Source: Salinisphaera orenii subsp. halophila YIM 95161 | GTDB taxonomy: Bacteria; Pseudomonadota; Gammaproteobacteria; Nevskiales; Salinisphaeraceae | NCBI RefSeq assembly: GCF_003732545.1 | Contig: NZ_AYKF01000110.1 | Location: 1 to 64,000 of the forward strand | Direction of reading: 5' to 3' | Length of the DNA: 64,000 bases | In this document: piece by piece, positions 1-64,000 of the stretch | Position numbering within the stretch: the stretch's first letter is position 1 | Layout of the letters: every line of letters begins with the position of its first letter | The notes under the pieces: generated by a model | What the model was told of the DNA's origin: nothing | What the model saw: only the letters and a program-made list of their open reading frames with translations | The model's database searches: none | Position numbers and translations under genes: made by a program

Positions 1-39
1 TTTTCGTGACGCGGTCGCGCCGCGACAGACGACTGCGAT

Positions 40-1494
40 CTAGAAGTTGTAGATCGCCGAGGCCTGCACCGTATCGGCGTCGGCGTCGAGGCCGTTCTGC
101 TGCTCGTAGTCCACGTGGTTGTACTCGATACCGACGGTGAACGGATCCACCGGCGTGTACAGCAGGTTGACCGCCAGCGAGGACGACTCGTCGTGGAGAT
201 CCCCGGTATCGAAGGCGGCGTCGTCCGGATCCTCGGAGTAGGCCTGACCGTAGACCAGATTGGTGGTCCACTTCTCGGCCAGATCCTGCGAGATCGTGCC
301 GATGAAGCCCCACTGCCTGATCGGCTCTAGATCGCCGTCGCTGGTCACGTAGCCGTCCGGGGCGCCGGCGGGGGCATAGATGTACTTGGCGATGCCTTCA
401 CCGCCGGAGACGGTCGCCATGAGCGTCGTGCCGGTCGGCAGACTCCAGCTCGCACCGGCATCCAAACCCCATGCGAATGTGCTCTCCTCACCGGAATCGA
501 AACCGTATGACGCAACGGTATTACCATCCGCGTCTACCGTTTCACTAAGCACATCGCCCTGCAGCTTCCGGGCCACGCCCGCGAACTGGAAGCTGAAGCT
601 GTCAGTGGGCGCCGCCTTGTAGCGGAACGTGAAGTCCGGCAGCGGCTGATCGGTATCATCGATCGCGTTGCTGTCCGCGGTGGACCCGAAACCGACGTTC
701 GCGACGTTGTTATCGTCCGGACCGAAGAAGCCCTGGCCCTGCGGCGCCTCGAGGGCGACGTCCAGCGAGCTGTCCTCGGAAAGATCGAAGGTGTAGCGCA
801 CCTGGGCCTGACGCTCGAACAGCTGGGCCTGCGGGCCGTAGAAGTTGAGCATCGTGCCGTAGTTGAAGTCCGAGAAGGTGGACCAGTCGCGGCCGATCAG
901 CCAGTTGCCCAGCGTCAAATAGGCGCGGCGCACGCGCGGCTGCGGGCCGGTGTCGAAGCCGAAGTCGCCGCGGCCGTAGAAGTCCATCTCGATATAGCCG
1001 CCGAGGTCGCCAAGGGCCGTGGGCGTGGTCGTGGCCAGCTTGAGCCGCGTCTGCTTGACGGTGGCACCGAGGGTCTCGTCGCCCGGGCTGTCGGTGCCTT
1101 CGGCGAGGCGGGTGCCGATCGCATCGGACGGGCCGAGCGAGGCGCCGTAGTCGTCCTCGAAGCCGTACACGGCGTCGGCCTTGATGTAACCGGTCAGCTC
1201 GATGGTGGTGTTGCCCACCTTGAAGCCGGATGCGTCGTCATCGGAGGCGGACGTCTCCGCGGCGGCCTGTTCGGCCTGTTCCGCACGCTGTTCGGTGCGC
1301 TGCTGCTGGGCCTGCAGATCGTTGAAACGGCCCTGCAACTCCTGGATCTGCTGACGCAGTTCCTGCATCTGCTGCTGCTGGCTCTGCGCCGCGGCCGGCA
1401 TGGCCGAGAACAACAGCGGTACGGCGATGGTCGTGCCCAGTACGCCGCGGACGGCTGCGCCCACACGCGTGGTGCGCTTCGGTGTCGTGCTCAT
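40..1494 (-). CDS. DcaP-like outer-membrane porin
   Basis: Predicted 484-residue outer-membrane channel of the DcaP-like trimeric porin type, which in relatives admits small anionic solutes. A signal peptide (basic MSTTPKRTTRVG, hydrophobic core, AAA-Q cleavage near residue 36) is followed by a Gln/Glu-rich coiled coil at about residues 38-76, an Asp-rich linker, and a barrel beginning near the GYIKADAVYGF strand. The last residue is Phe, as expected for BAM-dependent barrels. A longer frame exists upstream, but the ATG at 1492-1494 was chosen because it gives the signal peptide and has a GGGAG Shine-Dalgarno 6 nt away. That Shine-Dalgarno is perfectly complementary over 11 nt to the sRNAs at 19.1-19.65 kb. 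Substrate unknown. Confidence 0.88.
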   Translation of the reverse strand: MSTTPKRTTRVGAAVRGVLGTTIAVPLLFSAMPAAAQSQQQQMQELRQQIQELQGRFNDLQAQQQRTEQRAEQAEQAAAETSASDDDASGFKVGNTTIELTGYIKADAVYGFEDDYGASLGPSDAIGTRLAEGTDSPGDETLGATVKQTRLKLATTTPTALGDLGGYIEMDFYGRGDFGFDTGPQPRVRRAYLTLGNWLIGRDWSTFSDFNYGTMLNFYGPQAQLFERQAQVRYTFDLSEDSSLDVALEAPQGQGFFGPDDNNVANVGFGSTADSNAIDDTDQPLPDFTFRYKAAPTDSFSFQFAGVARKLQGDVLSETVDADGNTVASYGFDSGEESTFAWGLDAGASWSLPTGTTLMATVSGGEGIAKYIYAPAGAPDGYVTSDGDLEPIRQWGFIGTISQDLAEKWTTNLVYGQAYSEDPDDAAFDTGDLHDESSSLAVNLLYTPVDPFTVGIEYNHVDYEQQNGLDADADTVQASAIYNF

Positions 1495-1496
1495 GA

Positions 1497-1507
1497 TTTT
1501 CTCCCTG
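1497..1507 (-). promoter_or_regulatory. Porin Shine-Dalgarno and predicted sRNA pairing site
   Basis: Read on the minus strand this is CAGGGAGAAAA, which includes the GGGAG ribosome-binding site of the porin mRNA. It is the exact complement of the 11-nt loop segment UUUUCUCCCUG present in each of three small RNAs at 19190-19200, 19433-19443 and 19618-19628. Pairing here would block 30S binding. The complementarity is seen in the sequence; the regulatory effect is inference. Confidence 0.6.
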
Positions 1508-1732
1508 TGATAAACCCCCCAAACCGTGCCCCAAACACGATCCGGTTCAGGGGACTGTAACCCATTCTTCACACGCGCGCCACGCCGCTGAATCAAAGAT
1601 TCCCGAAAAATTGGTGCACGAATATGTCGCACAAATCATGCACATACATAGGGCAGACATGAACTCGCGGGCCGGGGCCCGGACCCGGTCCGCCCGTAGG
1701 CGCGGCGTCCCGGCGACGCTACACTGGCGGTC

Positions 1733-2629
1733 GTGAATCAGCCCAAGCAGAAACTCGTCATCGGGATCTCGTCGCGGGCGCTGTTCGACCTCGAGGACAG
1801 CCATCGCGTGTTCGAGGAGCACGGCCGCGAGGCCTACTGCGACTACCAGATGGCGCACGAGGAGGACGTGCTCGCGCCGGGGGTGGCCTTCGACCTGGTG
1901 CGCAAGCTGCTCGCGCTCAACGACGCCGAGCACGAGCGCGTGGAGGTGATCCTGCTGTCGCGCAACAGTGCCGATACGGGCCTGCGGGTGTTCAACTCCA
2001 TCGCCCACCACGCCCTGCCGATCACACGAGCGGCGTTCACCAGCGGCAGTTCGCCGTACCGCTACGTGGGCGCCTTCGGGGCCGATCTGTTCCTGTCCGC
2101 AGATCCGGACGACGTGCGCGCGGCGCTGAATGCCGGCTGCGCCGCGGCGACCATTGGTCCGGGCCAGTCGCTCGACCGGGGCGAGGGCGCGCTCCGGATC
2201 GCCTTCGACGGGGATGCGGTGCTGTTCTCGGACGACGCCGAACGCATCTTCAAGGAGCAGGGGCTGGCGGCGTTCACGGCCAGCGAGGCCAGCGCCGCCG
2301 ACGAGCCGCTGCCCGGCGGGCCGTTCAAGGCGTTCCTGGAAGCGCTCACCCGGATTCAGGGCGAGTTCGATCCGGCCGACTGCCCCATCCGCACCGCGCT
2401 GGTGACCTCGCGCAGCGCCCCCGCGCACGAGCGCGTGATCCGCACGCTGCGGGCCTGGCACATCCGCATCGACGAGGCGCTGTTTCTCGGCGGCATGAGC
2501 AAGGAACGCTTCCTGGAGGCCTTCGGCGCCGACATCTTCTTCGACGACCAGGCCAGCCACATCGGCCGGGCCGCGGGCCGGGTCGCCGCCGGCCACGTGC
2601 CCCACGGCGTGGCCAACGAGCCGTCCTAG
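1733..2629 (+). CDS. 5'-nucleotidase (PF06189-type)
   Basis: 298-residue cytosolic 5'-nucleotidase-like protein that would dephosphorylate nucleoside monophosphates. Family features visible are an N-terminal VIGISSRALFDLEDS segment, the conserved LLSRNSADTGLRVFNSI stretch, a TSGSSPYRY motif, a HAD-like aspartate region around RIAFDGDAVLFSDD, and a C-terminal SRSAPAHERVIRTLR...FFDDQ region. In HAD enzymes the conserved pair is D-x-D; here FDGDAV fits. Start is GTG with no strong ribosome-binding site. It is divergent from the porin gene and ends at the edge of a dispersed repeat. Family assignment is fairly secure; the preferred nucleotide is unknown. Confidence 0.85.
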   Translation: MNQPKQKLVIGISSRALFDLEDSHRVFEEHGREAYCDYQMAHEEDVLAPGVAFDLVRKLLALNDAEHERVEVILLSRNSADTGLRVFNSIAHHALPITRAAFTSGSSPYRYVGAFGADLFLSADPDDVRAALNAGCAAATIGPGQSLDRGEGALRIAFDGDAVLFSDDAERIFKEQGLAAFTASEASAADEPLPGGPFKAFLEALTRIQGEFDPADCPIRTALVTSRSAPAHERVIRTLRAWHIRIDEALFLGGMSKERFLEAFGADIFFDDQASHIGRAAGRVAAGHVPHGVANEPS

Positions 2630-2631
2630 AG

Positions 2632-2924
2632 TTTGTTGAGGTTTCGTCCGCGTCCGCGCCAAGCGCAGTTTTTCGACGAGACGAGGCGTAGTGCGCGCCG
2701 TGCAGTCACGCTGCACCCACGTGCTGCAACGCTGGATTGCGGCCTCTTGTTAATTCCATAGGCGCTTGTCCCGAAGGGTTGGGTTGGGCCGCCCATTCGA
2801 TAACGATGGGCGTCCGGCGGCGTTGCAGGCCGGGGGCGTGGCACGCCCAGAGCCGGCGGCCCGCGCCTTGCCAGCCACGGTTTGCGGCCTCCAACGCGGC
2901 GTGCTTACGGCACGTCAACAGGCT
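2632..2924 (+). repeat. Dispersed ~290 bp repeat, copy A
   Basis: Non-coding element matching, in reverse complement and nearly end to end, the segment at 9334-9621. Both copies are bounded by 14-nt imperfect terminal inverted repeats of the form TGTTGANGTNTCGT (here 2634-2647 and 2907-2920, the latter with two differences). Conserved internal blocks are ACGAGGCGTAGTGC, a GTGCAG-TCACG-CTGCAC hairpin at 2700-2716, TGTCCCGAAGG and GTGGCACGCCCAGAGCC. No transposase is encoded and no target duplication is obvious. The stop codon of the next minus-strand gene lies on its right edge. Most like a MITE or structured dispersed repeat; function unknown. Confidence 0.85.
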
Positions 2925-3509
2925 CTAACCGAGATCGCGCTCGGCGAGATAGGTGCGGAAATCGTCGTTGAGCGCCGCGACGATGTCGTCGGTCGCGGTG
3001 ACCACCATCAGCTTGCGGGTGTTGAGCAGGGTCGGATAGTCGATGACGAGCAGACACTGGGCGAAGCGCGAATCCGCCTGACCCACCTGGGCCGCGGTCA
3101 GCGCCCAGAGCCCGGCGGTCTGGGCCGGCAGCTCGACGAAGTTGCGCTCGATCAGGCCGGCCTTCTCCTCGCTCATGGTCACGCCGTTGCGGCGACGCGC
3201 GATGATGTCGTTGGGCCGGCGCGGCGATATCACGTCGCCGGTGTCGCCGAGATAGGTCAGGCTGATGTGGTTGTCGTCGGTGGTGATCAGGCGCACGTCC
3301 CGCACGGTCACGCGCACATCGGTGCCGTTGGCGCAGATGACGTGCACGCGATCCTCGTCGGGGTCGCTGCGCGAAGGCCGGATGAGCTGCCGCAGTTTGT
3401 GCTCCAGGCTGCGGTTGCGCAGCACGTAGAACAGATACACGAGCCCCGACCAGATGACGAAGGACGTCACGGTTCCGAAAATGCTCTGTACGATCGACAG
3501 CAACGACAT
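2925..3509 (-). CDS. Membrane-anchored protein of unknown function
   Basis: 194-residue protein with one N-terminal membrane segment (about residues 8-30, SIFGTVTSFVIWSGLVYLFY), a short basic stretch, then a soluble cytoplasmic-type domain with a possible beta-rich part (VHVICANGTDVRVTVRDVRLITTD... split by turns) and a mixed C-terminal half. No catalytic motif or family was recognised. ATG at 3507-3509 was chosen because it places the membrane helix at the N-terminus; the open frame extends much further upstream but overlaps mtfA antisense. It is divergent from mtfA by 60 bp and its stop codon abuts repeat copy A, so repeat insertion may have defined its present C-terminus. Confidence 0.7.
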   Translation of the reverse strand: MSLLSIVQSIFGTVTSFVIWSGLVYLFYVLRNRSLEHKLRQLIRPSRSDPDEDRVHVICANGTDVRVTVRDVRLITTDDNHISLTYLGDTGDVISPRRPNDIIARRRNGVTMSEEKAGLIERNFVELPAQTAGLWALTAAQVGQADSRFAQCLLVIDYPTLLNTRKLMVVTATDDIVAALNDDFRTYLAERDLG

Positions 3510-3569
3510 GATCCAGCCCGACCCGCCCGTGCGTGACGCCCTCCGCCATCCTAGTCCCCGGCCACCGGC

Positions 3570-4409
3570 ATGAACGCGGGCGGCGCGATACTGGTCATCG
3601 CCGGGGCGCTGGCGATTGCTGCGCTGATTATGGCCTATCCGCACCTGCGGCGCCGCTGGCGGGCGCCGGCGGATCTGGATTCGCGGGAGCGCGACGCCCT
3701 CGTCGCGGCGCTGCCGTGGCGCGACCTGCTGGATGCGGATCAGCGCGAGCGGCTGCTCGAGCACAGCGCGCGCCTGCTGGCCGAGGTGTCGTTCATCGGC
3801 TGCAACGGCCTCACCGTGACCCGCGGAATGGAACGGGTGATCGCCGGCCAGGCGAGCCTGCTCTGTCTGGGCGCCGAGCCCGGCGACTTCGTCCTGCCGC
3901 GGGAGATTCTCGTCTATCCGGACGCCTTCTACATCCCGCAGGACGACCCGGACGAGCACGGCCTGGTGGACGATCTGCCCATGCTCGCCTCCGGCGAGGC
4001 CTGGGCCGGCGGCCGCGTGATCCTGTCGTGGCGCGACATCGTGGAGGCCCTGGCCGGCGCCGATCACAACGTGGTGCTGCACGAGTTCGCGCACCTGCTG
4101 GACTTCGCCGCCCCCGAAGCGGAGGGCGCGCCGCCGATGCACGACTTCGCCGGCTGGTCGGGCGCCTTCGGCGACGCCTTCGAACGGCTGCGCGCCGAGG
4201 GCTCGCCGGTGATCGACGTCTACGGCGCCGAAAACCCCACCGAGTTCTTCGCCGTCGCCGTCGAGGCCTTCTTCCAGCGCGGCGATGCACTCGCCGCGGC
4301 GCATCCCCGGCTCCACGCCGTGATGGTGGCCTATTTCGACATCGACACCGCCGCCCGGCCGCCCGACTTCGGCCCGCCAGCCGGCGCCGGCGAAGAAGAC
4401 GGCACGTGA
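3570..4409 (+). CDS. mtfA: MtfA-family zinc-dependent peptidase
   Basis: 279-residue metallopeptidase. An N-terminal hydrophobic helix (residues 5-23) is followed by the M90/MtfA domain with the HEFAH zinc motif at residues 171-175 and a downstream glutamate in the ENPTEFFAVAVEAFF stretch as probable third ligand. In E. coli, MtfA binds the Mlc repressor and modulates glucose PTS expression; that role is family knowledge and need not apply here. It is longer than E. coli MtfA mainly because of the membrane anchor, which suggests inner-membrane attachment. It stands alone, with about 1 kb of gene-free DNA after it. Confidence 0.88.
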   Translation: MNAGGAILVIAGALAIAALIMAYPHLRRRWRAPADLDSRERDALVAALPWRDLLDADQRERLLEHSARLLAEVSFIGCNGLTVTRGMERVIAGQASLLCLGAEPGDFVLPREILVYPDAFYIPQDDPDEHGLVDDLPMLASGEAWAGGRVILSWRDIVEALAGADHNVVLHEFAHLLDFAAPEAEGAPPMHDFAGWSGAFGDAFERLRAEGSPVIDVYGAENPTEFFAVAVEAFFQRGDALAAAHPRLHAVMVAYFDIDTAARPPDFGPPAGAGEEDGT

Positions 4410-5408
4410 GCGCACGCCTCATCCGAGGCGCGACCCGAAGCGAGAAGCCGCGGCACCCACGGCGGCCGGCCTAGCGACGTCGATGACGGTCACGCCGGGC
4501 GCCGCCACGGGTCGCTGCCCGGTGTCTCGCCGCGTACGGTTCGAGCGAACGGGCACGGCGCCGCCACGGGCCGCGGTCTTGCCGGCACGCGAGGCGAACG
4601 CAGCCGCTCGAGGCACGCCGATCGCAACATCGGCCTGATGCGGGGTGAGGACGTCATACCGGGCAAGCTCACGCACGCAGGGCATCGACACCGCCGCGAC
4701 CCGTCACAGCCCCGGTATCAGCCGATACCGCGAGCCGTCACGACCGAACCCGTGCCGATATTCGCTCCCGGCGCGGTAAAGTGCTTTCCGCTCGTCTCCG
4801 CACCGGACACGCCGGCGTCATGCAGCGACGCAACGCCCAGCCGCCGCTCGGCCACGGCCGTCAATCGGCCGGGCCGCGCGAGTGCGGACTCGGCCCATGG
4901 ATGCGGCCGACGGCATCGTGAACCTGCCACGGGACGTGCCGACTCCGCCACTGTCAGTGTCTTTGTGAGCGCCCATCGAGGCGTGCCGCGCGGGCGCCGT
5001 CGGGGGCGGTCGCCCGTACCCACGGGCACCGTCCCAGGCCGGCATGAGCCGACGCCGAAGTCGCAGGTTTGACGAGGCGATCACGGGGCCAAGGACCCGA
5101 AGCGGCGACCGCCGCGCGGTACGATTCCGAAATGCCGCGGCCGAGCACGCGCCCGGCCGACTCGCGGCCCGTACCGGTGACACGCCCACCGGACGTTTGA
5201 ACGAACTGAAACGCCGGGTACCGCCAGCCCGACTCCGTCTGAAGCCGCGGCCACTGTCGGTGCCGTCGTGCAACACGGCGGCGTCCGAGCCGCGCTCGAC
5301 CGACTCGCCGTCATCGCCCGTTCGGTATGACCTCACGGCGAAGCCAGTCCATCGAACGAACGTCCGTTTTTCGTTGACCGCGACCGGCGGCCTGCCTATA
5401 GTCGCCCG
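4410..5408. other. ~1 kb gene-free stretch
   Basis: No convincing gene on either strand. The open frames here have Arg/Pro/Ala-rich translations typical of GC-rich shadow frames and no family resemblance. Short phrases recur (for example GCCGCCACGGG near 4500 and 4560), but no tandem array, tRNA or terminator stands out. It ends with a strong promoter at 5374-5402. It could be eroded coding sequence, but no recognisable remnant was found. Confidence 0.5.
5374..5402 (+). promoter_or_regulatory. Sigma-70-type promoter, probably leaderless
   Basis: TTGACC (5374-5379) and TATAGT (5397-5402) are separated by exactly 17 bp, an excellent match to the housekeeping consensus. The ATG of the next gene begins at 5409, 6 nt after the -10 box, so transcription should start on or next to the start codon. 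No Shine-Dalgarno lies between promoter and ATG. Confidence 0.75.
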
Positions 5409-6110
5409 ATGTCCGAGTTGCTGCTCATCCGCCACGGCCAGGCCCGCTTCGGCACCGACGACTACGACCGGCTGTCGGAGACCGGACAACGCCAGGCGCG
5501 CTTGGTCGGCCGACAGCTGGCCGAACGCGGCCTGCACGTCGACGCCGCGCTGACGGGCGGCATGCAGCGTCAACGCCACACCGCCGAGCTGGCCTTGGTC
5601 CACTGGGACCCCGCGCAGACCCTGACGACCGATACCGGGTTCGCGGAGTACGACGCCGAAGCGCTGTTCACGGCCTATCTGCCCGGCGTGCTCGAGGCCG
5701 ATGCCGGGCTCGCCGCCCGGCGCGAGGAGATCACCCGCGATAGGCGGCTGTTCCAGAAGACCTTCGAGGCCGTGACCCGCGCCTGGATCGCCGACGCGCC
5801 GCGGGCCGAGGCGGTGGGCGAGCGCTGGGACGCATTCCGGGCCCGGGTGCAGGCCGCCCTGGATCGGCTCCACCGCGAGCAGCCGCGGGACGCCCGCGTC
5901 GCCGTATTCACCTCCGGGGGCCCGATCGCGGTGGCCGTGGCCGCGGCGACCGACGCCGGCCCCGCGCGCACGCTCGAGCTCAACTGGTCGGTCCACAACG
6001 GCGCCGTCAGCAGCCTGCGTTCGACCCGCGCCGGCTGGCGACTGACCGGTTTCAACGACATATCCGCCCAGCACGCCGCGGGCGATCCCGCGCTGGTCAC
6101 GTTTCGCTGA
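5409..6110 (+). CDS. Histidine phosphatase family protein
   Basis: 233-residue member of the phosphoglycerate-mutase-like histidine phosphatase superfamily. The RHG motif with catalytic His9 sits at the N-terminus (LLLIRHGQARF); TGGMQRQRHTAE supplies the conserved arginine region; the second histidine of the classic core is less obvious (VFTSGGPIAVAV replaces the usual SHGG). That substitution makes activity uncertain. Its promoter predicts a leaderless mRNA. It is followed after 2 nt by a TetR regulator and then a phosphotransferase and a GST, so it is probably the first gene of a four- or five-gene operon. Confidence 0.8.
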   Translation: MSELLLIRHGQARFGTDDYDRLSETGQRQARLVGRQLAERGLHVDAALTGGMQRQRHTAELALVHWDPAQTLTTDTGFAEYDAEALFTAYLPGVLEADAGLAARREEITRDRRLFQKTFEAVTRAWIADAPRAEAVGERWDAFRARVQAALDRLHREQPRDARVAVFTSGGPIAVAVAAATDAGPARTLELNWSVHNGAVSSLRSTRAGWRLTGFNDISAQHAAGDPALVTFR

Positions 6111-6112
6111 CC

Positions 6113-6829
6113 ATGACTGCCGACGCCGCGTCCGAGCCCGTGCCCTCGCTGCGCCGCTTCGCGCAGCGCCACGAACTGACCACGACCGCGCTGTGCGCAC
6201 AGATCGTGGCCGACGGCGAGCACTCGATCAGCGTGCGCAAACCCGCGGTGGCGGCCGACAATCTCGCCCGTATCGTCGGCGCCATGCTGCGCCTGGCCAA
6301 TCGCAGCGGCTTCGCGGGCATGACGCTGCGCGAGCTGGCCACCGCCAGCGGCCTGTCGCTGGGCGGGCTCTACGCCTACATCCGCAGCAAGGACGAGCTC
6401 GCCCAGATCGTCCAGCGCCAGATCGGGCGTACGCTGCACCGCGTGCTCGACGACACCCTGGCCGAGGTCGCCGGCCCCCGCGAGCGGCTGGCGGCGGCGG
6501 TGCACGCCCATATCTACGTGACCGAGGCGCTGCGCGACTGGTTTTTCTTTCTCTACATGGAGGCCCACCATCTGGCCGCGCCGCGCCGCCGCGAGGCGAT
6601 GGCCATGGAGCGCGCCTCCGAGACCGTGCTCGCCGACATCATCCGCGCCGGCCAGGCGGCCGGCCACTATCGCGCGCTGGCGCCCGAACCCGCGGCCGGG
6701 CTGATCAAGGCCATGCTGCAGGACTGGTATCTCAAGCGCCGCAAGCACAGCGACCGCGGTCTGGACGTCGACGCCTACGCGGCGATGGTGATCGCCGCCG
6801 CCGAGGCCCACCTGACCGCCGAACCATGA
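6113..6829 (+). CDS. TetR/AcrR-family transcriptional regulator
   Basis: 238-residue regulator. An N-terminal extension of about 55 residues precedes the TetR helix-turn-helix (about residues 74-100, GMTLRELATASGLSLGGLYAYIRSKDEL split across helices 2-3). The C-terminal helical ligand domain contains DWFFFLYMEAHH. The extended N-terminus is unusual but resembles regulators that sit beside acyl-CoA dehydrogenase/phosphotransferase operons. It begins 2 nt after the phosphatase stop and lies 13 nt before the phosphotransferase gene, so translational coupling and control of this operon are likely. Ligand unknown. Confidence 0.82.
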   Translation: MTADAASEPVPSLRRFAQRHELTTTALCAQIVADGEHSISVRKPAVAADNLARIVGAMLRLANRSGFAGMTLRELATASGLSLGGLYAYIRSKDELAQIVQRQIGRTLHRVLDDTLAEVAGPRERLAAAVHAHIYVTEALRDWFFFLYMEAHHLAAPRRREAMAMERASETVLADIIRAGQAAGHYRALAPEPAAGLIKAMLQDWYLKRRKHSDRGLDVDAYAAMVIAAAEAHLTAEP

Positions 6830-6842
6830 GAGGCTCGCAACC

Positions 6843-7910
6843 ATGACCGATATCGACTCCGCGACCGACGTCCGCGAAGGCGAAGCGCTCGACGCCGCCG
6901 CGCTGACCGCCTACTGCCGCGAGCACGCGCCCGAACTCGTCCCGGCCGCCGGCGACATCGAGGTGCGCCAGTTCCCGGGCGGCGCCTCGAACCTGACCTA
7001 TCTGCTGGTCGTCGACGGCGCCGAGTACGTGCTGCGCCGGCCGCCGTTCGGCAGCAACGTGGCCTCCGCCCACGACATGGGGCGGGAATACGGCGTGCTC
7101 AGCCGCCTGCACGCGGTCTTCGACCCGGCGCCGCGGCCGATCCTGCACTGCACCGACGAATCCGTGATCGGCGCCGAGTTCTACATCATGGCGCGGCTGC
7201 GGGGCGTGATCCTGCGCCGCGACCTGCCCGCCGACGTCGAACTCTCGAAAGCCGGAGCCGCGCGCCTGTGCGAGCAGCTGCTCGACGTGCAGGCCGCGCT
7301 GCACACCACCGACGTGGATGCCGCCGGCATGGCCGACTTCGGCCGCCCCGAGGGCTACATCGAGCGCCAGATCGGCGGCTGGAACAAGCGCTATCGCAAC
7401 GCCCGCACCGACGACGTGGCCGACTGCGAGACGATCATGGACTGGCTCGACGCGCGCATGCCCGACGTACAGCGGCGCGCGATCATCCACAACGACTACA
7501 AGCTCGACAACGTGGTCTTCGACGCGGACCTGACCCGGATCGTGGGCGTGCTCGACTGGGAGATGGCCACCGTCGGCGACCCGGTGATGGACTTCGGCTG
7601 CTCCATGGCCTACTGGGTGCAGGCCGACGATCCGCAGCCGCTGATCGACATCCGCATGGGCCCGACCCAGCTGCCCGGCATGCTCACCCGCGACGAGATG
7701 CTCGCCCGCTATCGCGAGAAGACCGGCTTCGCCATCGACGACTGGCCCTTCTACCGCGTGTTCGGCCTGTTCCGGCTGGCGGCCATCCTCCAGCAGATCT
7801 ACAAGCGCTACGTGGAGGGCAAGACGCAGGACGAACGCTTCGCCGGCTTCGGGCAGGCGGTCAACGTGCTCGCCGCGCAGTGCGAACGCGAAATCCGCGC
7901 CGCGGCCTGA
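6843..7910 (+). CDS. Phosphotransferase family protein (ACAD10/APH-like kinase fold)
   Basis: 355-residue aminoglycoside-phosphotransferase-fold kinase of the type found with acyl-CoA dehydrogenases. Visible: nucleotide-binding region GGASNLTYLL with VLRRPP as lysine-equivalent strand, Brenner motif HNDYKLDN with catalytic Asp218 (His216), and the metal-binding LDWEMATVGDP (Asp238). Relatives are thought to phosphorylate hydroxyacyl-CoA or related hydroxy acids; an antibiotic-resistance role is unlikely. It follows a TetR gene and precedes a GST by 34 bp. No acyl-CoA dehydrogenase is in the window, which is unusual for this family. Confidence 0.85.
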   Translation: MTDIDSATDVREGEALDAAALTAYCREHAPELVPAAGDIEVRQFPGGASNLTYLLVVDGAEYVLRRPPFGSNVASAHDMGREYGVLSRLHAVFDPAPRPILHCTDESVIGAEFYIMARLRGVILRRDLPADVELSKAGAARLCEQLLDVQAALHTTDVDAAGMADFGRPEGYIERQIGGWNKRYRNARTDDVADCETIMDWLDARMPDVQRRAIIHNDYKLDNVVFDADLTRIVGVLDWEMATVGDPVMDFGCSMAYWVQADDPQPLIDIRMGPTQLPGMLTRDEMLARYREKTGFAIDDWPFYRVFGLFRLAAILQQIYKRYVEGKTQDERFAGFGQAVNVLAAQCEREIRAAA

Positions 7911-7944
7911 ACGCGGCGACGACCCACCCACCAGGAGACCCGAC

Positions 7945-8562
7945 ATGAAGCTCTACGACACCCAGCAGGCCCCGAATCCGCGCCGGGCGCGCATGTTCAT
8001 GGCCGAAAAGGGCATCGACCTCGACAGTATCGAGGTGGTGCAGCTCGATCTCGCCGCCGGCGACAACCTCGGCGACGACTACCGGCGCCGCAATCCCATG
8101 GGAACGGTGCCCACGCTGGAGCTGGACGACGGCCTGTGCCTCGGCGATTCCATGGCGATCAGTCGCTATTTCGAGGAACTCCACCCCGAACCGCCGCTGC
8201 TCGGCCGCGACGCCCGCGACCGGGCCGTGGTCGAGATGTGGAACCGGCGCATGGAGCTTAACCTGCTGTTCCCGGTCGCCATGGCATTCCGCAACATCAC
8301 CGGCCATTTCAAGGACCGCGAACGCTGCTCGGCCGAGTTCGGCGAGATCAGCTTCGAGCGCGCCACGGCCATGTTCGACTTCATGGACCGCCACCTCGCC
8401 GAGCACAGCCATGTCGCCGGCGAGGCCTTCACCGTGGCCGATATCACCGCCGTCTGCGCCGTGGACTTCGCGCGGGTGATCAAGCTGCGCATCGGCGACG
8501 AGCGGCCGAACCTCGCGCGCTGGCACGCGGCCGTGTCCGAGCGCCCCAGCGCCCGCGCCTGA
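7945..8562 (+). CDS. Glutathione S-transferase family protein
   Basis: 205-residue cytosolic GST. The thioredoxin-like N-domain starts MKLYDTQQAPNPRRARMFMAEKG and carries the cis-Pro segment MGTVPTLELDDG and the glutathione gamma-glutamyl-binding DSMAISRYFEE. The all-helical C-domain has the N-capping AGEAFTVADIT motif. An AGGAG Shine-Dalgarno supports the start. The serine/cysteine position near residue 10 is APNPRR, so thiolate activation by a canonical Tyr/Ser is not evident; the subclass is unassigned. Last clear member of the gene run beginning at 5409, possibly handling reactive acyl or aldehyde compounds. Confidence 0.85.
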   Translation: MKLYDTQQAPNPRRARMFMAEKGIDLDSIEVVQLDLAAGDNLGDDYRRRNPMGTVPTLELDDGLCLGDSMAISRYFEELHPEPPLLGRDARDRAVVEMWNRRMELNLLFPVAMAFRNITGHFKDRERCSAEFGEISFERATAMFDFMDRHLAEHSHVAGEAFTVADITAVCAVDFARVIKLRIGDERPNLARWHAAVSERPSARA

Positions 8563-8591
8563 AGCCCCATTAACCCGCCCGGAACGCGCCG

Positions 8592-9266
8592 ATGAACCCG
8601 GAGAACACCAGTCCCGACGTGGTGGCCATCGTCACCGATCTCGTCGGTACCACGGTCGACGCCACCACCGCCGCCGACGACCTGCCCCGCTACGTCCGGG
8701 CGCATCCGGACGATCCGGCGGTCCTGGCCTGTCTCGACGCCCTGCGCGAACAGGCCGGCGAACCCGAGGCCGACGTCGAGCGCGTGCTGGCCGAGCTCGC
8801 CGCGCAGCTGCCGGCCGCCGACCCGGACGCCCCGCCCGTCGGCTCGGATCGCGTGGCCGACCCCGACATCGCCGCCCGCATCCACGCCGACGCCGCGGCG
8901 GGGCTCCAGGCCTGGGCCGACGATCACCGGGCGCTGTTCGTCTATGCCGCGGTGCCGGCCCCGGTGCAGCGGCTGATGCTCGCCTGCAGCGACCGCGGCG
9001 ATCTCGGCGACCTGTTCGGCGGCCACTTCGACACCCGCATGGGCGGGACCACGCGCCAGGCCAGCTACCGGGCGATCGCCGAGGCGCTGGGCGAACGGCC
9101 GGCCGCCCTGCTGTTCCTGTCCAGCCGCGGCGATGCGCTGGACGCCGCCGCGGCCGCCGGCTGGCAGACCTGCTGGATCGCCCGCGACGACGCTGCCGCG
9201 GAACGGGCCGAACGCCGGGAAACCCACCCCTGGGTGCCCGGTTTCGACGCCATCGAACTGCTCTGA
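8592..9266 (+). CDS. MtnC-like (enolase-phosphatase E1) protein lacking catalytic residues
   Basis: 224-residue HAD-fold protein clearly related to methionine-salvage enolase-phosphatase MtnC: SYRAIAEALG, LLFLS...LDAAAAAGWQTC and DLFGGHFDT match the family. Catalytic positions are altered. The family D-x-E-G-T becomes D16-L-V18-G-T (Glu to Val); the Y-S-S-G-S motif becomes Y118-AAVP; the conserved lysine region G-A-K becomes G-G-T; and the L-S-D acidic motif becomes L-S-S. Only Asp16 remains. It lies in the same window as mtnA (10.0-11.1 kb) but on the other strand. Probably an inactive paralog with a binding or regulatory role; a moonlighting phosphatase is less likely. Confidence 0.75.
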   Translation: MNPENTSPDVVAIVTDLVGTTVDATTAADDLPRYVRAHPDDPAVLACLDALREQAGEPEADVERVLAELAAQLPAADPDAPPVGSDRVADPDIAARIHADAAAGLQAWADDHRALFVYAAVPAPVQRLMLACSDRGDLGDLFGGHFDTRMGGTTRQASYRAIAEALGERPAALLFLSSRGDALDAAAAAGWQTCWIARDDAAAERAERRETHPWVPGFDAIELL

Positions 9267-9333
9267 GACGCCGCCGCGCCGGGGCACCGCCGCCCTGCGG
9301 CCGGTGGCCTGCCGGATGGCCGTCGCGCGCCAA

Positions 9334-9621
9334 GGCCTGTTGACGTTTCGTACGCGCCGCGTTGGAGACTGCACATCGTGTCCGACAAGGCCCGGGCCGC
9401 CGGCTCTGGGCGTGCCACGGCCCAGGCTTGCAACGCCGCCGAGCGCGCACCCTTGTTCAATGGGTGGCCCAATCCTTCGGGACAGGCGCCCATGACATTC
9501 ACAAGATGCGGTAATCCGGCGTTTCAGCACGCTGGTGCAGCGTGACTGCACGGCGCCGCACTACGCCTCGTATGGCGGGACAAAAGCGCTGGGCGCGGAC
9601 TCCTACGAGACATCAACAGCC
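9334..9621 (-). repeat. Dispersed ~290 bp repeat, copy B (inverted)
   Basis: Reverse-complement counterpart of 2632-2924. Terminal inverted repeats are TGTTGACGTTTCGT at 9338-9351 and its partner at 9605-9618. A mid-element hairpin differs from copy A in a compensated way: CGCCC/GGGCG in A is CACCC/GGGTG in B. The copies therefore preserve pairing, not just sequence. The two copies enclose about 6.4 kb and could support inversion by homologous recombination. No coding potential. Confidence 0.85.
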
Positions 9622-10034
9622 CCTGGACCGCAGCGATCACCGAGTCGAGCGGACGACACACCGTTCGAGCTGCAGCCGAGTGCAGCGACCGCACGGACCC
9701 GCGCAGTTCCGGTCTGATCGCCATCGCGACACACATCCGGGCGGCGAGGCGACCTTGCCCCGGTACGCCCCGACGCACATCGTCGTCGAAGATCACCCTA
9801 GTGGTCGGCCCACGACACGGCGGCGGGACCTTACCGGGCGTGGACTCGAACTCGAACCGCATTCAATGGCCGCCGGAAACCGGTCCGATCACGCCGCGAC
9901 GGCCCGCCGACGCGCGCACGACGCAGCACCGCGGCCCGGCATTCGCGTCATCCGGGCCGCGATCGTTCGCAGGCGCGGGCCCGCGCTGATCCGTCGCCGC
10001 CGCGGGTCGATCGGAGCACCGGTCTCCGCGGCGC
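9622..10034. other. Gene-free stretch before mtnA
   Basis: No gene, RNA or terminator recognised in about 410 bp. Open frames here are short and Arg/Pro-rich. It separates repeat copy B from the 3' end of mtnA. Confidence 0.5.
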
Positions 10035-11087
10035 TCAGGCCGGCGCAGTGGCCGGCAGGCCCGCCCCGCCGTGGGTCAGGGCGCCGGCGGCGACGGCCGC
10101 CGCATCGAATACGCCCGTATCCAGCACCCAGTGGTCGACCAGCGCCGCCGGGGTGACGTCGAAGGCCGGGTTGTCGACCGGCGCGTCGGCGGGCGCCCAG
10201 CACAGTTCACCGGCGGCGCCCGTCACGCCGCGCACCTCGGCGGCGGCGCGCTGTTCGATCGGGATCGCGGCACCGGTCGCGCAGGCCGGATCCAGCGTGG
10301 TGTGCGGCGCGGCGACCGCGAACGGCACGCCGTGGTGGCGGGCGAGCACCGCCAGGCCGTAGGTGCCGATCTTGTTGGCGACATCACCGTTCGCGGCGAT
10401 CCGATCGGCGCCGACGATCACCCGGTCCACGCGCCCGGCGGCCATCAGCCCGGCGGCCATGCTGTCGGTGATCAGGCGGTACGGCACGCCCAGCTCACCG
10501 AGCTCCCAGGCCGTCAGGCGCGCGCCCTGCAGCAGCGGCCGGGTCTCGTCGACCCATACCGAAACGCCCTTGTCCTGTTCGTGCGCGCGCCGGATGACGC
10601 CCAGGGCGGTGCCGATGCCGGCGGTGGCCAGACCGCCGGTGTTGCAGTGGGTGAGAATGCGCTCCCCGGGGCCGATCAGGGCCGCGCCGTGGGCGGCCAG
10701 GGCGTCGCAGAGCGCGCGGTCGCCGTCGTGCAGCGCCTCGGCGCTCGCGATCACGGCCGCGCGCCAGTCCGGCGCGGCGAGTGCGTCGGTCAGCGCGTCC
10801 ATGGCGTGCATCAGGTTGACCGCGGTCGGCCGGGCGCGACGCAGCCGGGCGACGGCCGCAGCAACGGCGTCGCGATCGTCGCCGCGCTCGGCCCGCACGG
10901 CCACCAGCAGCGCCGCCGCGATCGCGATCATCGGCGCGCCGCGGGTGCGCAGCGCGTGGATGGCCTCGACCAGCGCATCGACGTCGTCGATCGCCAGCCA
11001 GCGCTGCTCCTGCGGCAGCCGCGACTGGTCCAGCAGGTACAGGCGGTCGGCCTCGACGCGCAGCGCCATCCCCGAACGATCCTGCAT
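10035..11087 (-). CDS. mtnA: S-methyl-5-thioribose-1-phosphate isomerase
   Basis: 350-residue aldose-ketose isomerase of the methionine salvage pathway, converting methylthioribose-1-phosphate to methylthioribulose-1-phosphate. It belongs to the eIF2B-alpha-like fold. Visible: [13 protein letters not shown] near the N-terminus, [20 protein letters not shown] with the catalytic cysteine, [19 protein letters not shown], and [20 protein letters not shown] with the catalytic aspartate. ATG at 11085-11087 starts 5 bp beyond the manB stop. It is the third gene of a manC-manB-mtnA run, an unusual pairing of sugar-nucleotide synthesis with methionine salvage. No mtnB or mtnD is in the window. Confidence 0.93.
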
Positions 11088-11092
11088 GGCGA

Positions 11093-12448
11093 TCAGCCGG
11101 CTGCCAGACGGGCGAGCAGCTCGTCGGTCTTCGCGCGCATGAGTTCGATGTCGCCGCGGGTCTCGACGTTGAGGCGGACCACCGGCTCGGTGTTGGACCT
11201 GCGCACGTTGAAGCGCCATTCGCCGAAGTCCATGGACAGGCCGTCGACGTGCTCGATCGACTGGGCGGCCGCGCCGTAGTGGCGCTCCAGATCGGCCAGG
11301 GCGGCGTCGGGATCGCCGATCTCGCGGTTGATCTCGCCCGAGGCCGGGTAGGCCGCGATGCGCTCGGCGACCAGCGTGGACAACGGCTTGCCCGACTCCG
11401 AGATCAGCTGCGCCATCACCAGCCACGGGATGTGGCCGTTGTCGGCGTAGGAGAAGTCGCGGAAGTAGTGGTGCGCGCTCATCTCGCCGCCGTAGAGGGC
11501 GTCGGCCTCGCGCATGACCTGTTTCATGAACGAGTGGCCGGACTTGGACTGGACCGGCGTGCCGCCGTTCTCGCGCACCTGGGCGAGGGTGTTCCAGGTC
11601 AGGCGCGGGTCGTGGACGATGGCCTCGCCGGGGTTCATGGCCAGCAGCATCTGCGCGATCAGGCCGACGATGTAGTAGCCCTCGATGAACTCGCCGTTTT
11701 CGTCGAAGAAGAAACAGCGGTCGAAGTCGCCGTCCCAGGCGACGCCGAAATCGGCGCCGTGTTCGCGCACCGCGGCGGCCGTGGCCTCGCGGTTCTCGGG
11801 CAGCAGCGGGTTGGGAATGCCGTTGGGCAGCTCGCCGTCCGGCTCGAAGTGCAGGCGCACGATCTCCAGCGGCAGCCGCTCGGACAGCGGATCGACGATC
11901 AGCCCGGCGCAGCCGTTGCCCGGGTTGGCCACAATGCGCAGCGGCCTGAGATTCTCGGGGCGGATCTGGCCGAGCAGGAAGTCGATGTAGCCCGGCCGAT
12001 GATCCAGCGCGCGGCGCTCGCCGGTGCGCGCCGGGGTCGGGAAGTCGTTGTCGTGGGTGCGTTTCTCGATATCGAACAGGCCGGTATCGCTGGAGATCGG
12101 CCGCGCGCCCTCGCGCACGAACTTCAGGCCGTTGTAATCCTTCGGGTTGTGGCTGGCGGTGACCATGATGCCGCCGTCCGTGGCCTGGCTGAAGGTGACG
12201 TAGTAGACCTCCTCGGTGCCGCAGAGGCCGATGTCGAGGACATCGGCGCCGCCGGCGGTCAGGCCCTCGATCAGGGCATCGGCCAGTTCGGCGCTGGACA
12301 GGCGCATGTCGCGGCCGACGACCACGGTCCGCGCGCCGATTTCGGCCGCGTACGCCCGGCCGATGCGGCGGGCGAGATCGGCGTCGAGCTCGTCCGGCAC
12401 CCGGGCGCGAACGTCGTAGGCCTTGAAGAACGGATAGTACTGACCCAT
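11093..12448 (-). CDS. manB: Phosphomannomutase/phosphoglucomutase
   Basis: 451-residue alpha-D-phosphohexomutase interconverting mannose-6-P and mannose-1-P (or the glucose equivalents). Phosphoserine loop [11 protein letters not shown], metal loop DGDFDR, and sugar-binding [12 protein letters not shown], which is the ManB/CpsG form, are all present; the C-terminal phosphate-binding domain ends the protein. It overlaps the manC stop by 1 nt (TGATG) and so is translationally coupled. Supplies precursors for LPS or exopolysaccharide. The Pseudomonas equivalent is algC, a known target of the sRNA ErsA; no comparable pairing with the window's sRNAs was spotted at this start. Confidence 0.93.
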
Positions 12449-13902
12449 CAGGAAGACTCCTTGCCGTCGCTCGCGGCGGGCTCGGGCGCGGCATCGGCGC
12501 GGCCGTAGACGTCGTCGAAGCGCACGATGTCGTCCTCGCCGAGATAGCTTCCGGACTGGACCTCGATGAGGTCCAGATCGACCTTGCCGGGGTTTTCCAG
12601 CCGATGGACGGCGCCGAGCGGTATGTAGGTGGACTGGTTCTCGGTGAGCAGGCTCTCGCGACCGTCACAGGTCACCCGGGCGGTGCCGTGGACGACGACC
12701 CAGTGCTCGGCCCGATGGTGATGCTTCTGCAGCGACAGCCGGCCGCCCGGGGTGACGCGGATGTGCTTGACCTGGAAACGCGCCCCGGCGGCGATCTGTT
12801 CGTAGCTGCCCCAGGGCCGATAGGCCTTGCGGTATTCCGTGGCTTCGGCACGGCCGGCCGCGCGCAGCGACTCGACCAGCCCCTTGATCTCCTGTTCGCG
12901 GCCGCGGTCGGCCACGAGCACCGCTTCGGCGGTCTCCACGACCAGGGTGTCGCGCAGGCCGAGCGCGGCCACCAGGCGGCCGTCGCTGTGAACGACGCAG
13001 TTCTCGGCGTCCTCGAGCCAGACGTCGCCGCGGCGGCTGTTGCCGGCCGCATCGGCGCCGACCGCGCGGCCCACGGCGGACCAGCTGCCGAGATCGTTCC
13101 AGCCGGCGTCGAGCGCGACCATGACCGCACGCTCGGTCTTTTCCATGACGGCGTAGTCGATGGAATCGCTCGGGCAGGCGGCGAACGCCTCGGCATCCAG
13201 ACGCAGGAAGTCGATGTCGGCCTCGGCCTCGGCGTGGGCGCGGCTGGCGGCGGCGTGGATCTCGGGGGCGTATTCGGCCAGCGCGTCGAGATAGTCGTCG
13301 GCGGTGAACAGGAACATGCCGCTGTTCCAGAAGTAGTCGCCCGCCGCCAGATATGCCGCGGCACGCTCGGCGTCGGGCTTTTCTACGAAACGCTGCACGG
13401 CGCGCGTGCCCTCGGCCAGCGTCTCGCCCGCCTGGATGTAGCCGTAGCCGGTCTCGGGCCGGTCTGGGGTCACGCCGAACAGCGTCAGCCGCCCGGCGGC
13501 CGCGCCCGCCCGCGCCTGCGCCACGGCGCGGGCGAACACATCGTTGTCGCCGATGGCGTGGTCGGTGGGCATGACCAGCAGCTCGGCCGCGCCGCCGTGG
13601 CGCGCGCGCGCCTCCAGCGCGGCGGCCGCGACCGCCGGCGCGGTGTTGCGTGCCGCCGGCTCCAGCAGCACGCGTCCCGGCATCTCGGCGGCGCGCATCT
13701 GCTCGGCCATGACGAAGCGGTGTTCGGCGCTGCCGATCAGCAGCGGCTCGCCCAGATCCGGCAACCGGCGCACCCGTGCAAGCGATTGTTCGAGCAGGGT
13801 GGCGTCGCCCGTGAGCGCCAGAAACTGCTTGGGACGGCTCTGGCGCGAAAGCGGCCACAGACGCGTCCCGGTGCCACCGGCGAGCAGGACCGGTATCAGC
13901 AT
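12448..13902 (-). CDS. manC: Mannose-1-phosphate guanylyltransferase / mannose-6-phosphate isomerase
   Basis: 484-residue bifunctional enzyme making GDP-mannose. The N-terminal nucleotidyltransferase has [15 protein letters not shown] (residues about 6-20) and the FVEKPD motif; the C-terminal cupin isomerase domain carries [24 protein letters not shown] metal ligands and the [14 protein letters not shown] segment. ATG at 13900-13902 was preferred over one 9 codons upstream because a GGAG lies 8 nt before it. First gene of manC-manB-mtnA. Divergent from the TPR gene, with 230 bp of shared upstream DNA. Confidence 0.93.
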
Positions 13903-14049
13903 GTCGATCTCCAGATTGCAGTCGGCCACGGCGGCTCGTACGGGCCCGGCCTGCGCGTTCGGCGAAAAATGAGCATTCTAAAATACCCTGCCGGGCGGGC
14001 CTCCCACCAGCGTTGCTGTCGGACGACCCGGGTACCGCCACCGATTTTG

Positions 14050-14055
14050 TATAAT
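14050..14055 (+). promoter_or_regulatory. Probable -10 box (TATAAT)
   Basis: A perfect TATAAT in an AT-rich patch between divergent manC and the TPR gene, 78 bp before the chosen GTG start. No good -35 hexamer is found at 16-18 bp, so the promoter may be activator-dependent. Confidence 0.45.
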
Positions 14056-14132
14056 TTTCGGTCATTTGTGAGATGCGATCGTCGGGACCCGGCTTCGGCG
14101 ATGTACTGAGGGGCACAGAGGATGAACCACCC

Positions 14133-15095
14133 GTGACGCGACGATCCGCCGCGCGTCGCTGCGCCCGCCGTCTCGGCGCACTGATCGTGCTGCCGTCGTT
14201 GGCGATCGCGGCGACGGTCACGCTGGACGATCTGCACTCGGAAATCGACGCCGGCCATTTCGAGGCGGCCGCGAGCCAGGCCGCGGATTATCTGGAGGCC
14301 CACCCGGGCGATCGCGACGCCCGCTTCCTGCACGCCCGGGCGCTGGCCGGTCGCGGCGACATCCAAGCTGCGATCGATGCCTACGAGGAGCTGGCGACGG
14401 ACTATCCGCTGCGGCCGGAGCCCGCGAACAACCTCGCGGTCCTGCACGCCGAGCGCGGCGAGCTCGAGGCCGCCCGCGACTGGCTGGAGAAGGCGCTGGC
14501 CACGCAGCCCGCCTATGCGACCGCACATCGCAACCTCGGCGATGTCTACACCGCGCTCGCGGAACTGGCCTACCGCAACGCGCTGGATTCCGACGCGGTC
14601 GACGCCAAGACCCCGCTGACCCTGCTCGATCGCTTCTACTACGCGCAGGAGTCGGTCGCCCCGGGGCAGACCGAGACGCCGGCGCCCGTGCGCCGGCCGG
14701 TGACGGGCGACACGCCCGCACCGGGCGAGCCGCCGCCGGCGGGCGACGATCGCAGCATCCTTCAGAGCGTGCGCGCCTGGGCGATCGCCTGGTCGAACCA
14801 GGATTTCGCGGCCTACACCGATTTCTATGCCGAGGATTTCGATCCCGGCGACGACCTCGGCCGTGCGCAGTGGCTGTCGGTACGCAAGGCGCGTCTCGCC
14901 CGGCCGGACGATATCCACATCCATATCGACGCCCCGCAGATCGAACGGATCGCCGAGGATCGGGTACGGGTGAGTTTCACCCAGCGCTATGAATCACCGC
15001 GCTACAGTGACCGGACCCGCAAGCGCCTGCTGCTGACGCGCACCGACGGCGGCTGGCGCATTCTGCGGGAGACCACGGTCGACGAGGGACGATGA
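14133..15095 (+). CDS. Periplasmic TPR protein with NTF2-like C-terminal domain
   Basis: 320-residue exported protein. With the GTG at 14133 it begins with a clean signal peptide (RRSAARRCARRLG then ALIVLPSLAIA); AGAGGA lies 10 nt upstream. An in-frame ATG at 14073 would bury the signal, so it was not chosen. Three to four TPR-like repeats occupy about residues 35-150 (AIDAYEELATDYP, AARDWLEKALATQP), then a Pro-rich linker, then an NTF2/Cds6-like domain (SVRAWAIAWSNQDFAAYTDFYAEDF...WRILRET). The same kind of C-terminal domain ends the next gene, which overlaps by 4 nt. Probably a partner of that L,D-transpeptidase in envelope work. Confidence 0.78.
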   Translation: MTRRSAARRCARRLGALIVLPSLAIAATVTLDDLHSEIDAGHFEAAASQAADYLEAHPGDRDARFLHARALAGRGDIQAAIDAYEELATDYPLRPEPANNLAVLHAERGELEAARDWLEKALATQPAYATAHRNLGDVYTALAELAYRNALDSDAVDAKTPLTLLDRFYYAQESVAPGQTETPAPVRRPVTGDTPAPGEPPPAGDDRSILQSVRAWAIAWSNQDFAAYTDFYAEDFDPGDDLGRAQWLSVRKARLARPDDIHIHIDAPQIERIAEDRVRVSFTQRYESPRYSDRTRKRLLLTRTDGGWRILRETTVDEGR

Positions 15096-16315
15096 CACCA
15101 GCCGCGCCACGCCTGATCGCACTCGCCCTGGGCCTGCTCGGCGGCACCCTCGGGGCGCCGTCCGCGACGGCCGACAGCGAACCACCGGCGACCTCTCGCC
15201 CCCCGCTGCACTCGGAGGCCGAGACACGGCTGATGACGGTGATCGCACTCGCGCGCCAGGGCGACTACAACCGCGCGATCGACGATCTCTCCGATCTGAT
15301 CGACGAGCGGCCGAACTTTCGTTTAGCCCAGCTCGTCTACGGCGAACTGATGGTCGCGCGCGCCGGGCGCAGTATCGATCCGCTGATCGGCGAGGACGTG
15401 GCCAAGCGGCGCGACGCCTTGCTCGCCGAGGCCGAGTCGCGCTGGAATCATCGCAGCAACACCGCGACCGACGGCCGAGTACCGAACGCGATCGTCCAGC
15501 TCGCACCGGAGCACGAGCACGCCATCGTCGCCGACCTCGACCACAACCGCGTCTATCTGTTCGCCAACGATGACGGCGCGCCCCGGTTGATGGCGGATTT
15601 CTACGCCACGATCGGCAGCAGCGGCGCGGGCAAGGAGGCCGAGGGCGACATGCGCACCCCGGTCGGGGTCTATCACGTCACCCGCTATCTCAACGACAAC
15701 CAGCTGCCGGAACTCTACGGCATCGGCGCACTGCCGGTGAATTACCCGAATGCGCTGGATCGCACCCGTGGCCGCACCGGGCACGGAATCTGGCTTCACG
15801 GCGTGCCGCGCGCCACCTATGCCCGCTCGCCGCAGGCCAGTGAGGGCTGCGTGGTGATCGCCAACGACGACTTCGAGCGCCTGCGCGAGCGCGTCGACGT
15901 GGGCGCCACGCCGGTGATCATGACCCAGGGCGTCGACTGGGTGTCGCCCGCCGAGGCCGAAACCATCCGCACCGAAGTGCGAGCGGCGATCGAGGACTGG
16001 CGCCACAGTTGGGAGGCGATCGACACCTCGGCGCATCTGGCCTACTACGATGCCGATTTCGTCAGCGACGAAGGTCGCGACAAAGCCGCCTACGCGGCCT
16101 ACAAGAAAAAAGTGAACGCTCGGAAGGAGAAGATATCGGTCGATATCGACCAGCTCAGCATCTTCCGCTATCCCGGCGAGCAAGAGATGGTGAAGGTCAC
16201 CTTCGACCAGGCCTATCGAAGCAACAACTACCGCTCCAAGGACCGCAAGACCCAGTACTGGCAGCGCAACGACGACGGCCGCTGGCGGATCGTGCTGGAC
16301 ACCGAAGCCGACTGA
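15092..16315 (+). CDS. L,D-transpeptidase (YkuD) with NTF2-like C-terminal domain
   Basis: 407-residue exported peptidoglycan enzyme. Signal peptide about residues 1-27 (LIALALGLLGG...PSATA). The YkuD catalytic domain has His231 and the HGV at 236-238, with S-x-G-C nucleophile motif SEGC at residues 250-253 (Cys253). It would form 3-3 crosslinks or attach a protein to the sacculus. A C-terminal domain (about residues 290-407) resembles the end of the preceding gene product and ends WRIVLDTEAD. ATGA overlap with that gene implies coupled expression and partnership. Confidence 0.88.
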   Translation: MTPAAPRLIALALGLLGGTLGAPSATADSEPPATSRPPLHSEAETRLMTVIALARQGDYNRAIDDLSDLIDERPNFRLAQLVYGELMVARAGRSIDPLIGEDVAKRRDALLAEAESRWNHRSNTATDGRVPNAIVQLAPEHEHAIVADLDHNRVYLFANDDGAPRLMADFYATIGSSGAGKEAEGDMRTPVGVYHVTRYLNDNQLPELYGIGALPVNYPNALDRTRGRTGHGIWLHGVPRATYARSPQASEGCVVIANDDFERLRERVDVGATPVIMTQGVDWVSPAEAETIRTEVRAAIEDWRHSWEAIDTSAHLAYYDADFVSDEGRDKAAYAAYKKKVNARKEKISVDIDQLSIFRYPGEQEMVKVTFDQAYRSNNYRSKDRKTQYWQRNDDGRWRIVLDTEAD

Positions 16316-16339
16316 GCGAGAACTGTCGGCGCGCCCGGT

Positions 16340-16993
16340 CTATTCCTCGCGCTGCCGTCGAATGAGGTAGTCGGCCACATCGAACATGGCCTCGTTGCTA
16401 CCCGCGCTGCGGCCGCTGATCCAATACTGCCCGGCGACACCCAGGCTCGGGGTCGCGGTGACGTTGAACGCACGCATCATCTCGCCGGCCGCCGCCACCT
16501 TCTCGCGAACGGCATCGCTGTCGAAGGCCGCATCGAAACGCTTACCGTCGACGCCGTGGTCCACCATGAATGCGCGCATGTCCGACTGCGACAACAGGCG
16601 TCGACCCTGTTCGTGAATGGCGCGGAAGATGTCCGCGTGCACCTCGTCGAGCACGCCGAGGCGCTGTGCGGCGTAGTAGAGCCGGGCGTACTTCTGACCG
16701 CCGTTGCCGAAGAGCACCGGCACGCGCGAGAAGGCGACGTCGTCGCCGAGCTGCTCACGCCAAGCCTCGACCTCGGGCTCAAGGTGATAGCAGTGCGGGC
16801 AACTGTAGAGAAAGAACTCGACGACGTGGATCCGGTCATCGTCCGGCGTCGCCACGGGCGCCTCGATCGCCTGGTAGTGCTCGCCCTCGACATAACGCGA
16901 GACCAGACCCTGCGCGAAGCTACTGGTCGAAAGCGCGCACATCAGCAGGCCGACAACGAAGGCCGCGATGCGATGATGGTCCAGACCGCGCAT
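16340..16993 (-). CDS. dsbA: Thiol:disulfide interchange protein DsbA
   Basis: 217-residue periplasmic oxidase introducing disulfides. Signal peptide about 1-27 (VVGLLMCALSTSSFA), active site C65-P-H-C68 in FFLYSCPHCYHLEPE, and the cis-proline loop TATPSLGV. Immediately follows the cytochrome c4 gene (2 nt gap), the same pairing known from Pseudomonas, so co-transcription is likely. Full length for the family. Confidence 0.93.
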   Translation of the reverse strand: MRGLDHHRIAAFVVGLLMCALSTSSFAQGLVSRYVEGEHYQAIEAPVATPDDDRIHVVEFFLYSCPHCYHLEPEVEAWREQLGDDVAFSRVPVLFGNGGQKYARLYYAAQRLGVLDEVHADIFRAIHEQGRRLLSQSDMRAFMVDHGVDGKRFDAAFDSDAVREKVAAAGEMMRAFNVTATPSLGVAGQYWISGRSAGSNEAMFDVADYLIRRQREE

Positions 16994-16995
16994 GA

Positions 16996-17961
16996 TTATT
17001 CACCGGCCTGCGATTCGCCGTCGTTCGCGTCGTCGGCCTGGCCGTCGCCGCTATCCTCGTCGCCGCTGCCCGAGTCGGCGGAGGCGTCCTCATCCGCGTC
17101 GTTCCCGTTCTCGTCTGCAGACTCGGAATCGGAGCCGTCATCGTCGCTGCCGCCGGCCTGCTCCGAGTCGGCACTGTCGCCCTCATCGCTGCCGGAGGAC
17201 TCCGATTCGCCGTCGTCATCGCTCGAGGCGTCCTCGGAATCGGATGACCCGCCGCCCGAACTCGAGCCACCACCGGCCGCGGCGGCCGGTCCGGCGACCT
17301 GCTGCATCAACGCGCCCTTGTCGTTGGTGAACCCTTCCTGGGCGGGGGCGATGCCGGCGACGTAGGACGCCAGCGCCTGGATGTCGTCATCGCTGAGTTC
17401 CTCGGCGACGGCGTTCATGATCTCGGCCTTGGCATAGCCGGTGCGCTCGCCGTCGCGGTAGGCCTTGAGCTGGGCTGCGATGTACTGCGGATTCTGACCC
17501 GACAGCCGCGGATACTTCGCGGCCGCATTGCCGAGCGCGGCCGGCCCGTGGCAGCCGGCGCAGGCGGGAATGCCCTCTTCGGTGTCGCCGCCATGGTAGA
17601 GCTTGGCGCCCGCCGGGGCGATCTTCTCGCTCGCGGCCCCCGGGCGGGTCTGCTGGTCGGCGAAATAGGCCGCGAGGTCTCGCATGTCCTGCTCGCTCAG
17701 ACCCGCAACTTGGCCGGCCATCACCGCATTCTGTCGATCGCCGGACTTGAAGAGCTTGAGCTGCTCGTAGATATAGGGTGCGCCCTGGCCCGCGAGCTTT
17801 GGAAACTGCTCCGATTCCATGTTGCCCTGCGGACCATGGCAGGCTGCACAGGACGCGGATTTTTCCTTGCCGGCCTCGGCATCGCCGTCAACCAGCGGCG
17901 CGGCACCGGCGGCACCCGCACACAACATCAGCCCGAACAACACAAAGAAGCGCTTGGTCAT
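16996..17961 (-). CDS. Dihaem cytochrome c4 with long acidic tail
   Basis: 321-residue periplasmic electron carrier. Signal peptide about 1-20; two class I c-type domains with CAACH at 38-42 and CAGCH at 134-138, and axial methionines probably Met81 and Met182. The canonical protein ends near residue 215. Residues about 230-321 form a Gly/Ser then Asp/Glu/Ser tail with no Lys or Arg at all. Such a tail is absent from the usual c4 and suggests adaptation to high salt or docking to a basic partner oxidase. First gene of c4-dsbA, divergent from engB. Confidence 0.9.
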   Translation of the reverse strand: MTKRFFVLFGLMLCAGAAGAAPLVDGDAEAGKEKSASCAACHGPQGNMESEQFPKLAGQGAPYIYEQLKLFKSGDRQNAVMAGQVAGLSEQDMRDLAAYFADQQTRPGAASEKIAPAGAKLYHGGDTEEGIPACAGCHGPAALGNAAAKYPRLSGQNPQYIAAQLKAYRDGERTGYAKAEIMNAVAEELSDDDIQALASYVAGIAPAQEGFTNDKGALMQQVAGPAAAAGGGSSSGGGSSDSEDASSDDDGESESSGSDEGDSADSEQAGGSDDDGSDSESADENGNDADEDASADSGSGDEDSGDGQADDANDGESQAGE

Positions 17962-18132
17962 GTCCTATTCGTCCCCGATACGGATCGGCAGCACAATGAC
18001 GGCGCGCCGGCGACCACCGGATTGCAACCGTCAGTGGAAAACGGATTTATTGTATACCACCCGGTGCCACGGCCGCAGTCCCGACCGGGCGCGACGCCCC
18101 ACGCCACCACGCCACAACCGGATGCCGTGTTC

Positions 18133-18744
18133 ATGAGTGCGCTCCACATCAACGACTTCAATCACATGCGATTCGTGTGCTCCGCGCCCACGCCCCGCGC
18201 CTTTCCGGCGCCCGCGGGCCCGGAAATCGCATTCGCCGGGCGCTCCAACGCCGGCAAGTCGAGCGCACTGAACGCCATCTGCGGGCGCACGGGCCTGGCG
18301 CGCACGAGCAAGACGCCGGGGCGCACTCAGGCGATCAACTTCTTCGTGGGCGAGGCCCTGTGCTTCGCCGATCTGCCCGGCTACGGCTATGCCCGGGTGC
18401 CGCCGAAGACCAAGGCCGCCTGGCAGGCGCTCATCGAGCACTACCTCGGTCAGCGCGAGCCGCTGGCCGGCGTGGTGCTCATCATGGACGCGCGCCGGCC
18501 GCTGACCGATTTCGATCGCCAGCTGCTCGAATGGGGCGGCGCCTACGGGCTGGCCTTTCACCTGGTGCTGACCAAGGCGGATAAGCTGCCCCGGAGCCAG
18601 CAGATCGAGGCGCTGCGGGGCGTGGGGCGCAGGGTCGACGGTGCCAGCGCGCAGCTGTTCTCGGCCAGCAAGCGTTTCGGCATCGACGAGGCGCGCGAGA
18701 CGATTGCGGCGCTGGCGTATCCGCCGGACGTCGACGACTTGTAA
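18133..18744 (+). CDS. engB: Ribosome biogenesis GTPase YsxC/EngB
   Basis: 203-residue essential GTPase for 50S assembly. G1 GRSNAGKSS, G2 region TSKTPGRTQ, G3 DLPGYGYA, G4 TKADK and G5 SASKR are all present. ATG at 18133-18135 starts MSALHINDF and gives the family's usual length; the open frame extends back through the cytochrome gene but has no family similarity there. Its stop codon lies on the edge of a Fur-like box serving the next gene. The engB-polA neighbourhood is the same as in E. coli and Pseudomonas. Confidence 0.93.
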   Translation: MSALHINDFNHMRFVCSAPTPRAFPAPAGPEIAFAGRSNAGKSSALNAICGRTGLARTSKTPGRTQAINFFVGEALCFADLPGYGYARVPPKTKAAWQALIEHYLGQREPLAGVVLIMDARRPLTDFDRQLLEWGGAYGLAFHLVLTKADKLPRSQQIEALRGVGRRVDGASAQLFSASKRFGIDEARETIAALAYPPDVDDL

Positions 18745-18769
18745 ATGAGAATCATTCCTATGTATTCTC
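18741..18769 (+). promoter_or_regulatory. Fur-box-like operator
   Basis: Positions 18741-18759 match the 19-bp Fur consensus at 13 positions (core AATGAGAATCATT). A wider inverted repeat GAGAAT (18747-18752) / ATTCTC (18764-18769) surrounds it. It lies 30-58 bp before the small gene at 18799, a typical repressor position. Iron control is inference. Confidence 0.55.
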
Positions 18770-18798
18770 GAATCGCCATCCACCAGAGGGCGATCACA

Positions 18799-19002
18799 AT
18801 GGCGTACGACATCAAGGCATGGCTCGATCGTGAAGGCTCGCCGCGGCTCGAGATTCTCGACGCCGAGTCGGGCACCCTGCGCATGGCCTGGGACGCCCGC
18901 GAACACCGCTCCCAGGCGATCAAATCGCTGTTCCATGAGCTCATGTTGCTGAGCCTGCGCGACCAACTCGTTGATTCGACCGGTGTTTCTCCGCCGCGAT
19001 GA
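18799..19002 (+). CDS. Small protein downstream of a Fur-like box
   Basis: 67-residue soluble protein, no signal peptide or membrane segment. It starts MAYDIKAWLDREG and ends with a helical SQAIKSLFHELMLLSLRDQL and a short polar tail. ATG at 18799 was chosen over one 18 codons upstream because AGAGGG lies 8 nt before it. No family recognised; it is not HemP- or Bfd-like by eye. The Fur-like box upstream suggests induction under iron limitation. Followed by a strong terminator. Confidence 0.65.
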   Translation: MAYDIKAWLDREGSPRLEILDAESGTLRMAWDAREHRSQAIKSLFHELMLLSLRDQLVDSTGVSPPR

Positions 19003-19037
19003 GCGCGCTCATCGACTGCTGACGACCATTGGTCGGG

Positions 19038-19073
19038 AAACCGGCGCCGTCGAGTCGACGCGCCGGTTTTTCT
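19038..19073 (+). terminator. Intrinsic terminator of engB-small gene unit
   Basis: 9-bp stem AAACCGGCG (19038-19046) / CGCCGGTTT (19061-19069), with a smaller stem in the loop, followed by a T run to 19072. Oriented for plus-strand transcription. Confidence 0.85.
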
Positions 19074-19110
19074 GTGTCATAAATAGCCGAGATCGCTGAT
19101 TGCTCAGGGA

Positions 19111-19222
19111 TAAAAAAGCCCCGACGGCAGGGGGAATACCGTCGGGGCGATTCATCCGGTCTGGGGAGACCGGATTCGGGGTTACCGCTCAGGGAGAAAA
19201 GCGGGCAAGCCTTGCGCTTGCA
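19111..19222 (-). ncRNA. Sigma-E-type small RNA, copy 1 (ErsA/Spot 42 slot)
   Basis: About 112 nt. On the minus strand: hairpin 1 GCAAGC-gcaag-GCTTGC (19205-19221); hairpin 2 CCGCT...AGCGG with loop containing UUUUCUCCCUG (19190-19200); hairpin 3, a perfect 9-bp stem ATCCGGTCT/AGACCGGAT with a CCCC loop (19154-19175); terminator stem 19118-19148 with C-rich loop, then a U tract (19111-19117). Preceded by its own promoter. Last of three tandem copies, farthest from polA. It lies in the polA-engB interval used by Spot 42 in enterics. Identity as an ErsA relative is inferred from location, promoter type and C-rich loops. Confidence 0.85.
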
Positions 19223-19227
19223 AGACA

Positions 19228-19255
19228 TGAGACCGGCACCGTCGCGAAGAGTTCC
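19228..19255 (-). promoter_or_regulatory. Sigma-E/AlgU-type promoter of sRNA copy 1
   Basis: Minus strand GGAACTC (19249-19255), 16-nt spacer, TCTCA (19228-19232). The -35 element matches the GAACTT-type extracytoplasmic consensus; the -10 differs by one base from the TCTGA of the other two copies. Confidence 0.8.
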
Positions 19256-19349
19256 AGCCGGAGGTGAAACTTTTTCGCGGCCGGGTAGAGATTCAAACCG
19301 GACGCCACGCACCGTTTGCACCGGGCACACCGGTGGTTGTGTGGCGCGC

Positions 19350-19465
19350 AAAAAAGAAGCCCCGACGATGGGGGAAACCGTCGGGGCCAATGATCCGGTT
19401 CCGGGGGAAGAACCGGATTGGGGGTTACCGCTCAGGGAGAAAAGCGGGCAGGCATTGCGCCTGCA
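19350..19465 (-). ncRNA. Sigma-E-type small RNA, copy 2
   Basis: About 116 nt, same architecture as copy 1. Hairpin 1 is GCAGGC-gcaat-GCCTGC (19448-19464), a compensated change relative to GCAAGC/GCTTGC. The hairpin 2 loop is identical (19433-19443). Hairpin 3 is ATCCGGTTC/GAACCGGAT (19393-19418), compensated relative to copy 1, with loop UUCCCCCG. Terminator stem GCCCCGACG/CGTCGGGGC (19359-19387), loop with UUUCCCCC, then U tract (19350-19358). The compensated substitutions argue for selection on RNA structure. Confidence 0.85.
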
Positions 19466-19470
19466 TGGAT

Positions 19471-19498
19471 TCAGACAGGGCCGCTGCGGCCGAGTTCC
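19471..19498 (-). promoter_or_regulatory. Sigma-E/AlgU-type promoter of sRNA copy 2
   Basis: Minus strand GGAACTC (19492-19498), 16-nt spacer, TCTGA (19471-19475). The transcript's first hairpin begins 6 nt below the -10 element, as in the other two copies. Confidence 0.85.
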
Positions 19499-19536
19499 CG
19501 CGGGCCCGTGAAAATTTCGGGACCGGGACGACGCGC

Positions 19537-19650
19537 AAAAAGAAACCCCGACGGCAGGGGGAATACCGTCGGGGCAAGCACTCCGGTCTTGGGGGAGAAC
19601 CGGATTGGGTTACCGCTCAGGGAGAAAAGCGGGCAAGCATCGCGCTTACG
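19537..19650 (-). ncRNA. Sigma-E-type small RNA, copy 3 (nearest polA)
   Basis: About 114 nt. Hairpin 1 GTAAGC-gcgat-GCTTGC (19633-19649, one G-U pair); hairpin 2 with the invariant UUUUCUCCCUG loop (19618-19628); hairpin 3 TCCGGT...ACCGGA (19582-19604) with loop containing CUCCCCC; terminator stem 19546-19574 and U-rich tail (19536-19545). First of the three in transcription order, 94 nt after the polA stop. Its AT-rich upstream DNA probably makes its promoter the strongest. Confidence 0.85.
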
Positions 19651-19655
19651 AAATA

Positions 19656-19700
19656 TCAGACCGGCACGGATGCACCGAGTTCCGAAAATTTTCGAAATTT
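19656..19700 (-). promoter_or_regulatory. Sigma-E/AlgU-type promoter with UP-like tract, sRNA copy 3
   Basis: Minus strand GGAACTC (19677-19683), 16-nt spacer, TCTGA (19656-19660). Directly upstream is an A/T tract (about 19684-19705) containing the palindrome CGAAAATTTTCG, resembling an UP element. Copies 1 and 2 have weaker versions of this tract. Confidence 0.85.
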
Positions 19701-19744
19701 TTTTATCCCAGCGAGAACAGTCACCTGGCTGCTATTTCGACGAC

Positions 19745-22447
19745 TCAGTGGGCTTTCTGCCAGTTGTCGGCGATACCGGCCTCCGCCAGCAGCGGCACAT
19801 CCAGCGCGGCCACGCCGCGCATGCGGGCCGCGATCTCGTCGGCCAGCCGTTCGGCCTCAGCGTCCGGCACCTCGAAGACCAGCTCGTCGTGGACCTGCAT
19901 GATCATGCGCGCCGGTTCACCAGAGCTTCGCAACCACGCGTCGACATCGATCATCGCCTTCTTGATCAGATCCGCCGCCGTGCCCTGCAGCGGCGCGTTG
20001 ATCGCCGCACGCTCCGCCCCCTGACGGCGCGCGCCGTTGCGTGAGTTGATCTCCGGCAGGTACAGCCGGCGACCGTAGAGCGTTTCGACGTAGCCGTCGG
20101 CCCGCGCGCGTTCGCGCGTCGCGTCCATGTAACGACGCACGCCGGCGAAGCGCTCGAAAAAGCGCTCGATGTAGGCGCCCGCGTTCTCGCGCGAGGTCTC
20201 GAGCTGCTTGGCGAGACCGTAGGCCGACATGCCGTACATCAGCCCGAAGTTGATCGCCTTGGCGGCGCGCCGCTGGTCGGCGCTCACCTCGGCCGGCGAC
20301 GTGTCGAAGACCTCGGCGGCGGTCGCGGCGTGGATGTCGCGCTCCTCGTTGAAGGCGGCCAGCAGCCCGGGATCGCCCGACAGATGCGCCATGATCCGCA
20401 GTTCGATCTGGGAATAGTCCACGGCCAGGATCTTGTGGCCCGGGGGCGCGATGAACGCCTCGCGGATGCGCCGGCCGGCCTCGGTGCGGATGGGGATGTT
20501 CTGCAGGTTGGGATCGGACGACGACAGCCGGCCGGTGGCGGCCACCGCCTGGTGATAGGAGGTGTGGATGCGCCCGGTGTCCGGATTGATCTGGGTCGGC
20601 AGCTTGTCGGCGTAGGTCGAGCGCAGCTTCGACAGCTCGCGCCAGTCGACGATCATCGCCGGCAGTGTGTGCCGGTCGGCGAGCTCGCGCAGCACGTCCT
20701 CGGCGGTCGACGGCGCGCCCTTGGGCGTCTTGCGGATCACGGGCAGTTCGAGCCGGTCGAACAGGATCTCCTTGAGCTGGGCCGGCGAGCCCAGATTGAA
20801 CTCGCCGCCCGCGGCCTCGAAGGCGGCCGTCTGGACCGCCTGCATCCGCTCGGCCATTTCCCGGCTGACCCGGCCCAGCAGATCGCGGTCGACGAGCACG
20901 CCGTTGGCCTCGACGCGGGCGAGCACGGGCATCAGCGGCATCTCGATGTCCTCGTAGAGCGCCTTGAGTCGCTGGCTTTCGCCCAGCTCGCCGTAGAGCC
21001 GCCGATGCAGCTGCAGCGTGATGTCGGCGTCCTCCGCGGCGTAGGGCGTGGCGACGTCCAGCGCCACCTGGTTGAAGGTGATCTGCTTGGCGCCCTTGCC
21101 GGCGACGTCCTCGAACTTGGTGGTGCTGCGCTGGAGGTAGCGCTGGGCCAGCGAGTCCATGTCGTGACGCGTGGCCGTGCTGTTGAGCACATAGGACTCC
21201 AGCATCGTGTCGTGATCCAGCCCGGCCATGTCTACGCCGTGGCGGCGCAGGACGTTGACGTCGTACTTGATGTGCTGGCCGAGCTTGGAAACGGCGGGGT
21301 CCTCCAGCACGGCGCGCACCCGGTCGATGACGGTCTGCCGATCGAGCTGCTCCGGTGCGCCCATGTAGTCGTGGGCCACCGGCACATACCAGGCCTCGCC
21401 CGGCTCGACGGCGAAGGACAGACCAACCAGATTCGAGGCCATCGCCGAGAGCGAATCGGTCTCGGTGTCCACGCAGATCAGGTCGGCGGCCTCCAGCCTG
21501 GCCATCATCGCCTCGAGCGCGTCGACATCGAGCACGGTGTGATAGTGCGTTTCGGCCGGCGCCTCGGGCGTGCCGGGAGACGCCGGCGCGGCCTCCATGT
21601 CCTCGAGGAACTTGTGAAAGGCGTAGCCGCGATAGAGCTCGGCGAGCCGTTCGCGATCGGCCGCGCCGCGGGTGAGCGCCGTACCGGCCGCGCCGAGGTC
21701 CAGATCGCAGCGGATCGTGGCCAGATCCTTGTACAGCGGCAGATCGTCCAGGGCGGCACGCAGATTGTCGGCGACCTTGCCGCCGATGGCGTCCGCGTGC
21801 GCGATCACGCCTTCCAGCGAACCGTACTGATCCAGCCACTTGGCCGCGGTCTTGGGCCCGACCTTGGGCACGCCGGGAATATTGTCGGAACTGTCGCCGA
21901 CGAGGGCGAGATAGTCGGTGATCAGCGCCGGGCCCACGCCGAACTTCTCGTGCACGCGGGCGACGTCGGTGCGCTTGTCCTGCATCGTGTCGAGCAGGTG
22001 CACGCGCTCGTCGACGAGCTGGGCCATGTCCTTGTCGCCGGTCACGATCAGCACCTCGCCGGTATCGCGTGCCGCGAGCGTGCCGATGACGTCGTCGGCC
22101 TCGACGCCGTCGATCTGCAACAGGGGCAGACCGAGGGCGACCACGACCTCGCGGATGCCGGCGAACTGCGCCGAGAGCTCCTCGGGCACCGGCGGGCGGT
22201 TGGCCTTGTAGTCGGCGAACAGCTCGTTGCGGAACGTGGGCCCGCGGGGATCGAAGACCACCACGATGCGGTCCGATTCGTATTCGCGCAGGAACTTGCG
22301 CAGCATGTTGGTCATGCCGTAGATCGCGCCCGTGGGCTCGCCGTCGGCGTTGGTCAGCGGCGGCAGCACGTGATAGGCGCGATACAGCCACGACGAGCCG
22401 TCGATGAGAATCAGCGGCCCGCCGGCGGGCGCGGTGTCTTGGGGCAT
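19745..22447 (-). CDS. polA: DNA polymerase I
   Basis: 900-residue repair and Okazaki-fragment polymerase. The 5'-3' exonuclease domain (about 1-290) begins LILIDGSSWLYRAYH; the 3'-5' exonuclease domain shows VDTETDS with the catalytic D-x-E and appears active; the polymerase domain has DYSQIELRIMAHLSGD and QVHDELVFEV. ATG at 22445-22447 (MPQDTAP) gives standard length; the frame upstream has no similarity. Its 3' end leads straight into the sRNA array on the same strand with no terminator seen between, so some read-through is possible. Confidence 0.95.
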   Translation of the reverse strand: MPQDTAPAGGPLILIDGSSWLYRAYHVLPPLTNADGEPTGAIYGMTNMLRKFLREYESDRIVVVFDPRGPTFRNELFADYKANRPPVPEELSAQFAGIREVVVALGLPLLQIDGVEADDVIGTLAARDTGEVLIVTGDKDMAQLVDERVHLLDTMQDKRTDVARVHEKFGVGPALITDYLALVGDSSDNIPGVPKVGPKTAAKWLDQYGSLEGVIAHADAIGGKVADNLRAALDDLPLYKDLATIRCDLDLGAAGTALTRGAADRERLAELYRGYAFHKFLEDMEAAPASPGTPEAPAETHYHTVLDVDALEAMMARLEAADLICVDTETDSLSAMASNLVGLSFAVEPGEAWYVPVAHDYMGAPEQLDRQTVIDRVRAVLEDPAVSKLGQHIKYDVNVLRRHGVDMAGLDHDTMLESYVLNSTATRHDMDSLAQRYLQRSTTKFEDVAGKGAKQITFNQVALDVATPYAAEDADITLQLHRRLYGELGESQRLKALYEDIEMPLMPVLARVEANGVLVDRDLLGRVSREMAERMQAVQTAAFEAAGGEFNLGSPAQLKEILFDRLELPVIRKTPKGAPSTAEDVLRELADRHTLPAMIVDWRELSKLRSTYADKLPTQINPDTGRIHTSYHQAVAATGRLSSSDPNLQNIPIRTEAGRRIREAFIAPPGHKILAVDYSQIELRIMAHLSGDPGLLAAFNEERDIHAATAAEVFDTSPAEVSADQRRAAKAINFGLMYGMSAYGLAKQLETSRENAGAYIERFFERFAGVRRYMDATRERARADGYVETLYGRRLYLPEINSRNGARRQGAERAAINAPLQGTAADLIKKAMIDVDAWLRSSGEPARMIMQVHDELVFEVPDAEAERLADEIAARMRGVAALDVPLLAEAGIADNWQKAH

Positions 22448-22804
22448 GGCAGTCACGAAGGTCGATGCGCCGACAGGCGAACCGGCCGGCGGGGAAACAT
22501 GGAGGCACCAGCTTAACGCGGTCGTCGCCGGTCGTTCTCGGCCCGGACGCCGGAACAGCGCAATGCGGTCGTCGTCGTCCGATGCTTGCCACTCGCCGCG
22601 GGCGCTCGGCCGGACACCCGAATCACCGGGGAGGCCCGCTGTTCCCGTCGTCAGGACCAGCAGCACCGGCACCTCTGCGGCCTCGCTCGGACCGGGCATC
22701 GCCGCCGGCCGCGGCGATTCCGCGATACGCGTGCGCGCTCTTCGGCTAGCCGTCACCTGACGCGTCGGCCCGCCCGGCAGAGCATTCGCGCGGCCGCAGC
22801 GGTC
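22448..22804. other. Gene-free stretch between lysA and polA
   Basis: About 357 bp without a recognisable gene, terminator or RNA. It must hold the polA promoter, but no convincing -35/-10 pair was identified. Confidence 0.5.
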
Positions 22805-24067
22805 TCAGGCGATCGGCAGTCGCCGCTCGCCGCGCATCAGATCGGCCACGGTCTCGCGGGCGCGCACCTCGTGCGCCGCCGCGCCGTCGACCAGCACTTC
22901 CGGCGGTCGCGGGCGGGCGTTGTAGGTGGACGCCATGGCAAAGCCGTAGGCGCCGGCACTGCGCACGGCCAGCAGATCGCCCTCGGCCAGCGCGAGTTCG
23001 CGATCGTGGCCGAGAAAATCGCCCGTCTCGCAGATGGGGCCGACGATCTCCCAGGGGCGCGGGGCGACCGCGCCGGCTTCGGCGACCGGCACGATCGCGT
23101 GCCAGCCGTCGTAGAGCGCGGGACGCAGCAGGTCATTCATGGCCGCGTCCACGATCGCGAAATGCCGATCCTCGGGCTCGGCGCCCGGCTTGAGCAGCTC
23201 GACCCGCGTGAGCAGGATGCCCGCATTGCCGACCAGCACCCGTCCGGGCTCGCAGACCAGCTTGAGATCGCGTCCGGCCACGCGCTCGCTCAGCGCGGCC
23301 GCGTACTCGGCCGGCGAGGGCGGGGTCTCGTCGCGATAGCGGATGCCGAGCCCACCGCCGACATCGAGGTGGTCGACGGCGATGCCGCGCGCGGCGAGCC
23401 GGTCGATCAGCGCCAGCACACGATCGATGGCATCGCGAAACGGCGCCAGCCGCGTCAGTTGGGAGCCGATGTGGCAGTCGACCCCGCGGACGGCCAGCCC
23501 GGGCATGTCCGCGGCCCGCGCATACAGGGTCTCCGCCCGGCCGATGTCCACCCCGAACTTGTTCTCCTTGAGCCCGGTGGCGATGTAGGGGTGCGTGCCC
23601 GCGTCGACGTCCGGATTCACGCGCAGCGAGATCGGCGCCCGCACCCCCAGACGCTGCGCGACCGCGTCGATGCGCACCAGCTCGGCCTCCGACTCGACGT
23701 TGAAGCAGGCGATGCCGACCTCGAGCGCGCGCTCGATCTCGTCGACGCGCTTGCCCACGCCGGAAAACACCACCCGCGACGGATCGCCGCCGGCCGTGAT
23801 CACGCGTTCGAGCTCGCCCACCGAGACGATATCGAAGCCGCTGCCCAGATCCGCCAGCAGGCCGAGCACGCCGAGATTGCCGTTGGCCTTCACGGCGAAG
23901 CAGATCTCGTGGTCGACGTCGGCCAGGGCCGCCTCGAAGACCCGGTAATGGCGCGTGATCGTGGCTGCGCTGTAGACATAGCACGGCGTGCCGAAGCGCG
24001 CCGCGATATCGGGCAGCGGCACGTCCTCGGCGTGCAGCACGCCGCCGCGGTAGACGAAATGATCCAT
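22805..24067 (-). CDS. lysA: Diaminopimelate decarboxylase
   Basis: 420-residue PLP enzyme catalysing the last step of lysine synthesis. PLP lysine in CFAVKANGN, HIGSQ motif, the glycine-rich DVGGGLGI phosphate loop, CEPGR, and the C-terminal CETGDFL with the active-site cysteine are all visible. It begins 2 nt after the lptM stop. The usual partner dapF is not in the window. Complete. Confidence 0.95.
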   Translation of the reverse strand: MDHFVYRGGVLHAEDVPLPDIAARFGTPCYVYSAATITRHYRVFEAALADVDHEICFAVKANGNLGVLGLLADLGSGFDIVSVGELERVITAGGDPSRVVFSGVGKRVDEIERALEVGIACFNVESEAELVRIDAVAQRLGVRAPISLRVNPDVDAGTHPYIATGLKENKFGVDIGRAETLYARAADMPGLAVRGVDCHIGSQLTRLAPFRDAIDRVLALIDRLAARGIAVDHLDVGGGLGIRYRDETPPSPAEYAAALSERVAGRDLKLVCEPGRVLVGNAGILLTRVELLKPGAEPEDRHFAIVDAAMNDLLRPALYDGWHAIVPVAEAGAVAPRPWEIVGPICETGDFLGHDRELALAEGDLLAVRSAGAYGFAMASTYNARPRPPEVLVDGAAAHEVRARETVADLMRGERRLPIA

Positions 24068-24069
24068 GG

Positions 24070-24303
24070 CTAGGAGGCGTCGTCGGGCATCGACACGCCG
24101 TCGTTCGACGACGCGTCGCCGGAGCGGCCGGCGGCGTTCCCGGTCGCGGCTTCCGACTCGTCTTCGTCGTCCAGACCGAAGGCGCCGTCGGTCTGGGATT
24201 CCGGCGCCTCGCCGGGCAGATAGAGCGGACCCTTCTGGCCACAGCCGGCCAGAAGGGCGGTCGCGAACACGGTCAGCGCCAGTGCGATGGAGCTCGCCTT
24301 CAT
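24070..24303 (-). CDS. lptM: LptM (YifL)-type small lipoprotein
   Basis: 77-residue lipoprotein. A signal peptide ends in the lipobox LLAGC and is followed by the family hallmark GQKGPLYLP. In E. coli, LptM binds the LptD-LptE translocon and promotes LptD oxidation; the conserved N-terminus is enough for that. Here the tail is long and acidic (DDEDES... DD). It heads the lptM-lysA operon, the usual gammaproteobacterial arrangement. Confidence 0.88.
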   Translation of the reverse strand: MKASSIALALTVFATALLAGCGQKGPLYLPGEAPESQTDGAFGLDDEDESEAATGNAAGRSGDASSNDGVSMPDDAS

Positions 24304-24367
24304 CGTCGTCGGGACAGCGGAGTGAGGCGCTCAGTCTAGCAGTGCGGCGCCGCCGTGACCGTCGCGC

Positions 24368-25216
24368 CTAGACGCCGAGATGGCGGCCGAGAAAGCGCAG
24401 GTGGTCCTCCATGAAGCTGGCGATGAAGAAATAGCTGTGATCGTAGCCTTCGCGCCGGTTGACCTCGACGTCGGCGCCGACCTGCTTCGCGGCCTCCTCG
24501 AGCCGATGCGGGTGCAGCTGCTCGTCGAGGAAGTTGTCCGCCAGACCCTGCTCCACCCGGATCGGCGGCAGCGCCTCGGCGTTGTCGGCGTTCGACAGCA
24601 GATGGGTGGCATCGTAGGCCAGCCACGCCTGGCGGTCGTCGCCGAGATACTTCGGAAAGGCCTTGTGGCCCCACGGCACCTCGGTGGGCGCGCAGATCGG
24701 GGAGAACGCCGAGATCGCCGCGAACCGGTCGATGTTGCGCAGGCCGATGACCAGCGCCCCGTGGCCGCCCATGGAGTGCCCGAAGATGGCCTCGCGGGAC
24801 AGGTCGAGCGTGGTGTTGAACTCGTCGGCCAGCAGCGCCGGCAGTTCGCTGACCACGTAGTCGTACATCTGGTAGTGCGACGCCCACGGCGCCTGGGTGG
24901 CGTTGACGTAGAAGCCCGCGCCCTTGCCCATATCGAATACGTCCTCGTCGGCGACGTCGTCGCCCCGGGGGCTGGTGTCCGGCGCCACGACGGCCACGCC
25001 GAGCTCGGCGGCCACGCGCTGGGCCCCGGCCTTGTTGACGAAGTTCTCGTCGGTGCAGGTCAGGCCCGACAGCCAGTAGACGACCGGCACGCGCTGGGTG
25101 TCCGCCTGCGGCGGCACGTAGAGCGCGAACGTCATGTCGCAGTTGCAGACCTTGGAGGCATGCGTGTAGCGGCGCTGCCAGCCGCCGAACGCCTTGTGCT
25201 CGTCAATCTTTTCCAT
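24368..25216 (-). CDS. fghA: S-formylglutathione hydrolase
   Basis: 282-residue esterase-D-fold hydrolase releasing formate and glutathione. Nucleophile motif GHSMGGHGA, oxyanion region WLSGLTCTDENF, and the C-terminal GYDHSYFFI with the catalytic histidine are present. ATG at 25214-25216 (MEKIDEHKAF) gives standard length. Lies 84 bp after adhC on the same strand; together they oxidise formaldehyde to formate via glutathione. Confidence 0.94.
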   Translation of the reverse strand: MEKIDEHKAFGGWQRRYTHASKVCNCDMTFALYVPPQADTQRVPVVYWLSGLTCTDENFVNKAGAQRVAAELGVAVVAPDTSPRGDDVADEDVFDMGKGAGFYVNATQAPWASHYQMYDYVVSELPALLADEFNTTLDLSREAIFGHSMGGHGALVIGLRNIDRFAAISAFSPICAPTEVPWGHKAFPKYLGDDRQAWLAYDATHLLSNADNAEALPPIRVEQGLADNFLDEQLHPHRLEEAAKQVGADVEVNRREGYDHSYFFIASFMEDHLRFLGRHLGV

Positions 25217-25243
25217 GATCGGATCTCTCGGATGGTGGAGCGC

Positions 25244-25277
25244 AAAACGCCGCGGCACCGATACGGCGCCGCGGCGT
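25244..25277 (-). terminator. Hairpin between adhC and fghA
   Basis: Minus-strand stem ACGCCGCGG (from 25277) paired with CCGCGGCGT (to 25247), 9 bp, followed by a short TTTT. With so few Ts it probably acts as a partial terminator or an mRNA-stabilising hairpin that lowers fghA relative to adhC. Confidence 0.55.
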
Positions 25278-25300
25278 ATGGCCGGTTCGGCTGCGCTCGA

Positions 25301-26566
<1,266 letters not shown>

Positions 26567-26588
26567 TCACTTCGACACCGGCTCCATC

Positions 26589-27251
26589 ATGCTCGACTGT
26601 ATCGAGATCGCCCCCGACACGGATGCCCGCGCCAGCGTCATCTGGCTGCACGGCCTGGGCGCCGACGGCAACGACTTCGTCCCCGTGGTCGACGAACTGG
26701 GTCTGCCGGCGGATCACGGCATCCGCTTCGTGTTTCCCAATGCACCGACGCGACCGGTGACGGTCAACAACGGCATGCCGATGCGCGCCTGGTACGACAT
26801 CAAGGGCATGGCGATCGCCGACAAGCAGGACGCCGAGGGCATCCACGCCAGCGCTGCCGAGATCGAGGCGCTGATCGCCGCCGAGATCGAGCGCCGGATT
26901 CCGGCCCAGCGCATCGTCATCGCCGGTTTCTCCCAGGGCGGGGCCATCGCGCTGCACACGGGCGTGCGTCACGGCGAGCGCCTGGCCGGCATCATGGGGC
27001 TGTCGACGTATCTGCCGCTGGCGGACACGCTGGCCGCCGAGGCCACGCCGGCCAACCGCGACACGCCGATCCTGATGGCCCACGGCACCGAGGATCCGGT
27101 GGTGCCGATCGCGCTCGGGCGCGACAGTCGCGATGCGCTGACCGACGCCGGCTACGACGTGGCCTGGCACGAATACCCGATGCAGCACCAGGTCTGCCTG
27201 CCCCAGATCGCGACCATCGGCCGCTGGCTCTCCGAGCGGCTGTGCGGCTGA
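26589..27251 (+). CDS. Carboxylesterase/phospholipase family hydrolase
   Basis: 220-residue alpha/beta hydrolase of the EstB/acyl-protein-thioesterase-like family. Oxyanion strand VIWLHGLGADGNDF, nucleophile GFSQGGA, aspartate in HGTEDPVV, histidine in YPMQHQVC. The histidine motif usually reads YPMGHSV; the change keeps the His. ATG at 26589 (MLDCIEIAP) fits family length. It precedes the DedA gene by 7 nt and is probably co-transcribed with it. Substrate uncertain; short acyl esters are typical. Confidence 0.88.
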   Translation: MLDCIEIAPDTDARASVIWLHGLGADGNDFVPVVDELGLPADHGIRFVFPNAPTRPVTVNNGMPMRAWYDIKGMAIADKQDAEGIHASAAEIEALIAAEIERRIPAQRIVIAGFSQGGAIALHTGVRHGERLAGIMGLSTYLPLADTLAAEATPANRDTPILMAHGTEDPVVPIALGRDSRDALTDAGYDVAWHEYPMQHQVCLPQIATIGRWLSERLCG

Positions 27252-27258
27252 ACCGGCC

Positions 27259-27840
27259 ATGACCGAAACCCTGCACCATCTGATCGGCCAGTACGGCTAT
27301 GTCGCCGTGGCGATCGGCTGCTTCTTCGAGGGCGAGACCTCGATTCTCGTCGGCGTCTTCGCCGCCCTGCGCGACATGCTCACGGTCGAGGGCGTGGCCG
27401 TGGCCGCGATCGCGGGCACCGTGATCGGCGACAACCTCTTCTTTCATATCGGCCGCCGCATGGGCCGGCCGGCCCTCGACCGGCGGCCCGGCTGGCGCGC
27501 CAAGACCGCTCGGGTGGAAGGACTGCTCGATCGCTACGGCGCGCCGGTGATGATCGGCTTTCGCTTTCTCTACGGGCTGCGCTACGTCACCCCGTTCGTG
27601 CTCGGCTCGCTGGGCGTCTCGCCGTGGCGCTTCTTCATGCTCGCCGGCCTCGGCACCCTGCTCTGGGTCGGCACCATCACCACCATCGGCGTCTATCTCG
27701 CCGATGCCGTGCAGAAGGCGCTGGCCCATATCCAGGACGTGGAACAGATCCTGGTGGTCGTGGTCCTCGCCGCGGCGTTGATCGGCTACGCGGTGTATCG
27801 CCTGCGCGGCCGGCGGACACCGCCACCTTCACGCGGCTGA
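27259..27840 (+). CDS. DedA-family membrane protein
   Basis: 193-residue inner-membrane protein with four to five hydrophobic segments. The DedA signatures are the acidic GCFFEGETS near the N-terminus, GTVIGDNLFFHIGRR, and the membrane-dipping FRFLYGLRYVTPFVLG with conserved arginines. DedA proteins are linked to lipid (undecaprenyl phosphate or phospholipid) flipping and membrane energetics; exact substrate here unknown. Follows the esterase by 7 nt. A 184-bp stretch with no visible signal separates it from the convergent tamB. Confidence 0.88.
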   Translation: MTETLHHLIGQYGYVAVAIGCFFEGETSILVGVFAALRDMLTVEGVAVAAIAGTVIGDNLFFHIGRRMGRPALDRRPGWRAKTARVEGLLDRYGAPVMIGFRFLYGLRYVTPFVLGSLGVSPWRFFMLAGLGTLLWVGTITTIGVYLADAVQKALAHIQDVEQILVVVVLAAALIGYAVYRLRGRRTPPPSRG

Positions 27841-28024
27841 ACCGCGTTCACCGACCCAGCCGCCGGGCGAGGACGCGGGCCTCACGCAAGGCCTGGACGT
27901 CGTTCATGCGTAGAGCCCCGGTTGCGCAGAGGCGGATCGCCGGTGCCATCGATCGCGCTCGGGCGTGCGCGTACCCCGCCGACCCGACGCGCCGATCCGG
28001 GCCACCGTCGCCACGAGCCGACCT

Positions 28025-31000
28025 TCAGCGGTCGAACGAATAGATCAGGTCGCCGCCCGAGGCGATGCTGCTCGACTGGGTCTCCAGCCGCCAGCGCGAG
28101 CTCAGGGTGTAGCGCAGCGATACCGTCGACACCGGCTGGAACAGCCCGATGCCGTAGCTGACATAGAGTTTGGGCGAGAGATACTTGCCGACCGTGAAGG
28201 CGGCCTGATCATTACTCTGACCCGCGCCGCTGCCGATGCCGATCTCGTCCACGCCGAGCCGGTCGCCCACGCCCTTGAGCACGTTGTTGCCGCGATCCAT
28301 GCCGAGTGCCAGCGCGGCGCGCGCCACCAGGCTCGATTGCTGACCCGAGGCGCCGTCCAGCGGCCGTCCGAGCAGCAGCCAGGACAGCTGCTCGGACTGG
28401 CCCATGCCGGGCTCCGAGAACAGCGTCAGGCGCGGATCGGCGATGCTGCCGCGGACCTCCACGCCCACGGTGATGTCCTCCGCGGGATAGCGGGCCGCGC
28501 GGATATCCAGTCCGGGCTGACTCACCGGCCCGCCGGCGAACAGAATGCGGCCCTCCTGAATATCCAGATTCTGGCCGTAGGCCCGATAGGCGCCGTCGAC
28601 GATGCGGATCTCGCCGGTACCGGTGGTGGCGTCGCCCGGCTGCTGCACCACCCGCAGGCCGCCCTCGAGGTTGGCCGTGAGTCCGAAGCCGTCGATGCGC
28701 ACCGCATCGCCGAGCACGACCTCGACATCGGCGTGCACGGCGCGGGCGACCGCGCTGTCGCCGGCGGCTTCGTCGGTGACGATGACCTGGTCGCCGGAGA
28801 CCGTGGTCACCCCGGACTCCGGCAGGTCGCGCGGGGTGATCGAGGCTTCCGGCACGGTCACGCGGCCGCTGACGTCGACGCGCTCCGGCGTGACCTCGAT
28901 GTCGAGGTCCGGGCTGGCGTAGGCGGTGGCGTCGGGGATGTTGACCACCTGGAACCGATCCCCGCGGATCGACAGGTTCACGTCCTGGCCGTCGTCGTTG
29001 AGTGCGATCGCGCCGTCGGCGTTCAGCGTGCCGCCGCCGGACTCGGCGGCCGCGTCGATGTCGATGACGTCGCCGCGGCCGGTGGCGGCCAGGCGCACGC
29101 CGGTGAGCGTGAGCCCGGGCGAGACCAGCACGATGCGCGATGCCTCCAGCGCCAGATCGCCGCGGACATCGGGCCGGGCGATGCTGCCGTCGATGCCGAG
29201 ATCGCCCGCGATGCCGCCCGCGAACTCGTCCACCTCCGGTGACAGCCGGGCGATGACGCCCAGATCGGGGATATCCAGTTTCACCCACCCGGCCAGCGCG
29301 CGCTCGGTCAGCGGCGCCGAACCGGGCTCGACGCCGATATCCGCACTCAGGCCGCCGCGGTCGACCAGCGGCAGGTCGACGGCGGCGTCGAGCGCGCCGT
29401 TGTCCAGGCGCAGGTCGACCGTGCCCGGTGCCAGGTCGATCACCTCGACCACGCTGTCGTCGGGCTGGGTCATGCGCACGGCGCCGCCGCTGGTGGTCAG
29501 CCGGGCGTCGATGTCGGGCTCGGCGCCGGCCGGCAGCGCGGCCTCGATGCGGCCCGAGAGCGCGCCGTCCACGTCCAGCCCTTCCGGGAAAAAGGGCCGG
29601 GCGTACGCATAGGCAAGATCGGCGAGCTCGATCTGCGCGCGGCTGCCCTGGCCGTCGTTGGCCCCGCTCAGGCACAGCCGCGCCTCGCCCGAGGTCAGAC
29701 AGGCGTCCTCGATCGACTGGGCAGCGGCGGATACGCGCCCGGAGGCCGGCCCCGCCAACGTCCACGGCGCCAGCTCGCCGTAGGCGGCCTGCAACCGCTG
29801 CAGGGTATAGCGCCAGTTCATGCTCGCCTTGTCCAGGCTGGCGTCGAGGCCGATGTCGGCACGGGCGATATCGCTGTCGAGCTCGGCGGTGAGCGCGTGC
29901 TCGGCGGGCGTCCCGTCCAGGGTGAGTGCGACCCGGTCGATGGCCTGGCCGCCCGCATCGACCCCGGTGACCTCCAGTGCCACCTCGGAGGCACTGCGGC
30001 CGGACCAGTCCACGCGCGCGTCCAGCGCGGCCCGGGCCACCCGATTCTCGCCGAAGACGATATCGTCGGCATCGAGCGTGGCCTCGACGCTGGGCGCCTG
30101 CACGCGGCCGGTGACCCGGCCGCTGCTCTCGAGACGGCCCGCCAGCGTCGGCCAGGCGGTGGACAGATCGCTGGAGTCGATCGACCAGCGCCCGTCGAGG
30201 GCGGCCTCGGGGGTCCAGCCGAAGCGGCCGCTGATGTCCGCCGTCGTGGCCCCGGACACCAGACGGAAGCGCTCGACCTGCACGTGATCGCCCAGATACC
30301 GGGCCCGGGCGTCCAGCTCCAACGGCTGTCCGCGCAGGCGTCCGTTCGCGGTCAGGCGATCGATGTCGGCGGTCAGACGCTCCCCCTCCTGGCGTGCGCG
30401 CACATCGACTACGAGGTCGAAGTCGCCGGGCACATCGGCGACGATCGCGCCGGGATTGATGCCGTTGCCTTCAAGATGCGCGCTGACATCGAGCGCCGGC
30501 GCCCAGCGCACACTGGCGTTGCCGCCGATCTCCCCCGGGCCGCCGCTGACGTCGAGGTTCTCAAGTTCGAAGGCCTCCATGCTGCCGGTGCCGTTGAGCG
30601 CGAGCCGGCCCTCGGTCTGGCCGATCACCTGCCAGGCCAGTTCGGTGTCCAGGGCGTAGTCGGTGAGCTCGCCGGTGAGCGTCACGCGGCCCTGCTCGGA
30701 TCGATAGGCCGGTTCCCCGGCCAGCGGCCACTGCAGTTGCGTCCAGTCCAGGGTCACGTCCATGGCGTTGCCCTCGGACAGGGCGATGCGCCCCTCGGCC
30801 CCGAGCTCGCCGGGCATGTCCGGGCTGGTCAGCTCCAGACGGTCGATGCGCACCGCTTCCGGGGTGTACTCGAGCGCCGTCGACAGGTTGGCGCGGCCGT
30901 AGTCGGCGCTGTCGACGGCCGCGTCGAGGTTCACCGCCAGCGCATCGATCGGGCCTGTCGCGGTGACGGTCGCGTCCGCGCCGATCTCGGGCAGGTCCTC

Positions 31001-31906
31001 GCGGATGGCCCGGGTACGCACGTCCTGGAGCGCAAGCCGGGCGTCGACCGCGGGTGCACTCAGCGCATCGGTCAGATGGGCCGTCAGGTCCAGATTGTAG
31101 GGGGCGGCCACAGCGGCGCTGAGATCGAGGTCGGCGAGCTCGCCCTCGAGCCGCGCCTCGGCCTCGATCGGCGCCAGGTCGGGCAGCCGCAGCGTGGCGT
31201 CGAGATCCAGATTGGTGGCATAACCGCCGCGCGGGGTGACCCGGGCGCCGGCCTCCAGATCGAACATCGGCCCGGTGCCGGTCAGCGACTCGATGCGCCA
31301 GTCGGTGTCGTCGAGCCGCGCGTTGACCAGCCGGGCCCGATCGACCACGAACGGCTCGGCCTCGGGTGCCGTGGTCGCCGAGACGTCGTCGAGGGCGACG
31401 CGGTCGATCTGCACCACCACGGGCAGGTCGATGGCCTCGGGGAGGGAGAACGGCTCGTCGGAGGACTCGGGCTCCGGTTCCTCTGCGGCGACCCCAGTCG
31501 CTTTGTAATCCACGCCGCGCACGGCGAGATTCTTCAGATGCAAGGTGCGCGAGAGCAGTTCCGCCGCGGTCCAGTCGAGGTCCACCGCATCGACGGACAG
31601 GTCCATGGTATCGGTCTCGACCGACACGCCGCGCACCTCGAGCGGTCCGATCAGGCGCCCGGACACACTCGCCACCTCGATGCCCTCGGGCAGGCGCGGG
31701 CCGATCTGGCCCCAGGCGAAATCCAGACCGGAACGGGTGCCGGCGATCCAGGCCACGAGGCCGACCAACACCACGATGAGCAGCAGCAGCACCAGCAGCG
31801 TCCACTTCAGGACCCGCCACAGCCGGCGTCCGCGCCGTCGCCGCTTCTTCGGTTCGGGCGCGGCGGGCTTGCCGTCTGCCGGCCGGTTGTCCCCCGTCGC
31901 AGTCAC
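28025..31906 (-). CDS. tamB: Translocation and assembly module subunit TamB
   Basis: 1293-residue inner-membrane-anchored periplasmic bridge protein that works with TamA in outer-membrane assembly and, as now thought, phospholipid transport. A strongly basic cytoplasmic start (KKRRRRGRR) precedes one transmembrane helix (about 38-55, LLVLLLLIVVLVGLVAWI). A very long beta-taco repeat region follows, then the conserved C-terminal DUF490 domain with LSWLLLGRPLDG and a terminal YSFDR. The start is GTG, inside a 4-nt GTGA overlap with tamA, indicating coupled translation. Confidence 0.93.
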   Translation of the reverse strand: MTATGDNRPADGKPAAPEPKKRRRRGRRLWRVLKWTLLVLLLLIVVLVGLVAWIAGTRSGLDFAWGQIGPRLPEGIEVASVSGRLIGPLEVRGVSVETDTMDLSVDAVDLDWTAAELLSRTLHLKNLAVRGVDYKATGVAAEEPEPESSDEPFSLPEAIDLPVVVQIDRVALDDVSATTAPEAEPFVVDRARLVNARLDDTDWRIESLTGTGPMFDLEAGARVTPRGGYATNLDLDATLRLPDLAPIEAEARLEGELADLDLSAAVAAPYNLDLTAHLTDALSAPAVDARLALQDVRTRAIREDLPEIGADATVTATGPIDALAVNLDAAVDSADYGRANLSTALEYTPEAVRIDRLELTSPDMPGELGAEGRIALSEGNAMDVTLDWTQLQWPLAGEPAYRSEQGRVTLTGELTDYALDTELAWQVIGQTEGRLALNGTGSMEAFELENLDVSGGPGEIGGNASVRWAPALDVSAHLEGNGINPGAIVADVPGDFDLVVDVRARQEGERLTADIDRLTANGRLRGQPLELDARARYLGDHVQVERFRLVSGATTADISGRFGWTPEAALDGRWSIDSSDLSTAWPTLAGRLESSGRVTGRVQAPSVEATLDADDIVFGENRVARAALDARVDWSGRSASEVALEVTGVDAGGQAIDRVALTLDGTPAEHALTAELDSDIARADIGLDASLDKASMNWRYTLQRLQAAYGELAPWTLAGPASGRVSAAAQSIEDACLTSGEARLCLSGANDGQGSRAQIELADLAYAYARPFFPEGLDVDGALSGRIEAALPAGAEPDIDARLTTSGGAVRMTQPDDSVVEVIDLAPGTVDLRLDNGALDAAVDLPLVDRGGLSADIGVEPGSAPLTERALAGWVKLDIPDLGVIARLSPEVDEFAGGIAGDLGIDGSIARPDVRGDLALEASRIVLVSPGLTLTGVRLAATGRGDVIDIDAAAESGGGTLNADGAIALNDDGQDVNLSIRGDRFQVVNIPDATAYASPDLDIEVTPERVDVSGRVTVPEASITPRDLPESGVTTVSGDQVIVTDEAAGDSAVARAVHADVEVVLGDAVRIDGFGLTANLEGGLRVVQQPGDATTGTGEIRIVDGAYRAYGQNLDIQEGRILFAGGPVSQPGLDIRAARYPAEDITVGVEVRGSIADPRLTLFSEPGMGQSEQLSWLLLGRPLDGASGQQSSLVARAALALGMDRGNNVLKGVGDRLGVDEIGIGSGAGQSNDQAAFTVGKYLSPKLYVSYGIGLFQPVSTVSLRYTLSSRWRLETQSSSIASGGDLIYSFDR

Positions 31907-33762
31907 AGGTCGGGGCCGAGGCTGAAGTGGATGCGGAAGTCGCTGTCCTCGTCGTCCAGCGGGTGCGCCAGATCCAGCCGGATCATGCCCACCGGCGAGG
32001 CCCAGCGGAAACCGATGCCCACGCCGCGCTTGAAGTCGAAGCTGGTCGTGTTGGCGGCATCGCCCATGTCGAAGAAGGCGGCCACGCCGTAGTCCTTGTA
32101 GACGCGGTAGTCGGCCTCGATGCTGCCGACCGCGAGATAGCGCCCGCCGATGTTCTCGCCGTCGCCGTTCTCCGGGCTGATCTGCTGGTAGCCGTAGCCG
32201 CGCACGTTGCGGTCGCCGCCGGCGAAGAAACGCTGCGAGGGCGGCAGGCGGGCGAAGTCGTCGACCTCGGTGGCCCCGATTTCGGTGCGCAGCAGCAGCC
32301 GCGAACGCGAGGTCAGCGGCAGCACCGCGTTGCCCGTGAACTTGGCCTGGACGAAATCCACGCTCGAGAGCAGCGCCTCGCTGGCGCCGTGCACGTCCAG
32401 TGAGGCGCTCACGCCCTTGCGGGTGTTGAGCAGATCGTCGGCTTTCTGCAGCGTCAGCGTGTAGCCGGGATAGAGCAGGGTCGCATTGCGATCGCCGGCG
32501 CCGTCGCCCAGATCGTAGCTCTCACGCTCGAGATTGATGTAGGCGCGCTTGCGCCCGAGCGACCAGCCGGTATCGCGCACCGCGCCGATGCCGTAGTTGA
32601 TCGACGTGATGTCGCCGAACTCCTGATTCGAGACGTTGGCGGTGAAGCTGAGCCTGTCCTCGGCCACGTCCTCGATCGGAATGTCGTAGGCCGCCTGCAG
32701 GGTCTGTTCGACGGCCGACAGACGCAGGTCGCTGCGGAACTGGTGGCCGCGTCTGTTCAGATGCCGGAAGCGCACGCCGAAGCCGATGCGCGGGCCGGTG
32801 TCGGTGCCGTAGCCGCCGGATATCGTGTAGCTCTGCGGCTTGCTCGGCGAGGCCTCGACGTTGACCGGCACCCGCAGCTGACCGATGGACATGAGCGGAT
32901 CCTGGGGCGGATACAGCAGGTCGTAGAACCAGTTCTGCACCGGCGCGGCGCGCTCGGCGGCGTTGCGATCGGCCTGGATCTCGAGCTTGTCGAAGTAGTC
33001 GGTGTCCGACAGGATCAGCTGGGTGTCGATCAGCCGCTCGGCGTTGAACGGGTCCCCGGGCTGGATCGGCACGAAGCGGTTGGCGAAGTCGTCGTCGAGA
33101 ATGTCCTGCTCGATATGGACATCGCCGAAGTAGTAGCGCTCGCCGGTGTACAGGACGAGGTCGATCTCGGCCGTGTTGTCCTCCGGGTTCACCCGGATCG
33201 CGGCCTCCGGAAAACGGGCGTCGAGATAGCCGGCGTCGTAGGCGGCGTTGTAGAGCGCAGACTTGGTCGCCGAATAATCGGCGTGAATCAGTCGCCCGCC
33301 TTCGGCCAGCCGGGTGTTCGCCAGGGCTTCGCGCACGTCCGGAAACTCGTCGCCCGGCCCGCGCACCGCCAGGTTGAGCCGCGTCACTTTCGTCGGCGGC
33401 CCCTGCTCGATGTCGAACGCCGCCCGCCAGGCGCCGGTCTCGCCCTGGGGCTCGGTCAGCGTGTTGTCGATCTCGGGGTTGTAGTAGCCGTACGGCGCGA
33501 GCGCGTTCCGGATCTCGTTGGGCGCAAGCCGGTAGAGGCGCTCGATCTGGCGCGTCGACCAGGGTTCCTCGTGCTCGGCGGCCACCGACAACGACTTGCG
33601 CACATTGGCCCGCAGCGGATCGCCCAGACCCTCGATGCGAACGTTCACGGTATCCGCGAAGGCGGGCGCGATCAGCACGACGCCGAGCCCGGCGCTCGCA
33701 GCGATGCCCAGCCACAGCGAGGCGTGGCGCAGGCGCCGGCCCGTGCGGCACGGCTTCAGCAT
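31903..33762 (-). CDS. tamA: Translocation and assembly module subunit TamA
   Basis: 619-residue Omp85-family outer-membrane protein. Signal peptide about 1-36 (LWLGIAASAGLGVVLIAPAFA), three POTRA domains to about residue 265, then a 16-strand barrel with the RFFAGGDRNVRGYGY motif and the C-terminal FRIHFSLGPDL. ATG at 33760-33762 was preferred over an in-frame TTG five codons upstream. First gene of tamA-tamB. Confidence 0.93.
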   Translation of the reverse strand: MLKPCRTGRRLRHASLWLGIAASAGLGVVLIAPAFADTVNVRIEGLGDPLRANVRKSLSVAAEHEEPWSTRQIERLYRLAPNEIRNALAPYGYYNPEIDNTLTEPQGETGAWRAAFDIEQGPPTKVTRLNLAVRGPGDEFPDVREALANTRLAEGGRLIHADYSATKSALYNAAYDAGYLDARFPEAAIRVNPEDNTAEIDLVLYTGERYYFGDVHIEQDILDDDFANRFVPIQPGDPFNAERLIDTQLILSDTDYFDKLEIQADRNAAERAAPVQNWFYDLLYPPQDPLMSIGQLRVPVNVEASPSKPQSYTISGGYGTDTGPRIGFGVRFRHLNRRGHQFRSDLRLSAVEQTLQAAYDIPIEDVAEDRLSFTANVSNQEFGDITSINYGIGAVRDTGWSLGRKRAYINLERESYDLGDGAGDRNATLLYPGYTLTLQKADDLLNTRKGVSASLDVHGASEALLSSVDFVQAKFTGNAVLPLTSRSRLLLRTEIGATEVDDFARLPPSQRFFAGGDRNVRGYGYQQISPENGDGENIGGRYLAVGSIEADYRVYKDYGVAAFFDMGDAANTTSFDFKRGVGIGFRWASPVGMIRLDLAHPLDDEDSDFRIHFSLGPDL

Positions 33763-33913
33763 ATCCACCGCGCGCAATCGGTTTGTGTCATCGCCAACCC
33801 CGTCAAAACGATCCGCCCTGGTGAACCGGCCCCGACACGCCGGGCCCGCGCGAGACGTTCCAGCTTAGCCGACCCGCGGGCCGCGACCCAAAAAACATGT
33901 GCCGGTCGTGTCC

Positions 33914-35869
33914 TTACGTGCGAGGGCCGGCAGCCGATGCCCCGAGGTCGTCGACGTTCGCGATCGTGAGCTCGATCGGGGCCTCGGCGGCGGGTATGGC
34001 GAGCACGCGGCTGTAGAAGCTGCGCTCGGCCTCGATCGCGTGGACGATGTTGTCGGCGTCGCGAAAGCCATGGCGCTCCTCCGGAAAGGTCACGTGGGCG
34101 ACCGGCACACCGCGATCGGCCAGCGCCCGGGCCATGGTCTCGGCCTGATCGGGCGGCACGACCCGGTCCCTGAGCCCCTGCAGGAACAGCACCGGACAGC
34201 TCAGGCGGTCGGCATGCGCCAGCGGCGAGCGCGCGACCAGCAGGGATTCCTCCTCGCCGATCAGGCGCTTGAGGTAGCGGGACTCGAACTTGTGCGTGGA
34301 GGCCAGCAGACGCGTCAGATCACCGATGCCGTAATAGCTGGCCCCGGCGGCGGCGATGTCGGTGAAGGTGAGCACGCAGAGGACCGTGTAGCCGCCCGCG
34401 CTGCTGCCCGAGATCAACACACGATCGGCGTCGATGGCGTCACGTTCGGCCAGATAACGCGCGCCGTGCACGCAGTCCTCGACGTCGGCGATGCCCCAGG
34501 CGCCGCCCAGTTTGCCGCGGTAGGCACGGCCATAGCCGGTACTGCCGCGATAGTTGACGTCCAGCAGGGCGTAGCCGCGCGACGTCCAGTACTGGATGCG
34601 CGCATCCAGCGCCGTACTGGTTGCCCCGGTCGGCCCGCCGTGACACTTCAGAATGAGCGGCGGCCGCTCGTCCGCCGGACCGACGCTGTCCGCGCTGGCC
34701 GGGGGATAGAACAGGCCGTGGGCGACGTCGCCATCGGCGGTGGGCCAGGTCACGGCCTCGGGCCGGGAGAGTACGGCGGTGTCCGGCAGGCCGTCGCCGG
34801 CACGCAGGACCTCGGCGGCGCCGTCGGCCGCGAAGGCGAGGACCTGCTTGGGCATGGCCGCGTTCGCCGCGACCGCGACCGGCCGCTCGCCGAGCACGTG
34901 CAGATGCTCGAAGAAATCGGCGGCCGTGGGCAGCGGGGTGAACGCGCCGCTGACCGTATCCACGCGGCCGAGCTGCCAGATGCCGTCCCGCGTGGCCAGG
35001 GCGTAGAGCGTGCCGTCGTCGGCGAACGCACAGGTGCTCTGGCCGAACACCCACTGCGGCTGGCCGAATTCCGCGCGCTCGCGGGTGAGGGCTTCGAAGC
35101 CGGTCGCGGTCTCGCGGTGAATGTTCCACCAGTCGTCGGCGTCGCAGACGATGTAGAGCCGGCCGGCGGGGTCGAACAGCGGCCCGAACAGGGAGGCATC
35201 CGCGGGCGCCCACAGACAGCGGGGCGCGCCGATGCCGCCGTCGGCGGCCAGTTCGGCCTGCCACAGTTCGGTCGCGTCCCAGGGCATGTCCGGGTGGTTC
35301 CAGGCCAGCCAGACGAGACGCGAGCCGTCGGGCGACAGCCGCGGGCTGGCGTAGAAGTCGTGGCCCTCGGCGATCACCGTGCGCTCGCCCTCGAGCGTGA
35401 TCGCCTCGATCGTGGCCCGGGGCTCGGTCTCGCCGCGCGGGGTCTCGACCACCGCGATCAGCCGGCCCCGGCCGGCGTCGTACTGCAGATCCGCGTGGTG
35501 CACGCCGGCGCCGATGTCCGTCACCGCGCTCAGCCGACCCGCCGTATCGCGCTGCCGGATCGCCTGATCCGCCGCGTCGACGAACCAGACCACCCCGGCG
35601 TGCACGGTGAACGCGCCGCCCCCGTATTCGTGCACCGCACTGCGCGCGCCCGTAGGCGCAGCCAGCAGCGATTCGACCCCGCCATCCGCGGTCCGCCGCA
35701 TGATGGTGTTGCGGCCGGCTTCCGCCGGCCGGCTTTCCAGCCAGTAGAGGCCCTCGCCCGCCGGGGCGGCCGGATCGACCGCCAGATCGGTGAAGCGACG
35801 GCCGGCGGCAGCCACGTGCGCGGCCCGTATCGGCGACGGCCAGCTGCCGTAGGCGCGGATCTCGCTCAT
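33914..35869 (-). CDS. S9-family prolyl oligopeptidase-like peptidase
   Basis: 651-residue cytosolic serine peptidase. An N-terminal beta-propeller (about 1-390) precedes an alpha/beta hydrolase domain with KCHGGPTG oxyanion region, nucleophile GSSAGGYT, Asp in LQGLRDRVVPP and His in EERHGFRD. The arrangement matches dipeptidyl/acylaminoacyl peptidase types. ATG at 35867-35869 overlaps the stop of the upstream NRDE gene by 4 nt, so the two are coupled. No signal peptide. Substrate not predictable. Confidence 0.9.
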   Translation of the reverse strand: MSEIRAYGSWPSPIRAAHVAAAGRRFTDLAVDPAAPAGEGLYWLESRPAEAGRNTIMRRTADGGVESLLAAPTGARSAVHEYGGGAFTVHAGVVWFVDAADQAIRQRDTAGRLSAVTDIGAGVHHADLQYDAGRGRLIAVVETPRGETEPRATIEAITLEGERTVIAEGHDFYASPRLSPDGSRLVWLAWNHPDMPWDATELWQAELAADGGIGAPRCLWAPADASLFGPLFDPAGRLYIVCDADDWWNIHRETATGFEALTRERAEFGQPQWVFGQSTCAFADDGTLYALATRDGIWQLGRVDTVSGAFTPLPTAADFFEHLHVLGERPVAVAANAAMPKQVLAFAADGAAEVLRAGDGLPDTAVLSRPEAVTWPTADGDVAHGLFYPPASADSVGPADERPPLILKCHGGPTGATSTALDARIQYWTSRGYALLDVNYRGSTGYGRAYRGKLGGAWGIADVEDCVHGARYLAERDAIDADRVLISGSSAGGYTVLCVLTFTDIAAAGASYYGIGDLTRLLASTHKFESRYLKRLIGEEESLLVARSPLAHADRLSCPVLFLQGLRDRVVPPDQAETMARALADRGVPVAHVTFPEERHGFRDADNIVHAIEAERSFYSRVLAIPAAEAPIELTIANVDDLGASAAGPRT

Positions 35870-36648
35870 GTCGGTGTCTCCCGGGTCATCGTCCAGTGTT
35901 CGTCGACGCGGTCGGCTATCGTGCCCGTGGCGTCGAAGCTGCGTTCGTGAAACTCGATCCGGTCGTCGGCGCGCCGGCGGATCACCGTCGACGCCCGCGT
36001 GCCGTAGGCGGCACCGGCAATGAACAGCGGCGAGAGAAAGCGTTCGCGCTCGGTCCCGATGCCGGTATCCGGCAGGGCGGCATCCGGGGCGCCGTCGGTG
36101 TCGGCGAGCAGCTCGAACAGCGTCGGCGGCTCGACGTCGTCCGCGGCAACGCACTCGCCGAGCCGCGCCTGCGCGCGTTCGGTCTTCGGCCAGTGATCGC
36201 CCCAGTGGCCGTTGGAGATCGCATGGATCCCGGGCCGCAGCGACCGGTGGCGCACCGGGCCGCGGTTGGAGACGAACCACAGCGCATCGCGGTCACCGAC
36301 CAGCAGATTGAAGGGGCCGAACGCCGCGCCCTCGGCGTGGATGTGCCGCGCCCAGACGGCCGCCCCCGCGGTCTGCTCGAAGTAGCCGCGCACGAGCAGG
36401 CCGCGGGAACGGGCGTCCGCCGCCGCCGGGGTGCTGCCGCGGACGTTGGTCACGGCCGCGAAACGTCCCCGCCGGTCGACGCCACACCAGCTGCCGCCGC
36501 CGCGCTCGTCCAGCCCGGCGAACAGGCCGCGGGGATGCCGCCACCACGTCGCCGACCGTGTGGGCCGGGCGTGGAACTCGTCGCGGTTGGCCGCCACCAG
36601 CAGCGGCCAGCGCGGATGACGCTGCCAGGCGAAGGCGATCAGGCACAT
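35866..36648 (-). CDS. NRDE-family (TANGO2-like) protein
   Basis: 260-residue protein starting MCLIAFAW, as usual for the family, whose exposed Cys2 suggests Ntn-hydrolase-like processing. The NRDE motif occurs as AANRDEFHARPT at about residues 20-31. TANGO2 relatives are implicated in haem or lipid handling in eukaryotes; the bacterial role is unknown. ATG at 36646-36648 was chosen to place Cys at position 2. Overlaps the S9 peptidase gene by 4 nt. Confidence 0.88.
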   Translation of the reverse strand: MCLIAFAWQRHPRWPLLVAANRDEFHARPTRSATWWRHPRGLFAGLDERGGGSWCGVDRRGRFAAVTNVRGSTPAAADARSRGLLVRGYFEQTAGAAVWARHIHAEGAAFGPFNLLVGDRDALWFVSNRGPVRHRSLRPGIHAISNGHWGDHWPKTERAQARLGECVAADDVEPPTLFELLADTDGAPDAALPDTGIGTERERFLSPLFIAGAAYGTRASTVIRRRADDRIEFHERSFDATGTIADRVDEHWTMTRETPT

Positions 36649-36722
36649 GCCGGGCACCATCGCGGCGCGGGGACGCGCCGCTTTCTTGCTAAGCTCAGCG
36701 GTGCTGCTTCACGGGGGAAAGC

Positions 36723-38081
36723 ATGACTGAAACCAGCCATAACAATAACGAACGCCACCGCGTGGTCATCGTCGGTGGCGGCTTCGGCGGCCTGTTCGCC
36801 GCCCGCAAGCTCGGCGCCACCGGCTTCGACGTGACCCTGCTCGACAAGCGAAACTTCCATACCTTCCAGCCTCTGCTCTACCAGGTCGCCGCCGGCATGC
36901 TGACCACCGGCGACGTCTGTACGCCGCACCGCGTGACGCTGCGGCGCAAGAAGAACGTGCGCACGCTCATGAGCACCGTCTACGACATCGACCCGGCGCG
37001 CCGGGCGATCCGTCACGAGGCGGGCACGCTCACCTACGACACGCTGATCGTGGCCACCGGCGTCAAGCACGCCTATTTCGGCAACGACCAGTGGGCCGCC
37101 GACGCCCCGGGCCTGAAGACCGTGGAACACGCGCTGCGCATGCGCCGCCGGATCTTCCATGCCTTCGAGACCGCCGAGCTTACCAGCGACAGGGATGAAC
37201 GCGCGCCCTGGCTGAACTTCGTCATCGTCGGCGCCGGACCCACCGGGGTGGAGCTGGCCGGTGCGATCGCCGAACTCGCCCATCGCACCATGGTCGACGA
37301 CTTCCGTGCCATCGACCCGCAGTCGGCCCGCATCATGCTGGTGGAGGGCGCGAGCCGCGTGCTGCCGGTCTATCCGGAGAAACTCTCGCGCAAGGCCGAG
37401 GCGATGCTCGCCGAACTCGGCGTCGAGATCGTGACCGACACCCTGGTCTCCGACATCGACAGCGACGGGGTGGTCATGAAAGGGCCGGACGGCGAGCGGC
37501 GTGTGGCCTCGCACACGGTGCTCTGGGCCGCCGGTGTGCGGGCCTCGGTCTTCGGCGAGATCCTGGCCGAGCGCACCGGCACGCGCCCGGAGCGCGGCGG
37601 CCGGCTGCGTGTGGCCCCCGATCTGTCACTGCCCGGCTATCCGGAGATCTTCGTCATCGGCGACCTGGCCGCGGCCACCGATCGCCGCGGTCGGGCCGTG
37701 CCGGGGCTGGCGCCGGCCGCGATCCAGCAGGGCGAATACGTCGCCCGTCTGCTCAAGCGCCGGGCCGCCGGCAAGCCGGTGCGCGATTTCGCCTTCCGGG
37801 ACCAGGGCAGCATGGCCGTGATCGGCCGCAACCGTGCGGTGGGCAATCTGCCGTGGATGACCGTGTCCGGTTTCTCGGCCTGGCTGCTCTGGGTGCTCGT
37901 CCACATCTACGCGCTGATCGGCAGCGAGCGCCGGCTGCGGGTGATGCTGCAGTGGGTGTGGAAATACTTCACCCGCCGCACCGGCGACCGCCTGATCACC
38001 GGCCGACCGCCGAACACGCGGCGTCTGCACGACCGCGATGCCGGTGAAACCGGCACGAATCCGCCCGATCGCGGCGGCTAG
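36723..38081 (+). CDS. ndh: Type II NADH dehydrogenase (NDH-2)
   Basis: 452-residue membrane-associated FAD enzyme passing electrons from NADH to quinone without proton pumping. FAD-binding VVIVGGGFGGLFAARKL, NAD-binding VIVGAGPTGVELAG, and GDLAAATD near the second FAD site. The C-terminal FSAWLLWVLVHIYALIG segment is a likely membrane anchor. The Shine-Dalgarno is GGGGGAAAG just before ATG, complementary over 8 nt to C-rich loops of sRNA copy 2. Convergent with ntrC with 3 bp between stops. Confidence 0.92.
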   Translation: MTETSHNNNERHRVVIVGGGFGGLFAARKLGATGFDVTLLDKRNFHTFQPLLYQVAAGMLTTGDVCTPHRVTLRRKKNVRTLMSTVYDIDPARRAIRHEAGTLTYDTLIVATGVKHAYFGNDQWAADAPGLKTVEHALRMRRRIFHAFETAELTSDRDERAPWLNFVIVGAGPTGVELAGAIAELAHRTMVDDFRAIDPQSARIMLVEGASRVLPVYPEKLSRKAEAMLAELGVEIVTDTLVSDIDSDGVVMKGPDGERRVASHTVLWAAGVRASVFGEILAERTGTRPERGGRLRVAPDLSLPGYPEIFVIGDLAAATDRRGRAVPGLAPAAIQQGEYVARLLKRRAAGKPVRDFAFRDQGSMAVIGRNRAVGNLPWMTVSGFSAWLLWVLVHIYALIGSERRLRVMLQWVWKYFTRRTGDRLITGRPPNTRRLHDRDAGETGTNPPDRGG

Positions 38082-38084
38082 ACG

Positions 38085-39561
<1,477 letters not shown>

Positions 39562-39569
<8 letters not shown>

Positions 39570-40638
39570 CAATCGCCTCCAAAGGCAGAAATACGCTGAA
39601 CATGGTCTGGCCCGGGCGACTTTCGCACTCGATCAGGCCCTGGTGCAGGTGCACCAGATACTGCGCGATCGGCAGGCCCATGCCCGTGCCCTCGGCCCGC
39701 GAGCTGACCATCGGATGGAAGATGCGCGGCAGCAGGTCGGCGGGGATGCCCGGCCCGTTGTCGATGACGTCCACCCGGAGCACCAGCCGATGCTGCACGC
39801 CGCCGATGGTGAACAGGCGCTGGGTCCGGGTGCGCAGCAAGATTTCGCCGGAGCCGTCGAGCGCGGTCACGGCGTTGCCGACCACGTTGAAGAACGTCTG
39901 GATGAGCTGCTCGCGGTCGGCCTCGATCTCGGGAATGCTCGGATCGTAGTCGCGCACCAGCGCGACGTCGGCGCTCAGGTCGGCACCGACCAGCGCGCGC
40001 ACGTGTTCCAGCGGCTCGTGGATGTTGATCGCCTGCTTGTTCGGCGGCCGGCGCGGCCCGAGCAGACCGTCGACCAGGTTCTGCAGCCGATCGGCCTCGC
40101 GGATGATGACGGCGGTGAATTCCTTGAGCTCGTCATCGCCGATCTCGCGCTCGAGCAGCTGGGCCGCGCCCCGCAGCCCGCCGAGCGGATTCTTGATCTC
40201 GTGGGCCAGCCCCCGGATCATCTCGCGGTTGGCCAGATTCTGGATGCGCATCTGATCGTCGCGGGAGATCCGCAGCTGGCGATCCAGCGACAGGAATTCC
40301 AGCAGCAGGGCCGCTTCGCCGTTGCGATCGGTGAAGGGCGTGACCGTGCAGTCCACGGTCAGCGGTTCGCCACCGCCGGCGCGAAGATGCAGCTCCCGCT
40401 CGGTGAAGGCCGCGCCTTCGGCCAGTGCGCTGGCGAGCTTTTCGCGGTGATCCGCGAGGTAGGGCAGCGCCTTGTCGAACGGTTCGCGCCCGCAGTGGCG
40501 CGCCGAGACTCCGAACAGCATCTCGCTGGCGGTGTTGAGGTAGGTCACGCGCATGCGGTGGTCCAGACACACCACCGCCGTCTTGAGATTGTCGAGGATG
40601 GTGTCGGGGCGGATACCGGTACTGTCGCGAGGTGTCAT
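39562..40638 (-). CDS. ntrB: Nitrogen regulation sensor kinase NtrB
   Basis: 358-residue cytosolic histidine kinase/phosphatase. N-terminal PAS domain (about 15-120), phospho-acceptor His in GLAHEIKNPLGG, N box FNVVGNAVTALDG, G boxes DNGPGIPADL and GTGMGLPIAQ. Controlled in relatives by PII. ATG at 40636-40638 was preferred over a GTG two codons upstream; neither has a good Shine-Dalgarno. Translation of ntrC is coupled through an 8-nt overlap. Confidence 0.94.
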
Positions 40639-40707
40639 GGCCACTGCAGAAGCAAGACTCGGGCCAGTATGTGCGGCCTACAACATACGTCGCCGCCGGG
40701 CGACGCG

Positions 40708-41397
40708 CTACCTCGGCGGCGACGGCGCACCGCCGCTGCCCGGCGTGAATCGCGGTGCGGCCGGTGCGCCGTCGGCGTTGCCCGCCGGCGGCGCGGTCGC
40801 GACCCCGTCGGCATTCTCGCCACCGTCGTCGCCGCCCCCGCTCTGCGAGTCCGGATTGAGCGGCGATATCGCGGCGGGCGGCTGGACATAGAAGGTCACC
40901 GGCTCGGTGCGACGCAGTTCCCGACCTTCGTAGAGCAGTGCGGCGCTGAGCGTGTGCGAGCCGCGGGCGACGTTGGCCAGTTCCAGGCGGGTCTCGTCGG
41001 TGGGCGACTCCGGGATCGGACTGCCGTCCAGATAATAGGTGATCTGCTCGCCGTCGCGCAGATCGGCTTCGCCGCCGATGGTCAGCGATATCGGCACGAC
41101 GCCGCGGGCGTCCCGGAAGGTACGCCCGGCCTCGGGCCGAACCAGCTCGGGCCGGCGTGAATCGGGGGGCTCGTCCTCGGCCCGGCCGGCCTGGTACTCG
41201 TCCTGCAGCCGCTGCAGCGCGTCGGGATCGCTCTCGACACTCTGGATGCCCGGCAGATCGGCGCGCTCGGCTCGACTGCTGGCGGGGCTGTCGCTGTAAT
41301 GGCGCACGCCGTCGGCGCCGACCCAGGTATAGATGTCGGCGTGGGCCGGGCCCGTGGCGAACAGAATAGCGACGACGACGGTGGCGAGCATCCTCAT
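40708..41397 (-). CDS. DUF4124-domain periplasmic protein
   Basis: 229-residue exported protein. Signal peptide about 1-20 (LATVVVAILFATGPAHA) followed by the DUF4124 signature DIYTWVGADGVRHYSD, a charged linker, an Ig/Fn3-like beta domain (VPISLTIGGEADLRDGE ... VTFYVQPP), and a Gly/Pro/Ala-rich tail. Found between glnA and ntrBC in many gammaproteobacteria; function unknown, with no demonstrated role in nitrogen control. Separated from glnA by a strong terminator. Confidence 0.85.
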   Translation of the reverse strand: MRMLATVVVAILFATGPAHADIYTWVGADGVRHYSDSPASSRAERADLPGIQSVESDPDALQRLQDEYQAGRAEDEPPDSRRPELVRPEAGRTFRDARGVVPISLTIGGEADLRDGEQITYYLDGSPIPESPTDETRLELANVARGSHTLSAALLYEGRELRRTEPVTFYVQPPAAISPLNPDSQSGGGDDGGENADGVATAPPAGNADGAPAAPRFTPGSGGAPSPPR

Positions 41398-41426
41398 GCG
41401 ACGAATCTAGCGCAGCGACCGGACAT

Positions 41427-41458
41427 AAAAAAGGGCGCGCCCGACAACGGACGCGCCC
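41427..41458 (-). terminator. Intrinsic terminator after glnA
   Basis: Minus-strand stem of 10 bp (41449-41458 with 41433-41442, one G-U pair), 6-nt loop, then six Ts (plus-strand A run 41427-41432). It separates glnA from DUF4124-ntrBC, so ntrBC expression depends on read-through or its own promoter. Confidence 0.92.
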
Positions 41459-41500
41459 CGCCAATCGGGGCCGGCGACGCCGGCTCCGATCTCCCCTGAA

Positions 41501-42910
41501 TCAGCAGGAGTAGTACATCTCGAACTCGGCCGGGTGCGTGCTCATCTTGAGACGCAGCACTTCCTCCATCTTGAGCTCGATGTAGCCGTCGATGAGGTCG
41601 TCGGTGAACACGTCGCCCTTCTTGAGGAAGTCGCGGTCGTCGGACAGGGCCTTGAGCGCCTCCTCCAGCGACTGGGCCACCGTCGGGATGGCCTTTTCCT
41701 CTTCCGGCGGCAGATCGTAGAGATCCTTGTCCATGGCCTCGCCGGGATGGATCTTGTTCTGGATGCCGTCGAGACCGGCCATCATCATCGCGGTGAAGGC
41801 GAGATACGGGTTCGCGGTCGGATCCGGGAAGCGGACCTCGATGCGACGCGCCTTCGGGCTGGAGACCCACGGGATGCGGATCGAGGCCGAGCGGTTGCGG
41901 GCGGAATAGGCCAGCAGCACCGGGGCCTCGAAGCCCTTGACCAGGCGCTTGTAGCTGTTGGTCGAGGCATTGGCGAAGGCATTGATCGCCTTGGCGTGCT
42001 TGATGATGCCGCCGATGTAGAACAGCGCTTCCTCGGACAGGCCGCCGTACTCCTCGCCGGAGAAGATATTCTTGCCGTCCTTGGACAGCGACTGGTGCAC
42101 GTGCATGCCGGTGCCGTTGTCGCCGACCAGGGGCTTGGGCATGAAGGTCGCGGTCTTGCCGAAGCTGTGGGCGACGTTGGCCACGCAGTACTTGTAGACG
42201 AGCAGCTCATCGGCCTTCTTCACCAGCGTGTTGAACAGCATGCCGATCTCGCCCTGACCGGCAGTGCCCACTTCGTGGTGGTGCACTTCGATGGTCAGAC
42301 CCATCTCTTCCATGGCCAGGCACATGGCCGAGCGCACGTCCTGGTGGGAGTCGACGGGCGGCACGGGGACATAGCCGCCCTTGATCCCGGGGCGATGGCC
42401 CATGTTGCCTTCCGGATAGGCCTTGTTGCTGCTCCACCAGGCCTCTTCGGAATCGATCGAGAAGCCGGCACCCTTCATCTCGTTGTGCCAGGACACGGAG
42501 TCGAACACGAAGAACTCGGCCTCCGGCCCGAACAGGGCGGTGTCGGCGATGCCGGTGGAGGCGAGATAGGCCTCGGCACGCTTGGCGACGGTACGCGGGT
42601 CGCGCTCGTAGCCCATCATCGTGTTGGGCTCGAGGACGTCACAGCGGATGATGACCGTGGGCTCCTCGAAGAACGGATCCAGCACCGCGGTGCTGTCGTC
42701 CGGCATCATCACCATGTCGGAATCGTTGATGCCCTTCCAGCCGTCGATGGACGAGCCGTCGAACATCTTGCCTTCTTCCATGAACTCTTCGTCGACGACA
42801 TGCGCCGGCATGGTCATGTGCTGTTCCTTGCCGCGCGTGTCACAGAAGCGGAAGTCCACGAACTTGGCTTCGCTTTCCTTAATGAGTTTGAGCGCTTCGC
42901 TACTCGACAT
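41501..42910 (-). CDS. glnA: Glutamine synthetase, type I
   Basis: 469-residue central ammonium-assimilation enzyme making glutamine from glutamate, ammonia and [21 protein letters not shown], the MHVHQSL and [12 protein letters not shown]/metal segments, and the adenylylation-tyrosine region [10 protein letters not shown] are present, so it is the adenylylatable GS-I beta type. ATG at 42908-42910 has an AAGGAG 6 nt upstream. Expression is predicted to be nitrogen-controlled by the sigma-54 promoter and two NtrC boxes upstream. Confidence 0.96.
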
Positions 42911-42977
42911 GATGACTCCTTGTGTGTGGACTCGGCTGCCGTGTCGGCGGCAGTGTCGCGAGGACAACCACTATAAA

Positions 42978-42993
42978 CGCAGTTTCCATGCCA
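42978..42993 (-). promoter_or_regulatory. Sigma-54 promoter of glnA
   Basis: Minus strand TGGCATGGAAACTGCG, matching the TGGCACG-N4-TTGC consensus with the invariant GG and GC dinucleotides at the right 12-nt register. Predicted transcription start near 42967, about 57 nt before the glnA ATG. Confidence 0.8.
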
Positions 42994-43054
42994 CGTCACG
43001 GACGCGCTTCATCGGGGCACAGGGGCGGCAAACGCCACATTATCGCGCATCAAA

Positions 43055-43100
43055 TGCACTAAAACGATGCTTTCGAGGCGATATGCACTGTTTTGGTTCA
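43055..43100 (-). promoter_or_regulatory. Two NtrC-binding-site-like repeats upstream of glnA
   Basis: Plus-strand TGCACTAAAACGATGCT (43055-43071) and TGCACTGTTTTGGTTCA (43084-43100) both fit the TGCACT-N4-TGGTGCA pattern, matching 4 and 6 of 7 bases in the second half-site. They are 29 bp apart and roughly 90-130 bp upstream of the predicted glnA start, a normal enhancer position. The pair also lies upstream of divergent glyQ. Confidence 0.65.
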
Positions 43101-43166
43101 TACCGCGATCTGCCGTGAACGGGGCGGCTTCCGTTATACTTCCGGCCTGTTTCAAGGGGTTCTGGC

Positions 43167-44059
<893 letters not shown>

Positions 44060-44063
<4 letters not shown>

Positions 44064-46132
44064 CCGCACCGCTGCTCATCGAGATCGGCGTCGAGGAGCT
44101 GCCGCCGAACGCCATGCGTCGGCTGGCCGATGCATTCGCCGACGGTCTCGCCCTTGCTCTGGACGAGGCGGGCCTGGAGCGCGGCGCCGTCACGCGTCAC
44201 GCGACGCCGCGCCGTCTGGCCGTGACCATCGACGACGTCGCGGCCGAAACCGCGCCGGCGGCCATCGAGAAGGCCGGCCCGACGGTGGCGATCGCCTTCG
44301 ACGACGAGGGCGCGCCGACGGCCGCGGCCGAGGGCTTCGCCCGATCGCTGGGCACTCGGGTCGAAGCACTCGTACGCGAGGATAGCGATAAGGGCGAACG
44401 CCTCGTCTATCGCAGCACCGAACCGGGCAAACCGCTCGCGTCGTTGCTTCAGCCGGCGGTCGACGAGGTGCTGCGCCGCCTGCCGATCCCAAAACGCATG
44501 CGCTGGGGCGACTCCGAGGCGGCCTTCGTGCGGCCGGTTCACTGGGTGGTGGCGCTGCACGACGACACCATCGTTCCGCTGACGGTGTTCGAAGAAAGCG
44601 CGGATCGCGTCACCCGCGGGCACCGATTCCATCACCCCGAGCCCATCGCACTCGCTCGAGCGGCCGACTATGCCGCCCGGCTGCGCGATCCCGGCTGCGT
44701 GATCGTCGATCCCGACCATCGCAAGGCCCGCATCGTCGAGCAGGTCGAGGCCGCCGCCGCCGAGTGCGGCGGACGGGCGTTGATCGACGACGCCCTGGCG
44801 GAGGAGGTATCCGCACTCGTGGAATGGCCGGTGGGGATCAGCGGCGACTTCGACGCGCGCTTCATGGTCCTGCCACGCGAGGTACTGATCTCCACGCTGG
44901 AAGGACACCAGCGCTACTTCCCGGTCGAGGGGCCGGACGGCGCACTCCTGCCCGCCTTCGTGACGGTGGCCAACATCGACAGCGCCGACGTGGCCCAGGT
45001 GATCGCGGGCAACGAACGGGTGGTGCGGCCACGGCTGGCCGACGCCCTGTTCTTCTGGGAGCAGGATCGCCAGCACGGTCTCGAGGCCCACATCGACGGC
45101 CTGGCCCGCGTGAGCTTCCAGAAGGAGCTGGGATCGCTGGCCGACAAGAGCGCGCGCATCGGCCGCCTCATGCGGCATCTCAACGCCGCCGTCGGGGCCG
45201 AGCACGACCACGTCGAACGCGCCGCGGCACTGGCCAAGACCGACCTCCTGACCGAAATGGTCGACGAGTTTCCCGACCTGCAGGGCGTGATGGGCTGCTA
45301 TTACGCCCGCGACGCCGGCGAGCCGGAGGCCGTCGCCACGGCCCTGGCCGAGCAGTACGCCCCGGCAGCCGCCGGAGCGCCGATCGCATCGACCCGCGTC
45401 GGCCAACTGCTCGCGCTGGCGGATCGTCTCGACACGCTGGCGGGCATCTTCGCCATCGGCAAGCGCCCGAGCGGCGACAAGGATCCGTTCGGGCTGCGCC
45501 GGGCCGCCCTCGGCGTGCTGCGCACGCTGATCGAAGCCGAGCTTCCGATCGACCTCGCGAGTGCGATCGACACCGCCGTCGCAATGCAGCCGGTTGAAGG
45601 TGCCGAGGATACGGCCGCCGCGCTCTGGATGTTCCACATGGAACGTCTGCGCGGCTATTACGGCGATCGCGGCATCAGCGGCGACCGCTTCGATGCCGTG
45701 GCCGCCCTCGACCTCGTGGACATGACCGATTTCGAGGCGCGCATCCGGGCCGTAACCGCCTTCGCCGAACTGCCCGCGGCCGCTGTCGTCTGCGCCGCCC
45801 ACAAGCGGATACGCAACATCCTGCGCAAGAACGCGGTAGCCGCGGATGGCACGGGTTTCGAGCCCGCGCGTCTTACCGAACCGGCCGAGCGTGCGCTGGC
45901 CGAAAGCATGGCGGCACGCCAAAATGCGATCGCGGAGGCGGTGCAGACTCGGCGCTATGAACCGGCCCTGGAGCAGGTCGCGATGCTGGCCGAACCGCTT
46001 GACGCCTTTTTCGATCAGGTCATGGTGATGGTCGACGACCCGGCGCTGCGCGACAACCGCCTCGCCCTGCTGAAGGCGCTCGACGGCCTGTGCCGCCAGG
46101 TGGTGGACGTCTCGCGATTGGCGCTAGACTAG
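44060..46132 (+). CDS. glyS: Glycyl-tRNA synthetase beta subunit
   Basis: 690-residue tRNA-binding subunit, starting [15 protein letters not shown] and including [29 protein letters not shown], an HD-like central region and a C-terminal anticodon-binding DALR-like helical domain. Start at 44060 is fixed by the 4-nt overlap with glyQ. A near match to parS lies inside at 45630-45645. Confidence 0.95.
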
Positions 46133-46136
46133 TCCC

Positions 46137-46691
46137 ATGAATCTGGTCATCCTCGATCGCGACGGCGTCATCAACGAAGACAGCGACGACTTCATCAAGT
46201 CGCCGGCGGAGTGGCGGCCGATCCCGGGCAGCCTCGAGGCCATCGTGCGGCTCAAGCACGCGGGTCTGACCGTGATGGTGGCCAGCAACCAGTCCGGCCT
46301 CGCCCGCGGCCTGTTCGATTACGACGGCCTGTTCGCCGTGCATGACAAGATGACACGCATGCTCGCCGATCTTGGCACCCACGTCGACGGCATCTTCTTC
46401 TGCCCACACGGCCCCGACGACGGCTGCGGCTGTCGCAAGCCGCAAATCGGGCTGTTCGAGGACATGGGACGCCGACTCGGGCGCACGATCCGCGGTGCGC
46501 CCTTCGTCGGTGACAGCGTCACGGACGTCGAGGCCGCACGGGCCGCGGGCCTGCACCCGATATTCGTCGAAACCGGCAAGCGCGTCGATACCGACGCTCC
46601 GGCACTCGCGGACGTCGAGAGCCATACGGATCTCGCCGCCGCCGCCGACGCCTTGATCGCCGCCCGCAAGAACAGGCGCCGGCGCCAGTAG
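46137..46691 (+). CDS. gmhB: D-glycero-beta-D-manno-heptose 1,7-bisphosphate 7-phosphatase
   Basis: 184-residue HAD phosphatase for ADP-heptose synthesis in LPS inner core. Motif I LDRDGVINED, motif II VASNQSGLARG, zinc-binding CPHGPDDGCGCRKP, motif III/IV GDSVTDVEAARAAG. Begins 4 nt after glyS, giving glyQ-glyS-gmhB, an order shared with Pseudomonas. C-terminal extension ends in a basic cluster. Confidence 0.93.
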   Translation: MNLVILDRDGVINEDSDDFIKSPAEWRPIPGSLEAIVRLKHAGLTVMVASNQSGLARGLFDYDGLFAVHDKMTRMLADLGTHVDGIFFCPHGPDDGCGCRKPQIGLFEDMGRRLGRTIRGAPFVGDSVTDVEAARAAGLHPIFVETGKRVDTDAPALADVESHTDLAAAADALIAARKNRRRRQ

Positions 46692-46729
46692 CAGCCGGCA
46701 CGCGGTCGGTCTGGCCGCCGCTGGCCGGG

Positions 46730-49180
<2,451 letters not shown>

Positions 49181-49194
49181 TTAACCGCGTGATT

Positions 49195-50283
49195 TTAGCA
49201 CGCGTCGTCGCCATGGGCCGTCACGCGCCCTTGTTCCACGTGGAACAATCGTCGCGGTGTCAGCGCGGCCGGAACGAGTGCGGCCTCCAGAAACGTAACG
49301 AAGCACTGACCGCCGAGGCCGGCGATCTCCGCGGCGAGCCCGTCGCGGTACTGCGGCCCCAGCTCGGCCGCGAGGTCATCGACAAGAAGGATCGGCTGCA
49401 CGCCGCGCCGTAAGTGCAGCAAACGGGCCTGGACAATCAGCAACGCCGCTGTAAGGACTTTCTGTTGCCCCCGTGATACCCAGTCCCGGGCCGTCGTTTC
49501 AGCGACTGATATCCGGAGATCGGCACGGTGGGGGCCGCGCTGGGTGAAACCCATGCGTTGATCCTGATCCAAACCGGCCGCCAAGGCGGCGCCGAACCCC
49601 TCATCGTGGCGCCAGCCGGGTTCATAGTCGATGGCGATCGTCGCCTCACCGAGCAGGCGTTCCGCCTGGGCCGGCATATAACGGCGTATATCCTCGATAT
49701 AGGCACGTCGGCAGGCGTCAACGATTTCGGCGTTGTGCACGAGCTCGGCGTCCCATGCAATGACGTCCTTTTTAGCCCAGCGCGCCTTCAACGCGCGATT
49801 GCGCTGCCGCAGAGCGCGTCGGTACCGATGCCATGCGGGAAAGAACGCCTGTTCCACGTGGAACACGCCCCAGTCGAGAAAATGCCGGCGATAACGCGGC
49901 CCCTGTTCCAGAAGGCGATGCAGATTCGGGTCGATGAGCTGGAGCGGGAATGCGTTGACGAGATCGAGGCGGGTAGTGCTTGGGTTGCCATCACAGCGAT
50001 AGTGCATGCCGCGACGATCGCGCTGCACCGCCAACTGCCGGCTGCGTTGTTCGCCGGACTCGATCAAGCCGTGCACCGTGAATGCGGTCTGTCCCTCCCG
50101 GACCGCGGGACGAGCCGTTGCGTGTCGAAACGATTGGCCGCGGCCCAGAATGTAAAGCGCCTCCAGGAGACTGGTTTTCCCGGAGGCGTTATCGCCCGTG
50201 ATGACGTTGACGCCCGGGCCTGGATTGATCTCGAGTGCCTCGAAACAGCGAAAATCGGTCAATCGAAGCCGGGTCAATTGCAT
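49195..50283 (-). CDS. recF: DNA replication and repair protein RecF
   Basis: 362-residue SMC-like ATPase loading RecA at gaps with RecO and RecR. Starts MQLTRLRLTDFRCF; Walker A GDNASGKTS; signature SRGQQKVLTAALLI; Walker B ILLVDDLAAEL. ATG at 50281-50283 lies 10 bp beyond the dnaN stop. Two perfect parS-like palindromes fall inside it, encoding the FHVEQ peptide both times, so the reading frame tolerates the sites. Confidence 0.95.
   Translation of the reverse strand: MQLTRLRLTDFRCFEALEINPGPGVNVITGDNASGKTSLLEALYILGRGQSFRHATARPAVREGQTAFTVHGLIESGEQRSRQLAVQRDRRGMHYRCDGNPSTTRLDLVNAFPLQLIDPNLHRLLEQGPRYRRHFLDWGVFHVEQAFFPAWHRYRRALRQRNRALKARWAKKDVIAWDAELVHNAEIVDACRRAYIEDIRRYMPAQAERLLGEATIAIDYEPGWRHDEGFGAALAAGLDQDQRMGFTQRGPHRADLRISVAETTARDWVSRGQQKVLTAALLIVQARLLHLRRGVQPILLVDDLAAELGPQYRDGLAAEIAGLGGQCFVTFLEAALVPAALTPRRLFHVEQGRVTAHGDDAC
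49232..49247. other. parS-like centromere site 1
   Basis: Perfect palindrome TGTTCCACGTGGAACA, identical to the ParB-binding parS form used by Pseudomonas. Located inside the 3' end of recF, about 2.3 kb from the oriC candidate, where parS clusters normally sit. parA and parB are not in the window. Confidence 0.85.
49850..49865. other. parS-like centromere site 2
   Basis: Second exact copy of TGTTCCACGTGGAACA, 618 bp from site 1 and also within recF. Two perfect 16-bp palindromes in one gene are not expected by chance. Confidence 0.85.
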
Positions 50284-50293
50284 TTTTGCGGGA

Positions 50294-51394
50294 CTAGAGT
50301 CGCATGGGCATGACGACGTAGCGCGTCGACGGGTCGTCCGTCGCCTGCAGTAGTCCGCTGCTGTCCGGGCCGGAAAGTGAGAGGGTGAACTCTTCGCTGC
50401 GCATCGCACCGAGCGCTTCCAGCAGATAATTCACGTTGAATCCGATCTCCATCGGTTGATTATCGTAGCTGACCTGGAGCTCGTCTTCGGCTTCCTCACG
50501 CTCCACGTTCTGAGCCTGTAGACGAAGCGTATGTTCGCTCAGGGCCAGTCGGACACCACCGAACTTCTCGTTCGACAGAATCGCGGTGCGCGACAAGGCC
50601 TGGCGGATGACGTCGCGGTTGGCGGCCATGATCTTGTCGACGTCGGTCGGAATGACCCGCTCGTAGTCGGGAAAACGGCCATCGATCAGCTTCGTGGTGA
50701 ATACGAGGCCGGGCAGCTGTAGCCGCAGGTGTTTGCTGGACAACTGGATACTGATCTCGGCATCGCTGTTGTCCAGAAGGCGTACGAGCTCGGTGATCGC
50801 TTTGCGTGGAATGATCGCCTGCGTAGGTTCTTCGATGTCGATGGTCGCTTCGGCGTCGCTGAGTGCGAGGCGGTGACCGTCTGTGGCGACACATCGCAGG
50901 CGGTCGGAACGCAGTGCCAGTAGCAGACCGTTGAGGTAATACCGCACATCCTGGTGGGCCATCGCGAAATGAGTGCGCTCGAGCAGTCCTCGCAGTGTGT
51001 TTTCCGGGATCGTGAAGTGATCGCCGGCTTCGACTTCATCAAGATGGGGCCAATCCTGGGCGGATAGGGTGGCGAGCGTGAAGCGTGATCGGCCCGATTG
51101 CACACGCGTTTGCTGTTGTTCCTGTGATAACTGTACCTCGGCGTCGTCCGGAAGACCTCGGCAGATGTCGAGAAGTTTTCGTGCGGGTACGGCAGCGCTG
51201 CCGGGTTGACCGACGACAGCGCTACATTCGGTTATCAGTTCAAGTTCGAGGTCGGTCGCCGTCAGTACGAGTCGATCGTTATCGGCCTTGAACAGCACGT
51301 TGGAGAGAATCGGCATGGTCTGGCGTCGCTCGACGACGCCGATGACGGTCTGAAGGGCCGATAGTAGATCCCTGCGCTGTATCGAAAATTGCAT
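50294..51394 (-). CDS. dnaN: DNA polymerase III beta sliding clamp
   Basis: 366-residue processivity clamp of three similar domains. MQFSIQRRDLLSALQTV start, RTHFAMAHQDVRYYLNGLL in domain 2, and the C-terminal YVVMPMRL are typical. Full length. Codon use here looks slightly less GC-rich than in the surroundings, as is common for conserved replication genes. Transcription starts in the oriC-like region upstream. Confidence 0.96.
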   Translation of the reverse strand: MQFSIQRRDLLSALQTVIGVVERRQTMPILSNVLFKADNDRLVLTATDLELELITECSAVVGQPGSAAVPARKLLDICRGLPDDAEVQLSQEQQQTRVQSGRSRFTLATLSAQDWPHLDEVEAGDHFTIPENTLRGLLERTHFAMAHQDVRYYLNGLLLALRSDRLRCVATDGHRLALSDAEATIDIEEPTQAIIPRKAITELVRLLDNSDAEISIQLSSKHLRLQLPGLVFTTKLIDGRFPDYERVIPTDVDKIMAANRDVIRQALSRTAILSNEKFGGVRLALSEHTLRLQAQNVEREEAEDELQVSYDNQPMEIGFNVNYLLEALGAMRSEEFTLSLSGPDSSGLLQATDDPSTRYVVMPMRL

Positions 51395-51409
51395 GGCTGC
51401 GGCTCCCGT

Positions 51410-51655
51410 TTAGCCGTGGTCCCTGTTGTCTTGAGAGTCCCTAAGAAAAGATAGTAGTAGTAACAATAGACGACTGACTTGGCTGTTGATTTCTCTTGTT
51501 TTCCATTTATAAACAACGATATGTCTTGTTTATAACTCTGCTGTCCGAATCGCTTGAAGGCTGTGGCACAGCTGTGGATGGAATGTGGTCAATTGCTCCT
51601 GGCTTGCGGAGTTTGTCGCTGTCTTCTGTTTGTCCCGGGCTTATCCACAGTCAGC
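51410..51655. other. oriC candidate
   Basis: The most AT-rich stretch of the window, between dnaA and dnaN. It contains a perfect DnaA box TTATCCACA (51641-51649), a 7/9 match TGTGGATGG (51573-51581), and an inverted pair TTATAAACA (51507-51515) / TGTTTATAA (51527-51535) inside an AT-rich block that could be the unwinding element. The alternative interval upstream of dnaA is short and has only one box. Confidence 0.65.
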
Positions 51656-52979
51656 TTGTGAGTATCCGGCTGAGGTTCGCGTAGTCTTCGTCCACCCGTG
51701 CATCCGTCTCTCGCAGTTCCTTGACTTTGCGGCAGGCGTGGAGAACGGTCGTGTGATCGCGTCCACCGAATCCCTGGCCGATTTCCGGCAGACTGTGATT
51801 GGTCAGTTCCTTGGCCAGCGCCATGGCGAGTTGCCTCGGTCGCGCGATCGATCGCGTCCGTTTCTTGCCGAGGAGGTCCGTGAGGCGCATTTTGTAGTAC
51901 TCGGCGACGGTGCGCTGAATGTTCTCGAGCGTGACCAGCCGGTCGTAGACCGCGAGCATGTCGTGCAGCGCCTGCTTGGCGAAGTCCACCGTGATCGGCG
52001 TGCCGGTGATCTGCGCGGAGGCCTTGAGCCGGTGCAGCGCGCCTTCCAGATCGCGAACGTTCGAGCGCACCCGCTTGGCGATGAAGAAAGCGACCTCCTG
52101 GGGGAGTGTGATCCCGTGGTAGTCGGCCTTCGAGAGCATGATGGCGACCCGGGTTTCCAGCTCGGGCGGTTCCACGGCCACCGACAGGCCCCAGGAAAAT
52201 CGCGACTTGAGTCGGTCCTCGAGGCCTTCCACCTCCTTCGGAAATCGGTCGCAGGTGATCACGATCCGCTGGTTCGATTCGAGCAGCGAGTTGAAGGTGT
52301 GGAAGAATTCCTCCTGCGAACGGTCCTTGCCGGCGAAGAACTGGATGTCGTCTATCAGCAGGGCGTCGAGCGAACGGTAATGGCCCTTGAAGCGATCCAT
52401 CCGGTTGTGCCGGATGGCGGTGACCATTTCGTTGACGAAGTGCTCCGAGCGTACGTAGGCGACCTTCGCCTGCGGCTGATTGGCGAGCAGCCGGTTGCCC
52501 ACGCTCTGCATCAGGTGGGTCTTGCCCAGACCCACACCGCCGTAGATGAGCAGCGGGTTGTAGGCGACGTTGTCGGGATCGGCGGCCTGTTCGGCTGCCG
52601 CCCGGGCGATCTGGTTGGACTTGCCCTGGACGAAGGTCTCGAAGGTATAGCGACCGTCCAGGTTGTGGCGCGTGGCCGAGGGGGCCGCCGCCGGTTCCGC
52701 GGTGGCCGGTGCGCTCGTGCGTTGGCCGCCGCCGACGAGTACGCGAATGCGCTTGGGCAGCTCGCCCATCTCGCTGAGCGCGTTCGCGATCGGGGTGCGC
52801 AGCTCGCGCTCGACCTGATCCCGTACCACCTCGTTGGGCGCCATCAGATCGAGTCCGCCTTCGTTGAAATCGGCCTCCAGCGGCCGAAGCCAGAGGTTGA
52901 CGTCCTTCTCGGGCAGACGCGTTTCGATATGCGTAAGACAGCGTTGCCAGAGCGTTTCAGCCAAAGTCGTGAACTCCAT
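51651..52979 (-). CDS. dnaA: Chromosomal replication initiator DnaA
   Basis: 442-residue initiator. Domain I (about 1-85, LWQRCLTHIETRLPEKDVNLWLRPLEA split around Trp residues), a short Ala/Pro linker, AAA+ domain with Walker A GGVGLGKTHL and Walker B LLIDDIQFF, and domain IV DNA-binding signature GGRDHTTVLHAC. ATG at 52977-52979. A DnaA box upstream (53039-53047) suggests autoregulation. Confidence 0.96.
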   Translation of the reverse strand: MEFTTLAETLWQRCLTHIETRLPEKDVNLWLRPLEADFNEGGLDLMAPNEVVRDQVERELRTPIANALSEMGELPKRIRVLVGGGQRTSAPATAEPAAAPSATRHNLDGRYTFETFVQGKSNQIARAAAEQAADPDNVAYNPLLIYGGVGLGKTHLMQSVGNRLLANQPQAKVAYVRSEHFVNEMVTAIRHNRMDRFKGHYRSLDALLIDDIQFFAGKDRSQEEFFHTFNSLLESNQRIVITCDRFPKEVEGLEDRLKSRFSWGLSVAVEPPELETRVAIMLSKADYHGITLPQEVAFFIAKRVRSNVRDLEGALHRLKASAQITGTPITVDFAKQALHDMLAVYDRLVTLENIQRTVAEYYKMRLTDLLGKKRTRSIARPRQLAMALAKELTNHSLPEIGQGFGGRDHTTVLHACRKVKELRETDARVDEDYANLSRILTS

Positions 52980-53038
52980 CGCCGGGATGGGCGTGCACCG
53001 CGACGCCCGGCCGACTACGGTAGCGCAGTGTCGACAGG

Positions 53039-53047
53039 TTATCCACA
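53039..53047 (+). promoter_or_regulatory. DnaA box upstream of dnaA
   Basis: Perfect TTATCCACA between divergent dnaA and rpmH, 60 bp from the dnaA ATG and just upstream of the rpmH promoter. Could mediate DnaA autorepression. Confidence 0.75.
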
Positions 53048-53060
53048 GCTCGATTCAGGC

Positions 53061-53090
53061 TTGCAACGCGGCCGTACGGGCGACTAGAAT
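53061..53090 (+). promoter_or_regulatory. Promoter of rpmH-rnpA-yidC-mnmE
   Basis: TTGCAA (53061-53066), 18-bp spacer, TAGAAT (53085-53090): four and five matches of six to consensus. Lies 51 bp before the rpmH ATG. Confidence 0.65.
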
Positions 53091-53141
53091 CCGCGGTCTT
53101 TTAACGAAGAGTGCCCTGCCGGGCGCCGGATCGAGAGCCTC

Positions 53142-53276
53142 ATGAAACGCACGTATCAGCCGAGTAATCTGCATCGCAAGCGCACGCACGGCTTTCGTGC
53201 GCGCATGGCGACCAAGAACGGTCGCCGCGTTCTGTCCGCGCGCCGCGCCAAGGGCCGCAAGCGCCTCGCGCCCTAG
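53142..53276 (+). CDS. rpmH: 50S ribosomal protein L34
   Basis: 44-residue basic ribosomal protein beginning [18 protein letters not shown] and ending KGRKRLAP, the exact family pattern and length. Divergent from dnaA, as in nearly all bacteria with this origin arrangement. rnpA begins 9 nt after its stop. Confidence 0.96.
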
Positions 53277-53285
53277 CCGCCCCGG

Positions 53286-53684
53286 GTGTCGCAGGCGTCA
53301 TTTCCGCCGCGAGCGCGCCTGCGCAATGCAGCCGAGTTCCGAGCGGTGTTCGCTCAGGGCGACAAGACGGTCTGCCCGGGGTTCGTGCTGATTGCGGCAG
53401 CCGGTGACGGCCAGCCGGCACGGCTGGGCCTCGCGCTGGCCAAGCGGCGAATCGCGCGGGCGGTGGACCGGAATCGGATAAAGCGCGTCCTGCGCGAATC
53501 GTTTCGGCACGCACGCCCCGAGCTCGGTTCGGTGGATGTCGTGGTGCTGGCACGCAGCCGGACGGCGGCCATGGACAACAAGGCGCTGTTCGCGCAACTT
53601 GCCGGCGTCTGGCCCCGAGTGGCCCGCAACGCGGCACCTGTCGCGGCCCTCGATGCCGCGGCCGGCGGCGACCGCCAACGTTAG
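53286..53684 (+). CDS. rnpA: Ribonuclease P protein component
   Basis: 132-residue protein cofactor of RNase P for tRNA 5' maturation. The central RNR-x-KR motif appears as RNRIKRVLRESFR; the N-terminal PPRARLRNAAEFRAVF is typical. Start is GTG. The C-terminus is Ala/Arg-rich and longer than average. The yidD gene that normally follows is absent: yidC begins 14 nt after this stop. Confidence 0.94.
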   Translation: MSQASFPPRARLRNAAEFRAVFAQGDKTVCPGFVLIAAAGDGQPARLGLALAKRRIARAVDRNRIKRVLRESFRHARPELGSVDVVVLARSRTAAMDNKALFAQLAGVWPRVARNAAPVAALDAAAGGDRQR

Positions 53685-53698
53685 GGATCTAGCCGCGC

Positions 53699-55447
53699 AT
53701 GGAAAACATTCGTTTCGCTCTGCTCTGCGCCGTCGGCGTCATCTGCTTCTTTCTGTATCAGGCTTGGCAGACGGACTATGCGCCGACGCAGGCGGAGGCC
53801 ACGGCCGACAGCGCCGACGCCACGGCCGGGGACTACCGCCAAGATGACGACGTGCCGGATCTGGCCTCGGCACCGGATGCGGGCGACGAAGCCGGCACGA
53901 GTGACGGCGATCGCGGCGCCGCCTCGGATGACGCGAGTGCGCCCGGTCAGGTCGTCGGCGATGCCATGGCTCAGGGACAGCGCGTTCACGTCGTTACCGA
54001 CAAGTTCGATCTCGTGATCGATACCCGCGGCGGCGACCTGCGTCAGGTTCAGCTGCGCGGCGTGCCGGTCTCCTCCGATCGGCCCGACACCAATCTGCGG
54101 CTGATCAACGACAGCCTGCCCAACTTCTTCATCGCTCAGAGCGGCCTGGTGGGCGATTCGGCGGACGCGCCCGATCACAACACGACCTATCGCAGCGAAA
54201 AGAACGAATACAAGCTCGCCGACGGCGAGGATACCCTGCGGGTCCCGCTGACCTGGACCAACGACACCGGCCACGAGGTCACGAAGGTCTATACCTTCCA
54301 CCGCGACAGCTACCGGATCGGGCTCAGCCACGAGGTCCGCAACCGGTCCGGCGAACCCTGGACGCTGTCGCAGTACGTGCGCTTCTGGCGCACCCCGCAC
54401 GAGATCACCGGCGATGTGCCCTTCGCCCAGGCGTTCTTCGGCGTCGGCTGGTACGAGCGCAAGGACGAGGGGAGCTACAGCTATCGCAACGAATCCCACG
54501 GCGAGCTCGCCGAGAACCCCGTCCAGCTGACCCAGGAGGGCGGCTGGATCGCCATGATCCAGCACTACTTCATCGGTGCGGCGATTCCGCCCCCCGACGC
54601 GAAGGCGCGCTTTTTCGCCCGGCCCAAGGACGTCTCCGGGGCGCAGGGCGGGTTTGCCAGCGGGTTCATCGGCACCAAGGAATCGATCGCGGCCGATGCG
54701 AGCGCCGAGTTCGAGACCACGCTGTTCGTCGGTCCCAAGCTGCAGGACCAGCTCGACGCCGTGGCGCCGGGGCTGGGGTTGACCGTGGACTACGGCTGGC
54801 TGACGGTGCTCGCCAAGCCCATCTTCTGGGTGCTGGAGCACCTGCACGCGCTGGTCGGCAACTGGGGTGTGGCGATCATCCTGCTGACCTTCCTCATCAA
54901 GCTCTGCTTCTACAAGCTCTCCGAGACGCAGTTCCGGGCGATGGCGCGCATGCGCAAGTTCGCACCGCGCATGCAGCAGCTCAAGGAGCAGTACGGCGAC
55001 GACCGCCAGAAGCTGCAGTCCAAGATGATGGAGCTCTACAAGAAGGAGGGCTTCAACCCGCTGGCCGGCTGTTGGCCGATGCTCGTGCAGATGCCGGTGT
55101 TCATCTCGCTATACTGGGTGCTGCGGGAATCGGTGGAACTGCGCCATGCGCCGTTCATGCTCTGGATCCAGGATCTGTCCGCGCCGGACCCGTACTACAT
55201 CCTGCCGGTGGTCTTCGGCGTGACCATGTTCCTGCAGCAGCGGCTGACCACGAACGTGACCATGGACCCGATGCAGCAGCGCATCATGCAGATCATGCCG
55301 GTGGGTCTGGCCGTGTTCTTCGCCTTCTTCCCGGCGGGCCTGGTGCTCTACTGGTGCACCAACAACCTGCTGTCGATCGGCCAGCAGTGGTACATCTACC
55401 GCAAGCTCGACGCCGAGGGCCTCGGCCACAAGGCCGCCAACAGCTGA
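53699..55447 (+). CDS. yidC: Membrane protein insertase YidC
   Basis: 582-residue insertase. N-terminal transmembrane helix (about 5-20), a Gly/Asp/Ala-rich acidic linker, the large periplasmic beta-supersandwich domain (about 85-370), then the conserved five-helix core beginning near GNWGVAIILLTFLIKL with the cytoplasmic coiled-coil hairpin KFAPRMQQLKEQYGDDRQKL (positions about 54955-55015). Full gammaproteobacterial form. 10 nt precede mnmE. Confidence 0.95.
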   Translation: MENIRFALLCAVGVICFFLYQAWQTDYAPTQAEATADSADATAGDYRQDDDVPDLASAPDAGDEAGTSDGDRGAASDDASAPGQVVGDAMAQGQRVHVVTDKFDLVIDTRGGDLRQVQLRGVPVSSDRPDTNLRLINDSLPNFFIAQSGLVGDSADAPDHNTTYRSEKNEYKLADGEDTLRVPLTWTNDTGHEVTKVYTFHRDSYRIGLSHEVRNRSGEPWTLSQYVRFWRTPHEITGDVPFAQAFFGVGWYERKDEGSYSYRNESHGELAENPVQLTQEGGWIAMIQHYFIGAAIPPPDAKARFFARPKDVSGAQGGFASGFIGTKESIAADASAEFETTLFVGPKLQDQLDAVAPGLGLTVDYGWLTVLAKPIFWVLEHLHALVGNWGVAIILLTFLIKLCFYKLSETQFRAMARMRKFAPRMQQLKEQYGDDRQKLQSKMMELYKKEGFNPLAGCWPMLVQMPVFISLYWVLRESVELRHAPFMLWIQDLSAPDPYYILPVVFGVTMFLQQRLTTNVTMDPMQQRIMQIMPVGLAVFFAFFPAGLVLYWCTNNLLSIGQQWYIYRKLDAEGLGHKAANS

Positions 55448-55457
55448 CCGCGCCGGC

Positions 55458-56813
55458 GTGAGCGACGGCCCCGACACGATCGCCGCGCTCGCCAGCGGCG
55501 CCGGTCGGGCCGGGGTCGCCGTGATTCGCGTCTCCGGGCCGGCGGTGCCGGCCATCGCCCGTGCCCTGCTCGGTCGGCTGCCGTCGCCGCGCCGGGCCGT
55601 CGTTGCGGCCTTCGCCGGGGCCGACGGCCGCGCGCTCGACCGCGGCGTGGCCCTGTATCTTCCGGCCCCGGCGTCGTTCACCGGCGAACACGTACTGGAG
55701 CTGCAGGGCCACGGCAGCCCGGTGCTCGTGGATCGGCTGCTGGCCCGATTGCTCGAACTGGGCGCGCGCCTGGCCGAACCCGGCGAATTCTCGCGCCGCG
55801 CCTTTCTCAACGACAAGCTCAGTCTCGATCAGGCCGAAGCCATCGCGGATGCCATCGACGCCGGCAGCAGCGCCGCGGCGTCAGCCGCCATGCGCTCGCT
55901 CGAGGGCGTCTTCGCCCGCGAGATCGAGGCGCTGCGCAGCGCGCTGATCGAGCTGCGGGTCTATACCGAGGCCGCGATCGACTTCCCAGACGAGGACGAT
56001 GTCGATTTCCTCGGCGACGGCGAGATCGCCGGACGCCTGGCCGACATCCGCCGGCGGCTGGCTGCGCTCATCGATCGGGCGCGCGAGGGCGCGCGGCTGC
56101 GCGAGGGCCTGCGGCTGGTGATCCTGGGCGCGCCGAACGTCGGCAAATCCAGTCTGCTCAACCGGCTGGCCCGGCGCGACACCGCCATCGTCACCGAAAT
56201 CGCCGGGACCACGCGCGATGTCCTGCACGAGCAGCTGGCGATCGACGGCCTGCCGCTGACGCTCGTGGACACCGCGGGCCTGCGCGAGACCGACGACCCG
56301 ATCGAGGCCGAAGGCGTGCGCCGCGCCCGCGCCGAGCTTGCCCAGGCCGATCGGGTGCTGCTGGTCGTGGACGACAGCCGCGGCCCCGGTCCGGACGACC
56401 ATTGCCTGCTCGAGGAGATCGGCGACCGCTGCCCGGTCAGCGTGATCGCCAACAAGATCGATCTCAGCGGCGCGGCGGCCGGGGAGACGACGCTCGCGGG
56501 CCGCGAGGCGGTTCGGCTCTCGGCCACGACCGGTGACGGCCTCGACGCGCTGGCGGCACATCTGCGTCGCGCCGCGGGTCTGGCCGGCGACAGCGAACCC
56601 GATTTCGTCGCGCGCCGGCGGCATCTCGAGGCGCTGGCCCGCGCCGACGCCGCGCTCGACCGCGGCCACGACCGGCTCGTCGTGGATGCCGCGGGTGAAC
56701 TGCTGGCCGAGGAACTGCGCGTGGCCCAGACCGCCCTCGGCGAAATCACCGGCGCCTTCACCAGCGAGGATCTGCTGGGCGCGATCTTCTCGAGCTTCTG
56801 TATCGGCAAGTAG
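55458..56813 (+). CDS. mnmE: tRNA uridine-5-carboxymethylaminomethyl modification GTPase MnmE
   Basis: 451-residue GTPase acting with MnmG at wobble U34. N-terminal folate-binding domain starts DTIAALASGAGRAGVAVIRVSG; the G domain has GAPNVGKSSLLN, TTRD, DTAGLRETDD and NKID; the C-terminus is the essential FCIGK with the catalytic cysteine. Start is GTG. mnmG is not within the window. End of the rpmH operon. Confidence 0.95.
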   Translation: MSDGPDTIAALASGAGRAGVAVIRVSGPAVPAIARALLGRLPSPRRAVVAAFAGADGRALDRGVALYLPAPASFTGEHVLELQGHGSPVLVDRLLARLLELGARLAEPGEFSRRAFLNDKLSLDQAEAIADAIDAGSSAAASAAMRSLEGVFAREIEALRSALIELRVYTEAAIDFPDEDDVDFLGDGEIAGRLADIRRRLAALIDRAREGARLREGLRLVILGAPNVGKSSLLNRLARRDTAIVTEIAGTTRDVLHEQLAIDGLPLTLVDTAGLRETDDPIEAEGVRRARAELAQADRVLLVVDDSRGPGPDDHCLLEEIGDRCPVSVIANKIDLSGAAAGETTLAGREAVRLSATTGDGLDALAAHLRRAAGLAGDSEPDFVARRRHLEALARADAALDRGHDRLVVDAAGELLAEELRVAQTALGEITGAFTSEDLLGAIFSSFCIGK

Positions 56814-56887
56814 GTAGGTGCCCCGATTGTCCTGCCGCGATCGGCCGGCACATGCTGTATGCATCGACATAGGATGCGAGGGGTCGC

Positions 56888-58504
56888 ATGTTCGGTTATC
56901 CACGCCTGATCTACGCCGGTTTCGTCGCGCTGACGCTGCTCGCCGGCGGGCTGCTCGTCTGGCTGGCGCCGGCGTGGCTGGTGCTGTGGCTGATACCCGC
57001 CGCGCTGGTCGGGGTCGGCGCGTTCGATCTCGCTTCCGACCGGAACGTGCTGCGCAACTTCCCGATCGTGGGTCATCTGCGCTACATGCTCGAATTCATC
57101 CGCCCGGAGCTGCGCCAGTATTTCTTCGAATCCGAGACCAGCGGCCGGCCGTTCTCACGCGAGCAGCGCGAGATGGTCTATGCGCGCGGGGCCGCGGCGC
57201 CGGATACCGCCCCATTCGGCACCATTCGCGATTTCGAGGCCCCCGGCTACAACTTCGCCCTGCACTCGATGGCGCCGAAGTCGGTCGACGCCCGCCACGG
57301 CCGGCTCGTCATCGGCAATCATCAGTGTCGCCGACCCTATGACGCCTCCCGGCTCAACGTCTCGGCGATGAGCTTCGGCTCCCTGTCCGGCAACGCGGTG
57401 GCGGCGATGAACCGCGGCGCCGCGCTCGGCGGCTTCGCGCAGGACACCGGCGAGGGGGCGATCAGCGATCACCACCGGGCCCACGGCGGCGATCTGATCT
57501 GGGAGATCGCTTCGGCCTACTTCGGCTGCCGCACGGACGAGGGCCGCTTCGACCCCGACGAGTTCGCGAGCAAGGCCCGCACCGATCAGGTCCGGATGAT
57601 CGAGATCAAGATCTCGCAGGGCGCGAAGCCCGGCCACGGCGGCCTGCTGCCGGGCGCGAAGGTCACCGACGAGATCGCCCGGGTGCGCGAGATCGAGCCC
57701 GGCCGGGACTGCGCCTCGCCGGCTTCCCACCCCGAGTTCGACACCCCGCTCGGGCTGCTGCGCTTCGTCGAGCGGCTGCGGGCACTGGCCGACGGCAAGC
57801 CGGTGGGCTTCAAGCTCTGTCTGGGCTATCGGCACGAGTTCATGGGCATCTGCAAGGCGATCGTGGAGACCGGGATCGTGCCGGATTTCATCACCGTCGA
57901 CGGCGCCGAGGGTGGTACCGGCGCGGCGCCGGCCGAGTTCGAGGACTTCATCGGCACCTACATCGACGACGCCCTGCCGTTCGTGCACGCCTGCCTCGTG
58001 GGCATCGGCGTGCGCGATCAGGTCCGGGTGATCGCCAGCGGCAAGGTCGTGATGGGTTTCGACATGGTCGAGAAGATCGCCCTCGGTGCGGATATGTGCA
58101 ACGCCGCGCGGGCGTTCATGTTCTCGGTCGGCTGCATCCAGGCGCGGCGCTGTCACACCGATACCTGCCCCACCGGCGTGGCCACCCAGGATCCGCGCCG
58201 CGCGGCCGCCCTGGACGTGCTGAAGAAATCGCTGCAGGTGCGCAACTACCACGACGCCACCGTGAAGTCGTTTCTCGACATCGTCGGCACGATGGGCCTG
58301 GACGATCCGGACGCTCTGACCTACGCGCACATCAAGCATCGGCCGGAGCACGGCCACGCCGAGACCTTCGCCGAGATCGAGCCGCCGGTCGCCACCGGCG
58401 ATTTTCTGGCCGATCGCATCCCCGAGGCCTATCGCGCCGACTGGGCCCGGGCGCGCGCCGATTCGTTCGCGCCGGCCGCCACGGCGTCGGCGGCGCGTCA
58501 GTAG
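56888..58504 (+). CDS. FMN-binding glutamate synthase-like protein
   Basis: 538-residue stand-alone relative of the GltB synthase domain. Two N-terminal membrane segments (about 5-55) precede the FMN barrel: SAMSFGSLSGNAVAAMNRGA, ISQGAKPGHGGLLPG, VDGAEGGTGAAP, and a cysteine cluster CIQARRCHTDTCPTG that would hold the iron-sulfur centre. It lacks the amidotransferase domain, so glutamine-dependent synthase activity is not expected; the membrane anchor suggests quinone- or ferredoxin-linked oxidation. Separate unit after mnmE. Confidence 0.87.
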   Translation: MFGYPRLIYAGFVALTLLAGGLLVWLAPAWLVLWLIPAALVGVGAFDLASDRNVLRNFPIVGHLRYMLEFIRPELRQYFFESETSGRPFSREQREMVYARGAAAPDTAPFGTIRDFEAPGYNFALHSMAPKSVDARHGRLVIGNHQCRRPYDASRLNVSAMSFGSLSGNAVAAMNRGAALGGFAQDTGEGAISDHHRAHGGDLIWEIASAYFGCRTDEGRFDPDEFASKARTDQVRMIEIKISQGAKPGHGGLLPGAKVTDEIARVREIEPGRDCASPASHPEFDTPLGLLRFVERLRALADGKPVGFKLCLGYRHEFMGICKAIVETGIVPDFITVDGAEGGTGAAPAEFEDFIGTYIDDALPFVHACLVGIGVRDQVRVIASGKVVMGFDMVEKIALGADMCNAARAFMFSVGCIQARRCHTDTCPTGVATQDPRRAAALDVLKKSLQVRNYHDATVKSFLDIVGTMGLDDPDALTYAHIKHRPEHGHAETFAEIEPPVATGDFLADRIPEAYRADWARARADSFAPAATASAARQ

Positions 58505-58573
58505 ACGGACGGATGGCTGCATGATGCAGTCGCGAAGTAGGCTCGGGGCCCGCAGTCCAGTCGAGGGCAGGCC

Positions 58574-60352
58574 ATGGGTCAGACAGTCGGTGACTTCATC
58601 GTTTCGCGGCTCGCCGAATGGGGCGTCGAGCGCGTCTACGGCTATTCCGGCGACGGTATCAACGGCGTCATGGGGGCGCTGCGCCGCGCCGAGGCCGGGC
58701 CGCGCCTGATTCCGACGCGCCACGAGGAGATCGCGGCCTTCACCGCGGCGGCCCACGCCAAGTTCACCGACACGCCGGGCGTGTGCGTGGCCACCTCGGG
58801 GCCGGGGGCGGTGCACCTGCTCAACGGTCTCTACGATGCGAAGAAGGATCACGTACCCGCGGTCGCCCTCGTCGGCCAGCAGGCGCGCATGAGCCTCGGC
58901 ACCGACTATCAGCAGGAGATCGACCTCACCGCACTCTACAAGGACGTGGCCGGCGACTACGTGCATCTGGTCGCCGATGCGCCACAGGCGCGCCATCTCG
59001 TCGATCAGGCCCTGCGCATCGCCACCGCCCGACGCACGGTCACGGCCATCGTCGTGCCCAACGATGTCCAGGATCTGCCCATGGTCGATCCCCCGCGCAG
59101 CCACGGGGCGGTGTTCTCCGGCATCGGCTATCGCCCGCCGCGCACCGTGCCCGAGCCCGCGGATCTGGACGCCGCGGCCGCGGTGCTGAACGCCGGCGAA
59201 AAGGTCGCGATCCTGGCCGGCGCGGGCTGCAAGCACGCGGTCGACGAGCTCCTGGCCCTGGCCGACATCCTCGGCGCCGGCATCGCCAAGGCGATCCTGG
59301 CCAAGACCATGATTCCGGACGACGTCGACTACGTCACCGGCACGGTCGGCCTGCTCGGCACCGAGCCCAGCGCTGACATGATGGCCGACTGCGACACCCT
59401 GCTGCTGGTCGGCACCCGCTTCCCCTACGCGGAGTTCCTGCCCGAGGAGGGCCAGGCACGCGCGGTCCAGATCGACATCGACGCCGAGGCGCTCGGCCTG
59501 CGCTATCCGACCGAGGTCAATCTCGCGGGCGACGCCGCCACCACGCTCGCGGCGCTGGCCGAGCGCGTCACCCGCAAGACCGATCGCGCGTGGCAGAACA
59601 CCCTCATCGACAAGACCCGCGACTGGTGGCGCCTGGTGGACGAGCGCGCCGAAATCGCGGCCGACCCGGTCAACCCGCAGGCGGTGTTCGCCGGCCTGTC
59701 GCGGCATCTGCCGGCGGACGCGATGCTGGCCTGCGACGTCGGCTCGGGCACCAACTGGTATGCCCGCTATCTGCGCGTCCGGCGCGGCATGGCGGGTTCG
59801 GTCTCCGGCGGGCTCGCCTCGATGGGCAACGCACTGCCCTATCTACTCGCGGCCAAGTTCGCCCAGCCGGGGCGCCCGGCCATCGCCATGGTCGGCGACG
59901 GGGCGATGCAGATGCTGGGCAACCAGGCCCTGATGGATGTCGCCCGCTACTGGCGTGAATGGAGGGATCCGCGCGCCGTGGTGCTCGTGCTCAACAATCG
60001 CGATCTCAACCAGGTCACTTGGGAGCAGCGGGTGATGGAGGGCGATCCCAAGTTCGAGACCTCGCAGGATCTGCCCGACTTCGCCTACGACGAATACGCC
60101 CGCCTGCTGGGACTGACCGGCCTGCGCATCGAATCACCCGAGGCCATCGACGCGGTCTGGCGCGAAGCGCTCGCCGCCGATCGCCCGGTGGTCATCAACG
60201 CCTACACCGATCCCGGGATCGCGCCGCTGCCGCCGCATATCGGCTTCGAGCAGGCCAAGGGCTTCATGACCTCGATGCTGGGCGGCGATCCCGAAGCCGG
60301 ACACGTGATCCGCGACTCCATGAAGGAGATGTTCGCGAAATGGCGGCGCTAG
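58574..60352 (+). CDS. Thiamine diphosphate-dependent enzyme (pyruvate oxidase-like)
   Basis: 592-residue ThDP enzyme of the PoxB/acetohydroxyacid-synthase superfamily. Catalytic Glu51 in RHEEIAAF, central FAD/nucleotide-like domain, and the ThDP motif GDGAMQMLGNQALMDVARYWREW ending NN (positions about 59895-60000). The mid-domain resembles pyruvate oxidase more than AHAS, and no small subunit is adjacent. It could decarboxylate pyruvate to acetate with quinone as acceptor; substrate is not fixed by sequence. Followed 46 bp later by an EctC gene. Confidence 0.85.
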   Translation: MGQTVGDFIVSRLAEWGVERVYGYSGDGINGVMGALRRAEAGPRLIPTRHEEIAAFTAAAHAKFTDTPGVCVATSGPGAVHLLNGLYDAKKDHVPAVALVGQQARMSLGTDYQQEIDLTALYKDVAGDYVHLVADAPQARHLVDQALRIATARRTVTAIVVPNDVQDLPMVDPPRSHGAVFSGIGYRPPRTVPEPADLDAAAAVLNAGEKVAILAGAGCKHAVDELLALADILGAGIAKAILAKTMIPDDVDYVTGTVGLLGTEPSADMMADCDTLLLVGTRFPYAEFLPEEGQARAVQIDIDAEALGLRYPTEVNLAGDAATTLAALAERVTRKTDRAWQNTLIDKTRDWWRLVDERAEIAADPVNPQAVFAGLSRHLPADAMLACDVGSGTNWYARYLRVRRGMAGSVSGGLASMGNALPYLLAAKFAQPGRPAIAMVGDGAMQMLGNQALMDVARYWREWRDPRAVVLVLNNRDLNQVTWEQRVMEGDPKFETSQDLPDFAYDEYARLLGLTGLRIESPEAIDAVWREALAADRPVVINAYTDPGIAPLPPHIGFEQAKGFMTSMLGGDPEAGHVIRDSMKEMFAKWRR

Positions 60353-60398
60353 CCGCGGCCACACCGATTTTCATCACAACGAGCCACGAGGAGGATTC

Positions 60399-60800
60399 AT
60401 GCTCGTACGCACCCATCAGGACGCCGAAAAGACCGCCGTCGACGAAGAGAAGTTCGTCAGCCGCCGCTATACGCTGCGGGCCGACGGCATGGGCCACTCG
60501 TTCCACGAGACCTACGTCAAGCCCGGCTGCGCGCTGCACATGTGGTACAAGAACCACAAGGAGACGGTGATCTGCATCGAGGGTGAAGGCCGGATCGAGG
60601 ATCTCACCGAGGGCGGCACCTGGGACCTCAAGCCCGGCGTGCTCTATGCGCTGGACAAGCACCAGCAGCATATTCTCTCCAGCGAGAAGGGCATGACCGT
60701 GCTCTGCTGCTTCTCGCCGTCGCTGGTCGGCCCCGAGGACCACGACGAGCAGGGCAGCTACCCGCTGCTCGACGACGACGGCTCGGTCATTCAGCGCTGA
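60399..60800 (+). CDS. ectC: Ectoine synthase-like cupin (solitary)
   Basis: 133-residue cupin related to EctC, which cyclises N-acetyl-diaminobutyrate to ectoine. Conserved ICIEGEGRIEDL, KPGVLYALDKHQQH and CCFSPSLVGPEDHDEQGSY match the family; the first block, HETYVKPGCALHMWYKNHKETV, differs somewhat from canonical EctC. GAGGAG precedes ATG. No ectA or ectB lies nearby, so it is a solitary copy, either complementing an operon elsewhere or with altered substrate. It overlaps the convergent cyclase gene by 14 bp. Confidence 0.83.
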   Translation: MLVRTHQDAEKTAVDEEKFVSRRYTLRADGMGHSFHETYVKPGCALHMWYKNHKETVICIEGEGRIEDLTEGGTWDLKPGVLYALDKHQQHILSSEKGMTVLCCFSPSLVGPEDHDEQGSYPLLDDDGSVIQR

Positions 60801-61596
60801 GCGTCGCGCCGGGATCGGCCCGGCCGGCGGTCGGCCGGGCGATCTCGAACAGCCGCGGCCAGTTCTTGCCGGTGGCATAGATGCGGCCGGCGGAGGCGTC
60901 GTAGGCGATGCCGTTGAGCACCCCGGCCTCGGCATCCGCCGGCAGGGCCGCGCGCAGCGGCGTGGCGTCGAGGCTGGCGATGACGTCGCCGGTGCGCGGG
61001 TCGATGCGCAGGATCCGGTCGCGATACCAGACGTTGGCCCAGATCTCGCCGTCGATGTACTCGAGTTCGTTGAGCTCGTCGACCGGTTGGCCGTCCTCGG
61101 TGACCTCGAGCGCGCCGACGCGGCGGAAGTCGTCCGGATCGCGCAGCTGCAGCGTGGCGCTGCCGTCGCTCATGATCAGGTGGGTGCCGTCGTAGGTCAG
61201 GCCCCAGCCCTGGCCGTCGTAGGTCAGCCGATCGATGCGCGCCAGGCTGTCGCGGTCGTAGACGAAGGCCACGCCGGCCTTCCAGGTGAGCTGGTAGAGC
61301 CGCGCGCCGACGCGCGCCAGGCCCTCGCCGAAGTGATCGCGTGACAGCGAGCGCGTCTGCAGCACCTCGCCGCTGGCCGGCGCCACGCGGCGCAGGCTCG
61401 AGTCGCCGTAGCCGCCGGTGCTCTCGTAGAGCAGGCCGTCGGCCACGAGCAGGCCCTGGGTGAACGCATCCGGGTCGTGGGGATGGCTGGCGAGGATGCG
61501 TGCGCGTTCGGACGGCGCGGCCGCGACGGCACCGGCGCAGATCAGCAGCAGTAGCAGCAGCCACGGGCCGGTGTGTCGTCGGGAAAACGAGCGCAT
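60787..61596 (-). CDS. Glutaminyl-peptide cyclotransferase (beta-propeller type)
   Basis: 269-residue exported enzyme of the plant/bacterial five-bladed propeller QC family, forming N-terminal pyroglutamate. Signal peptide about 1-26 (WLLLLLLICAGAVAA); HDPDAFTQGLL, STGGYGDSSLR, GEGLAR, LTWKAGVAFVYD, GWGLTYDG and NELEYIDGEIWANVW are diagnostic. ATG at 61594-61596 gives the signal peptide. Tail-to-tail with ectC. Confidence 0.9.
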   Translation of the reverse strand: MRSFSRRHTGPWLLLLLLICAGAVAAAPSERARILASHPHDPDAFTQGLLVADGLLYESTGGYGDSSLRRVAPASGEVLQTRSLSRDHFGEGLARVGARLYQLTWKAGVAFVYDRDSLARIDRLTYDGQGWGLTYDGTHLIMSDGSATLQLRDPDDFRRVGALEVTEDGQPVDELNELEYIDGEIWANVWYRDRILRIDPRTGDVIASLDATPLRAALPADAEAGVLNGIAYDASAGRIYATGKNWPRLFEIARPTAGRADPGATLSAE

Positions 61597-61688
61597 ACCG
61601 CGATGATAGCGAAGGCGCGCCAATCCGCGTGCATACCGCGCCGACGTTAAGTCCTAGAATGCATCATCCCTATCGAGGCAGAACATCC

Positions 61689-62546
61689 ATGGCCGAAGTC
61701 GAACACCGAGAACACGATCTCGATTATCAGCAGAAGCGCGATGCGCGCCGGCGCGAGGCGCCGAGCGCCGCGGTGGTCTACGAGGCGATTCGCCGCGAGG
61801 CCGAATCCGAACTCACCCGCCCCCTGCCCGGTCTGGCGTTCTCCGCGCTCGGCGCGGGCCTGTCGATGGGCTTCTCGCTGGTCGCCCAGGCGGTGCTCTA
61901 CAACTACACCCCGGACGCCGACTGGCGCCCGATCATCGCCAGTTTCGGCTACGCCATGGGCTTTCTGTTCGTGATTCTCGGCCGCCAGCAGTTGTTCACG
62001 GAGAACACGCTCACCCCGGTGCTGGAAGTCCTGCGCGTGCGCTCGGTGGGCGTGCTCACGCGCACGTTCAATCTCTGGGTGGTGGTGCTGCTCGCGAACA
62101 TGCTGGGCACGGCGATATTCGCCGCGACCCTGTCGTACTTCAAGGTGCTCGATCCCAAGATCAACGAGGCCCTGGCCAGCATCGCGGCCTCCGAGTACAA
62201 ATACGATTTCGCCACCATGTTCGTGCGCGCGATCTTCGCCGGCTGGCTGGTCGCGCTCATGCTCTGGCTCATGCCGTTCGCCGAGACCGCCCGCGTGGGC
62301 GTGATCATTCTGGTGAGCTATCTCATCGGCCTGGCGCATTTCCCGCACATCATCGCCGGCTCGGTGGCCGCGCTCTACGGCGTTTTCAGCGGCGTCAACG
62401 GCATCGGCGAGTTCCTCGGCGTGTTCTTCCTGCCGACGCTGCTCGGCAACATACTCGGCGGCGTCATGCTCGTCGCGGTGGTCAACTATGCTCAGGTCGC
62501 CTACAGCGATTCCGACCGCGACAACACCGATCCGGACCGCGAATGA
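61689..62546 (+). CDS. Formate/nitrite transporter family channel
   Basis: 285-residue integral membrane protein with six hydrophobic segments. The family's pore-forming features are recognisable: QQLFTENTLTPVL, NMLGTAIFA, FVRAIFAGWLVALMLWL, GLAHFPHIIAGSVA. The N-terminus is charged and longer than FocA, like YfdC-type members. ATG at 61689 has GAGG 11 nt before it. Transported anion not predictable. Confidence 0.88.
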   Translation: MAEVEHREHDLDYQQKRDARRREAPSAAVVYEAIRREAESELTRPLPGLAFSALGAGLSMGFSLVAQAVLYNYTPDADWRPIIASFGYAMGFLFVILGRQQLFTENTLTPVLEVLRVRSVGVLTRTFNLWVVVLLANMLGTAIFAATLSYFKVLDPKINEALASIAASEYKYDFATMFVRAIFAGWLVALMLWLMPFAETARVGVIILVSYLIGLAHFPHIIAGSVAALYGVFSGVNGIGEFLGVFFLPTLLGNILGGVMLVAVVNYAQVAYSDSDRDNTDPDRE

Positions 62547-62551
62547 CGACG

Positions 62552-62593
62552 ATGACAGTCGGGGCTGTCATTCTTGCTGCACTGCGGTATAGT
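62552..62593 (+). promoter_or_regulatory. Palindrome overlapping the csbD promoter
   Basis: ATGACAG (62552-62558) / CTGTCAT (62565-62571) form a 7-bp inverted repeat with a 6-bp centre. A candidate -35 (CTGTCA, 62565-62570) lies in its right arm, with TATAGT (62588-62593) 17 bp further on. The dyad could be a repressor or activator site, or the end of the upstream transcript. Confidence 0.5.
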
Positions 62594-62622
62594 CGAAGCG
62601 TCATTCACCACGGAGCGACGTC

Positions 62623-62829
62623 ATGACGGAATCGAGCGACAAGTGGGAAGGCCGCTGGGATCGACTCAAGGGCAAGGCGCGCGAGCATTTCGGGCGTCTG
62701 ACCGACGACGAGGTCGAGGAGACCGCCGGCCGGCGCCAGAACATGCTCGGCAAGATCCAGGAAAAGTACGGCGAGACCCGGGAGAAGGCCGAGGAGATGC
62801 TCAAGGAGTTCGAGCGCAAGTACCTCTAG
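62623..62829 (+). CDS. CsbD-family stress protein
   Basis: 68-residue, highly charged helical protein. The CsbD pattern is clear: WEGRWDRLKGKAREHFGRLTDDEVEE, then GKIQEKYGETREKAEEMLKEFE. Related genes are induced by general stress; molecular function unknown. GGAG lies before ATG. It has its own promoter and is followed by a hairpin. Confidence 0.88.
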   Translation: MTESSDKWEGRWDRLKGKAREHFGRLTDDEVEETAGRRQNMLGKIQEKYGETREKAEEMLKEFERKYL

Positions 62830-62851
62830 ACGCGCCCGACCGCGGCGTCAC

Positions 62852-62878
62852 GGGCCGTCCGGCGTTGTCGGACGGCCC
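62852..62878 (+). terminator. Strong hairpin after csbD
   Basis: Perfect 10-bp stem GGGCCGTCCG / CGGACGGCCC with a 7-nt loop. The following TGTCGT is not a real T tract, so termination may be inefficient; it may also serve as the boundary with the convergent amidotransferase gene. Confidence 0.6.
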
Positions 62879-62892
62879 TGTCGTGCCTCAGC

Positions 62893-63594
62893 TCATCCCT
62901 GAGCGGTCGACGGGCCCGGCCGGCGCCGCGCGGCCGCCACCAGAGCCGCGAACAGCCGCCGCTGCGGGCGTTGATAGCACAGATACTCAGGATGCCACTG
63001 GACGCCGATCGTGAACGTCCGGTCCACGGTCTCGATCGCCTGGACCAGCCCGTCGGCGTCGCGGGCGCTGACCGTGAATCCGGCGCCCAGGCCGCGCACC
63101 GCCTGATGGTGCAGGCCGTTGACCGCCATCCGGCGCCGGCCGGCGATGGCGGCCAGCCGCGAGCCGCGTTTCAGCACGATCCGCTTGCAGGGCAGCGGGT
63201 TGGCGCGGTCGCTCGTGCGCCGCCGGCGCCGGCCCAGATCGGCGTACAGCGTGCCGCCCGCGGCCACGTTGAGCAGCTGGGCGCCGCGGCAGATGCCGAG
63301 CACCGGCGTGCCGGACGCCCGGGCCGTGCGGATCGCGGCGAGCTCGAAGGCGTCGCGCTCGCGATCGGCCCGGGCGTCGGGTGCGGCATCGCTCAGATAC
63401 AGATCGGTGGCGATGTCGTCGCCGCCGCCGATCACCAGGCCGTCGAGGGCCGCGGGCAGGCCGCGGCGCGGGGTGGCCCGCAGCGCCCGGCCGCCGGCCA
63501 GCGCGATCGCCGCCCGGGCGCACCACCAGCCCGGCGCCCAGCGGCTGGCCTTGCCGGTCACGGCGATGCGCGGTCGTGGCGCCGCGCGGCTCAC
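62893..63594 (-). CDS. Class I glutamine amidotransferase-like hydrolase (peptidase C26 type)
   Basis: 233-residue protein of the gamma-glutamyl-GABA hydrolase/PuuD group. Nucleophile cysteine in LGICRGAQLLNV, histidine-glutamate dyad in GVQWHPEYL, and the GGGDDI motif. Start is GTG, in a 4-nt GTGA overlap with the amidoligase gene upstream. In such pairs the hydrolase is thought to cleave or edit gamma-glutamyl-type amides made by the ligase. Confidence 0.87.
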   Translation of the reverse strand: MSRAAPRPRIAVTGKASRWAPGWWCARAAIALAGGRALRATPRRGLPAALDGLVIGGGDDIATDLYLSDAAPDARADRERDAFELAAIRTARASGTPVLGICRGAQLLNVAAGGTLYADLGRRRRRTSDRANPLPCKRIVLKRGSRLAAIAGRRRMAVNGLHHQAVRGLGAGFTVSARDADGLVQAIETVDRTFTIGVQWHPEYLCYQRPQRRLFAALVAAARRRPGPSTAQG

Positions 63595-64000
63595 GCGTCG
63601 CGCTCGAAGGTGTCCGCCCAGCCGCCGAACCAGTCGCCCATGGGTCGCTCCAGGACGTCCCGGTAGGCCCGGCAGAGACGGTCCAGGCGCGGCGCGTCGG
63701 CGGCCAGTTCCTCGACCACCAGCCAGCGGTCCCAGTCGGGTGTCAGATCCCAGCCGGGCCGCTCGATCTCGCAGTTGGGCAGGCGATGATGGAGCGCGGG
63801 CCGCGCAGAGACCAGATGGTCGTCGACCGCTTTGCGCACGCGCTCGGCATCCAGGTGGGCGAAGACCGGCAGCATGTCCAGCGCGCGGTTGCGGCTGGCG
63901 TTGTGGGCCAGGTAGTCGTCGATGAGCCGGTCGCGATCGGGGCGGTAGTCCGGGTCGCAGATCAGGCGCGCGTACTCGCGCGGATACGGCTGGATGTAGG
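63591..64000 (-). CDS. Amidoligase family protein (partial, 5' end outside window)
   Basis: The last 136 codons of a gene whose start lies beyond position 64000; the reading frame stays open to the window edge. The visible C-terminal part (YPREYARLICDPDYRPDRD, DDYLAHNASRNRALDMLP, RLPNCEIERPGWDL, WNRW-like WDRWL) matches the end of Amidoligase_2 proteins, which are GS-fold COOH-NH2 ligases. The pair with a C26-type amidotransferase was described by comparative genomics as a predicted peptide- or amine-modifying system. The catalytic core cannot be seen here. Confidence 0.78.
   Translation of the reverse strand, partial: YIQPYPREYARLICDPDYRPDRDRLIDDYLAHNASRNRALDMLPVFAHLDAERVRKAVDDHLVSARPALHHRLPNCEIERPGWDLTPDWDRWLVVEELAADAPRLDRLCRAYRDVLERPMGDWFGGWADTFERDA

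Follow-up and report, generated by a model that had tools for sequence, protein, structure and literature searches.

A tandem array of putative sigma-E-type small RNAs in Salinisphaera whose loop is complementary to the Shine-Dalgarno sequence of a DcaP-type porin

MicA and RybB are small RNAs (sRNAs) that repress porin/OMP mRNAs at the 5' region in a sigma-E-dependent manner; their loci, sequences and seeds, as well as those of VrrA, differ from those of the array described in this work. A sigma-E-dependent repression of an OMP mRNA at its 5' region is also described for VrrA in the accessible part of the corresponding report (PMC2628432). The closest parallels in mode of action seem to be the effect of ErsA on oprD, that of sX13 on G-rich ribosome-binding sites (RBSs) and that of LhrC on a GGGAG Shine-Dalgarno (SD) sequence. 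ErsA, which is encoded in the polA-engB intergenic region (PMC8575079), is under the control of the envelope-stress sigma factor AlgU and represses the porin oprD with Hfq (PMC8395346, PMC7264166), as stated in the accessible parts of these papers. According to the accessible text on sX13 (PMC3771888), this RNA lies 175 bp downstream of polA, a slot that is also occupied by Spot 42, and folds into three stem-loops, whose C-rich loops repress translation by pairing with G-rich motifs close to the start codon; it regulates virulence, motility and the hfq mRNA, is independent of Hfq and is described there as exclusive to Xanthomonadaceae. The LhrC1-5 RNAs of Listeria monocytogenes are multicopy, are induced by cell-envelope stress and use UCCC motifs to bind an mRNA for a cell-wall protein at the GGGAG of its SD (PMC4132741, accessible part), thus working like the circuit predicted here; however, they belong to an unrelated phylum and are controlled by the two-component system LisRK, the likeness considered here being one of mode of action. 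Lastly, anti-hemB (RF02837), that is, the Burkholderia RNA 7 or ncS04 of B. cenocepacia, is reported to bind Hfq, and its expression change is not significant in the qPCR table (PMC5688073, in the part of the paper that is accessible).

The window, i.e., the whole stretch of 64,000 nucleotides of Salinisphaera orenii subsp. halophila YIM 95161 analysed in this work, harbors three predicted tandem sRNA genes on the minus strand, and we consider it probable that this sigma-E-type array represses the translation of envelope proteins, a DcaP-type porin being the best-scoring of the 19 targets examined. The three copies span approximately 19536..19651, 19350..19466 and 19110..19223 (minus strand), the ends of copy 1 being placed from its promoter and terminator. 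Each unit comprises, in this order, a short hairpin, a loop hairpin CCGCUU-UUCUCCCU-GAGCGG, a CCGG hairpin and a strong intrinsic terminator with a U-rich tail (19545..19575, 19358..19388 and 19118..19148 in copies 1, 2 and 3, respectively, minus strand). The preliminary description of this DNA had considered the entire 11-nt segment that faces the porin mRNA (19618-19628, 19433-19443 and 19190-19200) as a single-stranded loop; the base-pair probabilities of the predicted fold agree with this for the eight bases UUCUCCCU (19619..19626, 19434..19441 and 19191..19198, minus strand), whose probability of being unpaired is about 1.0, whereas the first UU and the last G form the top of the stem CCGCUU/GAGCGG. 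The same description was mistaken in regarding this segment as the only one identical in every copy, since the three copies share an uninterrupted identical run of about 29 nt, TGCCCGCTTTTCTCCCTGAGCGGTAACCC.

The motif GGAACTC-N16-TCTGA/TCTCA, which resembles the sigma-E consensus, precedes all three copies, at 19656..19683 (TCTGA form, copy 1), 19471..19498 (copy 2) and 19228..19255 (TCTCA form, copy 3) of the minus strand. The exact pattern GGAACT-N16-18-TCTGA occurs at only four sites in the genome, two of which are sRNA promoters, and the sequence upstream of rpoE, GAACT-N17-TCCATA, is similar in form and spacing without being the exact pattern; the genes for both RpoE and Hfq are present. 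The motif ahead of the three copies suggests that they may be under sigma-E control, while the few exact sites and the inexact form upstream of rpoE speak against it. Upstream of the array, on the same strand, lies polA (DNA polymerase I, 19745..22756, start unsettled), whose part 19745-22453 matches Pfam DNA_pol_A with an E-value of 1.8e-158, and an engB-type GTPase gene is found at 18187..18744 of the plus strand (start chosen; Pfam MMR_HSR1, E 6.5e-16), its name being assigned from the GRSNAGKS motif and the slot. A small ORF of 65 or 85 aa (18745-19002, plus strand) is located between the array and engB; its 65-aa form has no Pfam match and shows a weak NCBIfam hit to the PA4570 family, below the cut-off.

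No Rfam family matches the window at the gathering cut-offs. The best Rfam E-values (1e-6 to 5e-6) were obtained with anti-hemB, for which the copies score 36.0, 35.7 and 33.7 bits (gathering 49.5), and sX13 (RF02232) gave 38.0, 35.0 and 33.7 bits (gathering 50). Since these scores fall below both cut-offs, the window RNAs are to be considered outlying relatives of anti-hemB and sX13 rather than members of either family. The cmscan alignment and the fold indicate that anti-hemB and the window RNAs have in common a 5' hairpin with a CUCCCUGAGCGG arm, a second hairpin and a terminator; the hairpin of anti-hemB, with consensus CCGCuUCuCCUCCCUGaGCGGG, is common to the window RNAs; as for the engB/hemB linkage of anti-hemB loci, what is seen in the window is engB near the array. 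Unlike anti-hemB, the array is made up of tandem copies (3-6 in the genus), preceded by sigma-E-like promoters, and its loop is one base shorter in the alignment. The position directly downstream of polA and the combination of a C-rich loop with a G-rich RBS are shared with sX13, the repression being in our case a prediction; the sX13 loops are of the CCCC type and face 4G motifs (PMC3771888, accessible part), whereas CUCCCU and AGGGAG are found in the window. As for ErsA (Pseudomon-1, RF01719), copy 2 alone scores (21.9 bits versus a gathering cut-off of 50), and the search with this family returned no match in the genome of our strain; the polA-engB slot and, judging from the motif, the sigma-E-type promoter are in common. 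On the array of genome G003 (G and L numbers denote genomes and loci, respectively) the ErsA model reached 37.1 bits with one copy, below the cut-off of 50. The one ErsA match over the cut-off that was examined lies 100 nt after polA and has a GAACTT-type upstream sequence; this gene differs from the array in lacking the CUCCCU hairpin, its surroundings are devoid of an engB motif over 1.5 kb, and the array-family model gives it 17.1 bits. Spot 42 (RF00021) has no match in the window at gathering and is absent among the matches at E 0.1 in the region 19050-19750.

The gene facing the array in the proposed circuit (40..1494, minus strand, ATG start) encodes a protein of 484 aa whose identity as a DcaP-like porin, proposed from the sequence in the preliminary description, holds, in that it matches Pfam DcaP (PF19577, E 2.2e-19) and, using phmmer, the solved DcaP-like protein 6eus (E 2.1e-18). 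The predicted target site CAGGGAGAAAA (1497..1507, minus strand) overlaps the porin SD, AGGGAG (1506..1501, minus strand), which leaves a gap of 6 nt between GGGAG and the ATG (1494..1492); the 3' end of the site is 2 nt ahead of this start codon. The sequence exactly complementary to it, TTTTCTCCCTG, is present three times on the same strand, at 19628..19618, 19443..19433 and 19200..19190 (mean expectation 0.00 in 100 dinucleotide-preserving shuffles of the window), so that the perfect 11-nt match between the porin RBS and all three loops was confirmed. Over both strands of the 3.79 Mb genome, CAGGGAGAAAA was found four times, that is, at the porin site and in the three sRNA loops, and its reversed pattern was not found at all. 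Thus, the many further targets with the same 11-mer that would speak for a generic sequence are absent, one site only lying outside the sRNAs. However, composition and first-order Markov estimates give 0.3-0.6 chance 11-mers per genome, and a single match is for this reason unremarkable; the weight of the 11-mer rests on its position over the SD and on its conservation, and the count by itself is no proof. Moreover, the own genome contains 15 sites with one mismatch, versus 11 sites in total (exact ones included) for the reversed control, and therefore there is no clear excess of near matches.

Orthologues of the porin were found in eight genomes, our strain included, the other seven proteins being 51-82% identical to it. 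The full 11-mer is present at the porin SD in five of the eight (G000, G012, G004, G009 and G005) and CAGGGAGAAA in seven of the eight (own included), while the flanks diverge. The number of contiguous loop pairs is 11 in the window porin and 10-14 wherever the site is retained among the relatives, the match being lengthened to 14 nt, CTCAGGGAGAAAAG, in G005; it falls to 6 in G002, whose RBS (AAGGGAGTTC) keeps AGGGAG alone, most of the match being lost. Among the remote DcaP hits, those of G011 and G013 carry the 10-mer CAGGGAGAAA (GTGACAGGGAGAAACACCATG), and that of G010 has no AGGGAGAA at any listed start. Since G000/G012 and G003/G007 are near pairs, the independent porin lineages are fewer than these counts. 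The RBSs of six other genes of the porin block, compared in 4-7 genomes each with several start codons assigned by in-house scoring, mostly differ, some of them being common to close sub-groups (G003, G005 and G007, plus G009 for one gene).

The genus genomes G001, G006 and G008 have no porin match. In each of them AGGGAGAA is found at the RBS of a gene for another exported protein (L095, L099 and L108), which has a coiled coil predicted at its N-terminus and no Pfam match. A DcaP-like identity of this protein was considered and found unsupported by Pfam, NCBIfam, a PDB search and AlphaFold (mean pLDDT 29.7); it is possibly a replacement outer-membrane protein in these porin-less genomes.

A search for AGGGAGAA followed by ATG within 2-11 nt retrieved 130 sites in 14 genomes, versus 15 for the reversed control. 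One site had been counted twice and seven of G012 were not fetched, which left 122 sites examined, and the removal of 23 with reading frames shorter than 60 aa left 99 genes. According to a crude home-made signal-peptide rule, 60 of these 99 genes encode exported proteins, compared with 9 of 49 genes preceded by AAGGAGAA (Fisher p 8e-7), a control that differs by one base, the one that the loop should distinguish; this control was drawn from 146 sites, 70 of which were fetched non-randomly (30 automatically and 40 picked by hand) and 49 of which had frames of at least 60 aa. The difference persists when one gene per homology cluster is retained (29/62 versus 8/38, p 0.008), and a first, smaller AAGGAGAA control had given 2 exported proteins out of 20. 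The recurrent groups include the porin (nine genomes), lipoproteins of several families (5, 4, 4, 3 and 2 genomes), proteins that by eye are solute-binding-like (four genomes) and TraU (three genomes); DcaP and Porin_4 porins, a TonB-receptor plug domain and an OmpA-family protein are the named candidate targets. The regulatory reach of the sRNAs thus seems to go beyond the porin and to cover a wider set of envelope genes.

These data bear on a different reading, which we regard as unlikely, according to which the sRNAs are generic anti-SD molecules with a C-rich loop suited to purine-rich RBSs in general, the porin match being nothing special. In its favor, AGGGAG-N2-12-ATG occurs 79 times in the own genome versus 24 for the reversed control, the one-mismatch 11-mers are without a clear excess, the loop core is old, being common to Thioalkalivibrio and Gallionellaceae, and the 8-nt site list includes genes that by eye are cytosolic, such as glutamine amidotransferases, response regulators and an ndk-like gene (nucleoside diphosphate kinase), the RBS of which contains AGGGAGAA in four genomes (L134, L144, L155 and L176); because of these cytosolic genes, some AGGGAGAA sites are probably plain SDs. 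Nevertheless, outside the sRNAs no gene other than the porin carries the full 11-mer, the site is kept in the orthologues while the flanks and most neighbouring RBSs diverge, and exported proteins are enriched relative to an SD that differs by a single base. The energies also single out the porin, whose net value of -10.6 kcal/mol is the best of the 19 AGGGAGA genes of the own genome over which the ranking extends, followed by -9.4 and -9.3. These values are loop-anchored pairing energies corrected for the cost of opening the site, a procedure that replaced duplexfold on whole RNAs, which yielded long uninformative duplexes. For the lipoprotein L013 the net energy is +1.2 in spite of a 10-nt match, since the target site is closed.

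A second alternative is that the match combines chance and SD constraint, AGGGAGAAAA being a good SD with an A-rich spacer kept for strong porin translation. Abundant proteins frequently retain a strong RBS, and both the chance expectation and the one-mismatch count, not clearly above that of the reversed pattern, are compatible with this idea; nonetheless, it appears very improbable to us. Indeed, AGGGAG pairs with 16S rRNA less well than AAGGAG or AGGAGG, so that the G would not be retained if SD strength were all that was selected. In addition, nine of ten porins (the eight orthologues plus those of G011 and G013) retain the C ahead of the SD, a base that 16S pairing does not require, and the outgroup porins, i.e., the 19 DcaP-like loci from the other families of the order (L065-L083), mostly have GAGGAG-type SDs. 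In none of these 19 loci does AGGGAGAA precede a listed start, which counts against the proposed circuit; CAGGGAGGAG is found in one of them, L075. The DcaP paralogue of the own genome (L343, G000:C85), with AAAGGGGAGATTC / AAAGGGGAGATTCA ahead of its ATG, fits the loop less well.

As regards the sRNAs themselves, a first covariance model, built on the three window copies, retrieved related sequences from 54 of 61 genomes, counting our own; the promoter had been included in this model, with the consequence that the third hairpin was mis-paired, and yet it was specific enough to find relatives. Arrays of 3-6 copies are present in 13 of the 14 Salinisphaera genomes, the exception being G011 (81% complete), and the end of polA lies upstream of the array in 29 of the 30 loci fetched, own included. 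The array of G006 (S. hydrothermalis) is interrupted, about 1.4 kb separating copies 2 and 3. The array is also carried by a record titled Endozoicomonas sp. G2_2 (L221, NZ_JAGHQU010000005.1), whose organism label looks wrong. The family comprises 54 matches in 16 genomes, 53 of which are copies with CTCCCTGRGCGG, the remaining one being a weak second match in G016. The 20-nt loop core CCGCTTTTCTCCCTGAGCGG is exact in 50 of the 53 copies (16 genomes), G002, G004 and G015 having one inexact copy each; a regular expression requiring TCTCCCTGAGCGG overstates this conservation, and the count was made against the 54 covariance-model matches.

In an alignment of 34 sequences (27 from the family plus 7 from the order), with pairs counted on a structure derived from single-sequence folds, 17 of the 22 stem pairs show double-sided changes and 96.1% of the cells are paired. 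None of 500 shuffles reaches any of the five measures used, and slid structures are 30-45% paired. The signal comes mostly from the terminator and the first hairpin; there is little variation in the loop hairpin, two pairs of which are broken by the alignment in five sequences. The covariation should be read as support and not as proof, since related sequences can beat shuffles without structure. On a larger alignment RNAalifold mis-paired the middle, and model R2 keeps that structure. In other families of the order (L041-L054) CTCCCT also occurs, by eye, in the first hairpin of 11 of 14 loci, which would give two possible seeds per RNA.

The sigma-E-like pattern lies ahead of 44 of the 51 distinct copies, those missed being three of G006 and four of G008. 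That the array consists of terminators or processed polA 3'-UTR pieces, the hairpin serving termination or a protein ligand, would account for its position immediately after polA, in the same orientation, and for the intrinsic terminator closing every unit, but it is hardly credible, given that a promoter-like pattern of their own would be redundant for a 3' UTR, that the loop is near-invariant in sequence and not in structure alone, and that single-copy RNAs in this slot elsewhere are expressed regulators (sX13, PMC3771888; ErsA, PMC8395346 and PMC8575079; accessible parts).

A second model, built from the 34 sequences and whose E-values are rough, gave matches in 137 of the 369 genomes sampled from the class and in 104 of 271 genera, at a per-genome E-value of 0.001 or better; the 137 include three genomes of the genus and another one from the order. 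Inspection of the 27 best-scoring loci outside the order revealed motifs of polA or engB at a distance of up to 1.5 kb in 25, CTCCCT in 26 and an upstream GAAC-N16-20-TCNNA in 20. Some relatives exceed the anti-hemB cut-off, namely, L046 (51.6 bits; one of 7 loci) and L263 and L253 (58.4 and 51.7 bits; two of 20). An exact 18-nt core was found in three Thioalkalivibrio records, 0.7-3.1 kb from an engB motif and in two cases with polA upstream, in a Gallionellaceae MAG near engB and hemB motifs (L225) and in a betaproteobacterial MAG with no polA, engB or hemB motif in its 8 kb. These five loci score 38.5-65.5 bits with the Rfam anti-hemB model, that of Gallionellaceae, with 65.5 bits, being the one over the cut-off; a chance origin of their 18-mers was ruled out by these scores. 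The 18-mer loci of Meiothermus luteus, Bacteroidales and Sphingomonas have no polA or engB motif, and those of Chloroflexi, a second Meiothermus, Mogibacterium, Bacteroidia and Eubacterium were left out of the motif inspection. Since the core is present in Thioalkalivibrio and Gallionellaceae as well, the loop is older than its pairing with the porin.

The match and its uniqueness, the fold support, the array and its slot, the conservation of both site and loop and the enrichment of exported proteins are observations, and the circuit that they delineate would work as follows. The three genes, each from its own sigma-E-type promoter, would be transcribed upon outer-membrane stress, as the motif suggests; each RNA would fold into stem-loops exposing the UUCUCCCU loop, a prediction that covariation supports, and this loop may pair in vivo with the AGGGAGAA-type SD of envelope-protein mRNAs, so blocking ribosome loading and repressing translation, the DcaP-type porin probably being the strongest target among those examined. 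The G of the SD (AGGGAG instead of AAGGAG) would permit the pairing with the loop while the SD is still working. The effects of the three copies are presumably additive, as in a dosage device. Since an hfq gene is present, Hfq may help, although it need not be required. Most computational tests (conservation, energy and promoters) agree with the circuit from an envelope-stress sRNA to the porin SD anticipated in the preliminary description. The circuit is likely and belongs to a familiar category, that of envelope-stress sRNAs repressing a porin, whereas the array is unusual and a wide sRNA family is likely to stand behind it.

A remaining question concerns the extent of this family. At present, sX13, anti-hemB and ErsA are catalogued as separate families. 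We found no published report of the Salinisphaera array, nor of a union of these three RNAs, in a search that mostly left the subscription literature outside. We lean slightly towards the reading that a single ancient family of envelope-stress sRNAs with a CUCCCU hairpin resides in the polA-engB gap of Gammaproteobacteria and extends to Betaproteobacteria, uniting sX13, anti-hemB and possibly ErsA, and that Salinisphaera amplified it to 3-6 copies and rewired the SDs of envelope genes from AAGGAG to AGGGAGAA. According to this same reading, the loop stayed fixed and the SDs were rewired to fit it, and therefore the targets would have evolved towards the sRNA and not the reverse. If these RNAs do form one family, separately named molecules would be tied together, and the target rule, AGGGAGAA at the RBS, would be directly testable. 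To such a family Salinisphaera would add a conserved porin target and a natural copy-number series, from 3 to 6, which might be useful for asking why bacteria multiply one sRNA.
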